Shown here: piece by piece, positions 1 through 64,000 of the stretch
Layout of the letters: each line of letters begins with the position of its first letter
Position numbering within the stretch: position 1 is the stretch's first letter
DNA from: Arcticibacter tournemirensis
Lineage (GTDB): Bacteria; Bacteroidota; Bacteroidia; Sphingobacteriales; Sphingobacteriaceae
Length of the DNA: 64,000 bases
Reading direction: 5' to 3'
NCBI RefSeq assembly: GCF_006716645.1
Contig: NZ_VFPL01000001.1
Span: forward strand, 62,001 to 126,000
The notes under the pieces: model-generated
What the model saw: only the letters and a program-made list of their open reading frames with translations
Databases searched by the model: none
What the model was told of the DNA's origin: nothing
Position numbers and translations under genes: made by a program

Positions 1-1715
1 AATATACTTTCACCAAGGTTGAGATTAGAAGGACTCTTATCAAAATAATACCTCGAAGCTTCGCCAATGCCGTACACATTGCGCCCCCATTCAATAAGGT
101 TGAGATAAACCTCAAACATCCGCCTTTTATCAGAAATACGATTATTCTCAATTAACCATACTATAAGTATTTCTTCAACTTTACGGGCAAGGGTCTTTTG
201 CCGGTTCAGAAAAACATTCTTTACCAGCTGCATGGAGATCGTGCTTCCACCTCTTTTGAAAGCCTTTTCCTTGAAATTGGTAGCTATTGAGCGCCTTATC
301 GACTTTTCAACAAACCCCCTGTGCGAAAAAAACGACGGATCCTCGGCAGTCAAAACCGCATTTCTCAACTCTGGAGCAATCTGGTCGATAGGAGTATAAT
401 CAGGGTTTTCGGGCCCGATTTTTATATCACGCATGGGTTTGCCATATTCGTAAGGCGTATATATAAAAGGCGAGTTTATTTTCTGAAGATTAATCTTGCC
501 CCATTTCAAAATCCTGAAGCCCTGCGGCTGCAAAGTAGAGCTGAACCTTACACTATCAGGCTGAGCAGCATCTAAAAAGAAGTCGAGACTATATTGCAGC
601 TTCCCAGCTACTTTCATTCCCTCCAGCGATTCAAAAAGCCCTATAGGGAATGAATCAAAAACATGCTGAGCCTCCATCTCTTCTGTCCGAAGCTTGAGCT
701 CATACGTTTTTGTTGGAGAGACAGTATATTTAATGTAAGGCCTGGCCTCAATGTCCCTGAGGTGAATTACAGAGGAGCTGTCTACCGCAATATAGTTTTC
801 ACCAATTAACAAGTCCGCATCTATAGATCCATAGGGCACAACTATATCATTAGCTGCAATTTTAGGATGATTAATAAGCAGGTTCTTAATCCCCCATGAA
901 CCATAAATATGAAATTCGTCGCCACTCTTTTTTGTGTTCTTTAACTGGGTATAAACCGTATCAAAGTTTAATTTCAGCCCAAGCTTTTGTTCTATCAGAG
1001 GGAGTTCAACCTTTTTCCCCTCTGCGTAAAGCTTAAAGTCCAGCTTATTGTCTGAGGGCTCGACAGTCCCGTCGATATGCCATACAGACTCTTTATTATT
1101 TATTAAGATGCTTGATCGCAGGTCGCCATCATCAATTACAGCAGAAGTCACATAAAACTTCATCCGGCTGTCGTCTCTCACAATAAGAAACTCAAAATTC
1201 CTCAGGTCCATATCATCCGGAATTTTGTATAAAAGCTGATTCAACAACTTGTTTGCCAGCTGTGCATAATTAGGCTTTGAGCTTACATTGGCATTATCGT
1301 CGTTCTTCTTTTTAAACAAAAAATCATAATTCCGGATACTATCTCTTTTAGTCAGCTGAACTTTACCACTTTTAACTTTCAGGCCCGACAGCTTGATGTC
1401 GCCTAAAAGAAGAGGCAACAACTTCACCTTTATGTGAAGATCGCTCATCTGAAGCAGACTATCCCTGTTTTCGGGAACGATAGAAACATCCGAAAAGGCG
1501 ATAGTGCTTAAACCTTCGAAATGAGGATTGACGATAGCAAGGTTTAACCCATAATCTCTTTTTGCCTTTCCCTTCGCTTTTTGTACCAAAGTTTCAAGAA
1601 TAGCTTCACGTTTAGAGTAGGCTATCAACCCGGCAACGAAGGCAATTACGATTAAAACCGCTACGACAACGCCACTTATTTTTATATATTTTAAATACTT
1701 AGAAGGAATATGCAT
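1..1715 (-). CDS. Biosynthetic peptidoglycan transglycosylase (GT51), partial
   Basis: The gene enters the window from the left, so its C-terminus is missing; 571 codons are visible. The start is the ATG at 1715, followed by a short basic stretch and one membrane segment (about residues 12-32). Residues 35-430 form a long AsmA-like, mostly beta region. The GT51 domain begins near residue 440: it has TAEDPSFFSHRG with the catalytic Glu at about residue 458, then KRGGSTISMQLVKN and a later EVYLNLIEWG motif. GT51 enzymes polymerise lipid II into glycan strands outside the membrane. No transpeptidase domain is visible before the edge. The AsmA-like N-terminus on a monofunctional transglycosylase is an arrangement I recall from Bacteroidota. 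The call is firm for the GT51 domain and weaker for what lies beyond the edge. Confidence 0.9.
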   Translation of the reverse strand, partial: MHIPSKYLKYIKISGVVVAVLIVIAFVAGLIAYSKREAILETLVQKAKGKAKRDYGLNLAIVNPHFEGLSTIAFSDVSIVPENRDSLLQMSDLHIKVKLLPLLLGDIKLSGLKVKSGKVQLTKRDSIRNYDFLFKKKNDDNANVSSKPNYAQLANKLLNQLLYKIPDDMDLRNFEFLIVRDDSRMKFYVTSAVIDDGDLRSSILINNKESVWHIDGTVEPSDNKLDFKLYAEGKKVELPLIEQKLGLKLNFDTVYTQLKNTKKSGDEFHIYGSWGIKNLLINHPKIAANDIVVPYGSIDADLLIGENYIAVDSSSVIHLRDIEARPYIKYTVSPTKTYELKLRTEEMEAQHVFDSFPIGLFESLEGMKVAGKLQYSLDFFLDAAQPDSVRFSSTLQPQGFRILKWGKINLQKINSPFIYTPYEYGKPMRDIKIGPENPDYTPIDQIAPELRNAVLTAEDPSFFSHRGFVEKSIRRSIATNFKEKAFKRGGSTISMQLVKNVFLNRQKTLARKVEEILIVWLIENNRISDKRRMFEVYLNLIEWGRNVYGIGEASRYYFDKSPSNLNLGESI

Positions 1716-1923
1716 GTATTCAACTGCTTAAATATCACAGGGATCCGCTTTAAGAACGCCATATAAAGGCGCTTGATTTCCATAGCGTAAATATCCATAA
1801 AAACACTAATCAATCAAGGTTAGTTTCATAAATTTCATTTGTTGCTGCTATGCCGGCCGAATCCAGCAGACACGGGCGACATTAATATGTTGTTTCCATG
1901 AAATTCCTCGTCAAAATTTTGTA

Positions 1924-1931
1924 TATGTTTG
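1924..1931 (+). promoter_or_regulatory. Bacteroidota -7 element before mrp
   Basis: TATGTTTG matches the Bacteroidota -7 consensus TAnnTTTG. Transcription would begin about 4-7 nt downstream. That leaves almost no leader before the ATG at 1941 and about 15 nt before the ATG at 1953. No convincing TTG box lies 19-21 nt upstream. Confidence 0.5.
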
Positions 1932-1940
1932 CAGCTTTAA

Positions 1941-3026
1941 ATGATTTCAGGAATGATAACAAAAGAAGAGGTTTTAAATGCCCTTCGTCATGTGGAAGAA
2001 CCCGATTTGAAAAAGGATCTGGTGACCCTTAACATGATCGAAGATATAAAAATTGAAGGAAACAACATCAGTTTTACAGTCATACTAACAACTCCGGCCT
2101 GCCCCTTAAAAGGATTAATAGAGAACGCATGCCGGAACGCTATTGCACATTTTATAAGTGCAGATGCCAATGTCGACGTAAAAATGACATCAAGAGTTAC
2201 TGCTCAGAAAAACCAGCCGCTAACCAACATCAACAATATTATAGTTGTGGCCTCCGGTAAAGGAGGAGTAGGAAAATCTACTGTCTCGGCTAACCTGGCT
2301 ATCGGTCTGGCACAAACAGGAGCGAAAGTAGGATTAATAGATGCCGACGTATATGGCCCTTCTATCCCAATGATGTTCGGTTTGGAGGACACCAAGCCAC
2401 TGGCAATGCAAACCGAGGACGGCAAAACCAGGATTGTTCCTGCCGAAAAATACGGCATTAAGATCTTGTCTATCGGATTCTTTACCAATCCGGATCAACC
2501 TGTGCCATGGCGCGGCCCGATGGCATCAAACGCCGTTAAACAACTATTTAACGACGCTGAATGGGGCGATCTTGATTATCTCATTGTCGACCTTCCTCCC
2601 GGAACAGGGGATATCCATATTACGTTAACACAAACCTACCCTGTAGCCGGAGCAGTTATCGTAACAACACCTCAAAATGTCGCTTTAGCGGATACCAAAA
2701 AGGGAATGGCAATGTTTCTGATGAATTCCATTAATGTTCCGTTGTTAGGTATTGTAGAGAACATGTCGTATTTCAGTCCGGCAGAGCTTCCCGAAAATAA
2801 ATACTATATTTTTGGCGAAGGAGGGGGCCGAAAATTAGCTGAGCAGTTCAGCATTCCATTCCTCGGTGAAATTCCACTGGTACAAAGCATCAGCGCAGCC
2901 GGAGATTCGGGTGAACCGGTAATACTTCAGGAAAACAACCCTACTTCCAAAGCCTTTTCAGAGGTAGCAGAAAGAGTTGCACAGCAGGTATCTATACAAA
3001 ATGCCAGCGAGGTAAAACGTTTTTAA
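1941..3026 (+). CDS. mrp: Mrp/NBP35-family Fe-S carrier ATPase
   Basis: This is a P-loop ATPase thought to carry and deliver iron-sulfur clusters in the cytoplasm. An N-terminal MIP18/DUF59 domain (about residues 5-80) precedes the deviant Walker A motif GKGGVGKST (106-114). The usual PPGTGD motif follows, and the length (361 aa) is typical. The C-terminal CxxC found in many Mrp proteins is not seen; the region after VENMSYF reads SPAELPENKYY, a form I associate with Bacteroidota homologues. A second ATG at 1953 (Met5) fits the promoter position better and could be the true start. A NifU-like gene follows 36 nt downstream, which supports a role in Fe-S assembly. Confidence 0.93.
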   Translation: MISGMITKEEVLNALRHVEEPDLKKDLVTLNMIEDIKIEGNNISFTVILTTPACPLKGLIENACRNAIAHFISADANVDVKMTSRVTAQKNQPLTNINNIIVVASGKGGVGKSTVSANLAIGLAQTGAKVGLIDADVYGPSIPMMFGLEDTKPLAMQTEDGKTRIVPAEKYGIKILSIGFFTNPDQPVPWRGPMASNAVKQLFNDAEWGDLDYLIVDLPPGTGDIHITLTQTYPVAGAVIVTTPQNVALADTKKGMAMFLMNSINVPLLGIVENMSYFSPAELPENKYYIFGEGGGRKLAEQFSIPFLGEIPLVQSISAAGDSGEPVILQENNPTSKAFSEVAERVAQQVSIQNASEVKRF

Positions 3027-3062
3027 TCAGAATTTTTCGTAATTTTAGCAAAATTATTTGAT

Positions 3063-3332
3063 ATGGATTTGTTGCAAAAAGTGGAAAGTGCGTTGGATTC
3101 AATCCGGCCTTATCTGGAAGCAGATGGAGGAAACGTATCTGTTGAGGAGATTACTTCAGATAATATCGTAAAGATAAAATTGTTAGGCGCATGTGGATCC
3201 TGTCCCATGAGCATTATGACTCTGAAAGCAGGCATCGAACAAGCCGTAAAGAAGTCTGTGCCCGAAATTGCGGCGATTGAGGCAATTAACCTCACAGATA
3301 TAGACGATCCGAATGCTGTGATGCCCGGATAG
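3063..3332 (+). CDS. NifU C-terminal-domain Fe-S scaffold protein
   Basis: This 89-residue protein consists of a single NifU C-terminal domain. It contains GACGSCPMS, with the cluster-binding Cys pair at residues 44 and 47, and the conserved YLEADGGNV near the N-terminus. Proteins of this type bind a 4Fe-4S cluster transiently and pass it on to target proteins. It lies directly after mrp in the same direction and ends at a strong terminator, so the two genes probably form a small Fe-S unit. Confidence 0.95.
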   Translation: MDLLQKVESALDSIRPYLEADGGNVSVEEITSDNIVKIKLLGACGSCPMSIMTLKAGIEQAVKKSVPEIAAIEAINLTDIDDPNAVMPG

Positions 3333-3360
3333 AGCTGAAACATTATTTGAAAATATTTAT

Positions 3361-3399
3361 AAAGCGGATACGTTCTAAATGCGTACCCGCTTTTTTTCC
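3361..3399 (+). terminator. Intrinsic terminator after the NifU-like gene
   Basis: AAAGCGGATACG and CGTACCCGCTTT form a 12-bp stem with one mismatch around a 9-nt loop, followed by a run of T. Confidence 0.85.
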
Positions 3400-3451
3400 A
3401 TTTAACAGTATTTAACGAAAGAGTTGCACAATTTTTGGTAGGTTTACAACG

Positions 3452-4090
3452 ATGAAATATTTGCTGACTTTATTAGCCGTTCTGCTTAGCCTGACCGCAT
3501 CGCGGGCACAGGACAGACCGCTTGTACAGTTTTCGGGGGTGATTTATAACGTTGACTCCAATATCGTGGTGCCCTATGTTTCGGTAACAAACAGAAGCGA
3601 CCGGAACAGAGCCTCTTCAGCAAATTTCCAGGGATACTTTTCTTTCGTTGCACACGAAAGAGATACCATCGTGTTTAGCGCAGTGGGATACCGGCGTGAG
3701 GCTATTGTTATTCCGTCTAATCTTAAAGATAAAAGCTATACGGTCATCATAAAAATGAAAGCGGAGGTTATCAATCTTCCCACCGTTGCTGTGCTGCCAT
3801 GGGCAAGCGTCGACCAGTTCAATAAGGAGTTCATGGAATTGAAATTTGCTGACGACGATCTCGAAATAGCAAAGAAAAACGTAGCAAAAACATCCCTGTT
3901 AGCTATGGCGCGCGATCTTCCCCGCGACGGGCAGGAGATGCGTGGAATTAATTTCCAGAATAACCATATTGCTTTAACAAATAAAGCCATCAACCAGCGT
4001 TATGCCAACCCTCTGCTTAATCCCTTTGCCTGGGGCTCCTTCATTCAGCAAATTATACAGGGAGATAAAAACAGAAACAATTCGGATTAA
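3452..4090 (+). CDS. Secreted protein with carboxypeptidase-like regulatory domain
   Basis: The 212-residue product has a signal peptide (cleavage near TASRAQ, residues 15-20). It is followed by a carboxypeptidase-regulatory-like beta-sandwich (about residues 28-105) with the typical pattern 'PYVSVTNRSD...GYFSFVA..DTIVFSAVGYR'. The C-terminal half has no domain I recognise. In this phylum such stand-alone domains are periplasmic or outer-membrane-associated, and their exact role is unknown. The stop overlaps the stop of the convergent def gene by 4 nt. Confidence 0.75.
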   Translation: MKYLLTLLAVLLSLTASRAQDRPLVQFSGVIYNVDSNIVVPYVSVTNRSDRNRASSANFQGYFSFVAHERDTIVFSAVGYRREAIVIPSNLKDKSYTVIIKMKAEVINLPTVAVLPWASVDQFNKEFMELKFADDDLEIAKKNVAKTSLLAMARDLPRDGQEMRGINFQNNHIALTNKAINQRYANPLLNPFAWGSFIQQIIQGDKNRNNSD

Positions 4091-4650
4091 CGCTTTTTAG
4101 AAGCTGCCGGAAATTTCATCTTATAAGCTACCTTGATTGCTCCTCTCGATATAGCATCCAGCCTGCTTTTTATCATTGCCCGTCTTAAGGGGCTGAGTTT
4201 ATCTGTAAACAGTTTTCCTTCGATATGATCGTACTCATGCTGAATTACTCTCGCTGGTAAGCCGGTGTACGTCTCTTCGTAATGCTGCCAGTTTTCATCA
4301 TAATAAGATATTCTGATGGTATCAAGCCTCTTAATATCTTCCCTTACATCCGGTATGCTCAGACATCCCTCATTAAAATCCCATAAGGAGCCTTGCTCGT
4401 CGAGAATCTGCGCATTGATAAAGACCTTTTTAAAGTCTTCGAGCCCGGGTTCTTCTTTATCAGTGATGTCTATTACAAAAAGTCGTATAGAAAGTCCGAT
4501 CTGAGGAGCTGCAAGACCAACACCACTTGCATTATACATGGTCTCAAACATGTCGCCTATCAACTTGTTCAACTCAGGATAATCAGCCGTAATATCAACA
4601 GCTTTCTTTTTTAAAACCGGATCGCCATACGCCACTATTGGTAATTTCAT
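4087..4650 (-). CDS. def: Peptide deformylase
   Basis: This enzyme removes the formyl group from the initiator methionine of new proteins. All three signature motifs are present: GVGLAAPQ (residues 43-50), EGCLS (94-98, metal-binding Cys96) and HEYDH (138-142, two metal-binding His and the catalytic Glu). The length (187 aa) is usual. The ATG at 4650 starts 4 nt after a -7 promoter element, so the mRNA probably has little or no 5' leader. A convergent gene overlaps its stop by 4 nt. Confidence 0.97.
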   Translation of the reverse strand: MKLPIVAYGDPVLKKKAVDITADYPELNKLIGDMFETMYNASGVGLAAPQIGLSIRLFVIDITDKEEPGLEDFKKVFINAQILDEQGSLWDFNEGCLSIPDVREDIKRLDTIRISYYDENWQHYEETYTGLPARVIQHEYDHIEGKLFTDKLSPLRRAMIKSRLDAISRGAIKVAYKMKFPAASKKR

Positions 4651-4654
4651 TTTA

Positions 4655-4662
4655 CAAAATTA
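4655..4662 (-). promoter_or_regulatory. -7 element directly before def
   Basis: On the minus strand this reads TAATTTTG, an exact TAnnTTTG match ending 4 nt before the def ATG. The transcript would start at or next to the initiation codon. Confidence 0.5.
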
Positions 4663-4774
4663 TATAAAATTTGCTTATCCATTTTACACGAACAACAGAC
4701 AAGCTGTTTTTCCTAAATTATAGAACCTCCCGAAGACAGAAGACGAACGTTGTTAGTACCTCAATAATAACCTG

Positions 4775-6004
4775 TTAATCCTCTTCAGGCTCAAACATCA
4801 GAGTGCTCATAGCAGCAGGACTACATATTTCGTTGGCAATTTCGAGAAGTTGCACAGAAGTAACGTTGTTTACTTTTTCAAAAACCTCGTTTAATGAGTC
4901 TACTTTGTTGTAGTCGATTAAGCTTTTTGCCATAGCTATAATCACACCAAGCCTGTTATCTTCTGCCAGCGCAACTAATCCATTAAGCTTCTTCTTTGCC
5001 CTTTCGAGAGTAAGGTCAGTCATCTTGTTCTCCCTTAAAAGCTTAAGCTGTTTATTTACCAGACTTAAAGCTTTTTCGGCCTTTTCGGCATCTGTCCCGA
5101 AATAAATAGAAAAAATACCGCTGTCGGATAAAGGAGTATAGTTCGATTCGATGGTGTACGCAATCCCATATTTTTCGCGGATCGTCAGGTTCAGGACAGA
5201 GCTCATACCACTTCCCCCGAGAATATTATTGAGAAGCAGCAAGCCGGTTTTGTGAGGATGATGAATGGAATAGGCCTGGTTACCTAATACACAATGAGTC
5301 TGAGCAATAGCTTTTTCAACCCTCTTAGTCTCCGCTTTATGTTGAGGCGCATTACGCTGAAGTGTTATCCTGTTATGAGGAATGCCGTTGTAATATTTTG
5401 AAAAGACCCTGGTAAGCTTCTTAAAATCGTAGTTTCCGCTCACTCCAATCACAATTTCCTCGGTATTATAACAGGAAGAAAGGAATGAAAAAACATCTTC
5501 GCGATGAAGGCCTTTAACCGATTCGGAAGTCCCGAGTATATTTCTTCCCAGGGCATGCCCGGCAAATAGCATATCCTCAAAATCATCCTGAATTGCTTCT
5601 TCCGGCTGATCCTGATAAGACGCTATTTCATCGAGTATAACGCTTTTTTCTTTTTCTATCTCTTTAACAGGAAATGCAGAATGAAACACCAGATCCTCAA
5701 ACAAATCAAGCGCCCGGCTAAGGTATGGATTCAGGAACGATGCATGGATACATGTATACTCCTTGGTAGTATAAGCATTCAGATCCCCCCCTATATCTTC
5801 CAGATAATTTAATATCTGGCGGGTGCTGCGTCTTTCTGTCCGTTTAAACAAAAGATGTTCAATAAAATGTGCGAGACCATCTTTTGACTCCGGTTCATCC
5901 CTCGAACCGGCATTAATAACAATACAGGCATGAGTAATACTTGACTCTGAGGGCTTATACAAAAGCCTGATGCCGTTAGGCAAAGTAAAAACCTGATAAT
6001 CCAT
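4775..6004 (-). CDS. M16-family zinc peptidase (PqqL/MPP-like)
   Basis: The inverted zinc motif HFIEH (HxxEH, residues 46-50) sits in the N-terminal M16 domain, with the third ligand expected in the Glu-rich segment around residues 120-130 (DEIASYQDQPEE). The C-terminal M16_C domain covers about residues 165-350. At 409 residues it is a single-pair M16 protein of the mitochondrial-processing-peptidase-beta type. No signal peptide is visible, so it is probably cytoplasmic, although some relatives are secreted. It lies upstream of def on the same strand with a 124-nt gap. Confidence 0.92.
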   Translation of the reverse strand: MDYQVFTLPNGIRLLYKPSESSITHACIVINAGSRDEPESKDGLAHFIEHLLFKRTERRSTRQILNYLEDIGGDLNAYTTKEYTCIHASFLNPYLSRALDLFEDLVFHSAFPVKEIEKEKSVILDEIASYQDQPEEAIQDDFEDMLFAGHALGRNILGTSESVKGLHREDVFSFLSSCYNTEEIVIGVSGNYDFKKLTRVFSKYYNGIPHNRITLQRNAPQHKAETKRVEKAIAQTHCVLGNQAYSIHHPHKTGLLLLNNILGGSGMSSVLNLTIREKYGIAYTIESNYTPLSDSGIFSIYFGTDAEKAEKALSLVNKQLKLLRENKMTDLTLERAKKKLNGLVALAEDNRLGVIIAMAKSLIDYNKVDSLNEVFEKVNNVTSVQLLEIANEICSPAAMSTLMFEPEED

Positions 6005-6012
6005 TGAAGGGG

Positions 6013-6020
6013 CAAAAGTA
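6013..6020 (-). promoter_or_regulatory. -7 element before the M16 peptidase
   Basis: On the minus strand this is TACTTTTG, an exact TAnnTTTG match that ends 8 nt before the ATG at 6004. Confidence 0.5.
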
Positions 6021-6029
6021 CGGAAAACA

Positions 6030-6152
6030 TCATCCCTTTCTCAGGGTAAACACAAGCAGGAAGAAAAAAATACCTGCCAGCGACATAAGTAGCCCGCCTG
6101 CAATACCATCTGCCACAGGGAACCCAAAGCCCTCCGTTGTGGCGTATCCAGC
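6030..6152 (-). pseudogene. C-terminal remnant of a membrane-protein gene
   Basis: An open frame of 40 codons without a start ends at the TGA at 6030-6032. It reads as a plausible protein tail: a Gly-rich stretch (GFGFPVADGIAGG), then a strongly hydrophobic helix (LLMSLAGIFFFLLVFTL) and the basic end RKG. An in-frame TAG lies just upstream at 6153-6155, where the 118-bp repeat array begins. I infer that an upstream gene lost its 5' part when the repeats arose. The parent family is not recognisable from so short a piece. Confidence 0.4.
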
Positions 6153-6159
6153 CTACCTC

Positions 6160-6583
6160 TTATTCCGATTTGTTATCACTACCCTACCATAAGCTATCCC
6201 GCCACCATCTTCATTACGGCGGCAGTAACCAAATAGGCCAACTCTGCATCTGTCTTTTGTTCTTCTGTATTTTAGCCTTATTCCGATTTACCATCACCAC
6301 CCTGCCATAACCGATCCTGCGGCCTTTTTCATTGCGGTCACAGTAACCAAATAGTCCAACTCTGTATCTGTCTTTTGTTCTTCTGTATTTTAGCCTTATT
6401 CCGATTTACCATCACCACCCTGCCATAACCGATCCTGCGGCCTTTTTCATTGCGGTCACAGTAACCAAATAGTCCAACTCTGTATCTATCTCTAGTTCCT
6501 CTATATTTCAGCCCTATCCCTTATTCCGATTTACCATCACCGCCCTGCCATAACCGATCCTGCGGCCTTTTTCATTGCGGCAG
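6160..6583. repeat. 118-bp tandem repeat, about 3.5 copies
   Basis: Unit starts (TTATTCCGATT) occur at 6160, 6278, 6396 and 6521. The first two units are 118 bp, the third is about 125 bp, and the fourth is cut off after about 60 bp. Units 2 and 3 are nearly identical, while unit 1 is more diverged. The unit length is not a multiple of three and no long frame runs through it, so it is non-coding. Each unit contains a GCGGCCTTTTTCATTGCGG-like core that recurs near 22105 and 22288. Confidence 0.85.
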
Positions 6584-6612
6584 CTCTAAACCCTGTATCC
6601 GCAGGCTCTTTC

Positions 6613-6681
6613 AAAGCAATGAAAGCAGCCGCGAGTTTCTTTTTTGGTAGCTTTTTTCTTTGCGGTCAAAGAAAAAAGTAC
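6613..6681. repeat. 69-bp dispersed element, copy A
   Basis: This 69-bp segment is the exact reverse complement of 22005-22073. It contains a perfect hairpin, TTTTTTCTTTG-CGGT-CAAAGAAAAAA. It sits just past the tandem repeats and just downstream of the stop of the gene at 6697-7722, where it could act as a transcription terminator. Confidence 0.85.
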
Positions 6682-6696
6682 AAAAGCACAAACTCC

Positions 6697-7722
6697 TTAA
6701 AACCCAAATCTCTTGCCAATCACCACAAAAGAAGCCTCTTCATCACTTTTCGAAGTGCTGACAGCCTGCTTCTTTATACCGCCCGGGTCCCTTTCTTCAG
6801 TACCGTCCCCGGATCGCTTCCCCCGCCGCTGTTTCCTCTGACCTGCAGCCGCCAGTTCGGCCAGTTCGGCCATTTTCACTAACAAGGTATTCCCGTTGTA
6901 CCCTTCCATCATTGAATAATCGTCCCAGGCCTGCTTCTTTGCTTCTGCCGATTGCCCCATAGGCGTCGCCTCAGCGATTTGAAACGCCGCTAAAATGGCT
7001 GCAGGACTGAACGAGAGGGTATTGATCAGCTCGATGGCATCGTCCGTACTATTCCGCATCAGGCATTCCAGCGACAAGGTTACCAACACCATACATCCCT
7101 GGGGAATAGTTCCTTCCATTTCGAAGTCCTGTGCCTCCAGGGCCATCCCGTTGATCACTGTCACATCCTTTACAGCTACATATTCATAGTATTCGCTGCG
7201 GAAGTTGAGGGCTGTGACCAGAAAGCGCAGCCGGAACCTGCCGGTCATCTCCCTGAACTTTGCCGGTACCTTCAGGTCTGTATTGCTGTGTAGGGCATCC
7301 ATCTGGATGCGGATCCTGCCTTCAGGGCTAAGGGATACCACCGGTTTCACCTTCAGTGCTTCATTCAGGGGACTTTCAGCATTGAATTCAAAGCCCTTCA
7401 GGCAGTCCAGGTCGCCATCGTGCAGGTCACGGTTGCCCCGGGCAGCCGTTCTGCTTCCCAGGATGCTGTGGTATACCGCACTGTTGAAGCGGTTCACCAT
7501 GGCCCCATCGTGACGGTTGCGGAAGACAGGCTTCAGGGCATCGCGGATAGAGGCCGCCGAGGTACTGGCCAGTCCGAACTCGCAGGCGCTGGCGCGGCTG
7601 GCCAGGGTCTGTCCTTTCTTTCTCTCGGGAAGCTTCTGCACTACCGTATGGGTACGGAACCTTCGGAATACTACCGTCCCTGCCGTTCCGCGCAGGGCAC
7701 CATTTTTCTCTAAAATTGCCAT
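6697..7722 (-). CDS. Uncharacterised lineage-specific protein, G+C-rich
   Basis: The frame is open from 7920, but the ATG at 7722 (MAILEKNGALRG) is the better start, giving 341 residues; the preceding in-frame part is not protein-like. The N-terminal region 'LRGTAGTVVFRRF' resembles a Bacteroidota family of unknown function whose members start with a KGT(L/A)G..(T/V)F pattern and have a later GFEFN motif. That motif is present here as GFEFNAESPLNEAL. There is no signal peptide and no membrane segment. The C-terminal 60 residues are charged and low-complexity. Base composition is visibly richer in G+C than both neighbours, and the gene lies inside a repeat-laden patch, so transfer is possible. 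I cannot assign a function. Confidence 0.6.
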   Translation of the reverse strand: MAILEKNGALRGTAGTVVFRRFRTHTVVQKLPERKKGQTLASRASACEFGLASTSAASIRDALKPVFRNRHDGAMVNRFNSAVYHSILGSRTAARGNRDLHDGDLDCLKGFEFNAESPLNEALKVKPVVSLSPEGRIRIQMDALHSNTDLKVPAKFREMTGRFRLRFLVTALNFRSEYYEYVAVKDVTVINGMALEAQDFEMEGTIPQGCMVLVTLSLECLMRNSTDDAIELINTLSFSPAAILAAFQIAEATPMGQSAEAKKQAWDDYSMMEGYNGNTLLVKMAELAELAAAGQRKQRRGKRSGDGTEERDPGGIKKQAVSTSKSDEEASFVVIGKRFGF

Positions 7723-8249
7723 AATCGTTATTAAAGGGCTAACTGAAGCGTCGTTAAGGCCCGGGGGAGAATGATTGAATCGAAGGTCCAGAGGGTCATG
7801 GGCGCCGGAGCTGCCGGTTTGCAAAGTAAAGTTGAGATAATACAACAGAAAGGTCAAGACAAATTCGCAATTTAAACAGAGTATAAAGAAGGCAACCAGA
7901 TTACTGGCTAAATCGTGCATAAAGCCCGCCTTTATATATGAAAGGCGGGCTTTATGCGGAACATAAGCAGTATATCAGTGGCAATAATAAAGATCGGTCT
8001 ATACCGGGGGCGAAGGTTGGCATAATTATTCTGCTTACGCTTCAAAACGATACTTGCATATCAGGCTATATATTTACCAGGAGAAGTAAATTGTGAGCCA
8101 CCCTCAAGATCTTTCCCACGGGAAAAGAAAGTCATACGGATTGACGGCCTGCATGAGCAACTTACTAAAAGCAGCGGCTGAAGAGCAAGGGCAGGATTGA
8201 ATCATTTGAACATATACGGACGCTGAAATACTGCTTGCTGTCCGCGCGC
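7723..8249. other. Non-coding interval with a long perfect hairpin
   Basis: No convincing gene is seen in these 527 bases. At 7917-7957 lies a 17-bp perfect inverted repeat (GCATAAAGCCCGCCTTT and its complement) around a 7-nt loop. It lacks a long T-run, but it is the only candidate terminator downstream of msrA on the minus strand. Confidence 0.6.
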
Positions 8250-8891
8250 TTAATCCTTCTTAAACTTCAGCTTACATTCCCTCTTGAACGATTCGAAGCG
8301 GGGCCTGGAAACATTCTGTATATAGGAGTTATATGGATTTTCATTCGCGTAGTTCTGATGGTATTCCTCGGCCCGATAAAACGCCTTCAGAGGGGCGACC
8401 TCTGTTACAATCAAATTTTTAAAAGCAGGTGTCCATTTTTTGATTGCCTCCGCGGCAGCTTTCTGCTGTTCAGCGTTGGTATAAAAGATAGCTGAACGAT
8501 ATGATGATCCCTCATCCGGGCCTTGCTTGTTGAGCGTAGTAGGATCGTGGGATGTAAAAAATGCATCCAGGAGCTGGGAGTACGAGATCACTTTGGGATT
8601 GTAATAAACGAGAACAGTTTCGGCATGTCCGGTCTTTTCAGAGCATACCTCTTCGTAAGTGGGATTTTTTGTATGACCGCCGGCATAACCCGAGACAGCA
8701 GAATCCACACCAGCAAGCTCCTCAAAAATATGCTCAGAACACCAGAAACAGCCTTCTGCAAAGGCAGCGACAGCCTTTTTATTTACTGTATCAATCTTGA
8801 CTGCAGCCGTCCCTTTTTGCTGCCCGGAAGAATTGCATGCAAGAATTACACTTAAGAGTAACGTTACAGGAAGGAGTTTAATCAGACTCAT
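8250..8891 (-). CDS. msrA: Lipoprotein peptide-methionine (S)-S-oxide reductase
   Basis: MsrA reduces methionine-S-sulfoxide in oxidised proteins. The catalytic motif GCFWC occupies residues 47-51, with the nucleophile at Cys48, and the conserved GYAGGHTKNPTYEEVC segment follows. A Cys near the C-terminus (RECKLKF) could be the resolving residue. The N-terminus is a lipoprotein signal with a lipobox ending in Cys19 (VILACN), so this copy acts in the periplasm on a membrane anchor and not in the cytoplasm. The length (213 aa) fits MsrA plus the signal. Confidence 0.95.
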   Translation of the reverse strand: MSLIKLLPVTLLLSVILACNSSGQQKGTAAVKIDTVNKKAVAAFAEGCFWCSEHIFEELAGVDSAVSGYAGGHTKNPTYEEVCSEKTGHAETVLVYYNPKVISYSQLLDAFFTSHDPTTLNKQGPDEGSSYRSAIFYTNAEQQKAAAEAIKKWTPAFKNLIVTEVAPLKAFYRAEEYHQNYANENPYNSYIQNVSRPRFESFKRECKLKFKKD

Positions 8892-8964
8892 TCCTTTTAA
8901 ACGTCAGAACCGGCATATAGATATATTACTCAGAATATTTGACAATTTGATTATGGTCAGCCTC

Positions 8965-10503
8965 TTATCCGGCCCACCCCTCGCGATCAAGGCTGCGGTA
9001 ATGAATCGCCTCCGCGAGATGTTCTATTTTTATATCCTCAGAACAGGCCAGATCGGCTATAGTACGAGAAACTTTTAAAATCCTGTCGTATGCCCTGGCC
9101 GACAGTCCTAATCGCTCCATTGCTTTTTTGAGAAGCAGCTGCCCGGCTTCGTTAATGCGGCAGATCTCTCTTAGTGACTTAGAATCCATTTGGGCATTGC
9201 AATAAACCTCTTTCACTCCCTGAAATCTCTCTGTCTGGATCTCGCGGGCTTTTATTACTCTTTCGCGAATAGCATCGCTGCTTTCTGCCTTCCTTTCAGA
9301 GGTAAGCTCTGTAAAATTCACCGGCGTAACTTCCACATGCAGATCTATACGATCAAGCAATGGTCCGGATACCTTACTGAGATATTTCTGAACAGCTCCG
9401 GGCGGGCAGGTACACTCCTTTTCGGGATGATTATAAAAGCCGCAGGGACAGGGGTTCATTGAAGCGATAAGCATAAAGCTGGCGGGGTAATCAACCGTTA
9501 GCTTTGATCTCGAGATGGTTACTCGCCGTTCCTCAAGCGGCTGCCGCATCACCTCCAGCACTGTGCGTTTAAATTCAGGAAGCTCATCCAGAAACAACAC
9601 GCCATTGTGGGCCAGCGAAATCTCTCCAGGCTGCGGATAAGATCCTCCTCCTACCAACGCAACATCACTAATAGTATGATGGGGAGACCTGAAAGGGCGT
9701 GCCGTCATTAACGAGTCGGCGGCTGCCAGTTTACCTGCTACTGAATGGATTTTCGTAGTTTCCAGAGCCTCGAAAAGGTTTAAAGGCGGCAATATCGTCG
9801 GTAGTCTTTTGGCAAGCATGGTTTTGCCGGATCCGGGCGGGCCTATCAGGATCGCATTATGTCCACCGGCGGCGGCGATCTCTAATGCTCTTTTGATGTT
9901 TTCCTGGCCCTTGACATCAGCAAAATCAGTGTTATAATTATTGATGTTATTAAAGAACTCTTCCCTTGTATCTACAACAGTTTGTTTTAATGTTCCGGTA
10001 CCTTTAAAAAAATCGATAACCTCTGTCAGATTATCCGCACCGTATACCTCCAGATCGTTCACAATAGCAGCCTCACGTGCATTTGCCTTCGGGAGTATCA
10101 ATCCCCTGAAGCCTTCTTTTCGTGCCTGAATAGCAATAGGTAAAGCACCTCTTACAGATTGCACCGTACCATCCAGAGATAGCTCACCGAGAATGAGATA
10201 CTTCCCGAGGAAGTCGCTTTCGATCTGGCCGGAAGCATTCAGAATACCAATGGCGATGGCGAGATCATATGAAGAACCCTCTTTACGTATATCAGCAGGC
10301 GCAAGATTTACAACTATTTTTTGTCGGGGCATATGGTAGCCGCAGGTATTAACGGCACTCTCTACCCGAAGCATACTTTCTCTCACTGCATTATCGGGCA
10401 GTCCAACTATAAAATACTTGGTTCCGCTGGTAATATTCACCTCAACAGTTATTGTTGTGGCTTCTATTCCAAATACGGCACTCGAAAAGGTCTTTACGGG
10501 CAT
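8965..10503 (-). CDS. yifB: YifB/ComM-family Mg-chelatase-like AAA+ ATPase
   Basis: The start chosen is the ATG at 10503 (MPVKTFSSAVFGIE), which gives the usual 512 residues; the frame stays open upstream, but that part would overlap gldH. The N-terminal ChlI-like domain is followed by a Mg-chelatase AAA+ core with Walker A GPPGSGKT, and by the conserved Cys-rich stretch MNPCPCGFYNHPEKECTC and the C-terminal lid domain. ComM is known as a branch-migration helicase in natural transformation of gamma-proteobacteria; the role in Bacteroidota is less clear. It follows gldH on the same strand after 76 nt. Confidence 0.93.
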   Translation of the reverse strand: MPVKTFSSAVFGIEATTITVEVNITSGTKYFIVGLPDNAVRESMLRVESAVNTCGYHMPRQKIVVNLAPADIRKEGSSYDLAIAIGILNASGQIESDFLGKYLILGELSLDGTVQSVRGALPIAIQARKEGFRGLILPKANAREAAIVNDLEVYGADNLTEVIDFFKGTGTLKQTVVDTREEFFNNINNYNTDFADVKGQENIKRALEIAAAGGHNAILIGPPGSGKTMLAKRLPTILPPLNLFEALETTKIHSVAGKLAAADSLMTARPFRSPHHTISDVALVGGGSYPQPGEISLAHNGVLFLDELPEFKRTVLEVMRQPLEERRVTISRSKLTVDYPASFMLIASMNPCPCGFYNHPEKECTCPPGAVQKYLSKVSGPLLDRIDLHVEVTPVNFTELTSERKAESSDAIRERVIKAREIQTERFQGVKEVYCNAQMDSKSLREICRINEAGQLLLKKAMERLGLSARAYDRILKVSRTIADLACSEDIKIEHLAEAIHYRSLDREGWAG

Positions 10504-10579
10504 GAGATTTCCGGCTAAGTTAAAAAATGTTGCCTGAAACCGGATAGCTGAAAAAGATTTTAATGAAAATACTTCAGTT

Positions 10580-11053
10580 TTATTTTGCGACAGGTTCAAC
10601 CCTCAGGCCTACATCACTTACCTCCCTCAACGGGTTATCGCGCATGTTCTGTTCAAATTCGAAAGTATATGTTCCTTTGGCCGGGAACTTGTAGTTTTCC
10701 CTGAACGGTAACTGATAGCTGTAGAAATTGCCGGAGCCGCTCCCGAGCCATTCGCCATCGGGATAAGCCAGCTTAAACTCTCTTCTTTCTGTCAGGTTCT
10801 TCATTCCGGGACCAGCCTGATGAATTAAAACAAAAATATTGGAATATTTATAGTCTGCTGTATGCCGGAGGTTCATGTACACATTATACAGCCGGTCGGG
10901 GTCCTTAATCTCTACGGGGATCCGAACCTTTTGTGGATAGCTCCAGTTACGGCTTCGTATTTCCTGATTCGTATCTATTAAAGCCACATCACTACAGCCC
11001 TGGATTGTAACCAGGAGGAGCAAAAAGCAAGAAAATATAACGATCTTACTCAT
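10580..11053 (-). CDS. gldH: Gliding-motility lipoprotein GldH
   Basis: The start is the ATG at 11053 (MSKIVIFSC), overlapping the ricT stop by 8 nt; the frame is open further upstream but runs through ricT. The 157-residue product has a lipoprotein signal with lipobox VTIQGCS. Its body matches GldH in length and pattern: NWSYPQKVRIP near the start, then YNVYMNLRHTADY and a C-terminal RVEP segment. GldH is a lipoprotein needed for gliding and type IX secretion in Flavobacterium and is also found in non-gliding relatives. Linkage to ricT and holB is an arrangement I recall as common in this phylum. Confidence 0.88.
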   Translation of the reverse strand: MSKIVIFSCFLLLLVTIQGCSDVALIDTNQEIRSRNWSYPQKVRIPVEIKDPDRLYNVYMNLRHTADYKYSNIFVLIHQAGPGMKNLTERREFKLAYPDGEWLGSGSGNFYSYQLPFRENYKFPAKGTYTFEFEQNMRDNPLREVSDVGLRVEPVAK

Positions 11054-12431
11054 TGCTTTTCGGGCGATTGTTATTCCTGTTTCTTCTGAAATGACGGGGG
11101 CCATGAGCTTTTTTACTCTGCTGGTCTGCCGGCTTATTCTGCTGGTCGGCCGCTGCGGGCTGCTGCTTGTTAGGCTGCTGCTGCTTGTTAGGCTGCTGCC
11201 GGGCAGGAGCATCCTGCGGCTTTGCTTTTACAACATCTCTATCTCTTTCAGAGGGCCCTCCAGCCTGAGCCTGAGCTCCGTTATTCTCCTGCCGGTTCCT
11301 GTTTTTTCCGCCGCGCTTCTTTTTCTTCTTATTGCTTTTTTCGTCAAGCCGCGTAATACTGTCTTGTCCGACAACATTCTCGTAATCAAGAATCTTTGCG
11401 ACCGCAGCGGGTTCAATTTCAACCGCTTCATCCTTCAAATCTTCGGGCTTTTCGCCCTGTTTATTCATTTGCTGAATCTCACGTACGCGCTTAATATCCA
11501 GAGGAATCCAGCTTTCTTCGTTGGGGTAGCTAAACCACATGAGCTTCTTGAAGATATCTGTCTTCTGAAGCCGGGCCATTCCCTTAATAGTTTCGAGCTT
11601 GTCTACATCGTCGGGAATATCTCTCAACGCATCCATATAGGTGTCGAGCTCATAATTGAGGCAACACTTGAGCTTACCGCACTGGCCTGCGAGTTTCAGC
11701 GTGTTAAGCGACAAATTCTGGTAACGGGCCGCTGAGGTTGAAACGGTTTTAAAATCAGTTAACCAGGTACTGCAGCATAATTCCCTTCCGCAGGATCCAA
11801 GGCCCCCCAGACGGCTTGCCTCCTGGCGCATACCAATTTGTCGCATTTCAATACGGATCCGGAACGATTCAGCCATCTTTTTGATCAGCTCCCGGAAATC
11901 TACCCGTCCTTCAGCAGTATAGTAAAAGGTGGCTTTCGTTTTATCTCCCTGGTAATCCACGTCGCTCAGCTTCATCGAAAGCCCAAGGCTAAGTGCAAGG
12001 GTACGAGCCTTGTGCATGGTTTCCCATTCTAGATCTTTTGCTGCTTTCCATTTATCGGCATCAGCAGGAGTCGCTTTCCTGATGATCTTCTTGACAATAT
12101 CTTCCAGTTTCAGATGCTTCTTTTTGATCTGCATCCTTACCAGTTCGCCGGTAAGAGAAATATGGCCGATATCATAGCCACCCGTGGCAGTTTCAACCAC
12201 CACCAGCTCACCCATTTCAAGATAGACGTTTTCGTGATTAATGTAAAAGTCCTTTCTTGAACCTTTAAATTTCACTTCAACTACATTGAACGGCTTATAA
12301 TTAGTTGGCATGTCCATATGCGACAGCCAATCGTAAACATCTAATTTGCTGCATCCATTAGTAAGGCAAGTGCCGTTACTTTTGCAGCCTGCAGGCGTAC
12401 AACCGCCTGTTGAACATGATCCACATCCCAT
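11046..12431 (-). CDS. ricT: RicT/PSP1-family protein with long low-complexity tail
   Basis: The PSP1 domain (about residues 95-190) is followed by the Cys motifs CGRELCC and CGKLKCC, typical of RicT, which in Bacillus forms a Fe-S complex with RicA and RicF affecting RNA processing. The N-terminus is unusually Cys-rich (MGCGSCSTGGCTPAGC). From about residue 365 the tail is a Lys/Arg-rich then Gln/Asn/Pro-rich sequence with repeats of QQPNKQ, likely disordered and possibly RNA-binding. The start codon abuts the holB stop with no gap, and its own stop overlaps gldH, so the three genes are translated from one message. Confidence 0.9.
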   Translation of the reverse strand: MGCGSCSTGGCTPAGCKSNGTCLTNGCSKLDVYDWLSHMDMPTNYKPFNVVEVKFKGSRKDFYINHENVYLEMGELVVVETATGGYDIGHISLTGELVRMQIKKKHLKLEDIVKKIIRKATPADADKWKAAKDLEWETMHKARTLALSLGLSMKLSDVDYQGDKTKATFYYTAEGRVDFRELIKKMAESFRIRIEMRQIGMRQEASRLGGLGSCGRELCCSTWLTDFKTVSTSAARYQNLSLNTLKLAGQCGKLKCCLNYELDTYMDALRDIPDDVDKLETIKGMARLQKTDIFKKLMWFSYPNEESWIPLDIKRVREIQQMNKQGEKPEDLKDEAVEIEPAAVAKILDYENVVGQDSITRLDEKSNKKKKKRGGKNRNRQENNGAQAQAGGPSERDRDVVKAKPQDAPARQQPNKQQQPNKQQPAAADQQNKPADQQSKKAHGPRHFRRNRNNNRPKSNE

Positions 12432-13577
12432 TTAAGTATATATATATTGAGTCCCTCGCGGGAGCGTATTAAACTTTAAAATTTTTATGAACTGCAAAGA
12501 TACATCTAAAAATAAGATTTTAGGATTTGCATTCCTTTCGATGTGGTAATGTGCTTTTTCAAGTTCGGATACAAGCGCCTCGGTCTTAGCAAGATCTGCA
12601 GATCGCTTGAAGTTTTCAGCAAAAGCTTTTTCATTTTGGGGTAAATGAACGAGATCTTCTGCACCTGACAGGAGCATCATCACTTCACGCAGTAACTTTG
12701 TTCCGTAACGCAGAAAATTCTTTTGGTTTTCCCTGCCCATACGCGAAGCAGTTTCGGCAAACTCAATAACCTGTATTCCACGATTCGTAAAACACATTCT
12801 TAACCAATCGGTAAAAAGGCCGAAGTTATTATTACTTTCTTCCTTACTGAGGTTAATCGCCGTTTGCACATTGCCTTCGCTTAAATACGTTATCCTTGCA
12901 GCCTGCTCGTCCTGAATATGGAATTTATTAATCAGGAATTCCTTCACATCCTGATCCTTCAACCGCGGAACTTTTATTAGCTGTGTACGCGAGAGGATGG
13001 TATTTAATATCTGGTCCTGACTTTGTGCCACCAGCAGAAACAAAGTCTTTTGAGGTGGTTCTTCAATGATCTTTAAAAGTGTATTCCCGGCTTTGTCGAG
13101 ATACTCGGGCAACCACATGATCAGCACCTTATACTCAGACTCAAAAGGCTTAAGGCTAAGCTTTTTTATTATCTGATGGCATTCGGCTATATTGATATTG
13201 GCCTGTTTATTTTCGGCGTCCAGTTGATTCCTCCACTCATCAAGGCCCAGGTAGGGATTGGAAAGGAACGCGTCACGCCACTCTTCTATAAAAGAAAGCG
13301 CCGTATCATCCTTATGCCGGGCAAAAAAAGGATATGAAAAATGCAGGTCGGGGTGAATGAGCCTGCTATACTTGCGGCAAGAAGCGCATTCACCACAACT
13401 ATCTGTGGCAGTGCGATTTTCGCATGAAATATACTGCGCATAAGCCAGCGCCAGAGGAAGGCATCCTGCTCCCTCGGGACCGAGAAATAAGCGGGCATGA
13501 CTTATCCTGTTCTCCTGAACAGTTTGAATTAATTGCCTTTTTATATCATGCTGCCCTATAATATCCCTAAACTGCAT
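12432..13577 (-). CDS. holB: DNA polymerase III subunit delta'
   Basis: This is the clamp-loader delta' subunit. It shows the AAA+ fold, starting with QFRDIIGQHDIKRQL and RISHARLFLGPEGAG, a zinc-finger-like Cys cluster (DSCGECASC), and a segment ending in LLKIIEEPP with sensor-type QLIKVPRL after it. The P-loop reads GPEGAGC with no Lys, as expected for a subunit that does not hydrolyse ATP. The length (381 aa) is normal. A TATTTTG element 5 nt before the ATG suggests a near-leaderless message. It heads the holB-ricT-gldH-yifB cluster. Confidence 0.93.
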   Translation of the reverse strand: MQFRDIIGQHDIKRQLIQTVQENRISHARLFLGPEGAGCLPLALAYAQYISCENRTATDSCGECASCRKYSRLIHPDLHFSYPFFARHKDDTALSFIEEWRDAFLSNPYLGLDEWRNQLDAENKQANINIAECHQIIKKLSLKPFESEYKVLIMWLPEYLDKAGNTLLKIIEEPPQKTLFLLVAQSQDQILNTILSRTQLIKVPRLKDQDVKEFLINKFHIQDEQAARITYLSEGNVQTAINLSKEESNNNFGLFTDWLRMCFTNRGIQVIEFAETASRMGRENQKNFLRYGTKLLREVMMLLSGAEDLVHLPQNEKAFAENFKRSADLAKTEALVSELEKAHYHIERNANPKILFLDVSLQFIKILKFNTLPRGTQYIYT

Positions 13578-13596
13578 GCTTGCAAAATAGGAAATA

Positions 13597-13700
13597 GAAT
13601 TGAGATATGAGAATTGAGAGGTGAGTTTTGAGAAGTGAGGTAATAGATGTGAGGGTTGAGATATGAGATTATAGATATGAGATTTAAGAAAGGAGATCTG
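13597..13700. repeat. Degenerate GAG-rich short repeats
   Basis: This stretch is built of imperfect copies of words such as GAGATATGAG and GAATTGAGAG. It is non-coding and lies between the divergent holB and ruvX genes, just upstream of the heptamer array. Confidence 0.7.
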
Positions 13701-13760
13701 AGATGAGGCTCTGATATTCTTTCTCTGGTATTATAGTTTGAGTATCTTTGCGTCTTTTTC

Positions 13761-13830
13761 TAGTATCTAGTATCTAGTATCTAGTATCTAGTATCTAGTA
13801 TCTAGTATCTAGTATCTAATATCTAATAAC
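13761..13830. repeat. TAGTATC heptamer microsatellite, ten units
   Basis: Eight perfect tandem copies of TAGTATC are followed by TAATATC and TAATAAC, 70 bp in all. The array ends 16 nt before the ruvX start. A TATCTTTG promoter-like element lies just upstream at about 13743-13750, so the array would be in the 5' leader of ruvX. Confidence 0.95.
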
Positions 13831-13846
13831 TCATAACTAACACTCC

Positions 13847-14263
13847 ATGGCCCGGTTAATTGCTTTTGATTATGGAACGAAACGAATTGGTATTGCCGTT
13901 ACCGATCCATTGCAGATCATAGCGACCGGACTTACCACCATTCATCCGAAAGATATTTTAGATTTTCTGAAAAAATACATGCAAACCGAACAGGTAGAAC
14001 GGTTTATTGTAGGCGAGCCGAAACAAATGGACGGCAGCGCCTCACAATCCGCAATGCATGTAAAGGGATTCATTACCCTTCTAAAGAAAAACTTCCCGGG
14101 CATCCCTATTGACAGGATCGACGAACGGTTCACATCAAAAATGGCCTCAGCTGCCATTGCTCTTAGCGGACTTAAAAAAGCGGATCGCCAAAAGAAGGAG
14201 CTGATTGACACGGTATCGGCTACTATTATTTTACAGTCGTATATGGAGCGGAAAAATTTTTAA
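13847..14263 (+). CDS. ruvX: Putative pre-16S rRNA nuclease / Holliday junction resolvase YqgF
   Basis: This 138-residue RNase H-fold protein has the first catalytic Asp in AFDYGTKRIG (Asp8), the VGEPKQMDGS motif, and DERFTSKMA before the C-terminal D-containing helix (KKELIDTVSATIILQ). YqgF family members mature the 16S rRNA 5' end; an older name is Holliday junction resolvase RuvX. recQ follows 8 nt downstream and is probably cotranscribed. Confidence 0.93.
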   Translation: MARLIAFDYGTKRIGIAVTDPLQIIATGLTTIHPKDILDFLKKYMQTEQVERFIVGEPKQMDGSASQSAMHVKGFITLLKKNFPGIPIDRIDERFTSKMASAAIALSGLKKADRQKKELIDTVSATIILQSYMERKNF

Positions 14264-14271
14264 TTTTACGC

Positions 14272-16092
14272 ATGGCTTTACCGGCTCACGAGATCCTGAA
14301 AAAATATTTTGGGTACGATCACTTCAGGCATCAGCAGGAAGAAATAATACAGAAAATAGTTTCGGGGAAAGATGTTCTCGTTTTAATGCCAACAGGAGGG
14401 GGTAAATCGGTGTGCTACCAGGTACCTGCCTTAATGCTCGATGGCATATGTATCGTAATCTCGCCGCTCATATCATTGATGAAAGACCAGGTAGACGCAC
14501 TAAAAAGCAATGGAATTGCTGCTGCCTATCTGAACAGCTCACAGAATTATAAGGAGCAACAGGAGATACTTGATTCGTGTTACCGTAAGGAAATTGCATT
14601 ATTATATGTATCGCCCGAAAAACTTATATCCGATTTAACGACTATCGTTCAGATGGCTAAACCTTCGATGTTTGCCATTGACGAAGCGCATTGCATCTCC
14701 GCCTGGGGGCATGATTTCAGACCCGAATATATACAGCTGGGCTTGCTACGGGAGAAATTCAGCCACATCCCTTTTGTTGCCTTAACTGCCACGGCAGATA
14801 AGGTTACCCGGAAAGACATCATAAAACAACTTAACTTAAAGAATCCAGAGGTATTTGTTTCATCTTTTGACCGGCAGAACTTAAGTCTTGAAGTCCGTAT
14901 CGGTATTAAGCCGAAGCAAAAGCTTATTGAAATCATATCTTTTATCAGAAAGCATAGAAACCAGAGTGGCATAATTTATTGCCTGAGTCGTAATAAATGC
15001 GAAGACGTCACTTCTGCTCTCATTGAAGCGGGCGTTAACGCAGGATTTTATCACGCCGGAATGAGCTCTGCGGCCAGGGCAAAGGTTCAGGAAGATTTTA
15101 TAAATGATGAATTGCAGGTAGTCTGCGCAACCATTGCCTTTGGCATGGGAATAGACAAATCGAACGTGCGGTGGGTGATTCATTTTAATCTTCCTAAAAA
15201 CATGGAAGGTTACTACCAGGAAATAGGAAGGGCAGGCCGCGACGGGCTGCCTTCGGAAACTATTCTTTATTATAACTACGCCGATCTCACTATGCTTAAC
15301 AAGTTTGCAGCTGAGAGCGGACAGGCTGAAATTAACCTCGAAAAACTTAAAAGAATACAGCACTATGCAGAAGCTGATATCTGCAGGCGTAAAATCCTTC
15401 TGAACTATTTTTCGGAGAATCTGGAAGACAACTGCGGCAATTGTGATGTCTGCAAAAATCCGCGCCGGCATTTTGACGGGACGATACTGGTTCAGAAAGC
15501 TCTTTCGGCTATTGCACGAATGGAAGAAAAGGAAGGGGCAATGATGGTAATAGATGTACTGCGCGGTTCTATGAAGGCGGAAATTATGCAGGCCGGGTAC
15601 AATAAATTAAAGACGCATGGGGTAGGCTCTGAAATCAGCGCTTTTGATTGGCAACGATACCTGATGCAAATGCTTAACCTCGGCATACTTGAAATGGCAT
15701 ATGATGAGAATTTTGCACTCAAGATTACTGATCGCGGAAAAGAGATCCTTTTTGGTAAACGTAAAGCCGAACTTACCGCACTGCAGCCTATCGTTCGCAA
15801 GGAGAAAAAACAGGAGCTTAGGCAGGTTGAAACCGTAGATTACGATGATGAGCTGTTTAACAAACTACGCGAGATCAGGCGGCAGTTTTCTCTGGAAGAA
15901 GAGGTGCCTGCTTATATAATCTTCAGCGACGCCACGCTGCATCAAATGGCCAAAACGCAACCTGTAACGAGGCGTGAGATGCTGAATATAACTGGCGTTG
16001 GTGAACATAAACTTGAAAAATACGGATCAATCTTCCTCAATACGATAGATAATCACATCAAAAACCAGAGCGGCATCAGGCAACGTATTTGA
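14272..16092 (+). CDS. recQ: ATP-dependent DNA helicase RecQ
   Basis: This is a superfamily 2 3'-5' DNA helicase. Walker A is in MPTGGGKSVCYQ (about residues 41-52), and the Walker B/DEAH box is in AIDEAHCISAWGHDFR. The QxxGRAGRDG motif VI is present as EIGRAGRDG. The RQC zinc site follows (CRRKILLNYF ... CGNCDVC), and a short HRDC domain ends the protein (about residues 520-590). The length of 606 residues is that of the shorter RecQ class. It probably acts in recombination and fork repair. Confidence 0.95.
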   Translation: MALPAHEILKKYFGYDHFRHQQEEIIQKIVSGKDVLVLMPTGGGKSVCYQVPALMLDGICIVISPLISLMKDQVDALKSNGIAAAYLNSSQNYKEQQEILDSCYRKEIALLYVSPEKLISDLTTIVQMAKPSMFAIDEAHCISAWGHDFRPEYIQLGLLREKFSHIPFVALTATADKVTRKDIIKQLNLKNPEVFVSSFDRQNLSLEVRIGIKPKQKLIEIISFIRKHRNQSGIIYCLSRNKCEDVTSALIEAGVNAGFYHAGMSSAARAKVQEDFINDELQVVCATIAFGMGIDKSNVRWVIHFNLPKNMEGYYQEIGRAGRDGLPSETILYYNYADLTMLNKFAAESGQAEINLEKLKRIQHYAEADICRRKILLNYFSENLEDNCGNCDVCKNPRRHFDGTILVQKALSAIARMEEKEGAMMVIDVLRGSMKAEIMQAGYNKLKTHGVGSEISAFDWQRYLMQMLNLGILEMAYDENFALKITDRGKEILFGKRKAELTALQPIVRKEKKQELRQVETVDYDDELFNKLREIRRQFSLEEEVPAYIIFSDATLHQMAKTQPVTRREMLNITGVGEHKLEKYGSIFLNTIDNHIKNQSGIRQRI

Positions 16093-16151
16093 TTAGAAAG
16101 CTGATAATCTTCAGTTTACAGCCACAAAATTTGCATAAAAATATAAATTCA

Positions 16152-16159
16152 TATATTTG
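16152..16159 (+). promoter_or_regulatory. -7 element directly before the O-methyltransferase gene
   Basis: TATATTTG matches TAnnTTTG exactly and ends 6 nt before the ATG at 16166, so the transcript is predicted to be leaderless or nearly so. Confidence 0.55.
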
Positions 16160-16165
16160 CAGGCT

Positions 16166-16801
16166 ATGGAGCTGCTTACTGAGGGACTGCAGACCTATCT
16201 TGAGCAACATTGCGAATCCGAACCGGAGTTGCTCAGATACATAAGTCGTGAAACGCATTTGAAGGTTGCAAAACCACAGATGCTTTCAGGACACTACCAG
16301 GGTCGTGTCTTAAGTTTTCTAAGCAAACTCATCTCTCCCAAACGAATTCTTGAGATCGGTACCTTTACCGGATATGCCACTATTTGCCTGGCGGAGGGAC
16401 TGACGGAAGATGGCTTTATTAACACAATAGACGTAAATGAAGAGCTCGAAGACCGTGTAAGAGAATATTTCCGCAGATCTGAATTTGAGAGTAAGATAAG
16501 GTATCAGATAGGCGACGCCGCCGTCATAATCCCGGCTCTGAACGAACAATATGATATTGTCTTTATTGATGCGGATAAAAAAAATAATGGAACTTACTAC
16601 GACCTCGTTTTTGATAAAGTGCGCAAAGGAGGCCTCATCATAGTAGATAATGTACTTTGGTATGGAAAAATAACCTCGGGTGCAACCGACAGCAGAAGTG
16701 TGCATATCCGCAGCTTCAATGAAAAAGTAATGAACGATCATCGCGTAGAGAAACTTATCCTTCCTGTACGCGATGGTCTATTGATAATCCGTAAACTGTA
16801 A
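16166..16801 (+). CDS. Class I SAM-dependent O-methyltransferase
   Basis: A 211-residue methyltransferase of the catechol/caffeoyl-CoA O-methyltransferase-like family (Methyltransf_3). The SAM-binding motif is ILEIGTFTGYATICLAEGL, then NTIDVNEEL, and the acidic metal-binding segment is FIDADKKNNGTYYD followed by IIVDNVLWYGKI. The start is the ATG at 16166; a TTG at 16157 lies inside the promoter element. The substrate cannot be told from the sequence. A LysM protein starts 4 nt after the stop. Confidence 0.9.
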   Translation: MELLTEGLQTYLEQHCESEPELLRYISRETHLKVAKPQMLSGHYQGRVLSFLSKLISPKRILEIGTFTGYATICLAEGLTEDGFINTIDVNEELEDRVREYFRRSEFESKIRYQIGDAAVIIPALNEQYDIVFIDADKKNNGTYYDLVFDKVRKGGLIIVDNVLWYGKITSGATDSRSVHIRSFNEKVMNDHRVEKLILPVRDGLLIIRKL

Positions 16802-16805
16802 TACT

Positions 16806-17480
16806 ATGCTTAAAAAGTTTATTTATGTTAGCCTTATAGTTTTAACAGCAGGCACTGCGTTTGGCCAGAATCCTGCAGATAATTACATCGATACCTATAA
16901 AGAAGCCGCCGTCAGCACCATGAACCAGCACGGAATTCCAGCCAGCATCGTTCTTGGTATCGCCATTCATGAATCAGCCAGCGGCACCAGTAAAATTGCA
17001 CGTTACCTGAACAATCATTTCGGTCTTAAAGGTAAGGGCGGTCCAAAAAAGATCCGTTCATCCTATAAAGGGTACGAAAGTGTTGATGACTGTTACAATG
17101 ATTTCGTAACTTATCTTAAAACCCGCTTTTCCGGATTATTTACGAAATATACTCCGGCAGATTACCGCGGCTGGGCACTTGGCATACAAAGAGGCGGCTA
17201 CGCACACAGTCGCTCCTGGGCAAGTCAGGTAATGGCTATAATAAAGAAATACAGGCTTTATGAACTTGATGCAAATGCGGCAAACAATTCTGCAACATTT
17301 TCTGTACTAAAGCCATCTGAGCCAAAGGAAGAGGCTAATGATCCGGTGGTCTATCTCGTAAAAAGAGGGGATACACTACTTGAAATAGCCGAACGTTTTG
17401 GTACAACAGTAAAAGAAATAAAACTAAGGAATGGCCTTTCAAGCAGTTTGCTGCGAATAGGACAGCAGTTGCATTTATAA
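16806..17480 (+). CDS. Secreted glucosaminidase-LysM protein (first of pair)
   Basis: A signal peptide (cleavage near TAFGQ, residue 21) precedes a FlgJ-like glucosaminidase domain (about residues 25-150) with the catalytic Glu in IHESASG (Glu56) and the typical NNHFGLKG motif. A single C-terminal LysM domain (about 178-224; YLVKRGDTLLEIAERFG) anchors it to peptidoglycan. It probably cleaves glycan strands during wall growth or remodelling. The next gene, 6 nt downstream, is a paralogue with the same architecture, indicating a tandem duplication. Confidence 0.9.
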   Translation: MLKKFIYVSLIVLTAGTAFGQNPADNYIDTYKEAAVSTMNQHGIPASIVLGIAIHESASGTSKIARYLNNHFGLKGKGGPKKIRSSYKGYESVDDCYNDFVTYLKTRFSGLFTKYTPADYRGWALGIQRGGYAHSRSWASQVMAIIKKYRLYELDANAANNSATFSVLKPSEPKEEANDPVVYLVKRGDTLLEIAERFGTTVKEIKLRNGLSSSLLRIGQQLHL

Positions 17481-17486
17481 TAGAGA

Positions 17487-18314
17487 ATGAGAAAATACTT
17501 ACTGGTGATTGCCTGTGCTGCATTTTTGGTATCGTGCAGCAGCAAAAAGGGTTTGGTGAAGGTTAATAAAACAGGAAAGAAGCCTGATAAAGTTATTTCG
17601 GATGACAAACTTGTAAAAGTATATTCTACCAACGGTTATATTGAGCGGTTTAAAGGCATAGCTGTAGAGGAGATGAACAGAAGCGGAATTCCCGCGAGCA
17701 TTACGCTTGCCCAGGGAATGCTTGAATCGGCGAATGGAAACAGCTCACTGGCGCGCGAGGCAAATAATCACTTTGGCATAAAGTGTCATGCCGGGTGGCA
17801 GGGAAAAACGGTTACTAAAGATGATGACGAAGCAGGTGAATGCTTTAGATTTTATAATTCAGCTGAAGAATCGTACAGAGATCACACCGAATTCCTGAAA
17901 CGACAACGATATGCTTTCCTTTTTGAACTTGACCGCAATGATTATAAAGGTTGGGCCCGTGGTCTGAAACAGGCAGGCTACGCTACGAACCCGAGATATC
18001 CTGAATTACTCATTGGATTGATAGAACGGTACGGCCTTGAACGCTTTGACCGTGGTGAAACTGTTATTGCCAAAGCTCAAAGAGAAGATCGCATTCAGGA
18101 GCAAATAGAAATAAAAGAGCAGCAACAACCTTCTGCACAACAAAGTGAACCTGCGAAATCTCCGGTAACCATGAAGATCTATGAAGTTACAGCTGGAGAC
18201 ACCTTATATTCGATTGGACGAAGGTTCGGACTAACGGTAGATGAAATTAAAATAATTAATTCACTTCAGGCAGGCGAAATCAAACCCGGACAGCTATTGC
18301 TTGTTTCAAAATGA
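17487..18314 (+). CDS. Lipoprotein glucosaminidase-LysM protein (second of pair)
   Basis: This has the same domain order as the preceding gene, but with a lipoprotein signal (lipobox LVSCSS, Cys17). The glucosaminidase domain covers about residues 50-185, with the catalytic Glu in GMLESANGNS (Glu80) and NNHFGIKCH. A Gln-rich linker and one LysM (about 229-275; YEVTAGDTLYSIGRRFG) follow. Anchoring to a membrane by lipid and to the wall by LysM could set its working distance. The pair has diverged well beyond recent duplication. Confidence 0.9.
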   Translation: MRKYLLVIACAAFLVSCSSKKGLVKVNKTGKKPDKVISDDKLVKVYSTNGYIERFKGIAVEEMNRSGIPASITLAQGMLESANGNSSLAREANNHFGIKCHAGWQGKTVTKDDDEAGECFRFYNSAEESYRDHTEFLKRQRYAFLFELDRNDYKGWARGLKQAGYATNPRYPELLIGLIERYGLERFDRGETVIAKAQREDRIQEQIEIKEQQQPSAQQSEPAKSPVTMKIYEVTAGDTLYSIGRRFGLTVDEIKIINSLQAGEIKPGQLLLVSK

Positions 18315-18372
18315 GTTAATATTTGTTAAATGTTACATCATTTGCGAAGCAAATACCTTAGTTTTATCCTGC

Positions 18373-19119
18373 TTGAAACGACTACTTAGTGTTATATTGC
18401 TATTTTCCTGCTTAAAGCTAAGCGGGCAGGAACGAACGGTTGAAGGAATAGTATTCGACCGTGACAGTAAACAACGTATTTCCAGGGTATATATTTATAA
18501 TCTGAGAAAACATACCGGCTTTTACAACAATATAAAAGGCGAATTTTCAACGAAAGTAGCAGCGGGCGACACTTTAATAGCTGCGGCGGAGGGATACCGG
18601 GTGGATACGCTTACGGTGAGGTCGCAGGCTGCGCTACTTTTTTATCTCAAGCAAACAAGCATTCACTTGCGGGAGGTTACGGTTACCGATACTGCCCGTC
18701 ATCCCAGGGAACGGCTAAAGCAAATAAAAAGAGAGTATAAGGATATCTACAGGAAAGGTGACCCACAAGATCTTCTTGCGGTTGGTGGAGGTAACGGGAC
18801 GGGCGGAGCGGGTTTGGGCATTGACGCTTTATATAGTTTACTCAGCAAAGAAGGCAAAAACGCCCGATACTTGCAGGAGATCATTGAGAGAGACTACCGG
18901 GAAATGATGATTAATTACCGCTATACCAAAAGCCTGATAAAAAATGTAACGGGACTTCCTGATGATAAGCTCGAAGATTTTATGCAGCAATACCGCCCAT
19001 CTTATTATTTCATCCTTGAAGCAAGCGATTATTCTTTAATAAGCTTCATCAGGGATTGCTATAAGCAATATCTGAAAGACCCATCTGCCTACAGGCTTCC
19101 CCCACTCAAATCTCCTTGA
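18373..19119 (+). CDS. Secreted protein with carboxypeptidase-like regulatory domain
   Basis: No ATG gives a sensible N-terminus. The TTG at 18373 does: it is followed by KRLLSVILLFSCLKLSGQE, a good signal peptide, giving 248 residues. A TTG at 18301 inside the previous gene is the other option. After the signal comes one carboxypeptidase-regulatory-like domain (VEGIVFDRDSKQRISRVYIYN..., about residues 23-105), then a helical, charged C-terminal part of unknown function. It lies in a run of envelope genes. Confidence 0.7.
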   Translation: MKRLLSVILLFSCLKLSGQERTVEGIVFDRDSKQRISRVYIYNLRKHTGFYNNIKGEFSTKVAAGDTLIAAAEGYRVDTLTVRSQAALLFYLKQTSIHLREVTVTDTARHPRERLKQIKREYKDIYRKGDPQDLLAVGGGNGTGGAGLGIDALYSLLSKEGKNARYLQEIIERDYREMMINYRYTKSLIKNVTGLPDDKLEDFMQQYRPSYYFILEASDYSLISFIRDCYKQYLKDPSAYRLPPLKSP

Positions 19120-19120
19120 A

Positions 19121-19450
19121 ATGGCTGATTTTGGCATAATCCACATTTCCTTTCTGCCTGCAGAGGGGATGGCACTCTTTCCTTTTATACTTATCAAAAA
19201 GAAGACATATAAGACCGATGCACTTCTGATCAGGCATGAGAGGATACATCTACGACAACAGGCAGAAATGGCCGTCATTTTTTTCTATCTGTTTTATCTT
19301 CTCAACTACATCTTTAACCTCCTTCTCTACAGAAATCACCGGCAGGCTTATCTCAATATCATTTTTGAGAAAGAAGCCTACACGATGGAAGGGGAGGTAG
19401 ATTATCTTAGGATGCGCAGGCCTTTTGCGTGGATAAAATTCATATTCTGA
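19121..19450 (+). CDS. Small membrane protein with HExxH motif
   Basis: This 109-residue protein starts 1 nt after the previous stop. It has HERIHLRQQ at residues 39-47 (HExxH, His39/Glu40/His43), then a hydrophobic segment (about 51-70) and a downstream FEKEAY at 82-87 whose Glu residues could supply a third zinc ligand. The same arrangement (HERIH, one helix, E-E-A-Y) recurs, as I recall, in short uncharacterised Bacteroidota proteins and looks like a minimal gluzincin. No activity is known to me. Confidence 0.65.
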   Translation: MADFGIIHISFLPAEGMALFPFILIKKKTYKTDALLIRHERIHLRQQAEMAVIFFYLFYLLNYIFNLLLYRNHRQAYLNIIFEKEAYTMEGEVDYLRMRRPFAWIKFIF

Positions 19451-19498
19451 AGCTTTCGTTTTTATCCTTTGGCTTTTTTCGCTTATTTTGTTTCCGAT

Positions 19499-20485
19499 AT
19501 GCTGAAAAGGTTTTTGCTTCCTGTACTTTTATTTCTATCGTTTGCCGCTCTTAGCCAACAAGCTAGCGTGGATACTGCAGAATTAAATAACTTAAGAGAA
19601 TACCCCAAGAAAAACAGTCTGCCGGTACGGCGGCCTGTTCTGCAGCTCCAGCCGGTTCAGCTTCCCGAATCGCAACTGAACCTCAAAGTTAATTACTGGC
19701 GTAACTGGGTGACCTTTGGCGTTAATATGAACCAGGCATCCTTTAGCAATAACTGGAAGGGAGGGGGAGTTAATTCAATAGCAATCGGAACTACCTTTAA
19801 TTATAAAACTGATTATACCAAGGGCGACAAGAACTACGTATCCGAAGTTATTCTGCAATATGGAAAGATAAAAAACAAGGGGCAATTGCAACGTAAAAGT
19901 AATGACCGGATCTACTGGGATAATAAGGTCGGCCTGAAGTTGTCGCCCAGCTGGAACTTTTTCGGATCACTAAACTTTGAATCTCAATTTGACCGGGGGT
20001 TTTCATATTCAACAAAAGACGGTGTAGAAACGGCTAAAACCATCTCACGTTTTATGTCGCCGGGATATTTAACGGAGTCTATAGGTTTTGAATACAAGCC
20101 AAGCAAATATTTCTGGCTTCGTATCGGTACGGGAACCGCCCGCCAGACTTTTGTTTTAGACAAGGATCTGTATCTTAATAACGATAAGAACTTCGGGGTT
20201 GAACATGGTAAATCGTTCCGGAACGAGCTGGCCTTTCAACTTGTGAGCAGCTATGAGAGGGATATTATGGAAAATATATCTTTAAAAAGTCGCTATAGCA
20301 TGTTTGCTAACTATGAAAAGCTTAAAAGTATTGACCAGCGCCTTGATCTCACTTTAATCGCAAAAGTGAACAGGCTTATTAACGTTACGTTTACTGGTGT
20401 AGGGCTGTACGATGATGATGCAACTGATAAAATTCAGGCAAGCCAGTCGCTTGCTTTGGGACTGACATACAGGTTTCCGAAGTAA
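19499..20485 (+). CDS. DUF3078 outer-membrane-type protein
   Basis: The start is the ATG at 19499, followed directly by a signal peptide (LKRFLLPVLLFLSFAALSQ); a TTG at 19469 is less likely. The 328-residue product carries the DUF3078 pattern (NWVTFGVNMNQASFSNNWKGGGVNS..., then alternating beta-strand sequence to the C-terminal aromatic-rich LTYRFPK). It is probably a small outer-membrane beta-barrel. The function is unknown. Confidence 0.8.
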   Translation: MLKRFLLPVLLFLSFAALSQQASVDTAELNNLREYPKKNSLPVRRPVLQLQPVQLPESQLNLKVNYWRNWVTFGVNMNQASFSNNWKGGGVNSIAIGTTFNYKTDYTKGDKNYVSEVILQYGKIKNKGQLQRKSNDRIYWDNKVGLKLSPSWNFFGSLNFESQFDRGFSYSTKDGVETAKTISRFMSPGYLTESIGFEYKPSKYFWLRIGTGTARQTFVLDKDLYLNNDKNFGVEHGKSFRNELAFQLVSSYERDIMENISLKSRYSMFANYEKLKSIDQRLDLTLIAKVNRLINVTFTGVGLYDDDATDKIQASQSLALGLTYRFPK

Positions 20486-20553
20486 CGACTATTGGTCTTT
20501 ACGCAATACATTTGCCTCAACTTAGCGCCGGCAACATACAAAAAAAATTTACT

Positions 20554-20561
20554 TAACTTTG
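20554..20561 (+). promoter_or_regulatory. -7 element before ffh
   Basis: TAACTTTG fits TAnnTTTG. The predicted start would leave a leader of about 20 nt before the ATG at 20586. No clear -33 TTG is seen. Confidence 0.5.
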
Positions 20562-20585
20562 CAGCCCGTAGAAGCTGATTAAAAG

Positions 20586-21926
20586 ATGTTTGAAAACTTA
20601 CAGGATAAACTGGACCGCGCCTTTAAGGTACTGAAGGGTCAGGGAACGATTACAGAGATAAACGTAGCAGAAACGATGAAGGAGATCCGGAAGGCTCTTC
20701 TTGATGCGGACGTAAATTATAAAACAGCTAAAACATTTACTGATGATGTAAAGCAAAAAGCGCTTGGACAAAACGTTCTCACGGCTGTATCTCCAGGACA
20801 ACTGCTTACCAAGATCATGAATGATGAGCTCGCCGAGCTCATGGGTGGATCGGTAACAGAGATTGGCCTGACTAACAATCCAACCATTATACTTATTGCC
20901 GGACTAAATGGTGCTGGTAAGACCACGTTCTCGGGTAAACTAGCGAATTTCCTTAAAACTCAAAAAGGGAAAAAACCATTACTGGTAGCAGGAGACGTTT
21001 ACCGTCCGGCTGCTGTTGACCAGTTACAGGTGCTCGGACAACAGATCGGTGTTCCGGTATATGCCAACCTCGAATCAAAAGATCCCGTCGGAATTGCCCA
21101 GGAAGGGATCAATGAGGCTAAAAAGAATGGAAATAACGTAGTTATCATTGATACCGCCGGACGGCTCGCTGTCGACGAAGAAATGATGAATGAGATCGCG
21201 GCAGTAAAGGCCCGTACAAATCCTCACGAAATCCTTTTTGTTGTTGACTCGATGACTGGTCAGGATGCTGTCAATACTGCAAAAGTATTTAACGACAGGC
21301 TTGACTTTTCGGGTGTTGTTCTTACAAAGCTTGACGGTGATACCCGTGGTGGTGCTGCTCTGTCTATCAAATCGGTTGTCAATAAACCAATAAAATTTAT
21401 TGGAACAGGCGAGAAGATGGAAGCACTTGACGTGTTTTATCCTGACCGTATGGCTTCCCGGATTCTCGGAATGGGGGACGTGGTTTCACTGGTTGAAAGA
21501 GCACAGCAGCAGTTCGATGAAAAGCAGGCAGCCGAACTTCAGAAGAAAATACGTAAAAACAAGTTCGACTTCAACGACTTCATCGGGCAGATACAACAGA
21601 TCAAAAAAATGGGTAACATGAAAGATCTGATGGGAATGATCCCCGGTGTTGGTAAGGCTGTGAGAGACATTGATATCGACGACAATGCTTTTAAACCGAT
21701 CGAGGCTATTATTCAGTCAATGACTCCCTTTGAGCGGGAGAATCCTGATTCTATCAATCAGAGCAGGAGAGCTCGAATTGCAAGCGGGTCGGGAACAAAT
21801 CTTCAGGAAGTGAATAAGCTTATCAAACAATTCGAGGATATGCGTAAGGTGATGAAGCAGTTTAGTAATCCCGCAGCAATGTCTAAGATGATGAGGGGGA
21901 TGCCCCGAACTCCGTTTGGAAAGTAA
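20586..21926 (+). CDS. ffh: Signal recognition particle protein Ffh
   Basis: This is the GTPase that binds signal sequences on ribosomes together with 4.5S RNA and hands them to FtsY. The N-domain is followed by the G-domain with P-loop GLNGAGKTTFSGKL, DTAGR, TKLDGD and the methionine-rich M-domain (MKDLMGMIPGVGK ... MSKMMRGM). The length (446 aa) is standard. It stands as a single transcription unit between a promoter and a strong terminator. Confidence 0.97.
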   Translation: MFENLQDKLDRAFKVLKGQGTITEINVAETMKEIRKALLDADVNYKTAKTFTDDVKQKALGQNVLTAVSPGQLLTKIMNDELAELMGGSVTEIGLTNNPTIILIAGLNGAGKTTFSGKLANFLKTQKGKKPLLVAGDVYRPAAVDQLQVLGQQIGVPVYANLESKDPVGIAQEGINEAKKNGNNVVIIDTAGRLAVDEEMMNEIAAVKARTNPHEILFVVDSMTGQDAVNTAKVFNDRLDFSGVVLTKLDGDTRGGAALSIKSVVNKPIKFIGTGEKMEALDVFYPDRMASRILGMGDVVSLVERAQQQFDEKQAAELQKKIRKNKFDFNDFIGQIQQIKKMGNMKDLMGMIPGVGKAVRDIDIDDNAFKPIEAIIQSMTPFERENPDSINQSRRARIASGSGTNLQEVNKLIKQFEDMRKVMKQFSNPAAMSKMMRGMPRTPFGK

Positions 21927-21947
21927 TAAGAGAATATACTTTAAGAT

Positions 21948-21983
21948 AAAGGGCTGCCTGATAATTTTCGGGCAGCCCTTTTT
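21948..21983 (+). terminator. Intrinsic terminator after ffh
   Basis: AAAGGGCTGCC and GGCAGCCCTTT form a perfect 11-bp stem, followed by Ts. Confidence 0.9.
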
Positions 21984-22004
21984 GCTGGTTTGCATGTCGG
22001 CTAT

Positions 22005-22073
22005 GTACTTTTTTCTTTGACCGCAAAGAAAAAAGCTACCAAAAAAGAAACTCGCGGCTGCTTTCATTGCTTT
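22005..22073. repeat. 69-bp dispersed element, copy B (inverted)
   Basis: This is the exact reverse complement of 6613-6681. The perfect hairpin TTTTTTCTTTG-ACCG-CAAAGAAAAAA lies inside it. Confidence 0.9.
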
Positions 22074-22104
22074 TATAAAGACTGCTTTTACCGGGTGTAG
22101 TGCC

Positions 22105-22321
22105 GCCGCAATGAAAAAGGCCGCAAATGCGGTTACGTTAAAGAACTATATAAGAATGTTATCCAGCCTTCTTTTTGTTTTCTGCTAGCTGAGTGTTTGT
22201 TTTTATTGCAAAGAAAGGCTACCAAAAAAGAAACTCGCGACTGCTTTCATTGCTTTGAAAGAGTGTGCTTTTAACGAGTTTAGTGTTGCCGCAATGAAAA
22301 AGGCCGCAAATGCGGTTACGT
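22105..22321. repeat. Second cluster of the same repeat family
   Basis: Two identical 34-nt segments (22105-22138 and 22288-22321) begin GCCGCAATGAAAAAGG and contain the small hairpin CCGCAAATGCGG. Between them, 22208-22257 is a diverged copy of the end of the 69-bp element. The module [69-bp element + 34-nt segment] is thus present twice in tandem. No gene is seen between ffh and murF (462 bases). Confidence 0.8.
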
Positions 22322-22388
22322 CAGTTGTTACGATAAAATCTGTTATAGATGACTCAATTATTTTCAGGCTGCCCTTTGTTATAACTTA

Positions 22389-23684
22389 CTAAAGCAATTC
22401 GACGAGGGTTTCCATTTTCATACTTCTGGATCCTTTAATTAAAACTACTGAGTTGGTTATGGGGTTGTCCTTTAATCCATTAAAAGCATCTTCTGTGGTC
22501 ATGTAAAACCGCGCATTAATCTGACTCCCCGCGTGGAAGAACTCCTTTCCGACAAATATTCTCTCATCGACATCAATGCTCAAAGCTTTGTCAAGGACTG
22601 CCTTATGTTCTGCAGCCGCATCTTCGCCCAGCTCAAACATGTCTCCCAGAATAAGGGTCTTTTTATTAGCTGAAATAGCAGCAAGGTTATCGATAGCTAC
22701 TGCCATGCTCGAAGGATTGGCGTTATAGTAATCGCAAATAAGCGTATTCGACTCGGTCTTTATAATTTGCGACCTGTTATTCCCGGGGATATAGGAGTTG
22801 ATTCCGGCGTTAATCTGATCTTCTGAAAGTTCAAAGAATAAGCCAACCGTGATCGCTGCAACTATGTTTTCGAGGTTATATGTACCAGTAAGATTGGTTT
22901 TTACACGATGAGTTCTTTCTCCGGAGAACCAGTCTATGGTTAAAAAAGGATCATTCTCCACTATTTCCCCCTTTACACCGTCGCCGGAAAGAGTTCCATA
23001 ACGAACAACTCTTCCATTTCCGCTTCCGTACATTTCCACTAAGTGCGGGTTATCCTGATTTATAAACGTAACACCATCATTCTCTTTAAGAAAAGAATAA
23101 AGCTCGCCCTTTGCTGTTTTTACACCTTCAAAACCACCAAAACCCTCCAGATGTGCCTTCCCGACATTGGTGATAAGTCCGTGTGTAGGTCGCGCTATGG
23201 TACATAAAAACTCAATTTCCTTTTTATGGTTAGCGCCCATTTCGATGATTGCCAGCTCGGTGTCTTTAGGAAGAGAAAGGAGAGTGAGCGGAACCCCGAT
23301 ATGATTATTTAAGTTTCCGGTAGTGGCATATGTCTTGAACTTTTGGGAAAGAACAGACTTAAAGAGTTCCTTTGTGGTAGTCTTTCCATTTGTTCCTGTA
23401 ATTCCAATAACCGGAAAATCAAATTGGCGGCGATGAAACCTTGCCAGGTCCTGCAGTGCTTCCAGCACGTCAGGTACGACTATATATCTTTCGTCTTTTT
23501 GCAGTCCGGCCTGATCAATAATCGCAAAAGCTGCGCCATCATCAAGGGCCTTTTGAGCAAAGAAGTTTCCGTCAAAGTTTTCGCCCTTCAGCGCAAAAAA
23601 GAGGCAACCGGCAGTAATCTTACGTGTATCAGTACAAATTACCGGATGTTCTGCATATAATTTATATAAAGCTTCCGTTGTCAT
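22389..23684 (-). CDS. murF: UDP-MurNAc-tripeptide--D-Ala-D-Ala ligase
   Basis: MurF adds D-Ala-D-Ala to UDP-MurNAc-tripeptide, the last cytoplasmic step of peptidoglycan precursor synthesis. The N-terminal substrate domain (CTDTRKITAGCLFFALKG) is followed by the ATP-binding motif GITGTNGKTTTKEL (P-loop 96-103) and the Mur ligase central motifs (IEMGANHKKEI). The C-terminal domain contains YNANPSSM and ILGDMFELGE. The length (431 aa) is normal. The gene is not part of a dcw cluster here; repeats lie behind it. Confidence 0.96.
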   Translation of the reverse strand: MTTEALYKLYAEHPVICTDTRKITAGCLFFALKGENFDGNFFAQKALDDGAAFAIIDQAGLQKDERYIVVPDVLEALQDLARFHRRQFDFPVIGITGTNGKTTTKELFKSVLSQKFKTYATTGNLNNHIGVPLTLLSLPKDTELAIIEMGANHKKEIEFLCTIARPTHGLITNVGKAHLEGFGGFEGVKTAKGELYSFLKENDGVTFINQDNPHLVEMYGSGNGRVVRYGTLSGDGVKGEIVENDPFLTIDWFSGERTHRVKTNLTGTYNLENIVAAITVGLFFELSEDQINAGINSYIPGNNRSQIIKTESNTLICDYYNANPSSMAVAIDNLAAISANKKTLILGDMFELGEDAAAEHKAVLDKALSIDVDERIFVGKEFFHAGSQINARFYMTTEDAFNGLKDNPITNSVVLIKGSRSMKMETLVELL

Positions 23685-23730
23685 TTTTCAGTTTGATTCT
23701 GCAAGTATAATACGATTTAAAGATACGGCT

Positions 23731-26148
23731 CTAATTATTTACTCTTTTACTTTCAGCTTCGTTACCAGCTTTTCTTGTTTTTGAGCCGGCGACTGTTTTC
23801 CTTCCAAATTTATAAGTGAGATTTAACCGGACCACTCTCGTTTCTATTTTATGTCGGCCGGTCAATTCGACCTCGGGCAGGTTAGAGGTATACCGGTTCC
23901 GATCAGAATTCAGAATATCGGAAACTGATAATTTTAGCGCGAGGTCGTTGTTTAGAAAGGTTTTCCCAACGCCAAAATCCAGCACATATACCGACTTAAA
24001 GTCATACATTCCTGATACCGTAGGGGATTCATAATTAAAATTACATTCCGCTCTGACATCTTTTTTTAACTTAAATGTATTTGAAGAGCTAAAGGAAACT
24101 AATAAACTGTTTCGTTGAACACTTCCGCCCTCGCCGATATTAAACTTCCTGAAATATCCCTGTATGTTCAAAATGGAATTAAACCAGGAGTTAACGGCAA
24201 GCGAATAATCAAATTCCATACCGATACTTCTTAATCCCTGCAGATTTCGCTTTATCGTACGGCTGACGCCGGAAGTATCGTTCTGTTCAGTAAACGACAG
24301 ATAATAATCTCTTACATAATTATATGAAAGATTGCTTGTAAGCCTGTCTCTATAAATATCTGTCAGCTCAATAGAAGTAGAGTATTCGGGCCTCAGGTAA
24401 GGGTTTCCTTCCCTGTAGGTGTACTGATCAAGAAAATACCTGAATGGATTAAGATCGTCATAAGCAGGTCGCGTGATTCGACGGTTATACTCGAGGACAA
24501 GTTTGTGCTTTTTATTAAGATTAAAAGAGAAACTCGAAGATGGAAATAAGTTGAAATAACTCCTGTCAAGGTTGCTCCCCAAAAGTGAAGAACCCGAAGA
24601 ATGTGTATACTCGCCCCTCAATCCCAATTCGAGTTTTACTTTTTTAAACTGCTGACTGTAATTTCCATAAACAGCCTGGATATTTTCCTTAAAACTGGAC
24701 TCGTCATTAACAAAGGAGCTTGTCAACCAGTCAGCTTTATCGGCATTTTCTATTTCGCGCTTATTTTTATTTTCTACAATACTGCTTTTAACTCCAAACT
24801 GTAGTACCCTCCGGGCTGAAAGCGACATTGAATAATCCGCCTTTATTGACTGAATAGTGATATGGGAAGGAGTAAGGTTTTTCAAGCCAGAAGACTCACG
24901 ATAGACGTTATTCTGATCGTTGTAAAAATTATACGTAAGGCTCTCATCTGATTTCCGGTTGTAAACCAGGTAATCTGCATCTACGGTGATAGCCGAGGAT
25001 TTAAAATTAAGTTTATAGTTGAGGTTGAATGCATTATTTGATACAGTACGGCTTTCTTTCGAAAAAGTACGAATGGTTGAATCAACACGCCCACGATCAC
25101 TTAAAATGGTCCGGTTTTCCTCATTCGAAAGCATACTGTTATACATTCCAGTGTACATCAATCCAAAAGTTTGGTTTTTAGATATATAAAAGTCCGTACC
25201 TACTTTGAAATTCTGGTTCGAAAGCGATTTTAAGTCGTGGTTATTTATATCAAATGCTTCATTCATTCCTTCAAAGTACACCATCCGGTTCATTTGATAC
25301 CTGTCAGTCCTCCTGTAATCGTTCAACGTCCAGGAACCGTAAGCATTGAAATATTTTTGCCGATGGTTAAGTAAAAGGGCCCAATTAGACTTATAATTCT
25401 CTCCAAATCCCCCTCCTCCAGTTACACTTCCGTTGGTTCCGGTTTTCTTGTTCTTCTTTAACTTAATATTGACAATGCCACCGGCCCCGGAGGCATCATA
25501 ATTTGACGATGGATTACTTATCAGTTCAATCTGATCTACCAGTTCTGCACTTATCCCTCTTAAGAACTCGGCAACATCACCAGAAGACAAACTAACAGCC
25601 TTACCATCCATCATAATGGTTATCCCCTGACGACCTCTCATTGATATTTGCCCGTCGGCTGCTGCCTGAATTCCCGGGACGCGCCGTAAAACGTCAAATG
25701 CATTGCTACCTGAAGCCATAATGCTCTTATCTACATTCAAAACAACTTTCCCGGCAGCTCTTTCTATATAAGTTCCTTCACTTTTTACCTCAACCTCTTT
25801 CAGCAGCAAAGAGTCCCTCGTAAGTTTGATATTACCAGCCATTATGTTGCTGTCTGGTGTTACCGTATAAGGGCCGCTGATATTCCGACGGTATCCGATA
25901 GATCCGGCGACAAGTACATACGTGCCGGCTGAAACGTTTCTAAATTCGAATAGTCCGAGCTCATTACTATTCACAGTCTTGAGTCGCAAAGAATCGGGCA
26001 GTTTAATGAGCTCAATAGTTGCAGACCCAACAGGACCTCCGTCAGAATCAAGCATTCTTCCCTGCATTACAACTCCGGTTTGAGCAATCACAACGGAATA
26101 TACACTAAGGGTAGTCCACAAAAGGAGAAATTTCTTTTTATTCGGCAT
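23731..26148 (-). CDS. TonB-dependent receptor-like outer-membrane protein
   Basis: The 805-residue product starts with a signal peptide. A carboxypeptidase-like regulatory domain follows (about residues 27-115, GRMLDSDGGPVGSATIELI). The plug domain (about 120-220) contains VLRRVPGIQAAADGQISMRGRQG and ends in NYDASGAGGIVNIKLKKN. The rest is the large 'outer membrane beta-barrel' region. This class lacks a linked SusD and takes up or exports unknown ligands. The divergent neighbour, 204 nt away, is an ECF sigma factor, which might be related but lacks the usual anti-sigma partner. Confidence 0.88.
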   Translation of the reverse strand: MPNKKKFLLLWTTLSVYSVVIAQTGVVMQGRMLDSDGGPVGSATIELIKLPDSLRLKTVNSNELGLFEFRNVSAGTYVLVAGSIGYRRNISGPYTVTPDSNIMAGNIKLTRDSLLLKEVEVKSEGTYIERAAGKVVLNVDKSIMASGSNAFDVLRRVPGIQAAADGQISMRGRQGITIMMDGKAVSLSSGDVAEFLRGISAELVDQIELISNPSSNYDASGAGGIVNIKLKKNKKTGTNGSVTGGGGFGENYKSNWALLLNHRQKYFNAYGSWTLNDYRRTDRYQMNRMVYFEGMNEAFDINNHDLKSLSNQNFKVGTDFYISKNQTFGLMYTGMYNSMLSNEENRTILSDRGRVDSTIRTFSKESRTVSNNAFNLNYKLNFKSSAITVDADYLVYNRKSDESLTYNFYNDQNNVYRESSGLKNLTPSHITIQSIKADYSMSLSARRVLQFGVKSSIVENKNKREIENADKADWLTSSFVNDESSFKENIQAVYGNYSQQFKKVKLELGLRGEYTHSSGSSLLGSNLDRSYFNLFPSSSFSFNLNKKHKLVLEYNRRITRPAYDDLNPFRYFLDQYTYREGNPYLRPEYSTSIELTDIYRDRLTSNLSYNYVRDYYLSFTEQNDTSGVSRTIKRNLQGLRSIGMEFDYSLAVNSWFNSILNIQGYFRKFNIGEGGSVQRNSLLVSFSSSNTFKLKKDVRAECNFNYESPTVSGMYDFKSVYVLDFGVGKTFLNNDLALKLSVSDILNSDRNRYTSNLPEVELTGRHKIETRVVRLNLTYKFGRKTVAGSKTRKAGNEAESKRVNN

Positions 26149-26352
26149 AGGTTATTCGCTAATTTCATAATTATCTTTCTAAAAACCCCTCTTTATTTAA
26201 AAAAATATTCAAAGCACTTTTTTCTTATCCACTAATCGTACGAAAACGGCCGTTATTGTCCGCTTTTGAACAGCAGATTTGTCTTAAGCATGGCGAAAAA
26301 GCACTATAGAGCAGTTTTTTAACTGGCATTGCATTTGAAACTGAAATGGCAA

Positions 26353-26925
26353 ATGAATACAATCTCACGCTTCAAGGAGCTAAATAAGATGATCGAAGGC
26401 AGCCGGCAGAAAGATTCGAGACAGCAGGAATTATTGTACAAGGCTTACGCGGCAAAGATGTTTGTAGTCTGCCTTCGTTATGCCAGAGACCATATGGAGG
26501 CAGAGGATATCTTACAAACAGGTTTCATAAAAGCTTTCGATAAAATCGCTACTTATAAGAATGAAGGAACGTTTGAAGCATGGCTGCGACGAATTATGGT
26601 TAATACCGGTATCGAAAGTTATCGGAAAAGACAGCGTACCATTCAGATAGAAGCGCTCTGCGAAGAAAGTTTTCAAGTAACATATGGTTTGGCGGAACCC
26701 TCGCTCGATATTAAAGATTTGTTGAAACTGGTTCAGAAACTTCCCGATAACTATCGGACCATATTTTGTTTATACGCCATAGATGGCTATTCACACAAAG
26801 AAATCTCTGTTATGCTGAATACGACAGAGCTCGCGTCGAGAGCCGCCTTATGCAGGGCGAGAGAAGTGTTAAAAAAAGTTATTCTGAATAGCGAGAAGCT
26901 TGAAAGAGTGTGCCTGGCGTGTTAA
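26353..26925 (+). CDS. ECF-type RNA polymerase sigma factor
   Basis: The start is the ATG at 26353 (MNTISRFKELNKMI, 190 residues); a TTG at 26329 is possible but less likely. Sigma region 2 is visible around residues 30-100 (YARDHMEAEDILQTGFIKAF), and region 4 around 130-185 (LPDNYRTIFCLYAIDGYSHKEISVML). No anti-sigma gene of the FecR type follows; the next gene is convergent. It could control the receptor gene on the other side of the shared upstream region, which is inference only. Confidence 0.9.
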   Translation: MNTISRFKELNKMIEGSRQKDSRQQELLYKAYAAKMFVVCLRYARDHMEAEDILQTGFIKAFDKIATYKNEGTFEAWLRRIMVNTGIESYRKRQRTIQIEALCEESFQVTYGLAEPSLDIKDLLKLVQKLPDNYRTIFCLYAIDGYSHKEISVMLNTTELASRAALCRAREVLKKVILNSEKLERVCLAC

Positions 26926-26943
26926 ACATTAACGCTGCTTCAA

Positions 26944-26975
26944 TGTAAAAAACAAAAAAACCGGGATGTCCCGGT
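26944..26975 (-). terminator. Intrinsic terminator for the gene at 27009-27509
   Basis: Read on the minus strand, ACCGGG-ACAT-CCCGGT is followed by seven Ts and a further T-rich stretch. In the plus direction there is no T-run, so it serves the minus-strand gene. Confidence 0.85.
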
Positions 26976-27008
26976 CTGCGATTTGTTCTTTTTAAAAAGA
27001 GGTTGGAT

Positions 27009-27509
27009 TTACAAATTCTTAAGGTAAGAAACCTCTCCGTCGGGAGTAATTTTAACCACCATACTTTCCTCTTTATTTTTCAGACTTGCGAAGTAGATAG
27101 TACCATAATTCCTCTGCCCGCTTAAAAGGTATAAGCCAGAGTCGTTCTGACCATCGAAATCATAGCGAACTATCTCGTCAACAGAGTAATCAGCATAGAA
27201 CTTTTGTAAGCGGCTTTTACTAACAGCTGGCAACTTGTTGAAATCTACATACTGAGTAGTAGCAATATAATCGCCATTCAAATCAAAAAAAGCCGACATC
27301 TTCACACCGTCTAACGTAAATGAAGCTTTCTGGAATTGATTTGTAACTGTCCATTTAACATTGGCAGCACTCTGATATTTACTAAGGAAATTGTTCTCTG
27401 CAAAATAAGAAACTTCAGCATCCTTCTTTTCACTTTTGTTTTTATCATCTGCGTAACTCTTACCAGATAAAGCCAGAACTAAAAAGGCCAGGTAAAACAA
27501 CTTTTTCAT
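27009..27509 (-). CDS. Periplasmic PepSY-like protein
   Basis: A 166-residue protein with a clear signal peptide (cleavage near SYADD). The mature part reads as a small alpha/beta fold with two similar halves: FLSKYQSAANVKWTVTNQ... and the C-terminal MVVKITPDGEVSYLKNL. This resembles the PepSY-like (BLIP-like) domains common in secreted Bacteroidota proteins. The function is unknown. Its own terminator lies just downstream. Confidence 0.6.
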   Translation of the reverse strand: MKKLFYLAFLVLALSGKSYADDKNKSEKKDAEVSYFAENNFLSKYQSAANVKWTVTNQFQKASFTLDGVKMSAFFDLNGDYIATTQYVDFNKLPAVSKSRLQKFYADYSVDEIVRYDFDGQNDSGLYLLSGQRNYGTIYFASLKNKEESMVVKITPDGEVSYLKNL

Positions 27510-27814
27510 ATCACTTATTTTTTATTTCAGCAACAAAAGTATAAAATTATTAAGTAATGCTAAAATAATTATTAATTTTTATGAAATTATCATAATAAAT
27601 AGCCTGTTTTATTAAAAAATTTAACAAGAGGCAATTTTTTGATATTTAGATTTAGAATTTCTTAAAAGCCACGGTAGAGACGGATACGCCCAAATACTAT
27701 TCTATCTAATGGTTTTTCATCATAGTTTTAAATAATTCTCTTTTTATAAATCCATACGGCAAATTATTTGTTAGAGTCCTACAAACATTCTACATAAACA
27801 ATTGAACAACAGCT
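27510..27814. other. A+T-rich intergenic region
   Basis: These 305 bases between divergent genes are very A+T-rich, with several TTTG-type words, so they should hold the promoters of both neighbours. I see no gene or stable hairpin. Confidence 0.5.
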
Positions 27815-28072
27815 ATGAAAACAAAAGCTTTTATTTTGCTGCTAAGTGCCGCACTCGGCATGGCAGCTTGCTCTTCAAGCAGGGAGGGTCAATCAGGAAC
27901 TGATGCAACCACAACCGACACGACGGGAACTGGAACAGGAACGGATACAGGAACCGGTACGGGAACGGACACAGGAACCGGTACGGGGACAGATACAGGA
28001 ACTGGTACGGGGACTGGTACCGATACGGGGACTGGTACGGGAACAGGTACAGATACCACCGGAACCAGATAA
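27815..28072 (+). CDS. Small lipoprotein with Gly-Thr-Asp repeats
   Basis: An 85-residue protein starting with a lipoprotein signal (lipobox GMAACSS, Cys19). From about residue 30 to the end it is almost only Gly, Thr and Asp in GTGTDTGT-type repeats. The DNA is correspondingly an imperfect tandem array of ACNGGNACNGG-like words. A promoter-bearing region lies upstream and a clear terminator just after the stop, which supports expression. The Asp-rich repeats may bind cations or act as a spacer; this is a guess. The antisense frame is also open but is a by-product of the repeats. Confidence 0.7.
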   Translation: MKTKAFILLLSAALGMAACSSSREGQSGTDATTTDTTGTGTGTDTGTGTGTDTGTGTGTDTGTGTGTGTDTGTGTGTGTDTTGTR

Positions 28073-28077
28073 TGTAA

Positions 28078-28112
28078 AAAAGGAGAGCCATACAAATATG
28101 AGTTCTCCTTTT
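28078..28112 (+). terminator. Terminator after the repeat lipoprotein
   Basis: AAAAGGAGA and TCTCCTTTT form a 9-bp perfect stem around a 17-nt loop. Confidence 0.75.
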
Positions 28113-28233
28113 ATCTTCTGTTCCTTCTACCTAATCCTTCTCAGATTCTTTCACCTTCAACATAAACGAAACAAGGCTGGCGCAATATTTGTAATAGGTT
28201 AAGCTCAATTGATTTCATTTAGACCGCATAACT

Positions 28234-29991
28234 ATGACAGCCATCCGGCGCTTTTTACTTTTTACAATACTTTTATTTTCTTCTGATTTTCTTCCAGCCC
28301 AGACCCGTAGTCCGTTTTTGGAACAAACCATTGCCCAGCGACGATGGGTGGATTCGGTATTTAATACCCTGAGCCGGAAAGAACGGATCGCCCAGCTATT
28401 CTTTGTAAGGGCTCATACTGACAGAGGTAAAGCGTTTGAAGACTCTGTTGCTTCATTAATTAAAAAAGGGAAAATTGGGGGGCTTGTATTTTTCCAGGGA
28501 GGCCCGGTAAGACAGCTGTCTTTAACCAAGCGTTATCAGGAAATAGCAAAAACGCCTTTATTAATTGCAATGGATGCTGAATGGGGCCTTGGTATGCGTC
28601 TTGACAGTACAATCTCTTACCCTTATCAAATGACCCTCGGCGCCATTCGCGATACGGGACTCATTTATCAGATGGGAGTTCAGATAGCAAAAGATTTTAA
28701 GCAGATGGGTATGCACATTAACTTTGCTCCGGTCGCAGATATTAACAACAATCCTAATAATCCAGTTATTGGTTACAGATCTTTTGGCGATAGTAAATAT
28801 AACGTGGCCGCGAAAACGCTTGCCTATATGAGAGGGATGCAGGATGAAGGAATTTTAGTAAGCATTAAGCATTTCCCCGGACATGGAGATACCAATGTTG
28901 ACTCTCACAAAGATCTTCCTACGCTTAATTTTTCAAGAGCGAGACTGGACTCCATTGAGCTATATCCCTTCCGGGAGCTAATCAAAGCGGGAGCCTCCGG
29001 CGTTATGGTGGCTCATATGAATATTCCCGCACTGGATAATACGCCCCATCTTCCTTCGACTCTTTCTGTGCCAATTGTTACCGGCCTTCTTAAAAACGAA
29101 CATCAGTTTAAAGGACTTATTATATCGGATGCTATGGAAATGAAAGGCGTTGTTAAATATTTCCCCAATGGAGAGGCAGATGTAAAAGCGATTATGGCGG
29201 GTAATGACATAATAGAACTATCAGAAGACACACGCCGGGCAATCAAGCTCACCAGAAAAGCAATACGTAAAGACCAAATAAGCTGGGATAGGATTAACGA
29301 AAGCGTAAGAAAAATATTAGCAGCAAAATACTGGGCAGGGCTTAATAGACCAATAAGCATCGACACTGCTGATCTGATTAAAAAACTGCACCGATCAGAG
29401 TCTGTGGCGTTAAATCAACGTCTATCGGATGCTTCGGTAACTGTTTTAAAAGGCGACAGTCTTTTGAGAAGCCTTGATCCAGCATCAAAGACGGCGGTTA
29501 TCAGTCTCGGCGTAACAGAAGTTAGCTTATTTCAAAAAGAACTAAAAAAGACGTTTTCTAACTCCACCAGCTTCGTCCTTTCAAAAATCGCTTCGTCGAG
29601 CGATATCACTGCCATGCTAAGGGAACTGCGAAAATACGACCAGATTATTCTTGCCGTCCATGACTACAGAAAACGGCCGCTTAGCAATCTCGACTATAAC
29701 AGCGAATTAAAGATCTTCATAGCAGAGCTTTCCAAGCTCAATACTGTGACCTGCGTATTTGCAAACCCTTACACCATTGCCGGCCTTCCCGGCATTGAGT
29801 CGAGCAAAAGCCTAATAGTAAACTACCAGAATAGCGAAGAAGAGCAACGTTCGGCAGTGAAGGTAATTTCAGGCCAAATGCAGGCAAATGGCCGCTTACC
29901 CGTTACGATCAATTCCTTTTTTAAATATGGCGACGGCATTGACTACTTTCCAGTTCCACGGGCGGTTACCGGACAGCTAACGGAGGATTAA
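28234..29991 (+). CDS. Secreted glycoside hydrolase family 3 protein (NagZ-like)
   Basis: After a signal peptide (cleavage near FLPAQT) comes a GH3 TIM-barrel with the NagZ-type signature KHFPGHGDT (residues 212-220) followed by DSH. The candidate nucleophile Asp is in LIISDAMEMKG (about Asp299). This points to a beta-N-acetylhexosaminidase acting on wall or chitin fragments in the periplasm. About 210 residues follow the barrel, matching a GH3 C-terminal alpha/beta domain. The C-terminal serine beta-lactamase-like domain that many Bacteroidota homologues carry is absent here. Confidence 0.9.
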   Translation: MTAIRRFLLFTILLFSSDFLPAQTRSPFLEQTIAQRRWVDSVFNTLSRKERIAQLFFVRAHTDRGKAFEDSVASLIKKGKIGGLVFFQGGPVRQLSLTKRYQEIAKTPLLIAMDAEWGLGMRLDSTISYPYQMTLGAIRDTGLIYQMGVQIAKDFKQMGMHINFAPVADINNNPNNPVIGYRSFGDSKYNVAAKTLAYMRGMQDEGILVSIKHFPGHGDTNVDSHKDLPTLNFSRARLDSIELYPFRELIKAGASGVMVAHMNIPALDNTPHLPSTLSVPIVTGLLKNEHQFKGLIISDAMEMKGVVKYFPNGEADVKAIMAGNDIIELSEDTRRAIKLTRKAIRKDQISWDRINESVRKILAAKYWAGLNRPISIDTADLIKKLHRSESVALNQRLSDASVTVLKGDSLLRSLDPASKTAVISLGVTEVSLFQKELKKTFSNSTSFVLSKIASSSDITAMLRELRKYDQIILAVHDYRKRPLSNLDYNSELKIFIAELSKLNTVTCVFANPYTIAGLPGIESSKSLIVNYQNSEEEQRSAVKVISGQMQANGRLPVTINSFFKYGDGIDYFPVPRAVTGQLTED

Positions 29992-29999
29992 AATCCTCC
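29982..29999. terminator. Hairpin shared by two convergent stop codons
   Basis: GGAGGAT-TAAA-ATCCTCC is a perfect 7-bp stem. The GH3 stop (29989-29991) is in the loop and the stop of the convergent gene (29988-29990) overlaps it, so the hairpin is built partly from coding sequence of both genes. Confidence 0.55.
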
Positions 30000-32843
30000 C
30001 GGCGGCCCACCTTCCGGCCTGAAGCCCCCTTCGCGCCTTCTTTCACCATCTCTACCTCCCGGACCACGATCTGACTGATTTACCCCGCCAAACCTGTTCA
30101 GTCGGTAGGCAAATGAAAACATGAAATACCGCGTCAGACGGTTGGTGCTTGATTCCATATACGTTCCGCTTTCAGAAGTGGAGGCTGTAACATTACGCGC
30201 CTCGTTTAACAGGTCGTAACCCTGAAACCTTAGTCTGCCCCTGCGGTTAAAAAACTGCTTCTCCAGGTAGGTATTAATTATAAATGGATTGGAGGTAATG
30301 GAGCTGCTGTAGCCCTTATTTATATTCTTACTCCCATCAAATCCGAAAATGAAAGTCTTCAGAAAATATATTCTTGCATTGAGATCAAGCGTCCAGGTAG
30401 TATTCTTTGTATCAAAGTTTGTAGGTAAAGAATAATTTACCCATGAATGCCTGTACGAAGTACCGGGAGTAATATCGATATTCTCATTGGGATTTATTTG
30501 CATTCGCAGACCCTGCGAAAGCGACCAGGTCTTACCTATATTCTTGAGGTTATCGTTATATGAAACATCATTGGTATAATTGGCTGAGCCATTTAACCGC
30601 AAGGTATATTTTCGCTCAGAGAAAGGTTTGGACCATGAGTAAAATCCGTTAGCCGCATAGTAACCGTCCACATTCAGATATTGGGTTTCCTGAATGAGAT
30701 TATAACTTGTGCCTGTTGCTGTTATCACTGGCAACTGGTATCTGACAAGGTTACTTGTAATCCGGTCGTTTATAATATTTCCTCCCAGGCCCACTATGAA
30801 GAACGTGCCGGCAGCCGGATCAAAATTATTATACCGAATACTTATAGTCTGGTTAAATGCAGACTTAAGATCTGGATTACCCACAATCGGCCTTTGCGGA
30901 TTACTCAAATCTACCACAGGCTGGATCTGGTTGTAGCTTGGCTCGCTACTCCTTCCTGAGTAATTGATATTAAGCGATCGCGATTTTGCAAAATTGTAAA
31001 CGAACCTTGCATTGGGAAAAAAGTTGAAGTTTTTCCTTCTTACCCCCACATCATTGCTTTCTGAGTATCCTTCAAGCAAAGAAGGCTGAGCTGAAACACC
31101 GACTGAAAAATTATAAAGCTTTTCACGATCATACCGGTAGCTTAATCCGAAACGGTTGGTGGTAAAAGAATAATCAAAAACGTTACTTAATGAATCTACC
31201 GGAACATACCCCCCCGAGCCATCAAGTTCTGTAATCCTGCTGTTATCATATGAAGAACGATTATAATTATATGATAGATCGATCCTTGAATATATTCCTA
31301 TAGGTTCGCTGTAAGTAACATTCGTCTCAGTATTAAACCGCTCATTATTGGTATAAATACGTCGGTTTGATACGGAATCGGTATATAAATTTAAGTCCTC
31401 CCGATTATAAAAGCGAAATTCGTCTTCTGCATCCTGATCGTTTTTGGTATTCGAATTATTGACAGAAAAACTCACTGAAAGATTTCTGCCCCGCTTAACA
31501 AAACGATGATTATAAAGAAGGTCACCTCCTATCGCCGGAGATCGTGAATCGGATAAAGATTGAGTATTTTGATCCTGTTTAGATCGCTCCATAATTACCG
31601 AAGTGTTATAGCTGTCGGAATTAGTACTGTTGTAATTAAATGACGGAGAGACCTTCAGGTAATTAAGCGAATCAATTTTGTATTCAAGATTAAAGTTGAG
31701 ACGATGGCTATTATTGATACTGTTCGAATTTCTGATAGAAGAATTAGACACAGAGAATGTTGTATCGCGACCTGACGTTTGAGTTAAGCTGTTTTGGTAG
31801 GTATCGGTATTCCTGTTTTGAATACTGTAGCTTCCGTAAATACTTACTTTCTTACTGAGCTCGTCACGGAAGTTCAGGCCGCCGGCTTTCGTGTCGGTAA
31901 TACCGGATCCACCACCGCCACCAACACCGCCACTACGAAATCTACCTCCCCGCTGATTGCCTCCCCCAGCAAAATCAAATAACGAAGCGTTGGTATTATT
32001 TAAATTAATAAGACCGGAAAGCTGCCTATCATTGTCCATTAACTGAACCATACCGGAAAGCTGATATCGTCCATCGTTTTGAACATTCGTATTTGTACCA
32101 CTTCTGGCGTCACCTCCGCCGCCAGCTATGACGTTAGCAATTACACCTTTATTCCGGTTAGGACTTATTGTAATGTTCAGAATTTTATCAGGATCGCTGT
32201 CCCTTATCCCGCTTGCATTCGCCTGGTCTCCATAATCGTCAACGATCTGAATCTTTTCTATTATTTCTGCAGGAAGGTTTTGGGTAGCCGTCTTTAAATC
32301 ACCGTCAAAGAAATCTTTTCCATTCACGCGCACCCTGGTAATGCTTTTTCCCTGGGTAGTTACATTTCCATCTTTGTCTACCTCTACCCCCGGCAACTTT
32401 TTAATTACATCTTCTACTACCGAATTTTCTCTCACAGGATAATCGCTGGCCCTGTACTCAACTGTATCTTCTTTAATTGTTACAGGTGCAGTGCCTGAAA
32501 CGATAACCTCGTTCAGCAAATTACTTTGGCTTTTAAGTGTTATAGGGTCCAGTTTTAAAGGGCTAGTGGCATTTTTAAACAGATATCTTTGATTGAATCC
32601 CCGATAACCAAGACTGGTTACACTCAGCAGAAACTGGGATGACTGAACATTTCTGAATACAAACTTGCCGTCAACGTCTGTACGTGTAAAAAGGGAATCT
32701 TTAGATGATATTAGTTTTACGGTTGCTGCTATTACACTGTTTCCGGTGGAATCTTTTATTGTTCCGCTTACTTCGCGGCCTACCTGGCCATAGATTAAAG
32801 CAGGAGCCCCCAGAAACAACAGTAAAGCGATTAAATTCTTCAT
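29988..32843 (-). CDS. Large outer-membrane beta-barrel protein, TonB-dependent receptor type
   Basis: The 951-residue product has a signal peptide, a carboxypeptidase-like regulatory domain (about residues 23-105) and a plug-like domain (about 110-230; EDVIKKLPGVEVDKDGNVTTQG). A long barrel rich in Asn, Ser and Tyr follows. A Gly-rich loop (FAGGGNQRGGRFRSGGVGG) lies near residue 300. The C-terminus ends in a Gly/Pro/Arg-rich tail (EGGFRPEGGPPGGF) and not in the usual terminal aromatic strand, as in several proteins of this family. The ligand is unknown. It overlaps the convergent GH3 gene by 4 nt. Confidence 0.87.
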   Translation of the reverse strand: MKNLIALLLFLGAPALIYGQVGREVSGTIKDSTGNSVIAATVKLISSKDSLFTRTDVDGKFVFRNVQSSQFLLSVTSLGYRGFNQRYLFKNATSPLKLDPITLKSQSNLLNEVIVSGTAPVTIKEDTVEYRASDYPVRENSVVEDVIKKLPGVEVDKDGNVTTQGKSITRVRVNGKDFFDGDLKTATQNLPAEIIEKIQIVDDYGDQANASGIRDSDPDKILNITISPNRNKGVIANVIAGGGGDARSGTNTNVQNDGRYQLSGMVQLMDNDRQLSGLINLNNTNASLFDFAGGGNQRGGRFRSGGVGGGGGSGITDTKAGGLNFRDELSKKVSIYGSYSIQNRNTDTYQNSLTQTSGRDTTFSVSNSSIRNSNSINNSHRLNFNLEYKIDSLNYLKVSPSFNYNSTNSDSYNTSVIMERSKQDQNTQSLSDSRSPAIGGDLLYNHRFVKRGRNLSVSFSVNNSNTKNDQDAEDEFRFYNREDLNLYTDSVSNRRIYTNNERFNTETNVTYSEPIGIYSRIDLSYNYNRSSYDNSRITELDGSGGYVPVDSLSNVFDYSFTTNRFGLSYRYDREKLYNFSVGVSAQPSLLEGYSESNDVGVRRKNFNFFPNARFVYNFAKSRSLNINYSGRSSEPSYNQIQPVVDLSNPQRPIVGNPDLKSAFNQTISIRYNNFDPAAGTFFIVGLGGNIINDRITSNLVRYQLPVITATGTSYNLIQETQYLNVDGYYAANGFYSWSKPFSERKYTLRLNGSANYTNDVSYNDNLKNIGKTWSLSQGLRMQINPNENIDITPGTSYRHSWVNYSLPTNFDTKNTTWTLDLNARIYFLKTFIFGFDGSKNINKGYSSSITSNPFIINTYLEKQFFNRRGRLRFQGYDLLNEARNVTASTSESGTYMESSTNRLTRYFMFSFAYRLNRFGGVNQSDRGPGGRDGERRREGGFRPEGGPPGGF

Positions 32844-33023
32844 ATTATGTATTGGACTAATTGTGTGTGCGTTTAGCGTTACAGTAAGACAGAGATTATG
32901 GCTCCAAGTTTAAAACTTATTTTCACCGTTTAGCAATAAAGATACTTACAGGCCTGATATTGCGACGAACGATTCTATTTTAATGCTGAACCTGTTTTTG
33001 CCAGTGACTGATATACAACAAAA

Positions 33024-33067
33024 TAGACTCTTAGTATCGCTCGTTTATGAACAATACTAAGAGTCTA
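33024..33067 (-). terminator. Terminator after pepT
   Basis: TAGACTCTTAGTAT and its exact complement form a 14-bp stem around a 16-nt loop. On the minus strand it is followed by TTTTG. The rest of the 316-base interval between pepT and the receptor gene shows no other feature. Confidence 0.7.
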
Positions 33068-33159
33068 TGCATTCTATTGTAACAATATTTATACAAAAAA
33101 CGGTAGCCCTATGATATCAATAAGACCGATACCCGGGGTTTCTTTTTAATCTGGTTGCC

Positions 33160-34416
33160 TTAAAGAGTTAGCTCTTCCCAGACAATTGCGATATTAACTA
33201 TAGTTTCCACAGCCTTCTGCATATCCTGTACAGATACCCACTCCTGCTTTCCATGAAAGGCGTGCTCACCCGCAAAAATATTAGGACAGGGCAAGCCCAT
33301 AAATGATAAACGTGATCCGTCTGTGCCTCCGCGGATACTCTGCCGCTTCGGTTGCAGGCCGGCTCTTCGTATCGCTTCTTCAGCAAACCGGATAACATCC
33401 GGATGATCGTCCAGTACCAGCTTCATGTTCCGGTATTGTTCTTTTACCTCCAGAGTAAACGATGAATTGGGATAGCCTTCCAATACTTCCTCCGCAATTG
33501 CTTTCAGTATTCGCTCGTGATTCACGAGTTCTTTTTCATCAAAGTCTCGCAGAATAAACTCAACACTTGCCTCTTCAACTGTTCCCCGTATAGCGACAGG
33601 ATGGATAAAACCTTCTTTATCGCTGGTACTTTCAGGCGAAAGCCGATCTTTAGGAAGGAAGGATACGATCTCAGATACTATTTTGAGCGCACTTTCCATA
33701 TTTCCCTTGGCAAATCCGGGATGAGCGCTCACCCCCTTAACCTTAAGCAGCGCATAATCTGCAGAAAATGTTTCATTCTCCACAGAACCACAGGTTTCGC
33801 CATCCACGGTATAAGCATATTTTGCTCCCAGCTTCTCCAGATTGACCTTATCCACACCACGGCCGATTTCTTCGTCAGGGGTAAACAGCAGCCTGATCGT
33901 GCCATGTTTAATCTCAGGATGGCTGATAAGAAAATTCGCGGCGTCCATAATCTCGGCTAAGCCTGCTTTATTATCAGCTCCCAGAAGAGTTGTACCACTG
34001 GCTGTGATGATATCATTGCCCATCTGACTCCTAAGATCCGGATGATCTTTAAGCCTTAATACCTGCGCAGGATCATCGGGCAAAATCAAATCCTGCTTCT
34101 GGTAATTCCTGTGAATAAGAGGGACGACACCAGCTCCGCTGCAATCAGGGGAGGTATCCATATGCGAGCAAAAGCAAATCACAGGCACATCTTTTTCTGT
34201 CGTTGAAGGAACGGTAGCATAAACGTACCCATATTCATCCAGTTCAGCATCGGCAATTCCCATCTGCTGAAGTTCTTCAACCAGCAACCGGCCCAGGTTC
34301 TTTTGTTTTTCTGTAGATGGCGTGGTTTCGGAATAGGGATCAGATTGAGTATCTATAGTTACATACTTCATAAACCTATCCAAAACAGTAAACGAATAAT
34401 TCTTTATGTTGTCCAT
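33160..34416 (-). CDS. pepT: Peptidase T (tripeptidase)
   Basis: PepT is a dizinc M20 aminopeptidase that releases the N-terminal residue of tripeptides in the cytoplasm. Metal-site motifs are seen in order: CSHMDTSPD, GADNKAGLAEI, FTPDEEIGRG, TVDGETCG and GTDGSRLSFMG, followed by NIFAGEHAFHGKQEW. The length (418 aa) is typical. The gene is transcribed alone and ends at a strong hairpin. Confidence 0.96.
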   Translation of the reverse strand: MDNIKNYSFTVLDRFMKYVTIDTQSDPYSETTPSTEKQKNLGRLLVEELQQMGIADAELDEYGYVYATVPSTTEKDVPVICFCSHMDTSPDCSGAGVVPLIHRNYQKQDLILPDDPAQVLRLKDHPDLRSQMGNDIITASGTTLLGADNKAGLAEIMDAANFLISHPEIKHGTIRLLFTPDEEIGRGVDKVNLEKLGAKYAYTVDGETCGSVENETFSADYALLKVKGVSAHPGFAKGNMESALKIVSEIVSFLPKDRLSPESTSDKEGFIHPVAIRGTVEEASVEFILRDFDEKELVNHERILKAIAEEVLEGYPNSSFTLEVKEQYRNMKLVLDDHPDVIRFAEEAIRRAGLQPKRQSIRGGTDGSRLSFMGLPCPNIFAGEHAFHGKQEWVSVQDMQKAVETIVNIAIVWEELTL

Positions 34417-34504
34417 TGTGAATCCAGTTTTATAATAGTATGTAAAAGTACGGATTGAAAACCGGGTTTAAAATTGCCATTCATTTTTCGTACTTTTCGG
34501 CCTT

Positions 34505-35110
34505 ATGCAAGAATTTATCAGTCAAACACCGGTAGCTAGTATCATATTTATATTTACATTAGTAACAAGTATATATGCCTTCTCAAATCCGGGCATTTAT
34601 GGAAAGTTCATGTTGCATCCTTACAGCGTAAGCCGGGGATCGCGTATTTATTCCATCTTTACAAGCGGGCTGATACATCAGGACTGGGGACATTTATTCT
34701 TCAATATGTTATCCTATTACTTTTTTGCTTTTCAGCTCGAAAGAATGATAGGGCACTGGCAATTTGGTGTCCTGTATATTGTCAGCCTGGCCTTAAGCGA
34801 CTTAAGTACTATTTTAAAGCATAAAGATCATTATGGGTATAACAGCCTGGGAGCATCCGGCGCTGTCTCTGCCGTGGTATTCAGCTTTATTCTTTTCAAT
34901 CCAGGCGCAACCCTTTTTGTATTTTTCATTCCGATGAATGCAGTATTATTCGGCGTTGCGTATCTTTTCTATAGTGCCTATGCATCACGTCAGTCGAGCC
35001 ATATTAATCATGACGCTCATTTTTTTGGCGCCCTTTCGGGTATAATTATTACCATCATTCTATACCCCCAGATCGTAGCGTATTTCATCAGGCAGCTAGG
35101 CTTAGGATAA
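34505..35110 (+). CDS. Rhomboid-family intramembrane serine protease
   Basis: The 201-residue protein has six hydrophobic segments. The catalytic Ser is in LGASGAVSA (Ser118) and the catalytic His in NHDAHFFGALSG (His172); the oxyanion Asn is in HLFFNML (Asn67). Rhomboids cut membrane proteins within the bilayer. The substrate is unknown. A TACTTTTC element shortly before the ATG may be its promoter. Confidence 0.92.
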   Translation: MQEFISQTPVASIIFIFTLVTSIYAFSNPGIYGKFMLHPYSVSRGSRIYSIFTSGLIHQDWGHLFFNMLSYYFFAFQLERMIGHWQFGVLYIVSLALSDLSTILKHKDHYGYNSLGASGAVSAVVFSFILFNPGATLFVFFIPMNAVLFGVAYLFYSAYASRQSSHINHDAHFFGALSGIIITIILYPQIVAYFIRQLGLG

Positions 35111-35117
35111 GCAAAAA

Positions 35118-36041
35118 TCAAAGGAAACTGAGCGGGTTGTCGGGATCCTTGATAATTTCAAATAAGGTATAGCCCCACGGTTTCCAAAAGTTCTCGAGGA
35201 CTTGCGCGTATGTTTTCACCTGCCATTCGTCATAAACCGGTTTACTTGCAATCCGAAGCGGCATCGCCTCGATATACATCGATTCTGCAGTTGACAATAC
35301 AGAGTACTCGGGCAGCCGGTTAAACAGATATGCTGAATAAAAGAACCGCGCACAGATTTCTTCGAACTGAACGGGTTCAAGTACAGAATCTTTAGTCTTT
35401 GCCAAAGCCTCACGATGATAAAAGGCGCTTTCTCCATTGTCCTGCAAACAAACAATAAAACCGAAATCATTCATTCTCAGTGAAAATACCAGGGTATTAA
35501 TTTCGTCGCGGTAAATGAATGTATCAGCAGGATTATTTACCGGAAACACGCGAATCGTCCACGGAAGAACGCCTTCAAACTCAACCGGCCGGATAAGTGA
35601 CTGAAGCATCAGGTGCAGGTTTCCGAACTTATGCATTAGTCCCTGCGAAAAGTTAAACTGCTCGCCCATCGCTTTCTGCTGGCGCATGCCCGCCCTCACC
35701 TCGTAATGGATCATGCCGTATACCTGTTTGGCAGTCCATTGAAAAAGTTTTATTTCATCAAGTTCCTTAACCGACTGGTAGCCGGAATTGAACGCCTGCT
35801 CAATCTCTTCCTCCAGGTTATTAACCGACTCCAAAGTCTCCGAAGAAACTGGTATGCTGATATCATTGTATGTCACAACCGACTCATCCAGCATTTTAAA
35901 TGGTTTATCCGCCAGATGAAACTGCTTCATCATCCACTGAGGAAAAACATTTAATTGACGCTCTGCTGGCAGGCCAGTTAAAAAGCATATTCTCTCACTA
36001 AAATCGAAATGCTCAAATGGACGAAAAAGAGGGGAATTCAT
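35118..36041 (-). CDS. Conserved Bacteroidota protein of unknown function
   Basis: A 307-residue protein without a signal peptide or membrane segment. Notable parts are RICFLTGLPAERQLNVFPQW near the N-terminus, and a helical middle with YGMIHYEVRAG and HKFGNLHLMLQSLI. The C-terminal part contains PWTIRVF, YRDEINTLVFSLRM and FEEICARFFYSAYLFNRLPEY. I recall similar uncharacterised proteins in related genomes but know no function. The ATG follows a TACCTTTG promoter element by 4 nt, which suggests a leaderless message. Confidence 0.75.
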   Translation of the reverse strand: MNSPLFRPFEHFDFSERICFLTGLPAERQLNVFPQWMMKQFHLADKPFKMLDESVVTYNDISIPVSSETLESVNNLEEEIEQAFNSGYQSVKELDEIKLFQWTAKQVYGMIHYEVRAGMRQQKAMGEQFNFSQGLMHKFGNLHLMLQSLIRPVEFEGVLPWTIRVFPVNNPADTFIYRDEINTLVFSLRMNDFGFIVCLQDNGESAFYHREALAKTKDSVLEPVQFEEICARFFYSAYLFNRLPEYSVLSTAESMYIEAMPLRIASKPVYDEWQVKTYAQVLENFWKPWGYTLFEIIKDPDNPLSFL

Positions 36042-36045
36042 TTAA

Positions 36046-36053
36046 CAAAGGTA
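36046..36053 (-). promoter_or_regulatory. -7 element directly before the gene at 36041
   Basis: On the minus strand TACCTTTG fits TAnnTTTG exactly and ends 4 nt before the ATG. Confidence 0.5.
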
Positions 36054-36114
36054 AAAGCTTAAAACAAAAAGAAGAATGCTCTTTTAATATCTTAAAACAG
36101 CACTCTCCGCACCG

Positions 36115-38637
36115 TTAATTCGCTTCCCGGAGCTCTTTAATAGATGCCGCAATTACCGTTATCTGCTGATTCAGAATTTCTTTAAGCTCTGGGCCGGCAC
36201 TCTGCAGTTGTCCCTGCTTACGTTGCCGCAGTCCTTCGAATAATGATAGAATGAATTTATCTATACCGTACTGTTTGTATTTAATGCCTAAATCTTTGAA
36301 CGTGCCGATTCTGTCCTTAATTACATTTACGTCATTTATCCTGCCAAGAATTCCCAGGTAGGCAGGAACCATTTCCACCTTGCTCTGCAAGTCGGCAGTC
36401 TCGTATGCTTTAGCGATATAGCCCAACTCCTCGGGTCCGCCATTTAAGGCATAAATAGTGGATATTGCCTTACTAAGGTCGCCTTTACTATCCTTTTCAA
36501 GACCTTTAGCAAGATTAAACGCGTCGGCAGGGCTGATCATAGTAATCCCTAACAGGGCGGCGCCCTGTACTGCATATGACTGGCTTTTTATAGCTACATC
36601 AAATAATTGCCGGTTTGAAGGATCTTTTAAAGAAGCGATAGCACCGACGGCCGCCGCCCTGACCAAGGTCTTCGGATCGTTTTTAGCTAGTTCCAAAAGG
36701 ATAGGAAGAGCCGCTTCTTTAATCGATTCATTGGTCAGGTCGAGGGCATTTATCGCCACGATTCGTAAGCCATAATACTTATCTTTCAAAGCTGCCAACA
36801 TTACACCGCGGGCACCTGCGTCCTGCTGTTGTTTTTCGGAGCTAGCCTCAATAGCTTCCAGGCGGTCTACATAAAGAGGAGCATTAAAATACTGGAATAC
36901 AAACCCGGAGACCGACTTGTTATCCGTCTTACGGGCCAGAAGCACTTTATCTCCATCCACATTGACGAGGTCGGGTTTAGACGAGGCTCTAAAACTTAAA
37001 GTATCTGATTTGTTCCTCATCCAAACGGAATGCCGTTCCCTCTTTCCGCCGGTATAAATATCAATGGCAAGAGGCAAAATAAACGCTTCATCCTCCTGTT
37101 TTTGCTGAAGAATCACCTTTTGGGTTTTTGAGGCTTCATCCCACGCATAATCAATACTCAACACAGGATGCCCCGACCTGAAATACCATTGGTTAAAGAA
37201 CCAGTTAAGATCTTTTCCGCTCACTTCTTCCAGGGCGAGTCTGAGCTGATGAGCCTCTCCATTTTTAAAAGCATTTTGCCTGAGATAAAGGTTTAGCCCT
37301 TTAAAAAAAGCATCTTCGCCCAGATAATTCCGAAGCATATTTAAAATACGGCCGCCCTTCTGATAACTTACGAGATCGAACATATCTTCTTTATCCCGAT
37401 AGTGAAACCGTACAAGTTTCTTGGCTGAATCGCTTTCGGATCCGAGGTATGATTCCATGGACTTATAACCATGAGCATCACCTTTATCTTTTCCATATTT
37501 ATATTCATTCCACAGCACCTCGCTAAAATCCGCGAATGATTCATTAACTGTGAGGTTGCTCCAGCTTTCAGTAGTGACATAATCGCCAAACCACTGATGA
37601 AATAACTCATGAGCGATAACGTCTTCGCCCTTGTTTTCGTCAAGAAGTTCACGGTCGGTTGCCTGAACAAATTCGCCGTGCAGTGTAGCTGTAGTATTTT
37701 CCATTGCACCGCTCACAAAGTCGCGCACAACAATCTGCGAGTATTTGTTCCATGGAAAGTCGACTCCGAGCTTCTTCGAAAAGAACTCCATCATCTCTGG
37801 AGTATTTCCAAAGATTTGCTTTGCATAGGGGGCATAGGCTGGTTCGAGATAATAATTCACTTCTTTATCGCGCCACTTATCTTTATATATTTTAAAGTCG
37901 CCGACAGCCATCATAAAAAGATATGGAGAATGAGGAAGGTCCATCTTCCATGTATCTGTACGGGTACCATCAATATTATTCTTTTGCGCAACCAGACGGC
38001 CATTCGAAAGAGTAACATATTTGGAAGCTACAGTCATGCTTAATTCAGAAGTAGTTTTCTGATTAGGCCTGTCTATTGTAGGAAACCATACAGATGAGGC
38101 CTCAGTCTCACCCTGCGTCCATATTTGTATAGGCTTAGACTTATCTTTACCATCGGGATTAATGAAATATAACCCTTTTGCATCGGAGATGGCGGCGCTG
38201 CCCTCTGCTTTAAATTCATCAGGCTTTGCGGTGTAATCCACAAAGACGGTATATTTTTCGGTCTGCCTGTAGCTCCGGTCGAGCTTAACAGAGATCTGCT
38301 TCCCGTTATAAACGTATTTAAGTGGCGTCAGTTTAGTACCCGCAATGAGAGCGACGTTTTTTATATCCATACCTTTAGCATCAAGCCGAAGGGAATCTGT
38401 GGAATAAAAATGAGGTTTTAATGTAATCCACGCTTTTCCGTAAAGGTATCTTTTAGCATAATCAAAGCTAACATCCAGCTTTGTATGTACCAGATCGTTA
38501 ATCTTTTCGGGTGTTTCCCTGTAAATTTCTATTGCCGGATGCTGTCCTTTGATATCCTGGGCGAAGGTCTTCGCATTTAACGCTATTGCCGCAGCAAGTA
38601 ACAGCACTTTTGCTGTCCTGATTACATCATTATTCAT
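36115..38637 (-). CDS. M1-family aminopeptidase (aminopeptidase N-like)
   Basis: This is a secreted zinc aminopeptidase of 840 residues. After a signal peptide (cleavage near KTFAQD) comes the M1 N-terminal beta domain. The exopeptidase motif SGAMENTTA follows, then the zinc motif HELFH (343-347) with the third ligand in NESFADF. A C-terminal region (about 600-800) reads as HEAT-like repeats. It degrades peptides in the periplasm or at the outer membrane. It lies alone between a convergent-side gene and the thioredoxin-like gene upstream. Confidence 0.95.
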   Translation of the reverse strand: MNNDVIRTAKVLLLAAAIALNAKTFAQDIKGQHPAIEIYRETPEKINDLVHTKLDVSFDYAKRYLYGKAWITLKPHFYSTDSLRLDAKGMDIKNVALIAGTKLTPLKYVYNGKQISVKLDRSYRQTEKYTVFVDYTAKPDEFKAEGSAAISDAKGLYFINPDGKDKSKPIQIWTQGETEASSVWFPTIDRPNQKTTSELSMTVASKYVTLSNGRLVAQKNNIDGTRTDTWKMDLPHSPYLFMMAVGDFKIYKDKWRDKEVNYYLEPAYAPYAKQIFGNTPEMMEFFSKKLGVDFPWNKYSQIVVRDFVSGAMENTTATLHGEFVQATDRELLDENKGEDVIAHELFHQWFGDYVTTESWSNLTVNESFADFSEVLWNEYKYGKDKGDAHGYKSMESYLGSESDSAKKLVRFHYRDKEDMFDLVSYQKGGRILNMLRNYLGEDAFFKGLNLYLRQNAFKNGEAHQLRLALEEVSGKDLNWFFNQWYFRSGHPVLSIDYAWDEASKTQKVILQQKQEDEAFILPLAIDIYTGGKRERHSVWMRNKSDTLSFRASSKPDLVNVDGDKVLLARKTDNKSVSGFVFQYFNAPLYVDRLEAIEASSEKQQQDAGARGVMLAALKDKYYGLRIVAINALDLTNESIKEAALPILLELAKNDPKTLVRAAAVGAIASLKDPSNRQLFDVAIKSQSYAVQGAALLGITMISPADAFNLAKGLEKDSKGDLSKAISTIYALNGGPEELGYIAKAYETADLQSKVEMVPAYLGILGRINDVNVIKDRIGTFKDLGIKYKQYGIDKFILSLFEGLRQRKQGQLQSAGPELKEILNQQITVIAASIKELREAN

Positions 38638-38749
38638 ATGTTAAAAGCTCCAATACTAACACATTTTTAAACTTGTTAGTATAATAATATGCTAAAATGT
38701 TACAAGAGCTCAACAGAAATCAAAAAGGAGAGGTTTAAATTGCTATCCG

Positions 38750-39238
38750 TTATTTCTTATAGCTTTTAGGGTCAAGAGCTTTTGGTGTCCACGCATTCAA
38801 AAAATCCAGTACCTTTTTTGTGCTGTGACCTTCGCCCTGTTCCAGATATGCACTGTTTTGTGTGTGAAGGCGGTTACCCTTTCCGTCGAGAATTACAAAG
38901 ACGGGAAAGCCGAACCGTTGCGGAAAGCCGAGTGTGGCAAGCGTCTCTTCATTCCTATTTTCCTTGCTATAGTTTACATGTACTACTATAAAATTTTTAT
39001 TCATTACGGTGCTTAGCGTGTCGTTCTCTAGTATAAGTTGGTTAAAGCGTAAACACCATACACACCAGTTTCCTCCAATCTGAAGAAATACATGCTTACC
39101 TTCATTCCCAGCGCGCGATACTGCGTTTGCGATATCAGCTTTTGCATTGGCAAAAGGATTATATAGCTGCGGAGTCTGTGCAGAAGCATTTAATATAACC
39201 GCAACTGATAGAAGAAGTAACAAAATTTTTTTTTTCAT
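38750..39238 (-). CDS. Secreted thioredoxin-fold protein
   Basis: A 162-residue protein with a signal peptide and a thioredoxin-like domain of the DUF255/thiol-disulfide type. The active-site CVWC is at residues 59-62 (GGNWCVWCLRFNQ) and a cis-Pro is expected in GFPVFVILDG. It probably acts on periplasmic thiols or disulfides. The ATG follows a run of eight As and a gene-poor stretch. Confidence 0.88.
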   Translation of the reverse strand: MKKKILLLLLSVAVILNASAQTPQLYNPFANAKADIANAVSRAGNEGKHVFLQIGGNWCVWCLRFNQLILENDTLSTVMNKNFIVVHVNYSKENRNEETLATLGFPQRFGFPVFVILDGKGNRLHTQNSAYLEQGEGHSTKKVLDFLNAWTPKALDPKSYKK

Positions 39239-39398
39239 ATCATTAAAATATCCTGATTATAGATCGATTCCCGAATCGTTTCACAACCATCTTAGACAAA
39301 GATAACATGAGCGAGTTATTCAATCCTTAACATATTTTAACAATTCGGCTGTTAAACCATTCGCACGCTCAACTATCTATTCAATAAAACACAGAGAA

Positions 39399-39827
39399 AT
39401 GAAAAAGATAATTTTTACTGCCCTTTTATTTATGGGCCTTGCAACCGCAGGATTTTCACAGGACAGACCTCAGAGAGAAAAGAAAACGCCGGAAGAACGC
39501 GCACAGTTAATGACTGATCATCTCGCTAAGAAGCTTTCGCTATCGGACAAACAAAAGTCAGAAATTTATAAGATCAATCTCGACCGGGCAAAAGAGATGG
39601 ATAAATCAATGGCCAAAACGAGTGCCGAAAGAAAACAGGCTTTCGAGCAGCAAAAAAAACAGTTTGAAGCATCTGACGAAAAAATAAACAAAGTACTTAC
39701 AGACGATCAGAAGAAAACCTATGCTGAGCTTAAAGCCCAGCGCATGGAAAAGATGAAGGCGCATAAAGGTGATTTCAGAAAAAAAGGGAGGAGTAAGAAG
39801 GCTGACGCATCTGAGAAAGAAGGCTAA
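39399..39827 (+). CDS. Periplasmic Spy/CpxP-like (DUF4890-type) protein
   Basis: After a signal peptide (cleavage near GFSQD), the 120-residue mature part is helical and highly charged. It has two LTxxQ-like segments, LSLSDKQKSEIYK and VLTDDQKKTYAEL, as in Spy/CpxP-type chaperones and sensors of envelope stress. The C-terminal 20 residues are Lys-rich. The gene is followed by a strong terminator, so it is transcribed alone. Confidence 0.8.
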   Translation: MKKIIFTALLFMGLATAGFSQDRPQREKKTPEERAQLMTDHLAKKLSLSDKQKSEIYKINLDRAKEMDKSMAKTSAERKQAFEQQKKQFEASDEKINKVLTDDQKKTYAELKAQRMEKMKAHKGDFRKKGRSKKADASEKEG

Positions 39828-39850
39828 TTGAAAAGAGTTGGTGATTAAAC

Positions 39851-39883
39851 AAAAAAGCGGCGGACATTCTGTCGCTTTTTTTT
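39851..39883 (+). terminator. Intrinsic terminator after the Spy-like gene
   Basis: AAAAAAGCG and CGCTTTTTT pair around a 13-nt loop, with a T-run. Confidence 0.85.
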
Positions 39884-39960
39884 ATTTTCTGAAGATTGCC
39901 ATGAAACTGTCATACAATGAATATTAAACCGCATAAGCTTTTTACATCGCCAATCAACGT

Positions 39961-39991
39961 TTGTTTCTAGAACATTCCTGCGTATATTTGC
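39961..39991 (+). promoter_or_regulatory. Complete Bacteroidota promoter before pdhB
   Basis: TTTG at 39961-39964 and TATATTTG at 39984-39991 are separated by 19 nt, which is the expected spacing. The leader would be about 25 nt. Confidence 0.7.
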
Positions 39992-40021
39992 GTTCCAAAA
40001 AAAATCATTTAGTAGCAAACA

Positions 40022-41008
40022 ATGAGAGAAATACAGTTCAGAGAGGCGCTTCGTGAAGCAATGAACGAAGAGATGCGTAAAGACGAAAAGATATTCTTAA
40101 TGGGTGAAGAGGTTGCTGAATACAATGGCGCATATAAGGTAAGCCAGGGTATGCTGGCTGAATTCGGGCCTAAACGAGTGATTGACACCCCTATTGCTGA
40201 ACTGGGGTTTGCGGGCATTGGCACCGGAGCTGCAATGAACGGATTACGTCCTATCGTTGAGTTCATGACCTTTAACTTTTCTTTAGTTGCTATTGACCAG
40301 ATAATAAATGGTGCAGCAAAAATTCTCTCGATGAGTGGCGGTCAGTTTTCTGCTCCAATTGTGTTCCGCGGACCTACTGGCAACGCAGGACAGCTTGGAG
40401 CGCAGCATTCACAGAATTTTGAAAACTGGTACGCTAACTGCCCCGGGCTGAAAGTTGTGGTTCCGTCTAATCCGTATGACGCAAAGGGATTGTTGAAACA
40501 GTCAATCATTGACCCTGATCCGGTGATCTTTATGGAGTCAGAAGTAATGTATGGCGATAAAGGAGAAGTTCCTGAAGAAGAATATTATCTGGAACTAGGA
40601 AAAGCCCACGTAGAAAAAGAGGGCACAGATGTTACAATAGTATCATTCGGCAAAATGTTGTCGCGCGCTGTGCATCCTTCTATAGAAGAATTAAACAAAG
40701 AGGGGATCAATGCCGAAGTGATCAATCTTCGCACTGTTCGTCCGATAGATTACGATACGATTATTAACTCCGTTAAGAAAACCAACAGGCTGGTAATTGT
40801 AGAAGAAGCATGGCCTCTTGCCTCTATTTCAGGAGAGATCGCATTTAAAGTTCAGAAGGATGCATTCGATTATCTTGACGCACCTGTTATCCGTGTTGTG
40901 TGTGCTGACGTACCACTCCCTTATGCACCAACTTTAATCAAGGAAGCATTACCAAATCCTGAGAAGGTAGTAAATGCTGTAAAAAGCGTATTGTACGTAG
41001 AAAAATAA
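40022..41008 (+). CDS. pdhB: Pyruvate dehydrogenase E1 component, beta subunit
   Basis: The 328-residue product starts with REIQFREALREAMNEEM and shows the thiamine-diphosphate-site pattern of E1-beta (GFAGIGTGAAMNGLRPIVEFMTFNF), then GPTGNAGQLGAQHSQ and the C-terminal transketolase domain. With the alpha subunit it decarboxylates pyruvate and passes the acetyl group to E2. The alpha subunit and E2 are not adjacent; pdhB has its own promoter and an exceptionally strong terminator. Branched-chain 2-oxoacid E1-beta is the nearest alternative, but the sequence fits pyruvate better. Confidence 0.92.
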   Translation: MREIQFREALREAMNEEMRKDEKIFLMGEEVAEYNGAYKVSQGMLAEFGPKRVIDTPIAELGFAGIGTGAAMNGLRPIVEFMTFNFSLVAIDQIINGAAKILSMSGGQFSAPIVFRGPTGNAGQLGAQHSQNFENWYANCPGLKVVVPSNPYDAKGLLKQSIIDPDPVIFMESEVMYGDKGEVPEEEYYLELGKAHVEKEGTDVTIVSFGKMLSRAVHPSIEELNKEGINAEVINLRTVRPIDYDTIINSVKKTNRLVIVEEAWPLASISGEIAFKVQKDAFDYLDAPVIRVVCADVPLPYAPTLIKEALPNPEKVVNAVKSVLYVEK

Positions 41009-41020
41009 CAGAATATTTAA

Positions 41021-41069
41021 TATACAACAAAAAGGCCGGCCTGAATAAGGCTGGCTTTTTTGTTGTATA
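41021..41069 (+). terminator. Very long terminator hairpin after pdhB
   Basis: A 22-bp stem (TATACAACAAAAAGGCCGGCCT with its partner, two G-T wobbles only) closes a 5-nt loop. It also functions in the opposite direction for the convergent Lrp gene. Confidence 0.9.
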
Positions 41070-41088
41070 AATGGGAGGGAAAAGAAGA

Positions 41089-41565
41089 TTATAAATCCAG
41101 ACTTATCTGGCGTTTAATGCTTTCTTCCAGCGAAATAAATGTTTCCGTGCGCGAAATGCCTTCAACGGTCTGAATATTTTCATTCAGCACCTCCCGAAGA
41201 TGATTAGTGTCGCGACAAATAATTTTAGCAAACATGCTCCAGGCCCCTGTGGTATAATGCAACTCTACGATTTCTTTTATTTTGACCAGCTTGGCTACTG
41301 CATCTTTATAGGTTGAACCTTTTTCAAGATAAATGCCCAGATAAGCACAAACGTCGTACCCGATCTTTTGCGCATCTACAATCAAATTAGAGCCTTTGAT
41401 AATTCCGAGATCCTGCATTTTCTTCATCCGCACATGTATCGTTCCTCCCGAAACAATCAGCTTTTTGGCGATTTCCGTATAGGGGATTGTAGCATCTTCC
41501 ATCAGTATAGACAGGATCTGCATATCCAGATTATCAATTTCTAAATTAACGCTCTTCTTTTCCAT
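41089..41565 (-). CDS. Lrp/AsnC-family transcriptional regulator
   Basis: The start is the ATG at 41565 (MEKKSVNLEIDNLDMQIL, 158 residues). The N-terminal winged helix-turn-helix (about residues 10-60; YTEIAKKLIVSGGTIHVRMKKM) is followed by the ligand-binding RAM domain (about 70-150). Members sense amino acids and act as octamers or similar assemblies. Divergent to it lies the first tRNA-like RNA gene, whose promoter could be within its reach. Confidence 0.93.
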   Translation of the reverse strand: MEKKSVNLEIDNLDMQILSILMEDATIPYTEIAKKLIVSGGTIHVRMKKMQDLGIIKGSNLIVDAQKIGYDVCAYLGIYLEKGSTYKDAVAKLVKIKEIVELHYTTGAWSMFAKIICRDTNHLREVLNENIQTVEGISRTETFISLEESIKRQISLDL

Positions 41566-41641
41566 GGAATATTTGAAAGATATTAATATACCCACGAAGT
41601 AAATAAAAACTTAGCAAAAATTAAAATATTTTGTTAAAATA

Positions 41642-41674
41642 TTTGCAACAAATATCAGATACAGCCTATCTTTG
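41642..41674 (+). promoter_or_regulatory. Promoter of tRNA-like RNA copy 1
   Basis: TTTG at 41642-41645 and TATCTTTG at 41667-41674 are 21 nt apart, a full Bacteroidota promoter. The predicted start is about 30 nt before the tRNA-like fold. Confidence 0.75.
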
Positions 41675-41709
41675 TATAAGACAACCGGAAATACTAGTTG
41701 TTTATACAC

Positions 41710-41816
41710 TGTAGGGTGGTGAAACAGGCAGACACACCTCCTTGTCTCGGTGGCGGAGAATATGGGAAACTGGCGACAGCTAACCACTCCTTGAAGGTTC
41801 GATTCCTTCCCCTACA
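41710..41816 (+). ncRNA. tRNA-like RNA with oversized variable arm, copy 1
   Basis: This 107-nt sequence folds like a class II tRNA. The acceptor is TGTAGGG/CCCTACA (41710-41716 with 41810-41816) and position 73 is G. The D-stem is GTG/CAC with GG in the loop. The T-arm is GAAGG-TTCGATT-CCTTC (41793-41809), which is fully canonical. The anticodon arm would be CCTCC-TTGTCTC-GGTGG, with one T-T mismatch and GTC (41744-41746) at the anticodon position, but T at position 37 is unusual. The variable region is about 39 nt, far longer than in Leu, Ser or Tyr tRNAs, and can form GGAG/CTCC plus an inner CTG-GCGA-CAG hairpin with a GNRA loop. CCA is not encoded. I cannot say whether it is charged or translated. 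Confidence 0.6.
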
Positions 41817-41856
41817 GCTCCTTTCGTTTAATTTAGGTTTATAATTGGTTAGTTTG

Positions 41857-41886
41857 AGCTCTCGCCCATCGGGAGCTTAATTTTTT
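41857..41886 (+). terminator. Terminator of tRNA-like RNA copy 1
   Basis: AGCTCTCG-CCCAT-CGGGAGCT (one G-T pair) is followed by TAATTTTTT. A 40-nt trailer between the fold and this hairpin is shared with copy 2. Confidence 0.85.
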
Positions 41887-42043
41887 AATACACTTCCAGG
41901 TTTTCGCACTCATCCATAATCATTCTCCGACGTTTTGATATTTCCTGCGCAGGATCGTTTCTAAAAATTTATATTTGCCAGAATCTTACAGATTTACCTT
42001 TTAGGCAATCAAGGTTTCTCAGTAAGAACTAACATTCGAAACA

Positions 42044-42796
42044 ATGAAAAGATACTTCTTGCTGATATTTGTATTCATCTCTATTTCTGGCTATGCTCAG
42101 AATAACCTTAATAATTACAGGTATATTATAGTTCCTAAAAAGTTTAGCTTCTTTAAAGAGGAGGATCAGTATAAATTAAATACCTTAAGTAAAGCACTTC
42201 TGGAAGCTAAAGGTTTTACAGTGTATTTTGACAACAGAGAGTTACCTGATGACATCGCAGCAAATAAGTGCAAGGCGCTTAGTTATGAACTACAGGAAAG
42301 AAAAACAATGTTTGCTACCAACCTAACCTTCTCTCTTAAAGACTGTAAAGGCAATGTGCTATATAAAAGCAAGGAAGGAAAAAGCAGGGAAAAAGATTTC
42401 AGGGCTTCCTATACTCTTGCACTGAGAGATGCTTTTGAACCGTTCAACGAAGTTCAGTATGTATATACAGCGCCTGCCGAAGCAACTGTTCAGCAGCAAT
42501 CAAATATTCAAAACGCTGTAACAACCTCCGCAAGCACCCCGGTTCCGCAAACAGCCTCAGAACCTTCAGCAGCAGTGAGTGAAACACTATATGCACAACC
42601 GACAACCAATGGCTATCAATTAATTGACACCACACCAAAAGTGGTTTTAACCCTTCTTAAAACTTCCGTGGAAGACTATTTTATAGGTAGTACAAGTATC
42701 TCGAATGGTATCGTTTTCAAAAAGAATGACAGCTGGATTTTTGAATATTATACAAACGGTAAACTAATCAGCAAGAAACTCCTGATTAAATTTTAA
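42044..42796 (+). CDS. Secreted protein of unknown function
   Basis: A 250-residue protein with a signal peptide (cleavage near GYAQNN). The N-terminal part (YRYIIVPKKFSFFKEEDQYKLN... LSKALLEAKGFTVYF) is a pattern I recall from uncharacterised Bacteroidota proteins. It is followed by a Thr/Ser/Ala/Gln-rich linker (about 150-190) and a short beta-rich C-terminal region ending in LISKKLLIKF. It lies between the two tRNA-like RNA genes. A terminator-like hairpin resembling theirs follows at about 42822-42854. Confidence 0.7.
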   Translation: MKRYFLLIFVFISISGYAQNNLNNYRYIIVPKKFSFFKEEDQYKLNTLSKALLEAKGFTVYFDNRELPDDIAANKCKALSYELQERKTMFATNLTFSLKDCKGNVLYKSKEGKSREKDFRASYTLALRDAFEPFNEVQYVYTAPAEATVQQQSNIQNAVTTSASTPVPQTASEPSAAVSETLYAQPTTNGYQLIDTTPKVVLTLLKTSVEDYFIGSTSISNGIVFKKNDSWIFEYYTNGKLISKKLLIKF

Positions 42797-42909
42797 ACGT
42801 ATTTAACAGTAATAAACGGCTAGTTTGGGCGCTCATATGCGAGAGCTTTTTGTGGATTATTCCAGTGAACTGCATCCACTAAATATGAACTACCCGAAAT
42901 CACTTTTGA

Positions 42910-43290
42910 CAACAGGCGTTATCCTGCGCTCAATTAAAAGCACAATCAGAAAGATCCGACACCATTTTGGCATGGACCTCCTGCTACTTTCCTCCCGAAC
43001 CCTCCTTTCCCGGTGGCAACGCAGCAATGTATCGTTATTTAAAGAACACCATCAGGAGTACAAAATCTCCCGGCAGGAAAAGAGTTATAACGAGTTTCAC
43101 AATTGGTGAAGACGGAAGCATCAGCGACTGCAAAATCTTCCGTGGCCTGAATAAAAAAACCGACAAGCGCATTCTTAAAAGCCTTAAAAATATGCCAGAC
43201 TGGATTTTCCCCGGCATGGATAAAAGACGTACGTCTTATACGCTTCCGCTTTTATTTGAAGAGGGGAGATTGAAGACGCCTGAGGATTAG
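42910..43290 (+). pseudogene. Remnant of a TonB C-terminal-domain gene
   Basis: From the TTG at 42967 the frame encodes 107 residues with the marks of a TonB C-terminal domain: PEPSFPGGNAAMYRYLKN, then ITSFTIGEDGSISDCKI, MPDWIFPGM and YTLPLLFEEG. The frame is open only back to 42910, has no ATG, and lacks the membrane anchor and Pro-rich spacer that a working TonB needs. I take it as a decayed or 5'-truncated copy. A short TTG-started protein is the alternative. Confidence 0.55.
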
Positions 43291-43373
43291 AGCAGATTAT
43301 GAATTGCCAATTCGTTAACATTAGGTTAATATTGTTATTCGATTAATATTTTTTTAATTTTCTTATTGAAATT

Positions 43374-43405
43374 TTTGCAAAACAAAAACATACTCCTTAT
43401 CTTTG
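43374..43405 (+). promoter_or_regulatory. Promoter of tRNA-like RNA copy 2
   Basis: TTTG at 43374-43377 and TATCTTTG at 43398-43405, 20 nt apart. The sequence between the boxes differs from copy 1 while the boxes are kept, which argues that they are under selection. Confidence 0.75.
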
Positions 43406-43440
43406 TATCAACAAGTTCTTTAAAAGACAATATCAAATAC

Positions 43441-43547
43441 TGTAGGGTGGTGAAACAGGCAGACACACCTCCTTGTCTCGGTGGCGGAGAATACGGGAAA
43501 CTGGCAACAGCTAACCACTCCTTGAAGGTTCGATTCCTTCCCTTACA
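43441..43547 (+). ncRNA. tRNA-like RNA with oversized variable arm, copy 2
   Basis: This differs from copy 1 at three of 107 positions. One change turns the GNRA loop GCGA into GCAA, still GNRA. One turns an acceptor G-C pair into G-T, still paired. The third (T to C at the position equivalent to 41763) lies in the variable arm and weakens one possible pair there. The anticodon-position GTC is at 43475-43477. The pattern of changes fits selection for structure. Upstream leader sequence is not shared, so only the RNA, its trailer and its terminator are duplicated. Confidence 0.6.
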
Positions 43548-43586
43548 GCCCTTTCGTTTAATTTAGGTTTATAATTGGTTAGTTTG

Positions 43587-43616
43587 AGCTCTCGCCCATC
43601 GGGAGCTTATTTTTTT
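43587..43616 (+). terminator. Terminator of tRNA-like RNA copy 2
   Basis: The same hairpin as copy 1, followed by TATTTTTTT. The stretch from here to the next gene (about 255 bases) is A+T-rich without visible features. Confidence 0.85.
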
Positions 43617-43873
43617 AAAAGCAATTGATACCGAACCCTGATAATTAATATAGTTAACAATTCCTTATAGTTTTACCAATGTTAAGTTATACTTAATAAG
43701 TCGTAAGTTTTAAGAATAAAGCGACAGATAGTCTTAACCTTATTAAAAAACAATAAATCATTTGACGATTATACAATTTACAAGTTATTACGTATAACTT
43801 AGTACTATTCAACTTTAGCTAAACAATTTGTATATTGATGCTTCATCTCAACTTATGAAGTCCGCTTCTCAAG

Positions 43874-46800
43874 ATGGTCCAAAAAATCACATATTTCTGC
43901 CTGCTTTTTCTTCTGTGTTCATTTAAAAGCCAGGGGGCCAGGGGTAACAGCAGCTTCTACTTCCAACAACTCGACAATAGCAACGGGTTGTCCAACAGTG
44001 CCGTAAATGTAGTATACGAAGACAAAGACCTCCTTCTCTGGGCCGGCACCTGGGACGGTTTAAACATGTTCGATGGAACTGATTTTAAAGTCTATAACTA
44101 CACAAACAACAGATCGGGCAGCAACGGTATAGGAAGTAATGTAATACAGGACATTACCGAAGGACAGGATGGGAATATCTGGGTAAATACCATAGGGGGA
44201 ATTACCCGTATCGACAAAAGGGGAGGAGAGTTACATCAATATTTTTACAATAACAGCTCCCGGCGCAAGATAACCGAGAAGGAGTTCGAGCTTGTTGCTG
44301 ACAGCCTCGGACAAGTATTTTGTTATAGTAAAACCGAAGGATTACTTCGGTTTGATCCCATAAAAGACACCTTTGTTAAAATCAATATACCATCACAGAA
44401 CAGGAAGGTGATCAAAATGGCCCTTGACAAAAGAGGCCTGCTCTGGCTTCTTCAGGACAATGGCGAGCTAGCCGTTTGCAAGTACTACGGCAACAGGCTA
44501 AGGGCTCTGCGCGTAATTAAACACCCCTCCGGAATCGACAATTTCTTTTACGTCGGCGACATGTTATACCTCTATTGCAATGGCTATTTATATTCAGAAA
44601 CCAAAGATACCTTTGTAAGAACCAATAGAAAGCTGACAGGCATTAAATCTATTTGCAGTTACAATTCTTATTATCTGGTGCTGTTCGAGAATCAGGAACT
44701 CAGAGTTTACGATAAGTACTTTCGGAGTTCCTCATTTATGGCCGGAGAGCTAAAAAAGCTGGCAGGTATCAAAGTGCTTCATGTACTTTCATCAAAGGAA
44801 GGCACATTATGGATGGGCACTGATGGCAATGGGCTGATCAGGATCTATCCTAAAAAAAACCTTTTCGGTCTGATATCAAAAGCAGAAGAGGCTGCATTTA
44901 ATAAGCCGGCAAGAGCATTTTGCGAAGCTGAAGGTGATCTATGGATTGGCACTAAAGGCAAAGGGATTATCAGGTTGAAAGACTTTTGGACAACAGATAA
45001 AAACAAACTTCAAAGCAGTATCTTAAATACCGCCGGAGGACTCAATAATAATTCGGTATACGCACTGAAAAAGTCCTATCCATATGTGTATATCGGCACG
45101 GATGGCGCAGGCATAAACATCTACGATTTAAATTCAAAACGACTGATCCAATGGTCCGATATTGACGGGTCTGCGAAACTTCCGCCATTCAGTTCTGTAT
45201 ATGCTATTCAAAAAGACAGCGACGGCTCTCTATGGTTGGGAACCAGCGGCAGCGGCCTGATACACCTTCAATTGGGTACTACTACTACAGGCACCTTGTT
45301 TATTAAAAGCTTCGGACAGTACCTTTCGGAAAAAACAGAAGGACTGGCGAATGATATTATCTATGCGATCTCCAATACAGATGAAAGACATCTGTGGATA
45401 GCCTGCCGCTATGGAGGATTAAGCGTTCTTGACAAGGAGAATGGCCGCTTTAAGACATTCAAGGCATTCGGCGGACAAAACAGCCTCTCTAACAATGATG
45501 TTCTTTCCCTGTATTGCGACAAGCAAAAGGGTTTATGGATCGGGACTAGTTTTGGCCTTAATTACCTCAGTTATAGGGAATCATTGAAAGAGAAACCTCA
45601 GTTTGTCGGATTTACCATGGACGATGGGCTACCTAATAATACGATTCATGCAATAGAAGAAGGCGGCAATGGCGACATCTGGTTAAGTACCAACAAAGGG
45701 CTCGCCCGGCTTAGGGCCGGCACCAACATCATTACCACCTATAATGAAAACGACGGATTACAAAGCAACGAATTCAGCGACGGTGCAGTCTGGAAGTCCA
45801 ACACCGGCTATTTGTTCTTTGGCGGTATTTACGGCTTCAATTTTTTCCTTCCGCAAAATATAAGAGGAGACAGCAGGCAACCGAACCTCCTGGTATCGCA
45901 ACTGCAGGTTGGAGGAAAAAGTACAAATGAAAACCGCATTCAGGTTTTGCGATCTGCAAAAGACGAAGTTCCGGAATATGTAGCTGAGCGGGAAATGAAT
46001 TTCTTCAGGCTTAACCTTAAATCAATCAGCTTTATCAATCCTGTAAAAAACGAATTCAGTTACAAGCTGGAGGGGATTGATAAAAACTGGAACTATTCAG
46101 CTACTAACGGGAGTATTGTTTATAATAGTATTCCGCCCGGGCATTATACGCTCTTTGTCAGATGGTCAAATGCAGAGGGCAACTGGACCATACCAACTCC
46201 CGTTTTCAAATTAAGAATCAAACAATATATCTGGCTCTCATATCCCGCGCTTGGCCTTTACCTCACTGTCCTTATCATTTCAGGTTACCTGTTTCATTTG
46301 TACCGGAAAAACAAGCTGGAGATGAAATATAAACTCGAAATGGAGTATCATCTGCGCCAGAAAGATGAGAGCATCCATCAGCAGCGACTAAATTTCTTTA
46401 CAAACATAGCACACGAAATTCAAACTCCTCTGACGCTGATCACGGGCTCAGTAGAACATTTTTTGGTATCGAGAAAGAATGAGCTATTGAAGAATAAAGA
46501 AAACAACTACTTCCTGTCGCTTGTCTATCAGCATTCAGTGAGGCTTACCTACCTCGTACAGCAGTTACTTGAATTCAGAAAAGCGGAGGCCGGCTTTTTA
46601 AAGAGGACGGATCATTACATTGACATCAGCAAGATGCTCAACAGCCTTACATCCCTTTTTATCACCGAAAGCAGAAAGCTTGGAAAACCTTATAACAGGG
46701 AAATACAGGATGGCATCGCCGGTTTTGTTGATAAAGATAAATTGGAGAAAATTTTGTTTAATCTGCTGTCAAACGCTTTTAAACATTCCGGCCCGCAGGA

Positions 46801-47995
46801 TGCAGTTACGTTTAAGGCAAGTTATAGCAAAAAACGAAACGAACTCTGCATTCGCGTAGTAAACGCTGGATGCAAACTAACGGATGAAGATGTAAAACTG
46901 CTTTTTAATAAGTTTTACACCAAAGATGGATCAAGCTATGAGAAACCCAGCACAGGCATCGGGCTGTCTTTTGCAAAAGAACTGGCAACGTTACTGAAAG
47001 CAAGCATTAGCGTTGAACTTCATGCAGGAACTATCGAATTTATCCTTTGCCTGCCCGTTAAAACGAGCTCAGGCGAGGTCGACGAAAATGAAGTTGCTAC
47101 ATCGGCTCCCTCATATCTCTATGAATCACTACTGCAGCACTATGAACAACCCGTACTTTTAAACAGTGATGAAGGCAACAAGATTAGTCTGATCGACGAA
47201 CTGCATCAGAAAACAAAACATAGTATCCTGATAGTTGAAGATAACCTCGAATTACGCTACCTGATTCACCAGGTTTTAAAAGACCAGTATATCGTTTATG
47301 AAGCCGGCAACGGCGAAGAAGCATTGGCTCTATTAAAGAAAAACATGCCCGATCTGATTATCAGTGATGTAATGATGCCTGGCATGGACGGACTGGAGCT
47401 TTGCCGTGAAGTAAAGAATACACCAGCCACTGCCCAGATCCCTTTCATCATTCTTTCTGCGAAGGGAACTGAAGAGAATAAAGAGGAAGGCTATGAAGTA
47501 GGCGCCGATGCCTACATTCCCAAACCATTCAATATAAACTACCTTCAGGTAAGAGTGCGTAAGCTGATCGACTACCGGAGCCGCATGAAGGAATTGGTGA
47601 AAGACCAGAATATCAGCAGTCAGTTTATGAACACCGATATTGCCGAGGCCGATAAGGCGTTTCTGGAATCTATTTTAAAAGTAATAGAGAATAACCTCGA
47701 CGAGCCGGGGCTTAACGCGAATACGATAGAGTCTGCGCTTTCTATCAGCAAAATGCAGCTTTACCGAAAGCTCAAGTCGCTCGCGGGGATGACACCCGCT
47801 GAATTTATTAAGAGGATCCGTCTTAAGCATGCCGCTGATATGCTCCGCAACTCGCAGTACACGGTCTCTGAAATTATTTACCGTACAGGATTTAACAGTA
47901 AATCGTATTTCTTCCGGGAATTTAAAAAGATCTATCAATGTGCCCCCAACGACTACCGCGCCAAACAATTTGAAGCAAACATACAAGACTCCTGA
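43874..47995 (+). CDS. Hybrid two-component system regulator (HTCS) of the polysaccharide locus
   Basis: This is a one-protein sensor kinase and DNA-binding regulator of 1373 residues. After a signal peptide come about 700 residues of two-component propeller repeats (e.g. LWAGTWDGLNMFDG, LWLGTSGSGLIHL), then a Y_Y_Y domain (about 705-775). One membrane helix follows (about 785-810), then HisKA with the phospho-His in NIAHEIQTPLTLI (His847; Gln replaces the usual Arg). Next are the ATPase domain, a receiver domain (about 1115-1235, phospho-Asp about 1165 in IISDVMMPGMDG) and an AraC-type helix-turn-helix (about 1270-1373). HTCS proteins sense an oligosaccharide in the periplasm and activate the adjacent susCD genes. 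Confidence 0.96.
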   Translation: MVQKITYFCLLFLLCSFKSQGARGNSSFYFQQLDNSNGLSNSAVNVVYEDKDLLLWAGTWDGLNMFDGTDFKVYNYTNNRSGSNGIGSNVIQDITEGQDGNIWVNTIGGITRIDKRGGELHQYFYNNSSRRKITEKEFELVADSLGQVFCYSKTEGLLRFDPIKDTFVKINIPSQNRKVIKMALDKRGLLWLLQDNGELAVCKYYGNRLRALRVIKHPSGIDNFFYVGDMLYLYCNGYLYSETKDTFVRTNRKLTGIKSICSYNSYYLVLFENQELRVYDKYFRSSSFMAGELKKLAGIKVLHVLSSKEGTLWMGTDGNGLIRIYPKKNLFGLISKAEEAAFNKPARAFCEAEGDLWIGTKGKGIIRLKDFWTTDKNKLQSSILNTAGGLNNNSVYALKKSYPYVYIGTDGAGINIYDLNSKRLIQWSDIDGSAKLPPFSSVYAIQKDSDGSLWLGTSGSGLIHLQLGTTTTGTLFIKSFGQYLSEKTEGLANDIIYAISNTDERHLWIACRYGGLSVLDKENGRFKTFKAFGGQNSLSNNDVLSLYCDKQKGLWIGTSFGLNYLSYRESLKEKPQFVGFTMDDGLPNNTIHAIEEGGNGDIWLSTNKGLARLRAGTNIITTYNENDGLQSNEFSDGAVWKSNTGYLFFGGIYGFNFFLPQNIRGDSRQPNLLVSQLQVGGKSTNENRIQVLRSAKDEVPEYVAEREMNFFRLNLKSISFINPVKNEFSYKLEGIDKNWNYSATNGSIVYNSIPPGHYTLFVRWSNAEGNWTIPTPVFKLRIKQYIWLSYPALGLYLTVLIISGYLFHLYRKNKLEMKYKLEMEYHLRQKDESIHQQRLNFFTNIAHEIQTPLTLITGSVEHFLVSRKNELLKNKENNYFLSLVYQHSVRLTYLVQQLLEFRKAEAGFLKRTDHYIDISKMLNSLTSLFITESRKLGKPYNREIQDGIAGFVDKDKLEKILFNLLSNAFKHSGPQDAVTFKASYSKKRNELCIRVVNAGCKLTDEDVKLLFNKFYTKDGSSYEKPSTGIGLSFAKELATLLKASISVELHAGTIEFILCLPVKTSSGEVDENEVATSAPSYLYESLLQHYEQPVLLNSDEGNKISLIDELHQKTKHSILIVEDNLELRYLIHQVLKDQYIVYEAGNGEEALALLKKNMPDLIISDVMMPGMDGLELCREVKNTPATAQIPFIILSAKGTEENKEEGYEVGADAYIPKPFNINYLQVRVRKLIDYRSRMKELVKDQNISSQFMNTDIAEADKAFLESILKVIENNLDEPGLNANTIESALSISKMQLYRKLKSLAGMTPAEFIKRIRLKHAADMLRNSQYTVSEIIYRTGFNSKSYFFREFKKIYQCAPNDYRAKQFEANIQDS

Positions 47996-48083
47996 CCAGG
48001 ACAAAACCCAAAAAAATGCATTAAGCCTGATTCAGTGGACTAAAATGATACTATAGTGAACCACCAACCCGCTATGCCGGGAC

Positions 48084-48091
48084 TACTTTTG
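48084..48091 (+). promoter_or_regulatory. -7 element before susC-like gene
   Basis: TACTTTTG fits TAnnTTTG, with a leader of about 15 nt. No -33 TTG is present at the right distance, as expected for a promoter that needs the HTCS activator. Confidence 0.5.
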
Positions 48092-48111
48092 CATCAACCA
48101 AACAAAATTAT

Positions 48112-51100
48112 ATGAAAAGTAATCGATACCTCTTTATTGGTTTTATAAACCTTTTTCTGATACTCGCCGCTTTCAGCAGCGTGGCTCAGGTAAAAATTAC
48201 CGGGAAGGTTACAGACAACAGCAACCTTGGCCTGCCCGGTGTAGTAGTTCAGCAGACTTCTACTCAGAACCGCGTCCCGACAGATATTAACGGCAATTAT
48301 GTCATTACCCTTCAGGCCGGCTCTCCTCAGTCGCTCGTCTTTACCTATATAGGATTCGACAAAACAACCGTTCCCTACAGCGGAAATGCTGTTATCAATG
48401 TGCAATTGAAGCCCAGCACTTCCAGCTTAGATGAAGTGGTCGTTGTGGGTTACACGTCACAACGGAAAGGCTCGATAAGTGGCGCTGTAAGCACCGTCAA
48501 TATGGAAGACGTGGAAACCAGAAGAGTTCCAAATGTATCTCAGGTAGTGCAGGGGCAGATCGCAGGAGTCACGGTAACACAGGGCACAGGGGCTCCCGGC
48601 GACCCTATCCAGGTGCGTATCCGCGGCTTGGGAACCATCGGAGATAATGATCCGCTTTACATCGTCGATGGCAATCCTACAAAAGACATTTCATCGCTGA
48701 ATCCTGCAGACATTAAAACCTTTACCGTTCTTAAGGATGCGGCGTCTGCTGCTATTTACGGATCACGCGCCGCTAATGGAGTAGTGGTGATTACCACCTT
48801 GCAGGGAATGGCAGGAAAGCCCGTCATAGAACTAAACTATTTTAACGGAGCTCAGCAGGTAACTAATCTTCCGCACATGCTCAACTCTACCCAGTATCTG
48901 AACAAGCAGGAAGAAGCCTGGAATAACGCTGGCTTCCAAAATAATCCCTACACAATAGCGAAGACGAGAACAGATCTTGCTAACACCGACTGGCTCGACG
49001 AGCTTTTTGAAACAGGTCATTCTCAAAGCGCTCAGCTGACAGCAAGCGGAGGAAGCGAAAAGGTTCAATATCTTTTTTCTGGCGGTTACTACAAGCAAGA
49101 CGGAATTGTGGTATTCAACAACGACCAGTATGAAAGAATAAACTTCAGAACAAATATTAATGCCAGCCTTACAGACAGGCTCAGGATTGGGACAAACCTG
49201 CAGATCTCAAACGAAAAACAGGATTGGCTTTCATCCAGCGGCGATGCTCCGGGCATTATCAGGCATGCTCTGCTGCGTCCTCCTGTACTCGCAGTATACA
49301 AGGATCCTTCCGACCCGACCTATAGCGCTGCCGATCCCTTCACAGATCTTCCTCTTTATTATAAAGACGCTAAGGGCGTTGGTCAGTGGGATCAAAATCT
49401 CGAAAAGACTTCCAATCCTGTCGCTCTTGCATACTTTGCAAATGATAAAAGAAACAGGTTTAAAACATTTGGGACATTCTATGGAGAATATGCTTTTCTG
49501 GGCGATAAATCGCTAAAACTAAAAACGAATATTGGGATAGACCTGAGCTATTACCATAACAAAGCCTTTAACCAGAATTTTGGGGATGACGACAATGGTG
49601 GTGCTGAAAAGGACAAAGGCAAAGGAATGGGCAGGCAGAACAGACCTACCAACCTAAGCGAGGAGAGGGGACAAAACCTGAACCTCACATGGACCAATAC
49701 CCTAAACTATGTGAAAACATTTGGAAGACATTCCCTCAATGCACTTGCAGGGAGTGAATATATTAAATTTACCGAATCTGGCATATCGGCTTCCCGGGCA
49801 CGCTTTGATTATACCTCATCTTCTTTCCAATACATTGATTTCGGGAACACCAGTTCTGATCTGTGGAATGGCGGAAGTGGTTCTGAATGGGCTTTATTCT
49901 CTCTGTTTGGTTCGGCTACGTATGTTTACAATTCAAAATATATGATCACTGCCAATTACAGGGCAGATGCTTCTTCACGCTTTGGCGAAAATAATCAATG
50001 GGCCTATTTTCCCTCTATCTCAGCTGGCTGGACGATCTCACAGGAAAACTTCATGAAAGATCTTCCCTGGATCACTGATCTTAAACTGAGGGCAAGCACC
50101 GGGAAACTTGGAAATCAACAAATTGACAATTATGCTTTTCTCACGCTGTTAAGAAAAAATGGGGATCGTTATGTTCTGGACCGCTACGGAAATCCCGATT
50201 TAAAATGGGAGTCCACTTTGCAAAACAATATCGGTCTTGATTTGGGATTGCTCAGAAACAGCCTGTATTTCTCTTTTGATTATTTCACAAAAAAAACGAG
50301 TGATATGCTGCTGAAAATCCAGCTACCACGCCTGGTAGGGAATGTGAAGCCAACGTATGTAAACGCTGGTGAGGTACAGAATAAAGGGTTTGAGATGGCG
50401 GTCAGCTACCGGAATAAGATCGGAAAATTTCAGTATGGCATCAATGGAAACATTGCAGCGATACATAATGAAGTAAAAAAACTACATCCTAACAGTCCGG
50501 CGATAGTGGATGCGTACACCAAAACCGCGCCTGGACACCAGCTTGGCGCCTTTTACGGATATCAGATGGAAGGCATTTACCAAAATGCCGGTGAAGTGAC
50601 CCAGCATCTGTATGCTACTAACAATCCTTCAGAAAAACCGGGCGACATTAAATTCCGTGACCTCGATGGTAACGGATTAATAGACGATAACGACCGCACT
50701 TATATTGGCAACCCTGTACCCAAGCTAAACTATGGACTGAACCTGTCGGGCAATTATAAAGGCTTTGATCTGTCGGTATTATTACAGGGAGTTAATGGCG
50801 TGGATAAGTATAACGACGGAAAGAAGATCCTTGATTATGACACCCGTCCGTTCAACTATACCACGGCAGTATTGGATAGCTGGAATGGCGAGGGCTCTAC
50901 AAACAGTATCCCAAGGGTAAGTTTCACCGACAATGGCAGCAGTAGGGTATCCAGCATTTTTGTCGAAGACGCGTCTTATTTCCGGATTAAGAACGTAGAG
51001 ATTGGATATTCCTTCGGCGCCTTACTTAAGAAGAAGATCCCCGGAATTCAAAACGTCAGACTTTACGTCTCAGGGCAGAACCTCTATACCAGTACAAAAT

Positions 51101-51195
51101 ACACGGGACTTGATCCCGAGACCACTGATCCTATAGACATGGGCACCTACCCGCAGTCGAGGGCATTTCTCTTTGGCATGAATGTTAAATTTTAA
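48112..51195 (+). CDS. SusC/RagA-type TonB-dependent glycan transporter
   Basis: The 1027-residue product has a signal peptide (cleavage near SSVAQ) and a carboxypeptidase-like regulatory domain (about 26-105, KITGKVTDNSNLGLPGVVV). A TonB-box-like region follows (SLDEVVVVGY). The plug has the SusC signatures VQGQIAGVTVTQG, RIRGLGTI, PLYIVDG and LKDAASAAIYGSRAANG, and a 22-strand-type barrel ends in FLFGMNVKF. It imports oligosaccharide across the outer membrane with the SusD-like lid encoded 17 nt downstream. Confidence 0.97.
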   Translation: MKSNRYLFIGFINLFLILAAFSSVAQVKITGKVTDNSNLGLPGVVVQQTSTQNRVPTDINGNYVITLQAGSPQSLVFTYIGFDKTTVPYSGNAVINVQLKPSTSSLDEVVVVGYTSQRKGSISGAVSTVNMEDVETRRVPNVSQVVQGQIAGVTVTQGTGAPGDPIQVRIRGLGTIGDNDPLYIVDGNPTKDISSLNPADIKTFTVLKDAASAAIYGSRAANGVVVITTLQGMAGKPVIELNYFNGAQQVTNLPHMLNSTQYLNKQEEAWNNAGFQNNPYTIAKTRTDLANTDWLDELFETGHSQSAQLTASGGSEKVQYLFSGGYYKQDGIVVFNNDQYERINFRTNINASLTDRLRIGTNLQISNEKQDWLSSSGDAPGIIRHALLRPPVLAVYKDPSDPTYSAADPFTDLPLYYKDAKGVGQWDQNLEKTSNPVALAYFANDKRNRFKTFGTFYGEYAFLGDKSLKLKTNIGIDLSYYHNKAFNQNFGDDDNGGAEKDKGKGMGRQNRPTNLSEERGQNLNLTWTNTLNYVKTFGRHSLNALAGSEYIKFTESGISASRARFDYTSSSFQYIDFGNTSSDLWNGGSGSEWALFSLFGSATYVYNSKYMITANYRADASSRFGENNQWAYFPSISAGWTISQENFMKDLPWITDLKLRASTGKLGNQQIDNYAFLTLLRKNGDRYVLDRYGNPDLKWESTLQNNIGLDLGLLRNSLYFSFDYFTKKTSDMLLKIQLPRLVGNVKPTYVNAGEVQNKGFEMAVSYRNKIGKFQYGINGNIAAIHNEVKKLHPNSPAIVDAYTKTAPGHQLGAFYGYQMEGIYQNAGEVTQHLYATNNPSEKPGDIKFRDLDGNGLIDDNDRTYIGNPVPKLNYGLNLSGNYKGFDLSVLLQGVNGVDKYNDGKKILDYDTRPFNYTTAVLDSWNGEGSTNSIPRVSFTDNGSSRVSSIFVEDASYFRIKNVEIGYSFGALLKKKIPGIQNVRLYVSGQNLYTSTKYTGLDPETTDPIDMGTYPQSRAFLFGMNVKF

Positions 51196-51212
51196 ATCAT
51201 AAGGAGTATAAT

Positions 51213-52700
51213 ATGAAACCGATATATATATACATCATAACCGCAGCCCTTGTTGTGTCTGCAGGCTGCCAAAAGGAACTGGATAAAGATCCGATAGGTT
51301 TAATCACTCCGGATCAGATCAATGCCACTCCAACAGTAAATACCATTACTACGACAGTTGATGGGTCCTACCAGATGCTTTCAAGTACCTTAAACCTGAT
51401 TGGTAACTGGGCCTGGCCGGAAGGAACAGTAATCCGGCCCGACTTCGTTATCCAGGATATGGCCTCCGACGACATGCAGAAAAAATGGGCGCCCGATGGT
51501 GATCAGCCCTGGATGGATGAAGTTTCTGGATTTCGGTTCACTGCGAACAATGCCGCCTTTAACGGTATATGGAGCTTCGACTACGAAGGTATCGCAGTTA
51601 CCAACCAGGCTATTAGCTATCTCACTAACAACGAGCTGATTTCATCCTTATCAATGAACGAATCGCTCAGAAACAGGTGTCTTGGTGAAGCTTATTTCCT
51701 CAGGGCCTTTTACTATTTCGATCTGGTTAACAACTTCGGAGATGTTGCCCTTGTATTGAAACCGCTCGAGAATTTCAACGAAGCCTACAAGGTAGCCATA
51801 AGGGTACCGGCCACTCAGGTTCGCGAGCAGATCAGTGCCGACCTTGCTGCAGCAAAACCATTGCTCCCCGCTGCCAAATACTCAAGTAACACAGAGAGAT
51901 GGCGTGTGTCGAAAGGGGCTGTAACAGCCCTGCAAGCAAAGATTGCCCTCTATAACAAAAACTGGCAAGAGGTGATCAGTCTGGTAAATGAACTCGAAGC
52001 CTCGGGCTTTTACAGCCTTAATGCTCATTATTTCGATAATTTCAGTGTAGCTGAAGAGTTTACCGAGGATGAGGTAATATTCGCATACGACCATCAGAGC
52101 GGAAAACTACCGGCCAGAGGCAATGGACTAAGCGCCTTGCTCGACTGGGGCTTCGTAGCACCAACAGCTGGTTTTATAAATGAGTTCGAATCAAACGACC
52201 CACGGCTTCTGTACACGGTTAACAGCGCAACAAAAACTGTCAATAAACTTCTCGGCAGCACTAACGGCACCTACAAAGGAAACGACGACGCCCCCGGCAA
52301 CAAAATATACATTCGTTTTGCAGATGTGCTACTATGGAAAGCAGAAGCTTATCTCGAAACCAGTAATTATCCGGCAGCAATAGCAATCATAAATCAAATA
52401 CGGCAACGGGCAAGAACCACACCTGCAATAGATGGATCGGCTGTTCCGGCGGGAACACTACCCGCCAGAAATGCAACATCAACTAATAAAGATGAAATCA
52501 AAGGCTGGCTGATGCATGAAAGAAGGGTAGAATTGGGCTTCGAAGGACAACGCTTTCACGATCTGAAAAGATGGGGCATAGCCAAACAGGTCCTAACTGC
52601 TGCCGGAAAGAACTTTCAGGACAAAAACTATCTCTATCCTATACCCCAGGGAGAGATTGATAAAACAGCAGGAGTAATTACACAGAACCCAGGATATTAA
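51213..52700 (+). CDS. SusD/RagB-type glycan-binding lipoprotein
   Basis: A 495-residue surface lipoprotein with lipobox VVSAGCQ (Cys19). It has the SusD-like N-terminal domain with TPR-type helices (RNRCLGEAYFLRAFYYFDLVNNFGDV split around residues 150-175). The C-terminal RagB/SusD domain contains RFADVLLWKAEAYLE, WLMHERRVELGFEGQRFHDLKRWG and YPIPQGEID, all typical. It binds the glycan at the surface and closes over the SusC-like channel. Confidence 0.96.
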   Translation: MKPIYIYIITAALVVSAGCQKELDKDPIGLITPDQINATPTVNTITTTVDGSYQMLSSTLNLIGNWAWPEGTVIRPDFVIQDMASDDMQKKWAPDGDQPWMDEVSGFRFTANNAAFNGIWSFDYEGIAVTNQAISYLTNNELISSLSMNESLRNRCLGEAYFLRAFYYFDLVNNFGDVALVLKPLENFNEAYKVAIRVPATQVREQISADLAAAKPLLPAAKYSSNTERWRVSKGAVTALQAKIALYNKNWQEVISLVNELEASGFYSLNAHYFDNFSVAEEFTEDEVIFAYDHQSGKLPARGNGLSALLDWGFVAPTAGFINEFESNDPRLLYTVNSATKTVNKLLGSTNGTYKGNDDAPGNKIYIRFADVLLWKAEAYLETSNYPAAIAIINQIRQRARTTPAIDGSAVPAGTLPARNATSTNKDEIKGWLMHERRVELGFEGQRFHDLKRWGIAKQVLTAAGKNFQDKNYLYPIPQGEIDKTAGVITQNPGY

Positions 52701-52767
52701 ATCGCACACTCTTCCGGCCAGAGGCCCACACGACTCCAGCCGGATATGAACATCCTAAATTTTAAAA

Positions 52768-53829
52768 ATGATGAATGATAAAGCCCACAGATTTATAGAG
52801 AACCCTCTTCTTTCACCGTCCGACCTTGAACCAAGCTGGCCAGGACTCGAAATAACCTGCCTGCTTAATCCGGGAGTGTTTACTTTCCAGGGAAAGATTT
52901 GGATCATTGTACGGGTGGCCGAAAGGCCTGCTCAGAAAGAAGGCTTCATCTCTTTCCCGATCCTTACCCCAGAAGGAATTGAAATAATCGAGATCCCATC
53001 AAATGACCCTGATCTGAATAAAGAAGATCCAAGGATCATAAAATATAAAGGAGCCGACTATCTTACCACACTCTCACATCTGCGATTATTATGCAGTGAG
53101 GACGGCATCCGTTTTTACGAGCCCGAAGGATATGATATTCTCAGCGGTTCGGGCGACCACCAGGCTTTTGGAATAGAAGACTGCCGCGTTACATTCCTCG
53201 AAGGAACTTATTATCTCTCCTTCACCGCCGTATCTTCAAACGGAGTGGCGGTAGGAATGAAAACCACACATGACTGGAAAACTTTTACCGACGAAGGCAT
53301 CATTATACCTCCTCATAATAAGGACTGCGCCATCTTTGAAGAAAAGATCGGCGGCAAGTTTTATGCACTGCACCGTCCGAGCAGTGTTGATCTGGGAGGT
53401 AATTACATCTGGATTGCCGAATCGCCTGATGGTATACACTGGGGAAAGCACAAGTGTCTGGTAAAAACCCGTGCAGATAAATGGGACAGCAAAAGAGTAG
53501 GTGCGGGTGCCGCTCCTGTTAAAACAGACAAAGGCTGGCTTGAGATATACCATGGCGCAAATGCACAACACCGGTATTGCCTCGGCGCGGTATTGCTCGA
53601 TCTGGACAACCCTTCGGTTGTTCTGGCCCGGACAGACGAGCCGATAATGGTGCCTTCCGAAAATTATGAGCTAAGCGGGTTCTTCGGGCATGTGGTATTC
53701 ACAAATGGCCATATAGTAAATGGCGACGAAATAACTATTTACTACGGCGCGGCAGACGAGTTTGTTTGTGGTGCCAGGTTTTCAATTGCTGAAATACTGG
53801 CTTCTTTAACCTATGATCATGTTAAATAA
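52768..53829 (+). CDS. Glycoside hydrolase family 130 mannoside phosphorylase
   Basis: A 353-residue five-bladed propeller enzyme without a signal peptide, so cytoplasmic. Family marks are NKEDPRIIKYKGADYLT, GIEDCRVTFLEGTYYLSFTAVS, WDSKRVGAGAAPVK and GWLEIYHGA. The catalytic Asp is expected in GIEDCR, where Cys replaces the Pro of the common GxEDPR. GH130 members phosphorolyse beta-mannosides such as mannosyl-glucose or beta-1,2-/1,4-mannobiose, giving mannose-1-phosphate; which linkage applies here is not visible. It overlaps the MFS gene by up to 17 nt, so translation is coupled. Confidence 0.92.
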   Translation: MMNDKAHRFIENPLLSPSDLEPSWPGLEITCLLNPGVFTFQGKIWIIVRVAERPAQKEGFISFPILTPEGIEIIEIPSNDPDLNKEDPRIIKYKGADYLTTLSHLRLLCSEDGIRFYEPEGYDILSGSGDHQAFGIEDCRVTFLEGTYYLSFTAVSSNGVAVGMKTTHDWKTFTDEGIIIPPHNKDCAIFEEKIGGKFYALHRPSSVDLGGNYIWIAESPDGIHWGKHKCLVKTRADKWDSKRVGAGAAPVKTDKGWLEIYHGANAQHRYCLGAVLLDLDNPSVVLARTDEPIMVPSENYELSGFFGHVVFTNGHIVNGDEITIYYGAADEFVCGARFSIAEILASLTYDHVK

Positions 53830-55087
53830 ACTAAAGAAAGAGATCGCTTACTTTGGCGAACAAGACCTCAATTTCAGGATACTAACACTTACCAACCTCA
53901 TATATAGTATTGTATTACCAGTAATCGATATTTTTGTAGCCGCTTACGTCATGCGGAGTTCAAACGATCCCACAAAAGTTGTAGTGTATCAGCTGACCAT
54001 TTACTCGGGCATTCCCCTAACGTTCTTAATAAACGGATGGCTCCTTAACCGGTTTCCCATAAAGGTACTTTATTCTCTCGGGATGATCCTGAGCGGCGTA
54101 TCCATGGCGATTATGATGTCGCTCAAAACACTTGACATCACCGGTGTTGGCATTGCTGGTATCGTTATGGGCATGTCCTTCGGCTTCTACTGGGCAAATC
54201 GCGATTTCCTGGCACTTTCTACCACGAATGACGAAAACCGCAATTACTATTACGGGCTCGAAACATTCTTTTATACGGTCATTGCCGTTATAATACCTGT
54301 TATGATAGGTTGGTTTATAGAGCTTTCAGCACGCTCAGGAGACGCAAAGATCGCATATAAAGCCGTAACGGGAATCGTTTTCGTTATCACCATTATTGCG
54401 TCTGCGATGTGCTTCAAGGGAAAGTTCAGTAATCCGGTTAACAAAAAATTTCTCTATTTTAAGTTCGATCCATACTGGCATAAGCTACTTTTCCTGGCTT
54501 CATTAAAAGGCCTTGTACAGGGATTTCTGGTTACTGCACCAGCCATGCTGATCATGCTGCTGCTTGGACAGGAGGGGGCGCTGGGGACTGCACAGTCTAT
54601 AGGTGCTATATTTGCCGCTATTCTGATGTACATCATCGGGAGAATAACCAAGCCACACCACCGGGTTTACGTATTTGGCACCGGTTTGTTGCTATTTACC
54701 ATTGCAGCTCTTATCAATGGCATCCTGTTCAATTCTACCGGCGTGATCTTATTCATGTTATTCCTGTTGCTCGCAAAACCTCTGTTAGATCTGGCCTATT
54801 TCCCCATACAGTTCAGCGTCATTGATATCCTTTCGAAAAAGGAAAAACGCAGCGAATTCGCTTACATTTTAAATCATGAAGCTGGATTATATCTCGGACG
54901 GCTTACAGGGGCCGGTACTTTTTTACTGCTAGCTTATTTTTTCTCAAACGAAGTCGCACTTCGCTATGCTATTATTATTGTAGCAGTACTGCAGCTTAGC
55001 TCATTTTGGGTAGCAAAAAGTATTATCCGCGACGGGAAGTCAATAGTAACACCATTAAATACTCAAGTCCAACAACAATATGTATAA
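53813..55087 (+). CDS. Major facilitator superfamily transporter
   Basis: The 424-residue product has about twelve hydrophobic segments and no signal peptide. The ATG at 53813 overlaps the GH130 stop; the ATG at 53819 is an alternative two codons later. Its place next to GH130 suggests import of the mannoside from periplasm to cytoplasm, where the phosphorylase works. This is inference from context; the transported solute is not shown by sequence. It overlaps the next gene by 8 nt. Confidence 0.88.
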   Translation: MIMLNKLKKEIAYFGEQDLNFRILTLTNLIYSIVLPVIDIFVAAYVMRSSNDPTKVVVYQLTIYSGIPLTFLINGWLLNRFPIKVLYSLGMILSGVSMAIMMSLKTLDITGVGIAGIVMGMSFGFYWANRDFLALSTTNDENRNYYYGLETFFYTVIAVIIPVMIGWFIELSARSGDAKIAYKAVTGIVFVITIIASAMCFKGKFSNPVNKKFLYFKFDPYWHKLLFLASLKGLVQGFLVTAPAMLIMLLLGQEGALGTAQSIGAIFAAILMYIIGRITKPHHRVYVFGTGLLLFTIAALINGILFNSTGVILFMLFLLLAKPLLDLAYFPIQFSVIDILSKKEKRSEFAYILNHEAGLYLGRLTGAGTFLLLAYFFSNEVALRYAIIIVAVLQLSSFWVAKSIIRDGKSIVTPLNTQVQQQYV

Positions 55088-56792
55088 CAGAAAGATCATC
55101 TTCACTATACTATACCTGCTCCTTTATATTGGTAGCTACGCACAGATAAAGCAAGTGCAGATCCCCAGAGTCGACAAGATGCCCGATATGCCTCAGCCGC
55201 TTCAGATTATCGACTGGAAAGACATGGCTCTTCGTTTCGATAAAACAGTGTACGATTTCAATGCGACCGGTAAATATTGGCCCCTGGTTTGGATAGATAC
55301 TACCGGTAAGAACTTTAAGCAGCCTGTTGTTGGGATGTTTACTGCGATCGGAGATGTACGACAAGGTTCGGGGATCAACAAGGGTATGTTTCATGAAGCA
55401 TTAGCCAATATGGGTTCTGTACTTGGAGCTACCCTCTCAGGAATCGACAAAAGCAATCAGAATAAAATGAACTACGTCGGGATGCTTAAAAACTATTTCA
55501 ACAGCGGTACCGGCTGGGATATTATGATGAATAATACTGCCCCTGAAGTTGCATTGCTTGGCGGGGGATACGGCCGCGACTGGTGGTACGATGTATATCC
55601 AAATGTACTGTTTTATGCCATCTATGAACGATATCCTTCGGAACCCGACTTCGACAGACTTGCAAAAAGCATTGCAGAGAAGTTCTATAAAGCTGATTCG
55701 ATTTTAAACGGTAATTATAATTATTCCTATTTCGACTACGGAAAAATGAAGCCGATGGTTAATAATATCTGTGCTCAACCTGATGCAGCAGCAGGACATG
55801 CGTGGGTGTTATATTCTGCATATAAAAGATTCGGTGATAAAAGATATTTGCAGGGAGCCATCAGTGCGATGAAGGCTTTGGAAAAGAACCAGGTGAATCC
55901 GACCTATGAATTACTCATGCCATTTGGAGCCTATATGGCCGCTGCCTTAAATGCAGAGCAGGGTACCAGTTTTGATGTTCAGAAAATGCTTAACTGGTCG
56001 TTTGACGGTACAGCAGTGTGCCGTGAAGGCTGGGGCGTGCTGATAGGAAAGTGGAACGGCTACGATATTTCAGGTACCGTAGGCAGTACCGTAGATCATG
56101 GAGGTTATGGATTCCTGATGAATACCTTCGACGCAGCATGGCCGTTACTTCCACTTGTAAGGTACGAGCCCGCCTACGCTAACGCTATCGGAAAATGGAT
56201 GCTCAATGCTGTAAACGCTTCCCGTCTTTTCTATCCGCAATTTATTCCAGCTGAACACCAAACTATTCCCGAACGTGCCGAAGTAACAAAAGGAGTTATC
56301 GCTTACGAAGGTATTGCCAAAGCTTCTACATTCGACACTTTGTATCAGTCGTTGGAAGCCCCGGTAGCACAAGGCGACGGTCCCAAATGGGTACAGGGTA
56401 AAAATCCGGCAGAGTCGCAATTCAGCGTTTATGGCAGCGCCCATGCCGGCATTTTCGGTGGCACCGTCGAGAAGACTGATGTAGAAGGAATTCTAAAACT
56501 CGACCTGCTCGCCACCGACTTCTTTCATCAGAAAGCTTACCCCACCTTCCTTTTTTACAACCCCTACCCGTCAAAAAAAACAATAGCCTTCAAAACAAAC
56601 GAAAACATAGATATATATGATCTGATTACACAAAAGTTCATAGCAAGAAATGTAAAGAAATCTGTATCAATAACGATACCCTCGGCGCAATCTGTAGTGC
56701 TGGTGTCTGTCCCCCCGGGAAAGAAGTCTGTTATAAAAAATAATAAACTGTTAGTGGACGGCGTGGTAGTAGACTACAAAAAGACCAGGTAA
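55080..56792 (+). CDS. Secreted protein of unknown activity in the mannoside locus, possibly an alpha/alpha-toroid enzyme
   Basis: A 570-residue protein with a signal peptide (cleavage near IGSYAQI). The long middle section is helical with conserved-looking aromatic and acidic clusters (GGGYGRDWWYDVYPNVLFYAIY, split around residues 160-182; CAQPDAAAGHAWVLYSAYKRFG). There is a VDHGGYGFLMNT segment and a beta-rich C-terminal part (KTDVEGILKLDLLATDFFHQ, then a Lys/Val-rich end). This layout resembles six-hairpin or alpha/alpha-toroid glycosidases and lyases, but I cannot match a family. It is the last gene of the locus, translationally coupled to the transporter, and the only candidate for a periplasmic or surface glycan-cutting enzyme here. 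Confidence 0.6.
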   Translation: MYNRKIIFTILYLLLYIGSYAQIKQVQIPRVDKMPDMPQPLQIIDWKDMALRFDKTVYDFNATGKYWPLVWIDTTGKNFKQPVVGMFTAIGDVRQGSGINKGMFHEALANMGSVLGATLSGIDKSNQNKMNYVGMLKNYFNSGTGWDIMMNNTAPEVALLGGGYGRDWWYDVYPNVLFYAIYERYPSEPDFDRLAKSIAEKFYKADSILNGNYNYSYFDYGKMKPMVNNICAQPDAAAGHAWVLYSAYKRFGDKRYLQGAISAMKALEKNQVNPTYELLMPFGAYMAAALNAEQGTSFDVQKMLNWSFDGTAVCREGWGVLIGKWNGYDISGTVGSTVDHGGYGFLMNTFDAAWPLLPLVRYEPAYANAIGKWMLNAVNASRLFYPQFIPAEHQTIPERAEVTKGVIAYEGIAKASTFDTLYQSLEAPVAQGDGPKWVQGKNPAESQFSVYGSAHAGIFGGTVEKTDVEGILKLDLLATDFFHQKAYPTFLFYNPYPSKKTIAFKTNENIDIYDLITQKFIARNVKKSVSITIPSAQSVVLVSVPPGKKSVIKNNKLLVDGVVVDYKKTR

Positions 56793-56885
56793 TCATTCGC
56801 GGCGGCTAACATATATTTGCATATCAAATAATTTCAATTAAGTTTGAACAGTATTTGCGCCATGCAGTCAACGAGAGCTCATCTG

Positions 56886-57455
56886 ATGAATTTGAATCTT
56901 AATTTTGATCCTTTCCCCGTACTTCAGACATCACGTCTGACGCTGAGAAAGCCCCTGCTTTCTGACGCAGCGGCTTTATTCAGGCTACGTTCAGATGACT
57001 CGGTACTTCAGTACCTCGACAGACCCAAGATGGCCTCGTTGGATGAAGCCCGAGAGTTTGTTGAAAAGATACACGACAATTTAGACAACAACAATAGTAT
57101 CAATTGGGCCATTACACCCAAAGATACCAATGAACTAATAGGGACTATAGGGTTCTGGAGGATTGAGAAAGAGCATTATAGGGCTGAAATAGGCTATATG
57201 TTATTTCCTGAATATCAACGTAGGGGACTAATGCAGGAGGCACTGTCGGAAGTTATAGCATTTGGCTTTAATACGCTTAATCTTCATTCGGTGGAAGCAA
57301 ATTGCAATCCGGCGAATGTCGCATCTATACTACTGTTAGAGAAAAACAACTTTGTAAAAGAAGCCTATTTCAAAGAGAATTACTACTTTGCCGGTAAATT
57401 TCTCGACAGTGTAATTTTTTCTCTTGTTAATACTAACCCAACAATCATTAAATAA
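56886..57455 (+). CDS. GNAT acetyltransferase, RimJ/RimL type
   Basis: The start is the ATG at 56886 (MNLNLNFDPFPVLQTSRLTL, 189 residues); a TTG at 56844 is the upstream option. The fold follows the GNAT order: LRKPLLSDAAALFRLR, then IGTIGFWRIEKEHYRAEIGYML, then the acetyl-CoA site PEYQRRGLMQEAL and VEANCNPANVASILLLEKNNF. Members acetylate ribosomal proteins or other N-termini. It lies just after the polysaccharide locus but is unlikely to belong to it. Confidence 0.88.
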   Translation: MNLNLNFDPFPVLQTSRLTLRKPLLSDAAALFRLRSDDSVLQYLDRPKMASLDEAREFVEKIHDNLDNNNSINWAITPKDTNELIGTIGFWRIEKEHYRAEIGYMLFPEYQRRGLMQEALSEVIAFGFNTLNLHSVEANCNPANVASILLLEKNNFVKEAYFKENYYFAGKFLDSVIFSLVNTNPTIIK

Positions 57456-57462
57456 AGAAATC

Positions 57463-57912
57463 ATGAAAAAACTCCTTATCACATCCGTAATTCTTCTTAC
57501 ATCATTCAATCTTTCTTTCGCACAGAGCAACGACAGTTATAAGAGCACTCTCAGGAAAATGTTACAGACCGCAGGCACTGAAGCTACTTTTTCAACAATG
57601 GTTAAACAGATGTTTACGATGTTTAAGCAGCAAAAGTCAAATGTGCCTGAATCTGCCTGGATAGAGATCGAAAAAGAATTTTCGCAGACTTCTCTGGACG
57701 ACCTGGTAAACATGTTTGCCCCTATCTACCAGAAACATTTTACTGAAGCCGATTTGCGAAAATTAATTGAATTTTATCAAAGTCCTATCGGTAGAAAGCT
57801 GGCAGAAAAGACGCCGCTTATTACGCAGGAATCGATGCAGGTAGGTCAGGAATGGGGCAAAAAGCTCGGTGAGCAGTTTCATGAAAAGTTAAAAGCCAAG
57901 GGATATAATTAA
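57463..57912 (+). CDS. Secreted DUF2059 protein
   Basis: The start is the ATG at 57463, followed by a signal peptide (KKLLITSVILLTSFNLSFAQ); 149 residues. The DUF2059 domain covers the C-terminal half (MFAPIYQKHFTEADLRKLIEFYQSPIG split around residues 85-115). The function is unknown. It begins 7 nt after the acetyltransferase stop. Confidence 0.88.
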   Translation: MKKLLITSVILLTSFNLSFAQSNDSYKSTLRKMLQTAGTEATFSTMVKQMFTMFKQQKSNVPESAWIEIEKEFSQTSLDDLVNMFAPIYQKHFTEADLRKLIEFYQSPIGRKLAEKTPLITQESMQVGQEWGKKLGEQFHEKLKAKGYN

Positions 57913-57924
57913 CCGTACTTTCGG

Positions 57925-58422
57925 TTAAAAAACCAGGCCCAAATTAAATGTTACTCCCCTAAAGGTTCGTTTGAAGCCTTCATCCTGTACGTTATGAAAA
58001 TCAAAGCCGAGGCCTACCATCAGTTTTTGCTGGCTATTCAACTCAATCTTTGACCCCAATCCCGTGTTCAGATTAAAGCCGGTCGATGATCGGTCTGACA
58101 CTTTTACAGCATAGCCTGGCGTAAAGAAGAAATTCGAACCGGCACCGCTGCCTTTAAAATAGTATCGTAAATCGGCCAGAACGCTGCTAAAGTTAAAAGT
58201 TCTGATTCTGTTATCAAACCATATGTCGTGTGCTATCCCCGCTCCTGCAGTAATATGCTCACCGGCAGCAACGCTTCCTATATACTTTAAGCCAACAATA
58301 CTTCCGTCACCCCCGCCTGAAGAAGCGATATAACTAAACTGGAAAAGATTACTAAACTTCGACTGGGAGAAACAGCAAAAAGAAAGAGATAAAAAAAATA
58401 CTAACAAAAGAGAACTCCGCAT
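57925..58422 (-). CDS. Small outer-membrane beta-barrel protein
   Basis: A 165-residue product with a signal peptide (cleavage near CCFSQ) and about eight amphipathic strands (e.g. ADLRYYFKG, NFFFTPGYAVKVSD), ending in VTFNLGLVF with a terminal Phe as outer-membrane barrels do. No specific family is recognised. Confidence 0.65.
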   Translation of the reverse strand: MRSSLLLVFFLSLSFCCFSQSKFSNLFQFSYIASSGGGDGSIVGLKYIGSVAAGEHITAGAGIAHDIWFDNRIRTFNFSSVLADLRYYFKGSGAGSNFFFTPGYAVKVSDRSSTGFNLNTGLGSKIELNSQQKLMVGLGFDFHNVQDEGFKRTFRGVTFNLGLVF

Positions 58423-58449
58423 ATTTCAAAATTTACAAATGCAAATCTG

Positions 58450-58770
58450 CTATTTATATTCATACGTGCAAAACATTGGTAAATGATTTACGCTCAAGTT
58501 ACATGCTGCTGTTAGCGTCCCTATGGCTACCAGCAGCACGCCGATAATTGAGGAGTAAGCTTTTCCCGGAAGTCCTGTGCTGTAGCTACTATCGCCCAGA
58601 ACAAAGGAAATCTGCCGAATAAACGGCGCAAACTTAACCACAACAAACCCAAAACCCATTAATACGATGCTTGTCCTTATCCAGGCCAGAAAAGTCCGCT
58701 CGTTCGCAAGATGATTATTTACCGACGTCGACTCTTTTTCTATATATTGATCGGTATGTTCTGAGTTCAT
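58450..58770 (-). CDS. DUF202/YidH-type membrane protein
   Basis: A 106-residue protein with the DUF202 signature NHLANERTFLAWIRTSIVLMGFGFVVVKF (split around residues 19-47) and two further hydrophobic segments. The function is unknown; relatives are small inner-membrane proteins. It is 27 nt upstream of the barrel gene on the same strand. Confidence 0.88.
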   Translation of the reverse strand: MNSEHTDQYIEKESTSVNNHLANERTFLAWIRTSIVLMGFGFVVVKFAPFIRQISFVLGDSSYSTGLPGKAYSSIIGVLLVAIGTLTAACNLSVNHLPMFCTYEYK

Positions 58771-58953
58771 TTGATATCTTTTACATTCTTATAAGGTAAC
58801 AGGGAGAATTCTGTTTCACAACATAAACCACTGTAAACAGCATTCAGGAAAGTATGGTTCTATTGTAATCTTATTTACTACAGGTTCACCAAGCTGGTAA
58901 TATTCTTTTTATCCGTACATTTTTTGTTTCTTTGGATATTAATTAGCGTTTTT

Positions 58954-59394
58954 ATGTACGAGATTTTATTTCAGGCCCATTCCGGACTACGTTTTGTTGT
59001 TTTTTTTGCATTGGTAATCGCTGTTATTCTTGCTTTTGCGGGCTGGTTTGGAAACAGGGATTATACCAAGGGGAATAAAAGTCTTAATCTGATCACACTT
59101 ATCTCTACGCACCTGCAAGTTGTGCTCGGCCTTGTTCTTTACTTTTATAGTCCTTTCGTTCAGTTCGGAGGTGCAACAATGAAGGACAGTACACTTCGTT
59201 ACTGGACCGTAGAGCATGTTGCAATGATGTTGATTGCCGCAGTGCTCATCACTATAGGGAATGCCAAATCAAAAAGGGCACTGAACAATGTTGCAAAACA
59301 CCGTTCTATAGCTATATATTTTGGCTTGGCTTTACTTATAATTGTTATAGCGATCGTTCTGGGAGGCCGACCTCTTTTAGGTATCAGTCGTTAA
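58954..59394 (+). CDS. Small four-helix membrane protein
   Basis: The start is the ATG at 58954 (MYEILFQAHSGLRF), giving 146 residues; the open frame begins earlier at a TTG. There are four hydrophobic helices with His residues (HSGLRF, STHLQVVLG, VEHVAMM) at positions that could bind haem, as in cytochrome b561-like proteins. The assignment is tentative. Confidence 0.7.
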   Translation: MYEILFQAHSGLRFVVFFALVIAVILAFAGWFGNRDYTKGNKSLNLITLISTHLQVVLGLVLYFYSPFVQFGGATMKDSTLRYWTVEHVAMMLIAAVLITIGNAKSKRALNNVAKHRSIAIYFGLALLIIVIAIVLGGRPLLGISR

Positions 59395-59406
59395 TATTAC
59401 AAAAAG

Positions 59407-59438
59407 TTTGCTATTTCAATTTGCTTTAACTTCATTTG
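59407..59438 (+). promoter_or_regulatory. Promoter of the trp leader
   Basis: TTTG at 59407-59410 and TTCATTTG at 59431-59438 (one mismatch to TAnnTTTG) are 20 nt apart. The predicted start coincides with the leader-peptide ATG at 59443. Confidence 0.55.
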
Positions 59439-59442
59439 TAAA

Positions 59443-59523
59443 ATGTTAATCATAAAACATACTCAAAACTGGTGGTGGCACGCTATAAGCAGCGCCGGGA
59501 ACAGATATGTTTATACTGAATAG
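59443..59523 (+). CDS. trpL: trp operon leader peptide
   Basis: A 26-codon frame, ATG at 59443 to TAG at 59521, with three consecutive TGG Trp codons at residues 10-12 (59470-59478; peptide core QNWWWHA). It is too short for usual gene finders. Its place between promoter and terminator ahead of trpE, and the Trp run itself, identify it as an attenuator leader: ribosome stalling at the TGG codons reports low charged tRNA-Trp. Confidence 0.85.
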   Translation: MLIIKHTQNWWWHAISSAGNRYVYTE

Positions 59524-59580
59524 TTTTTGCAACCGAAACAGATAATAAATATAACCCGACGCTAAAACGCCGGGTTTTTT
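59477..59580 (+). promoter_or_regulatory. trp attenuator (alternative hairpins)
   Basis: Segment 1 (GG..CGCT, 59477-59484) can pair with segment 2 AGCGCCGGG (59491-59499). Segment 2 can instead pair with segment 3 CCCGACGCT (59555-59563), 8 of 9 bases, as an antiterminator. Segment 3 can pair with segment 4 CGCCGGGTT as the terminator AACCCGACG-CTAAAA-CGCCGGGTT (59553-59576), followed by a run of T to 59580. Pairing 2:3 excludes 3:4. Stalling at the Trp codons frees segment 2 and allows trpE expression. Confidence 0.85.
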
Positions 59581-59623
59581 ATTTCCCGGTAGTCGTAAAC
59601 GAAACAGAAAACAGCTTAATATT

Positions 59624-61054
59624 ATGTATAGATTATATACTTCCTATAAGAAATTGCTTGCGGACACTACGACTCCGGTAAGCATTTATTTACGTCTCCG
59701 CGACGTTTTCCCCAATAGCATCCTGCTTGAAAGTTCAGATTACCACAGCCGCGAGAATAGCATGAGTTATGTTTGCTGTGATCCTATTGCAGGAATAACT
59801 CTTGATAAAAATGCTTTTAGGGCCTATTATCCCGATGGATTATCCAATGAGATAGCAACACAGGAACTCAATCTCCAGGAGCAGGTAACCTATTTTCGCA
59901 ACCAGTTTGAATATGATGACGATAGTTCTTTTAAGTTTATTTCCAATGGACTGTTCGGATATTTCACATACGAAACAATTCAGCACTTTGAAGATATCCG
60001 TTTAAACTCGCCTCTTTCGGAAGAACGGAGCATCCCGATGATGCAGTATCATATCTATCGCTATGTAATTGCGATCGATCATTTTAAGAATGAGCTTTAT
60101 CTATTTGAACACAAAACAGAGAAAGACGGACAGGGAGGACTGGAGAGGCTTCAGTATCTGACTCAGAATAAAGATTTCCCCCAGTATCCTTTCGAAACGA
60201 TAGCTGTAGAAAGCTCGAATCAAACAGACGACGAGTTTATCCAAATAGTAGAGAATATGAAAAAACACATCTACCGGGGAGATGTGTTCCAGATAGTTCC
60301 TTCGAGAGGCTTTTCAAAACCATTTCTTGGCGATGAATTTAATGTTTACCGGGCTCTTCGTTCCATAAACCCCTCGCCCTACCTGTTCTATTTTGATTAT
60401 GGGAACTTTAAGTTATTCGGATCTTCTCCGGAAGCCCAACTTACTATTAAGAACGGGGAGGCAACGATCTACCCTATAGCAGGTACTTTCAGACGTACTG
60501 GAAATGATATACTTGACGCCCAGCTTGCTGAAAAACTTGAGAACGATCCCAAAGAGAGTGCAGAACATGTGATGCTTGTAGACCTGGCCCGCAACGATCT
60601 GAGTCGTCACTGTAATGAAGTGCAGGTAAAGGCGTTCAAGGAAGTGCAGTATTATTCGCATATCATTCACCTGGTTTCTAAAGTAACTGGCAGGCTACAA
60701 TCAGAAGCAGATCCGTTTTATGTAGTAGGCGATACTTTTCCCGCCGGGACCTTAAGCGGTGCACCAAAATATATGGCCATGCAGCTGATAGACCGTTATG
60801 AAAATGCGGGACGTGGCTTCTACAGCGGAGCAATCGGGTATATGGGATTCAACGGCGATTTTAATCATGCGATCATGATCCGCTCATTCATGAGTCGGCA
60901 TAATGTACTTCATTATCAGGCCGGCGCCGGGATAGTGGCTGACTCAGATCCACAGAGTGAACTGACTGAAGTGAACAATAAGATCATGGCCTTACGGAAA
61001 GCTATCGAAATGGCAGAGAGCATAGTTCCTAAAATTCAAAAGATTGAAGAATGA
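59624..61054 (+). CDS. trpE: Anthranilate synthase component I
   Basis: TrpE converts chorismate and ammonia from TrpG to anthranilate. The N-terminal domain carries the Trp feedback motif LLES (residues 34-37, in SILLESSDYHSRENS). The chorismate-binding domain has IVPSRGFSKPF, SPEAQLTIKNGE, IAGTFRRTGND, AEHVMLVDLARND and GTLSGAPKYMAM. The length (476 aa) is typical. The stop overlaps the trpG start in ATGA. Expression is predicted to be set both by attenuation and by feedback. Confidence 0.97.
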   Translation: MYRLYTSYKKLLADTTTPVSIYLRLRDVFPNSILLESSDYHSRENSMSYVCCDPIAGITLDKNAFRAYYPDGLSNEIATQELNLQEQVTYFRNQFEYDDDSSFKFISNGLFGYFTYETIQHFEDIRLNSPLSEERSIPMMQYHIYRYVIAIDHFKNELYLFEHKTEKDGQGGLERLQYLTQNKDFPQYPFETIAVESSNQTDDEFIQIVENMKKHIYRGDVFQIVPSRGFSKPFLGDEFNVYRALRSINPSPYLFYFDYGNFKLFGSSPEAQLTIKNGEATIYPIAGTFRRTGNDILDAQLAEKLENDPKESAEHVMLVDLARNDLSRHCNEVQVKAFKEVQYYSHIIHLVSKVTGRLQSEADPFYVVGDTFPAGTLSGAPKYMAMQLIDRYENAGRGFYSGAIGYMGFNGDFNHAIMIRSFMSRHNVLHYQAGAGIVADSDPQSELTEVNNKIMALRKAIEMAESIVPKIQKIEE

Positions 61055-61620
61055 AGATATTAGTAATAGATAACTACGATTCGTTCACGTTTAACCTTGT
61101 ACACCTGCTCAATGAATGCGGCCATCAGCCCACCGTGTGGAGGAACGATAAGTTTAAGCTGGAGGATGTAGAACAGTTTGACAAGATTGTATTAAGCCCC
61201 GGACCTGGCATCCCCTCGGAAGCCGGTTTACTTCTGGATGTAATTAAGACCTACGCTACGAAAAAGAGTATTTTAGGTGTATGTCTCGGAGTCCAGGCAA
61301 TTGCAGAAGTATTTGGCGGTAGCCTCTATAACTTGTCGTATCCGGTACACGGAAGAGCGACAGATATGCAGGTACTCGATAATCAAGAGCCTCTGTTTAA
61401 TGGGCTGCCTGCAACGTTTAAAATCGGCAGATATCATTCCTGGGCTGTAAATCAGGAAGATCTTCCTGATGACCTCAAAATTACTGCCAAAGACACAGAA
61501 GGCGTGATAATGGCCCTAAGGCATCTAAAATATAATGTGAAGGGAGTGCAGTTTCATCCTGAATCGGTTCTTACTGAATATGGAAAAGCAATGATCCAAA
61601 ACTGGCTGGCCGAGGGTTAA
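61051..61620 (+). CDS. trpG: Anthranilate synthase component II (glutamine amidotransferase)
   Basis: This class I glutaminase subunit supplies ammonia to TrpE. It starts KILVIDNYDSFTFNLVHLL. The oxyanion segment is LSPGPGIPSEAG, the nucleophile is Cys78 in GVCLGVQAI, and His169/Glu171 are in QFHPESVLTEYG. Such subunits may also serve PabB in folate synthesis. It is translationally coupled to trpE by a 4-nt overlap. Confidence 0.96.
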   Translation: MKILVIDNYDSFTFNLVHLLNECGHQPTVWRNDKFKLEDVEQFDKIVLSPGPGIPSEAGLLLDVIKTYATKKSILGVCLGVQAIAEVFGGSLYNLSYPVHGRATDMQVLDNQEPLFNGLPATFKIGRYHSWAVNQEDLPDDLKITAKDTEGVIMALRHLKYNVKGVQFHPESVLTEYGKAMIQNWLAEG

Positions 61621-61638
61621 GTATTGCAGGTCGTACTA

Positions 61639-61804
61639 GAAAGTTAAAGGTGGAAAGTTAAAGGTGGAAAGTTGAAGGCTAAGGGGAGAAAGCAGAAGGT
61701 TAAAAGTGGAAAGTTAAGAGTTAAAAATGGAAAGTATTGCTAACAGTCAATTACCAACTGCTAAAGGCCAATTGCTGATTGCTGAAAGCCAACAGCAATT
61801 GGCC
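61639..61804. repeat. Short repeats and a 12-bp hairpin between trpG and trpC
   Basis: The 212-base gap has GAAAGTTAAAGGTG-like words in two close and several diverged copies (61639-61735). A perfect inverted repeat GGCCAATTGCTG (61766-61777) with its complement (61793-61804) follows around a 15-nt loop. No gene is present. trpD, often found here, is absent. Confidence 0.8.
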
Positions 61805-61832
61805 AATTAACAATAGCTAAAAAAAATTAAGT

Positions 61833-62663
61833 ATGTATATATCAGATTCTTCATCTCCATTTAAGCGACCGGGAGGTATTCTTGACGAGATTGTATCTCA
61901 CAAGCTTATAGAGATTAAAGAAGCACGGGCATCGGTACCTATAACGCGGTTGGAAGAAAGCGAACTGTTTGAAAGAAAGTGTTATTCGCTGCGGGAATTT
62001 ATGCTTGCGCCTGAAAGGACCGGCATCATTGCCGAGTTTAAACGGGCCTCACCATCGAAGGGCATTATTAACAATAAGGTAGAAGCGTCAATGATAACCA
62101 AGCAATACGCTGATGCGGGAGCCTCGGCCCTATCCGTGCTGACGGACCAAAAGTTCTTCGGCGGCAGTATCAGAGACCTGGTAGAGGCAAGGGCGGTGAA
62201 CACCATTCCTATCCTGCGAAAAGAATTTATTCTTGATGAACATCAGATCATCGAAGCAAAGGCCATTGGCGCAGACATCATTTTACTCATTGCCTCCATC
62301 CTGAAGCCCCAAACTGTTGTTAAGTTTGCCCGGCTGGCAAAAAGTATTGGATTGAACGTATTGCTTGAAGTACATAATCTGCGGGAACTGGAAGAGAGTA
62401 TTTGCGACGACTTGGATGCTATAGGGGTAAACAACAGAAATCTGAGTGATTTTTCGGTTTCTGTTCAGCATTCTTTTGATCTGGCAGATAAAATTCCCGA
62501 CCGCTTTTTAAAGGTGTCAGAGAGTGGTATTAGCAACCCTGAAACAATTGCTGAACTAAAGAAAGCAGGTTTTAATGGATTTCTCATTGGAGAGAATTTC
62601 ATGAAAGAGGTCAATCCGGGCGAAGCTATGAGAAATTTCGCAGGTAAAATCCCAGGGGTATAA
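61833..62663 (+). CDS. trpC: Indole-3-glycerol-phosphate synthase
   Basis: TrpC closes the indole ring from CdRP. The TIM-barrel shows AEFKRASPSKG (catalytic Lys), ALSVLTDQKFFGGS, LRKEFILDEHQI, LLEVHNLREL, IGVNNRNLSDFSV and VSESGISNPE, ending with GFLIGENFMKE. At 276 residues it carries a short N-terminal extension. It is monofunctional, with no TrpF fused. It lies 212 nt after trpG, across a repeat and hairpin region that could lower its expression. Confidence 0.96.
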   Translation: MYISDSSSPFKRPGGILDEIVSHKLIEIKEARASVPITRLEESELFERKCYSLREFMLAPERTGIIAEFKRASPSKGIINNKVEASMITKQYADAGASALSVLTDQKFFGGSIRDLVEARAVNTIPILRKEFILDEHQIIEAKAIGADIILLIASILKPQTVVKFARLAKSIGLNVLLEVHNLRELEESICDDLDAIGVNNRNLSDFSVSVQHSFDLADKIPDRFLKVSESGISNPETIAELKKAGFNGFLIGENFMKEVNPGEAMRNFAGKIPGV

Positions 62664-62771
62664 GTTAAACGTTCGGGTATTTAACCTCCTGAACATAAAA
62701 AAATATAAATTGTTATTGAGAGAAAGCCGGAGAAGTACAATCTTCGAACTCTTGATTCTTGAAATAGATAA

Positions 62772-63947
62772 ATGGCGAGACAAAAATTTTATGATACGGC
62801 GATAAAGCCGGAGCGGGCAGTCCTGGTTGGTATCATTACTCCTGATGAGACCGAAGAACTGGAACGTGAGTACCTTGAAGAACTAGAGTTTCTGGTTGAC
62901 ACCGCTGGAGGAATAACAGAGAAAACCTTTACGCAAAAAATGCTAAGGGCCGACAGGGCCACGTTTGTGGGAAAAGGAAAGCTTGAAGAGATAGATGCAT
63001 ATGTAAAATCGGAAGAGATAGATCTTGTTGTTTTTGATGATGAGCTTTCACCTTCGCAACTTAGAAATATAGAGCGGGAACTACAGGTAAAAGTACTCGA
63101 CAGAAGCAACCTCATTCTCGACATTTTTGCACGGCGCGCACAAACAGCCCAGGCGAAAACGCAGGTTGAACTGGCTCAGTTGCAATACTTGTTACCACGG
63201 TTAACACGCATGTGGACCCACCTTGAACGGCAAAAAGGAGGGATCGGGATGCGTGGTCCGGGAGAATCGCAGATAGAAAGTGACCGCCGGATGATCCAGA
63301 ATAAAATAGCCCTATTGAAGGAAAAGCTCAAGCTAATTGACAAGCAGAATGAGACACAGAGAAAGAACCGGGGAGAACTAGTAAGGGCCGCTTTGGTTGG
63401 CTATACTAATGTAGGCAAATCAACTATCATGAACATGATCTCCAAATCGGATGTCTTTGCGGAAAACAAGCTATTTGCTACCCTCGACACCACGGTGCGT
63501 AAAGTGGTGATAGAGAATCTTCCGTTCCTTCTGTCGGATACCGTCGGCTTTATCCGAAAGCTGCCCCATCACCTTGTAGAATGTTTCAAATCAACACTTG
63601 ACGAAGTGCGTGAGGCAGATATCCTGATTCATGTGGTAGATATATCACACCCTAACTTTGAAGATCAGATACGGACAGTGAATGAGACGTTAAAGGACTT
63701 AGGCGCTGCAGATAAGAATACTATTACAGTATTCAACAAGATAGACGCGTATACCCATGAAGGATCTGAGGAGAGCGGCACATTGACTCTTGACGAATTC
63801 AAAAACAGCTGGATGAGCCGTCATGTCAGTCCGGCAGTGTTTATCTCTGCATTAAATAAGGAAAATGTAGAGGAATTCAGACAACTGATATACGAGAAGG
63901 TGAAAGACCTGCACTTACAGAGATATCCCTATGCTCCTTTAACCTAA
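62772..63947 (+). CDS. hflX: Ribosome-associated GTPase HflX
   Basis: The N-terminal HflX domain (about residues 15-185) includes FVGKGKLEEIDAYV, LSPSQLRNIE and the Gly-rich GIGMRGPGESQIESDRR before a coiled-coil helix. The G-domain follows with the P-loop GYTNVGKSTIMN, then DTVGFIRKLPHHLVE and NKID. HflX splits stalled or hibernating ribosomes after stress. The length (391 aa) is normal. It stands 108 nt after trpC; the last 53 bases of the window show no feature. Confidence 0.96.
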   Translation: MARQKFYDTAIKPERAVLVGIITPDETEELEREYLEELEFLVDTAGGITEKTFTQKMLRADRATFVGKGKLEEIDAYVKSEEIDLVVFDDELSPSQLRNIERELQVKVLDRSNLILDIFARRAQTAQAKTQVELAQLQYLLPRLTRMWTHLERQKGGIGMRGPGESQIESDRRMIQNKIALLKEKLKLIDKQNETQRKNRGELVRAALVGYTNVGKSTIMNMISKSDVFAENKLFATLDTTVRKVVIENLPFLLSDTVGFIRKLPHHLVECFKSTLDEVREADILIHVVDISHPNFEDQIRTVNETLKDLGAADKNTITVFNKIDAYTHEGSEESGTLTLDEFKNSWMSRHVSPAVFISALNKENVEEFRQLIYEKVKDLHLQRYPYAPLT

Positions 63948-64000
63948 TAAGCTCTTAAAAGTAACACTGGCTTGTCAGAGCGAAAGGTTAATTTAGTAGA

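Follow-up and report, generated by a model that had tools for sequence, protein, structure and literature searches.

In E. coli, asnC and asnA form a divergent pair in which a regulator lies beside an asparagine-making gene. Staphylococci have a non-translating tRNAGly that is reserved for cell-wall synthesis, where it serves the peptide bridges, and YrlA and the other bacterial Y RNAs are non-coding RNAs that mimic tRNA. The Arcticibacter tournemirensis RNA described here is like each of these in one respect. It has a divergent AsnC-type regulator, but the partner gene is an RNA; its putative use is non-ribosomal, for making an amino acid rather than peptide bridges; and it mimics tRNA, but has no Rfam match beyond the tRNA model. 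A close known route is tRNAAsn-dependent asparagine synthesis by a non-discriminating AspRS and GatCAB, as in Bdellovibrio, Deinococcus, Thermus and Staphylococcus aureus. There, AspRS loads aspartate and GatCAB acts through U1-A72, as we propose for this RNA. According to PMC4206432, such organisms have AsnRS, sometimes GlnRS too and sometimes no AsnA or AsnB, as here. That route uses the decoding tRNAAsn; here the RNA is a separate one whose loop is the Asp GUC, whose variable arm is long, and which apparently does not decode. Allo-tRNAs, known from Clostridia, Proteobacteria and Acidobacteria (Mukai 2017, reviewed in PMC7609411), are also tRNA-like RNAs with unexpected anticodons, some of them GUC; however, as the review's account of them has it, they combine 8/4 or 9/3 acceptor/T stems with Ser or Ala identity, and the RNA here is 7/5. 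Ordinary tRNA-Asp (GUC) has the same G34, U35, C36, C38, G73 and G2-C71, but the RNA differs from it in having U1-A72 instead of G1-C72, in the loss of purine-37 from most copies, and in its long variable arm and Leu-like D-arm.

The window, a 64,000-nt stretch of the A. tournemirensis genome, holds two copies of the RNA on the forward strand, at 41710..41817 (copy 1) and 43441..43548 (copy 2). Copy 1 was identified from its sequence, an RF00005 score of 34.9 bits and covariation, and copy 2 from its sequence, its 97% identity to copy 1 and an R1 score of 123.5 bits. In copy 1, the acceptor stem (41710-41716/41810-41816), D stem (41719-41721/41733-41735), anticodon stem (41737-41741/41749-41753) and T stem (41793-41797/41805-41809) accompany GTC at 41744-41746, a variable arm at 41755-41790 and G73 at 41817. 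In copy 2, GTC lies at 43475-43477 and G73 at 43548. A first-pass annotation had reported two tRNA-like genes at 41710-41816 and 43441-43547, and reading of the sequence confirmed both. Its structural description was also accurate: both copies have a 7-bp acceptor stem, a 3-bp D stem, a 5-bp T stem, a 39-nt region separating the anticodon and T stems, and GTC with T37, and three internal sites distinguish one copy from the other. The duplication that it described holds for the window, but the whole genome has four full copies. The further tandem pair (G000:C1:1729111-1729786) adds compensatory changes relative to the window copies.

Upstream of copy 1, 41642..41674 (+) matches TTTG-N21-TATCTTTG, a promoter consensus that we take to be of the Bacteroidetes type, and reading of the sequence gave a promoter-like TTTG-N20-TATCTTTG for copy 2 at 43374..43405 (+). 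The exact pattern TTTG-N21-TAnnTTTG has a single match in the window, at copy 1, and at least one match in 20 of 100 shuffles. Both copies are followed on the same strand by a trailer element and a candidate hairpin terminator, at 41835..41880 for copy 1, where the element reads AGGTTTATAATTGGTTAGTTTGA, and at 43565..43609 for copy 2. The terminator-like hairpins themselves (41854-41880 and 43585-43609) number two in the window against 1.9 in shuffles, which is no excess. Each copy had been credited with its own promoter and terminator; consensus matches do exist, but as full elements they are resemblances to a consensus. A by-eye search for a conserved AsnC binding site upstream of the RNA gave nothing that could be claimed beyond the promoter.

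At a score cut that we chose, the RNA was present in 66 of 395 Bacteroidia genomes, several times in some of them. Homologues sharing the large arm covary in the acceptor, anticodon, variable and T stems in two alignments, and in neither alignment did any of 500 shuffles attain the observed covariation score. This bears out the earlier proposal of a functional RNA. Paired cells made up 99.8-100% of the acceptor stem and 100% of the T stem, compensatory changes included, so both arms hold up across homologues without decay. The anticodon stem mismatch noted in the first pass is present here as T29.T41 and recurs in 65/65 rows of the first alignment, but 64 rows of the distant alignment have a pair at the same position (C-G 60, A-U 2, G-C 1, G-U 1). 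Support for the fold comes from covariation, since single-copy folding energy was uninformative, being ordinary for both window copies (z -0.48 and +0.71).

Standard tRNA models fitted the RNA poorly. RF00005 accepted one of the four A. tournemirensis copies, weakly: copy 1 reached its 34.9 bits in a genome search (gathering threshold 29), and cmscan against Rfam reported no tRNA there. ARAGORN called no tRNA and no tmRNA in the window and none of 277 bacterial copies, duplicates retained. Rfam families other than tRNA gave no match over the RNA (E 1 for the window region, E 0.5 for 12 loci), including any that would support a link to Y RNA and Ro60, which a UUGACC motif had prompted us to consider. 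A tmRNA was rejected on the lack of a call in the window and on type II arm lengths that differ by one base. One-base steps in arm length, together with hairpin covariation, also argue against a small ORF or coding arm. The RNA family, which occurs in Bacteroidia and in viruses, is apparently undescribed in the open-licence literature that we searched.

The aspartate determinants of tRNA are G73, G34, U35, C36 and C38 (determinants here and below as given in the relevant parts of PMC9976931). Among 128 distinct bacterial copies, all five of these strong identity bases were found in 123, while U1-A72, G2-C71 and G73 were found in all 128 and G10 in 69. The base after G73 is an encoded C in 87/87 copies. 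For GatCAB, U1-A72 is the recognition mark, and G1-C72 and U20a act as antideterminants (PMC9976931). The G1-C72 pair of AspRS substrates is absent, with U1-A72 in its place in every copy, and so is the U20a antideterminant: in the numbering that we assigned, G18G19 is followed in the D-loop by C-A in the first alignment, and rows of the distant one have either C-A or A-A there. Purine-37 remains in merely 6/128 copies and U33 in 115/128, the other 13 having G or C. The GTC that the first-pass annotation read as an odd anticodon is, on these identity bases, best read as a putative AspRS recognition site. As judged from sequence, the RNA retains the predicted marks for loading with Asp and conversion to Asn, without the marks for reading codons.

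These counts weigh heavily against an unusual translating tRNA, one of the options raised in the first pass, whether for Asp or, through the large arm, for Ser. The cloverleaf, the GTC anticodon and G73 are what such a tRNA would have, and ARAGORN called six short-arm virus copies tRNA-Asp(gtc); but the near-absence of purine-37 and the 13 copies missing U33 speak against decoding. A count of the other tRNAs found four tRNA-Ser and a tRNA-Asp(gtc) of the ordinary kind already in the genome, and 7/80 virus stretches carry a separate tRNA-Asp. The bacterial Ser determinants C72, C11-G24 and G30-C40 (PMC9976931) also differ from the consensus of the RNA, which has A72 throughout and mostly U-A at 11-24; its 30-40 pair is C-G in the first alignment, and the distant alignment shows mostly U-G there and G-C in 7-8 rows. 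The A73 of tRNA-Leu is likewise replaced by G73 in 128/128. We therefore consider a translating role very unlikely. An antisense regulator acting through CCTCCTT, a stretch of the anticodon arm that resembles an anti-Shine-Dalgarno sequence, is scarcely credible. None of the 65 rows in the first alignment departs from the motif, but across other families the strand covaries with its partner (CCCTC/GAGGG, CCCGC/GCGGG, CCGCC/GGCGG, CCAGC/GCTGG), which contradicts such a role and makes the match a by-product of the stem.

Divergent from copy 1, on the reverse strand at 41089..41565, lies an ORF for an AsnC-like regulator of 158 aa. Its best PDB match was E. coli AsnC (2cg4) at 124 bits, the next being 76, and it scored 175.2 bits against NF008384, under the cut-off of 227, with the next family at 72. 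An AsnC-like gene was found in 133 of 183 RNA loci and was divergent in 127 of the 128 that could be measured; it was found near asnA or asnB at none of 20 loci (18 RNA-negative genomes, 2 RNA-positive). No other neighbour common across families was recognised among the 25 largest clusters, most of which are unannotated.

The presence of the RNA also tracks that of GatCAB, which was scored by GatB in co-occurrence statistics that ignore the kinship of genomes. Among 58 genomes with GlnRS, GatB was present in 29/29 RNA-positive and 5/29 RNA-negative genomes. Class-wide, the figures were 66/66 for RNA-positive genomes and 307/395 overall; in the Sphingobacteriaceae, they were 45/46 for RNA-positive and 8/36 for RNA-negative genomes, and GatB was found in 33/34 further genomes of this family carrying the RNA. 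Within one genus (g21), GatB was present in the five RNA-positive genomes tested and missing from three RNA-negative ones. The exceptions were one RNA-positive genome without GatB (G031) and five genomes with GlnRS and GatB (G017, G453, G496, G261 and G419), in which no intact RNA was found among the 9 or 19 candidates scored per genome. Outside the Sphingobacteriaceae, 13/24 RNA-positive genomes had no GlnRS over the cut-off, so GatCAB is needed there for glutamine anyway. AsnRS was dropped as a correlate: with a match in every one of the 395 genomes, 374 of them above the cut-off, it is uninformative.

A. tournemirensis has GatB, AsnRS and GlnRS, and no asparagine synthetase was detected in it, AsnA not being found and no AsnB exceeding the cut-off. 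Matches to E. coli-type AsnB occurred in 0/42 RNA-positive and 16/38 RNA-negative genomes, and AsnA in 2/42 RNA-positive genomes. In the one example tested, the AsnB type missing from RNA-positive genomes proved to be like E. coli AsnB (1ct9, 829 bits). AsnB-like proteins over the family cut-off were present in 34/42 RNA-positive genomes and might make asparagine; a larger one from a single RNA-positive genome was distant from E. coli AsnB, at 140 bits, and had a hydroxyamidotransferase as its best match. These patterns suggest that the RNA may replace the enzyme asparagine synthetase.

The same patterns could arise if asparagine were made on tRNAAsn itself by a non-discriminating AspRS and GatCAB, in the manner of Bdellovibrio, with the RNA as a decoy or sensor that would bind both enzymes and regulate their availability in response to the asparagine status signalled by the AsnC-like protein. 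The tRNAAsn of A. tournemirensis has U1-A72 and G73, and the AsnC-like neighbour and the GatB link are also compatible with this arrangement. PMC4206432 lists 18 genera, some of them Bacteroidetes, with AsnRS, GlnRS and GatCAB and no asparagine synthetase, and interprets them as possible makers of Asn on tRNAAsn. Against the arrangement, the RNA looks like one that is charged and not simply bound, as its acceptor stem is intact and it has G73 and an encoded C74. The lone AspRS examined, from an RNA-positive relative, has the Leu of E. coli, and not the His of the Pseudomonas Asp/Asn enzyme, at what we take to be a specificity-setting site. This hints that the enzyme does not charge tRNAAsn; the reading at a second specificity site depends on gap placement. 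We consider this arrangement, decoy or sensor included, improbable, but worth keeping in view. Less probable still is a role in non-ribosomal aminoacyl transfer, in which the RNA would bring Asp or Asn to cell wall, lipid or peptide tailoring. A non-decoding loop alongside intact charging elements would suit such a role, as would the several copies in some genomes, but the AsnC-like gene is the sole cross-family neighbour recognised among the 25 largest clusters, and neither that neighbour nor the absence of E. coli-type AsnB would be explained.

The RNA is also carried by viruses. All 80 listed virus stretches match it, with U1-A72 in 60 of 64 copies and A1-U72 in the other 4. In 52 distinct virus contexts, retrieved with a search pattern that placed no constraint on loop positions 33-38, G34, U35, C36 and C38 were present in 52/52, and positions 33 and 37 varied. 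Besides the six tRNA-Asp(gtc) calls, ARAGORN called one virus copy tRNA-???. No AsnC, GatB or AspRS matches were found near the virus copies in the fetched stretches, and blastn with a window copy gave no match in plasmids or INPHARED phages. The virus RNA, with its invariant GUC, might serve as a decoy for host anticodon nucleases directed at tRNA-Asp, or as a spare substrate, the host copies being related defence-driven RNAs. Other tRNA calls in 44 of the 80 stretches, and the separate tRNA-Asp in seven, would agree with this. However, 36/80 have no other ARAGORN tRNA call, and nuclease evasion leaves the GatB co-occurrence, the AsnC-like neighbour and the conservation of U1-A72 and G73 unexplained; we regard it as a very doubtful account. 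Of the earlier interpretation, what stands is a functional tRNA mimic expected to engage tRNA enzymes; translation does not, and over regulation or a decoy the genomic evidence favours a role in metabolism, with the RNA as carrier in tRNA-dependent asparagine synthesis.

We consider it probable that the RNA is such a non-decoding carrier, aspartylated by AspRS, amidated by GatCAB and under AsnC-like control. What the data display directly is the family with its covarying fold, the conserved identity bases and the genomic associations; the biochemistry is deduced from these. Under asparagine shortage, the RNA would be transcribed under the divergent regulator. It would be processed and CCA-tailed like a tRNA, as its intact acceptor stem, G73 and encoded next C suggest. 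AspRS would then place aspartate on it via G34-U35-C36, C38 and G73, and GatCAB, reading U1-A72, would convert Asp-RNA to Asn-RNA. With purine-37 lost, and U33 often lost too, both forms would be barred from Asp codons. Asparagine would be set free, and AsnRS would charge ordinary tRNAAsn with it; no enzyme releasing asparagine from the RNA was identified. Features that count against the carrier are the replacement of G1-C72, a pair that serves in E. coli AspRS to position the acceptor end (PMC9976931), the presence of G10 in just 69/128 copies, and the long variable arm, which is atypical of AspRS substrates and has no explained role.

The wider reading, which we hold to be about evenly balanced, is that the RNA is a biosynthesis gene that substitutes for asparagine synthetase in many Bacteroidia under AsnC-like control, and that viruses carry it as an auxiliary metabolic RNA raising host asparagine. 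If so, Bacteroidia annotated as apparent asparagine auxotrophs would make asparagine on a hidden RNA, one that ARAGORN missed in bacteria (0/277) and that the Rfam scans here left unnamed. This would explain the retention of GatCAB beside AsnRS and GlnRS, a question discussed in PMC4206432. It would also provide a case of a tRNA wholly moved into metabolism, and an example of a metabolic RNA borne by viruses.

The duplicated tRNA-like RNA described in the first-pass annotation was confirmed by sequence inspection as two near-identical genes at 41710-41817 (copy 1) and 43441-43548 (copy 2). ARAGORN called no tRNA across the whole 64-kb window. A search of the organism's own genome (5.66 Mb, two contigs) revealed four full copies of the RNA, the further two being a tandem pair 1.6 Mb from the window pair, and ordinary tRNAs that cover all 20 amino acids, including one tRNA-Asp(gtc), five tRNA-Leu and four tRNA-Ser. 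The Rfam tRNA model, RF00005, scored 34.9 bits on copy 1 in the genome search, above its gathering score of 29; cmscan with Rfam gave no tRNA match for copy 1, and no Rfam family besides tRNA was reported over the RNA. Another tRNA-like sequence of this genome (L162, G000:C1:655446-655530, minus strand; RF00005, 22.6 bits) has a similar T-arm and trailer and a poor D-arm, and is either a degenerate copy or one more unusual RNA. A AGGTTTATAATTGGTTAGTTTGA element precedes the hairpin terminator 3' of both window copies (41835-41857 and 43565-43587); it also stands, whole or partial, before terminator-like hairpins elsewhere in the genome (L005, L006, L007) and may be a general terminator-associated motif. 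Between the promoter and the RNA of copy 2 (43415-43424), and in some other leaders, lies GTTCTTTAAA, which is absent from the copy 1 leader and resembles the boxA antitermination consensus.

In a BLAST search of 60 genomes, copy 1 gave matches in 27, the own genome among them; some of these matches were partial. An exact 24-nt core of the RNA was found in 76 stretches of named genomes, for example Pedobacter, Arcticibacter, Solitalea and Hufsiella, and together with the relatives these stretches yielded 76 distinct short-arm copies and 11 longer ones. After near-repeats were removed by hand, 65 of the short-arm copies formed a first alignment, and the covariance model built from it was run on 395 genomes of the class Bacteroidia and 201 of the family Sphingobacteriaceae. 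Because ordinary tRNA-length matches (76-84 nt) score up to 61 bits, a genome was called RNA-positive on a match of at least 100 nt at E 2e-10 or better. By this rule 66/395 class genomes were positive (12/15 Sphingobacteriaceae, 54/380 others); RNA-negative calls are not firm, since scoring was limited to 9 candidates per genome in the class and 19 in the family. At locus L030 (genome G017), an RNA without T-arm and 3' acceptor strand adjoins an AsnC-like gene, probably reflecting recent loss or an assembly fault.

The fold of the RNA is real. The first alignment has 94.8% of cells paired and both-sided changes in 10/29 pairs, with the D and anticodon stems invariant. A distant alignment (65 rows), which was fitted to the model and is thereby biased toward the structure, has 97.1% of cells paired and both-sided changes in 20/29 pairs, and no shuffle reached its observed covariation score. 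The covarying, large-armed homologues that the first-pass annotation named as support were found, at lengths of 107-175 nt in the bacterial copies of this set; virus copies measure 92-171 nt. The mismatch earlier noted in the anticodon stem is present as T29.T41 in the first alignment and is limited to it, the stem changing on both strands among the distant rows (CCCTC/GAGGG, CCCGC/GCGGG, CCGCC/GGCGG).

A GNRA-type loop often ends the arm of short-arm copies, and a GGGUUGACCAC-type motif is common among long-arm copies, one of which is a second, tandem paralogue found in Pedobacter. Tandem pairs at L010, L039, L044 and other loci consist of a short-arm RNA and, behind it, a long-arm paralogue that has the GGGUUGACCAC motif, at a start-to-start spacing of about 140-200 nt; L063 resembles a hybrid of these two RNAs formed by deletion. 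Most copies have a well-conserved internal loop in the variable arm (GG(R)AYAAA / GCUAAC; GGGAAA / CUAAC in short arms), which resembles the UAA/GAN tertiary-contact motif and could dock against a protein or the tRNA body. A Flavo-1 RNA match at L010 (633-700) scored 40.7 bits, just under its gathering score of 42.

ORF clustering of 183 loci of the RNA, not all of them independent, placed an Lrp/AsnC-family protein in the largest cluster, present at 133 loci, of which 31 come from 14 families outside Sphingobacteriaceae by hand tally. The AsnC-like gene is divergent from the RNA in 127/128 measurable loci (gap 28-238 bp, many near 148 bp) and convergent in one, L183. Additional copies, for example the tandem pair of the own genome, sometimes have no such neighbour within the stretch covered. 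As controls, the protein was absent from 50 own-genome stretches at tRNA-model matches (100,520 bp, partly overlapping) and from 20 asnA/asnB loci. The window's AsnC-like protein (41089-41565, minus strand) has E. coli AsnC as its best solved-structure match at 124 bits, with 76 bits for the next match and 47 for E. coli Lrp; its best NCBIfam match is the AsnC family, where it scores 175 bits against a cut-off of 227 (next family, 72).

PMC9976931 gives five strong aspartate determinants (G73, G34, U35, C36 and C38), and states that GatCAB reads U1-A72, its antideterminants being G1-C72 with U20a. We counted these positions over a set of 128 distinct bacterial copies: the first alignment supplied 65, and the distant one 63 once a defective row (L241) and a duplicate had been removed. 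U1-A72, G2-C71, U35, C36 and G73 each occur in 128/128, C38 in 126, G34 in 124, U33 in 115 and G10 in 69; a purine at 37 occurs in only 6. Taken with the published determinants, the counts show the bases needed by AspRS and GatCAB to be fixed while the decoding-relevant positions 33 and 37 drift. Because the bacterial copies had been found with a model, virus contigs were searched with loop positions 33-38 left free, giving 65 stretches (many already in the IMG/VR set below) in 52 distinct contexts. G34, U35, C36 and C38 are present in 52/52, and positions 33 and 37 each show three different bases.

A degenerate pattern matched 86 IMG/VR stretches, and all 80 of those listed match the covariance model, two being cut by the contig end; some of the contigs could be of provirus or host origin. 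Among 64 distinct full virus copies, G2-C71 and G73 are invariant, U1-A72 occurs in 60 and A1-U72 in 4, and the long-arm motif is found in 52. The fetched virus stretches gave no AsnC, GatB or AspRS match. Other tRNAs were called by ARAGORN in none (36), one to four (24) or five or more (20) instances per stretch (n=80), with a separate tRNA-Asp in 7/80, and the RNA itself was labelled tRNA-Asp(gtc) in 6 short-arm copies. Virus contigs L383, L388, L438, L386 and L437 also carry tRNA-Leu-like RNAs, 106-148 nt long and present several times in some arrays. Their ends are near-constant (AGTCAGGTGGCG...CAGGTTCGAATCCTGTCCTGACTA), and the middles that replace the anticodon arm differ greatly.

GatB (TIGR00133) was matched in 66/66 RNA-positive class genomes, compared to 307/395 overall (294 over cut-off). 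Within Sphingobacteriaceae (class survey plus 70 hand-chosen genomes; G013, G014 and G028, all with GatB, were outside the model search and omitted), it is present in 45/46 RNA-positive versus 8/36 RNA-negative genomes (Fisher p 1e-13, uncorrected for phylogeny). In one genus, g21, all 5 RNA-positive genomes tested have GatB and all 3 RNA-negative ones tested lack it. Among 80 hand-chosen genomes (42 RNA-positive, 38 RNA-negative), GlnRS was over cut-off in 58, and in these GatB occurs in 29/29 RNA-positive versus 5/29 RNA-negative genomes (p 2e-11). AsnRS was matched in 395/395 class genomes (374 over cut-off).

In the same 80 genomes, AsnA was matched in 2/42 RNA-positive and 6/38 RNA-negative genomes, and two kinds stand out among AsnB (TIGR01536) matches over cut-off. 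The first stops at profile position 384-387, in open frames of 559-578 aa; read from the match table, it occurs in 16/38 RNA-negative versus 0/42 RNA-positive genomes, and one example, from G021, scores 829 bits against E. coli AsnB. The second extends over most of the profile or its full length, is mostly about 590-690 aa (571 aa in G129), and is over cut-off in 34/42 RNA-positive genomes; an RNA-positive example (G026) best matches a hydroxyamidotransferase (170 bits; E. coli AsnB 140 bits). Eight RNA-positive genomes, including the own genome (G000, G004, G009, G023, G033, G037, G322, G355), have neither AsnA nor AsnB over cut-off. All eight have GatB and GlnRS, the four tested (G000, G037, G322, G355) have AsnRS, and GatCAB is the only known asparagine route that we can see in them.

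The AspRS of one RNA-positive relative, G026 (L348:6122-7864), was compared at two sites that we assume to govern tRNAAsn acceptance. The first is Leu, as in E. coli, with His in the Pseudomonas Asp/Asn enzyme (4wj3) and Lys in 6wom, the closest solved relative. At the second, which is Gly in Pseudomonas, the G026 Lys aligns with the E. coli Lys, the Pseudomonas alignment being gap-dependent. These sites bear on the main rival explanation, namely that tRNAAsn is the carrier for asparagine synthesis and the RNA regulates that route; PMC4206432 already proposes tRNAAsn as carrier for such genomes.

Asparagine synthesis on tRNA is an established process. Searches of an open-licence library turned up no separate, non-decoding carrier for it, which is weak evidence of absence. 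The simplest account is that the RNA is itself a carrier for asparagine synthesis. AspRS would load it with Asp and GatCAB would amidate the Asp-RNA; the RNA would stay off the ribosome, and an asparagine-type regulator would control it. This carrier account does not explain the long arm, asparagine release or the larger AsnB-like proteins. It does account jointly for the set of identity bases, the U1-A72 pair and the loss of decoding bases, as well as for the link to GatB, the neighbouring AsnC-like gene and the absence of E. coli-type AsnB.
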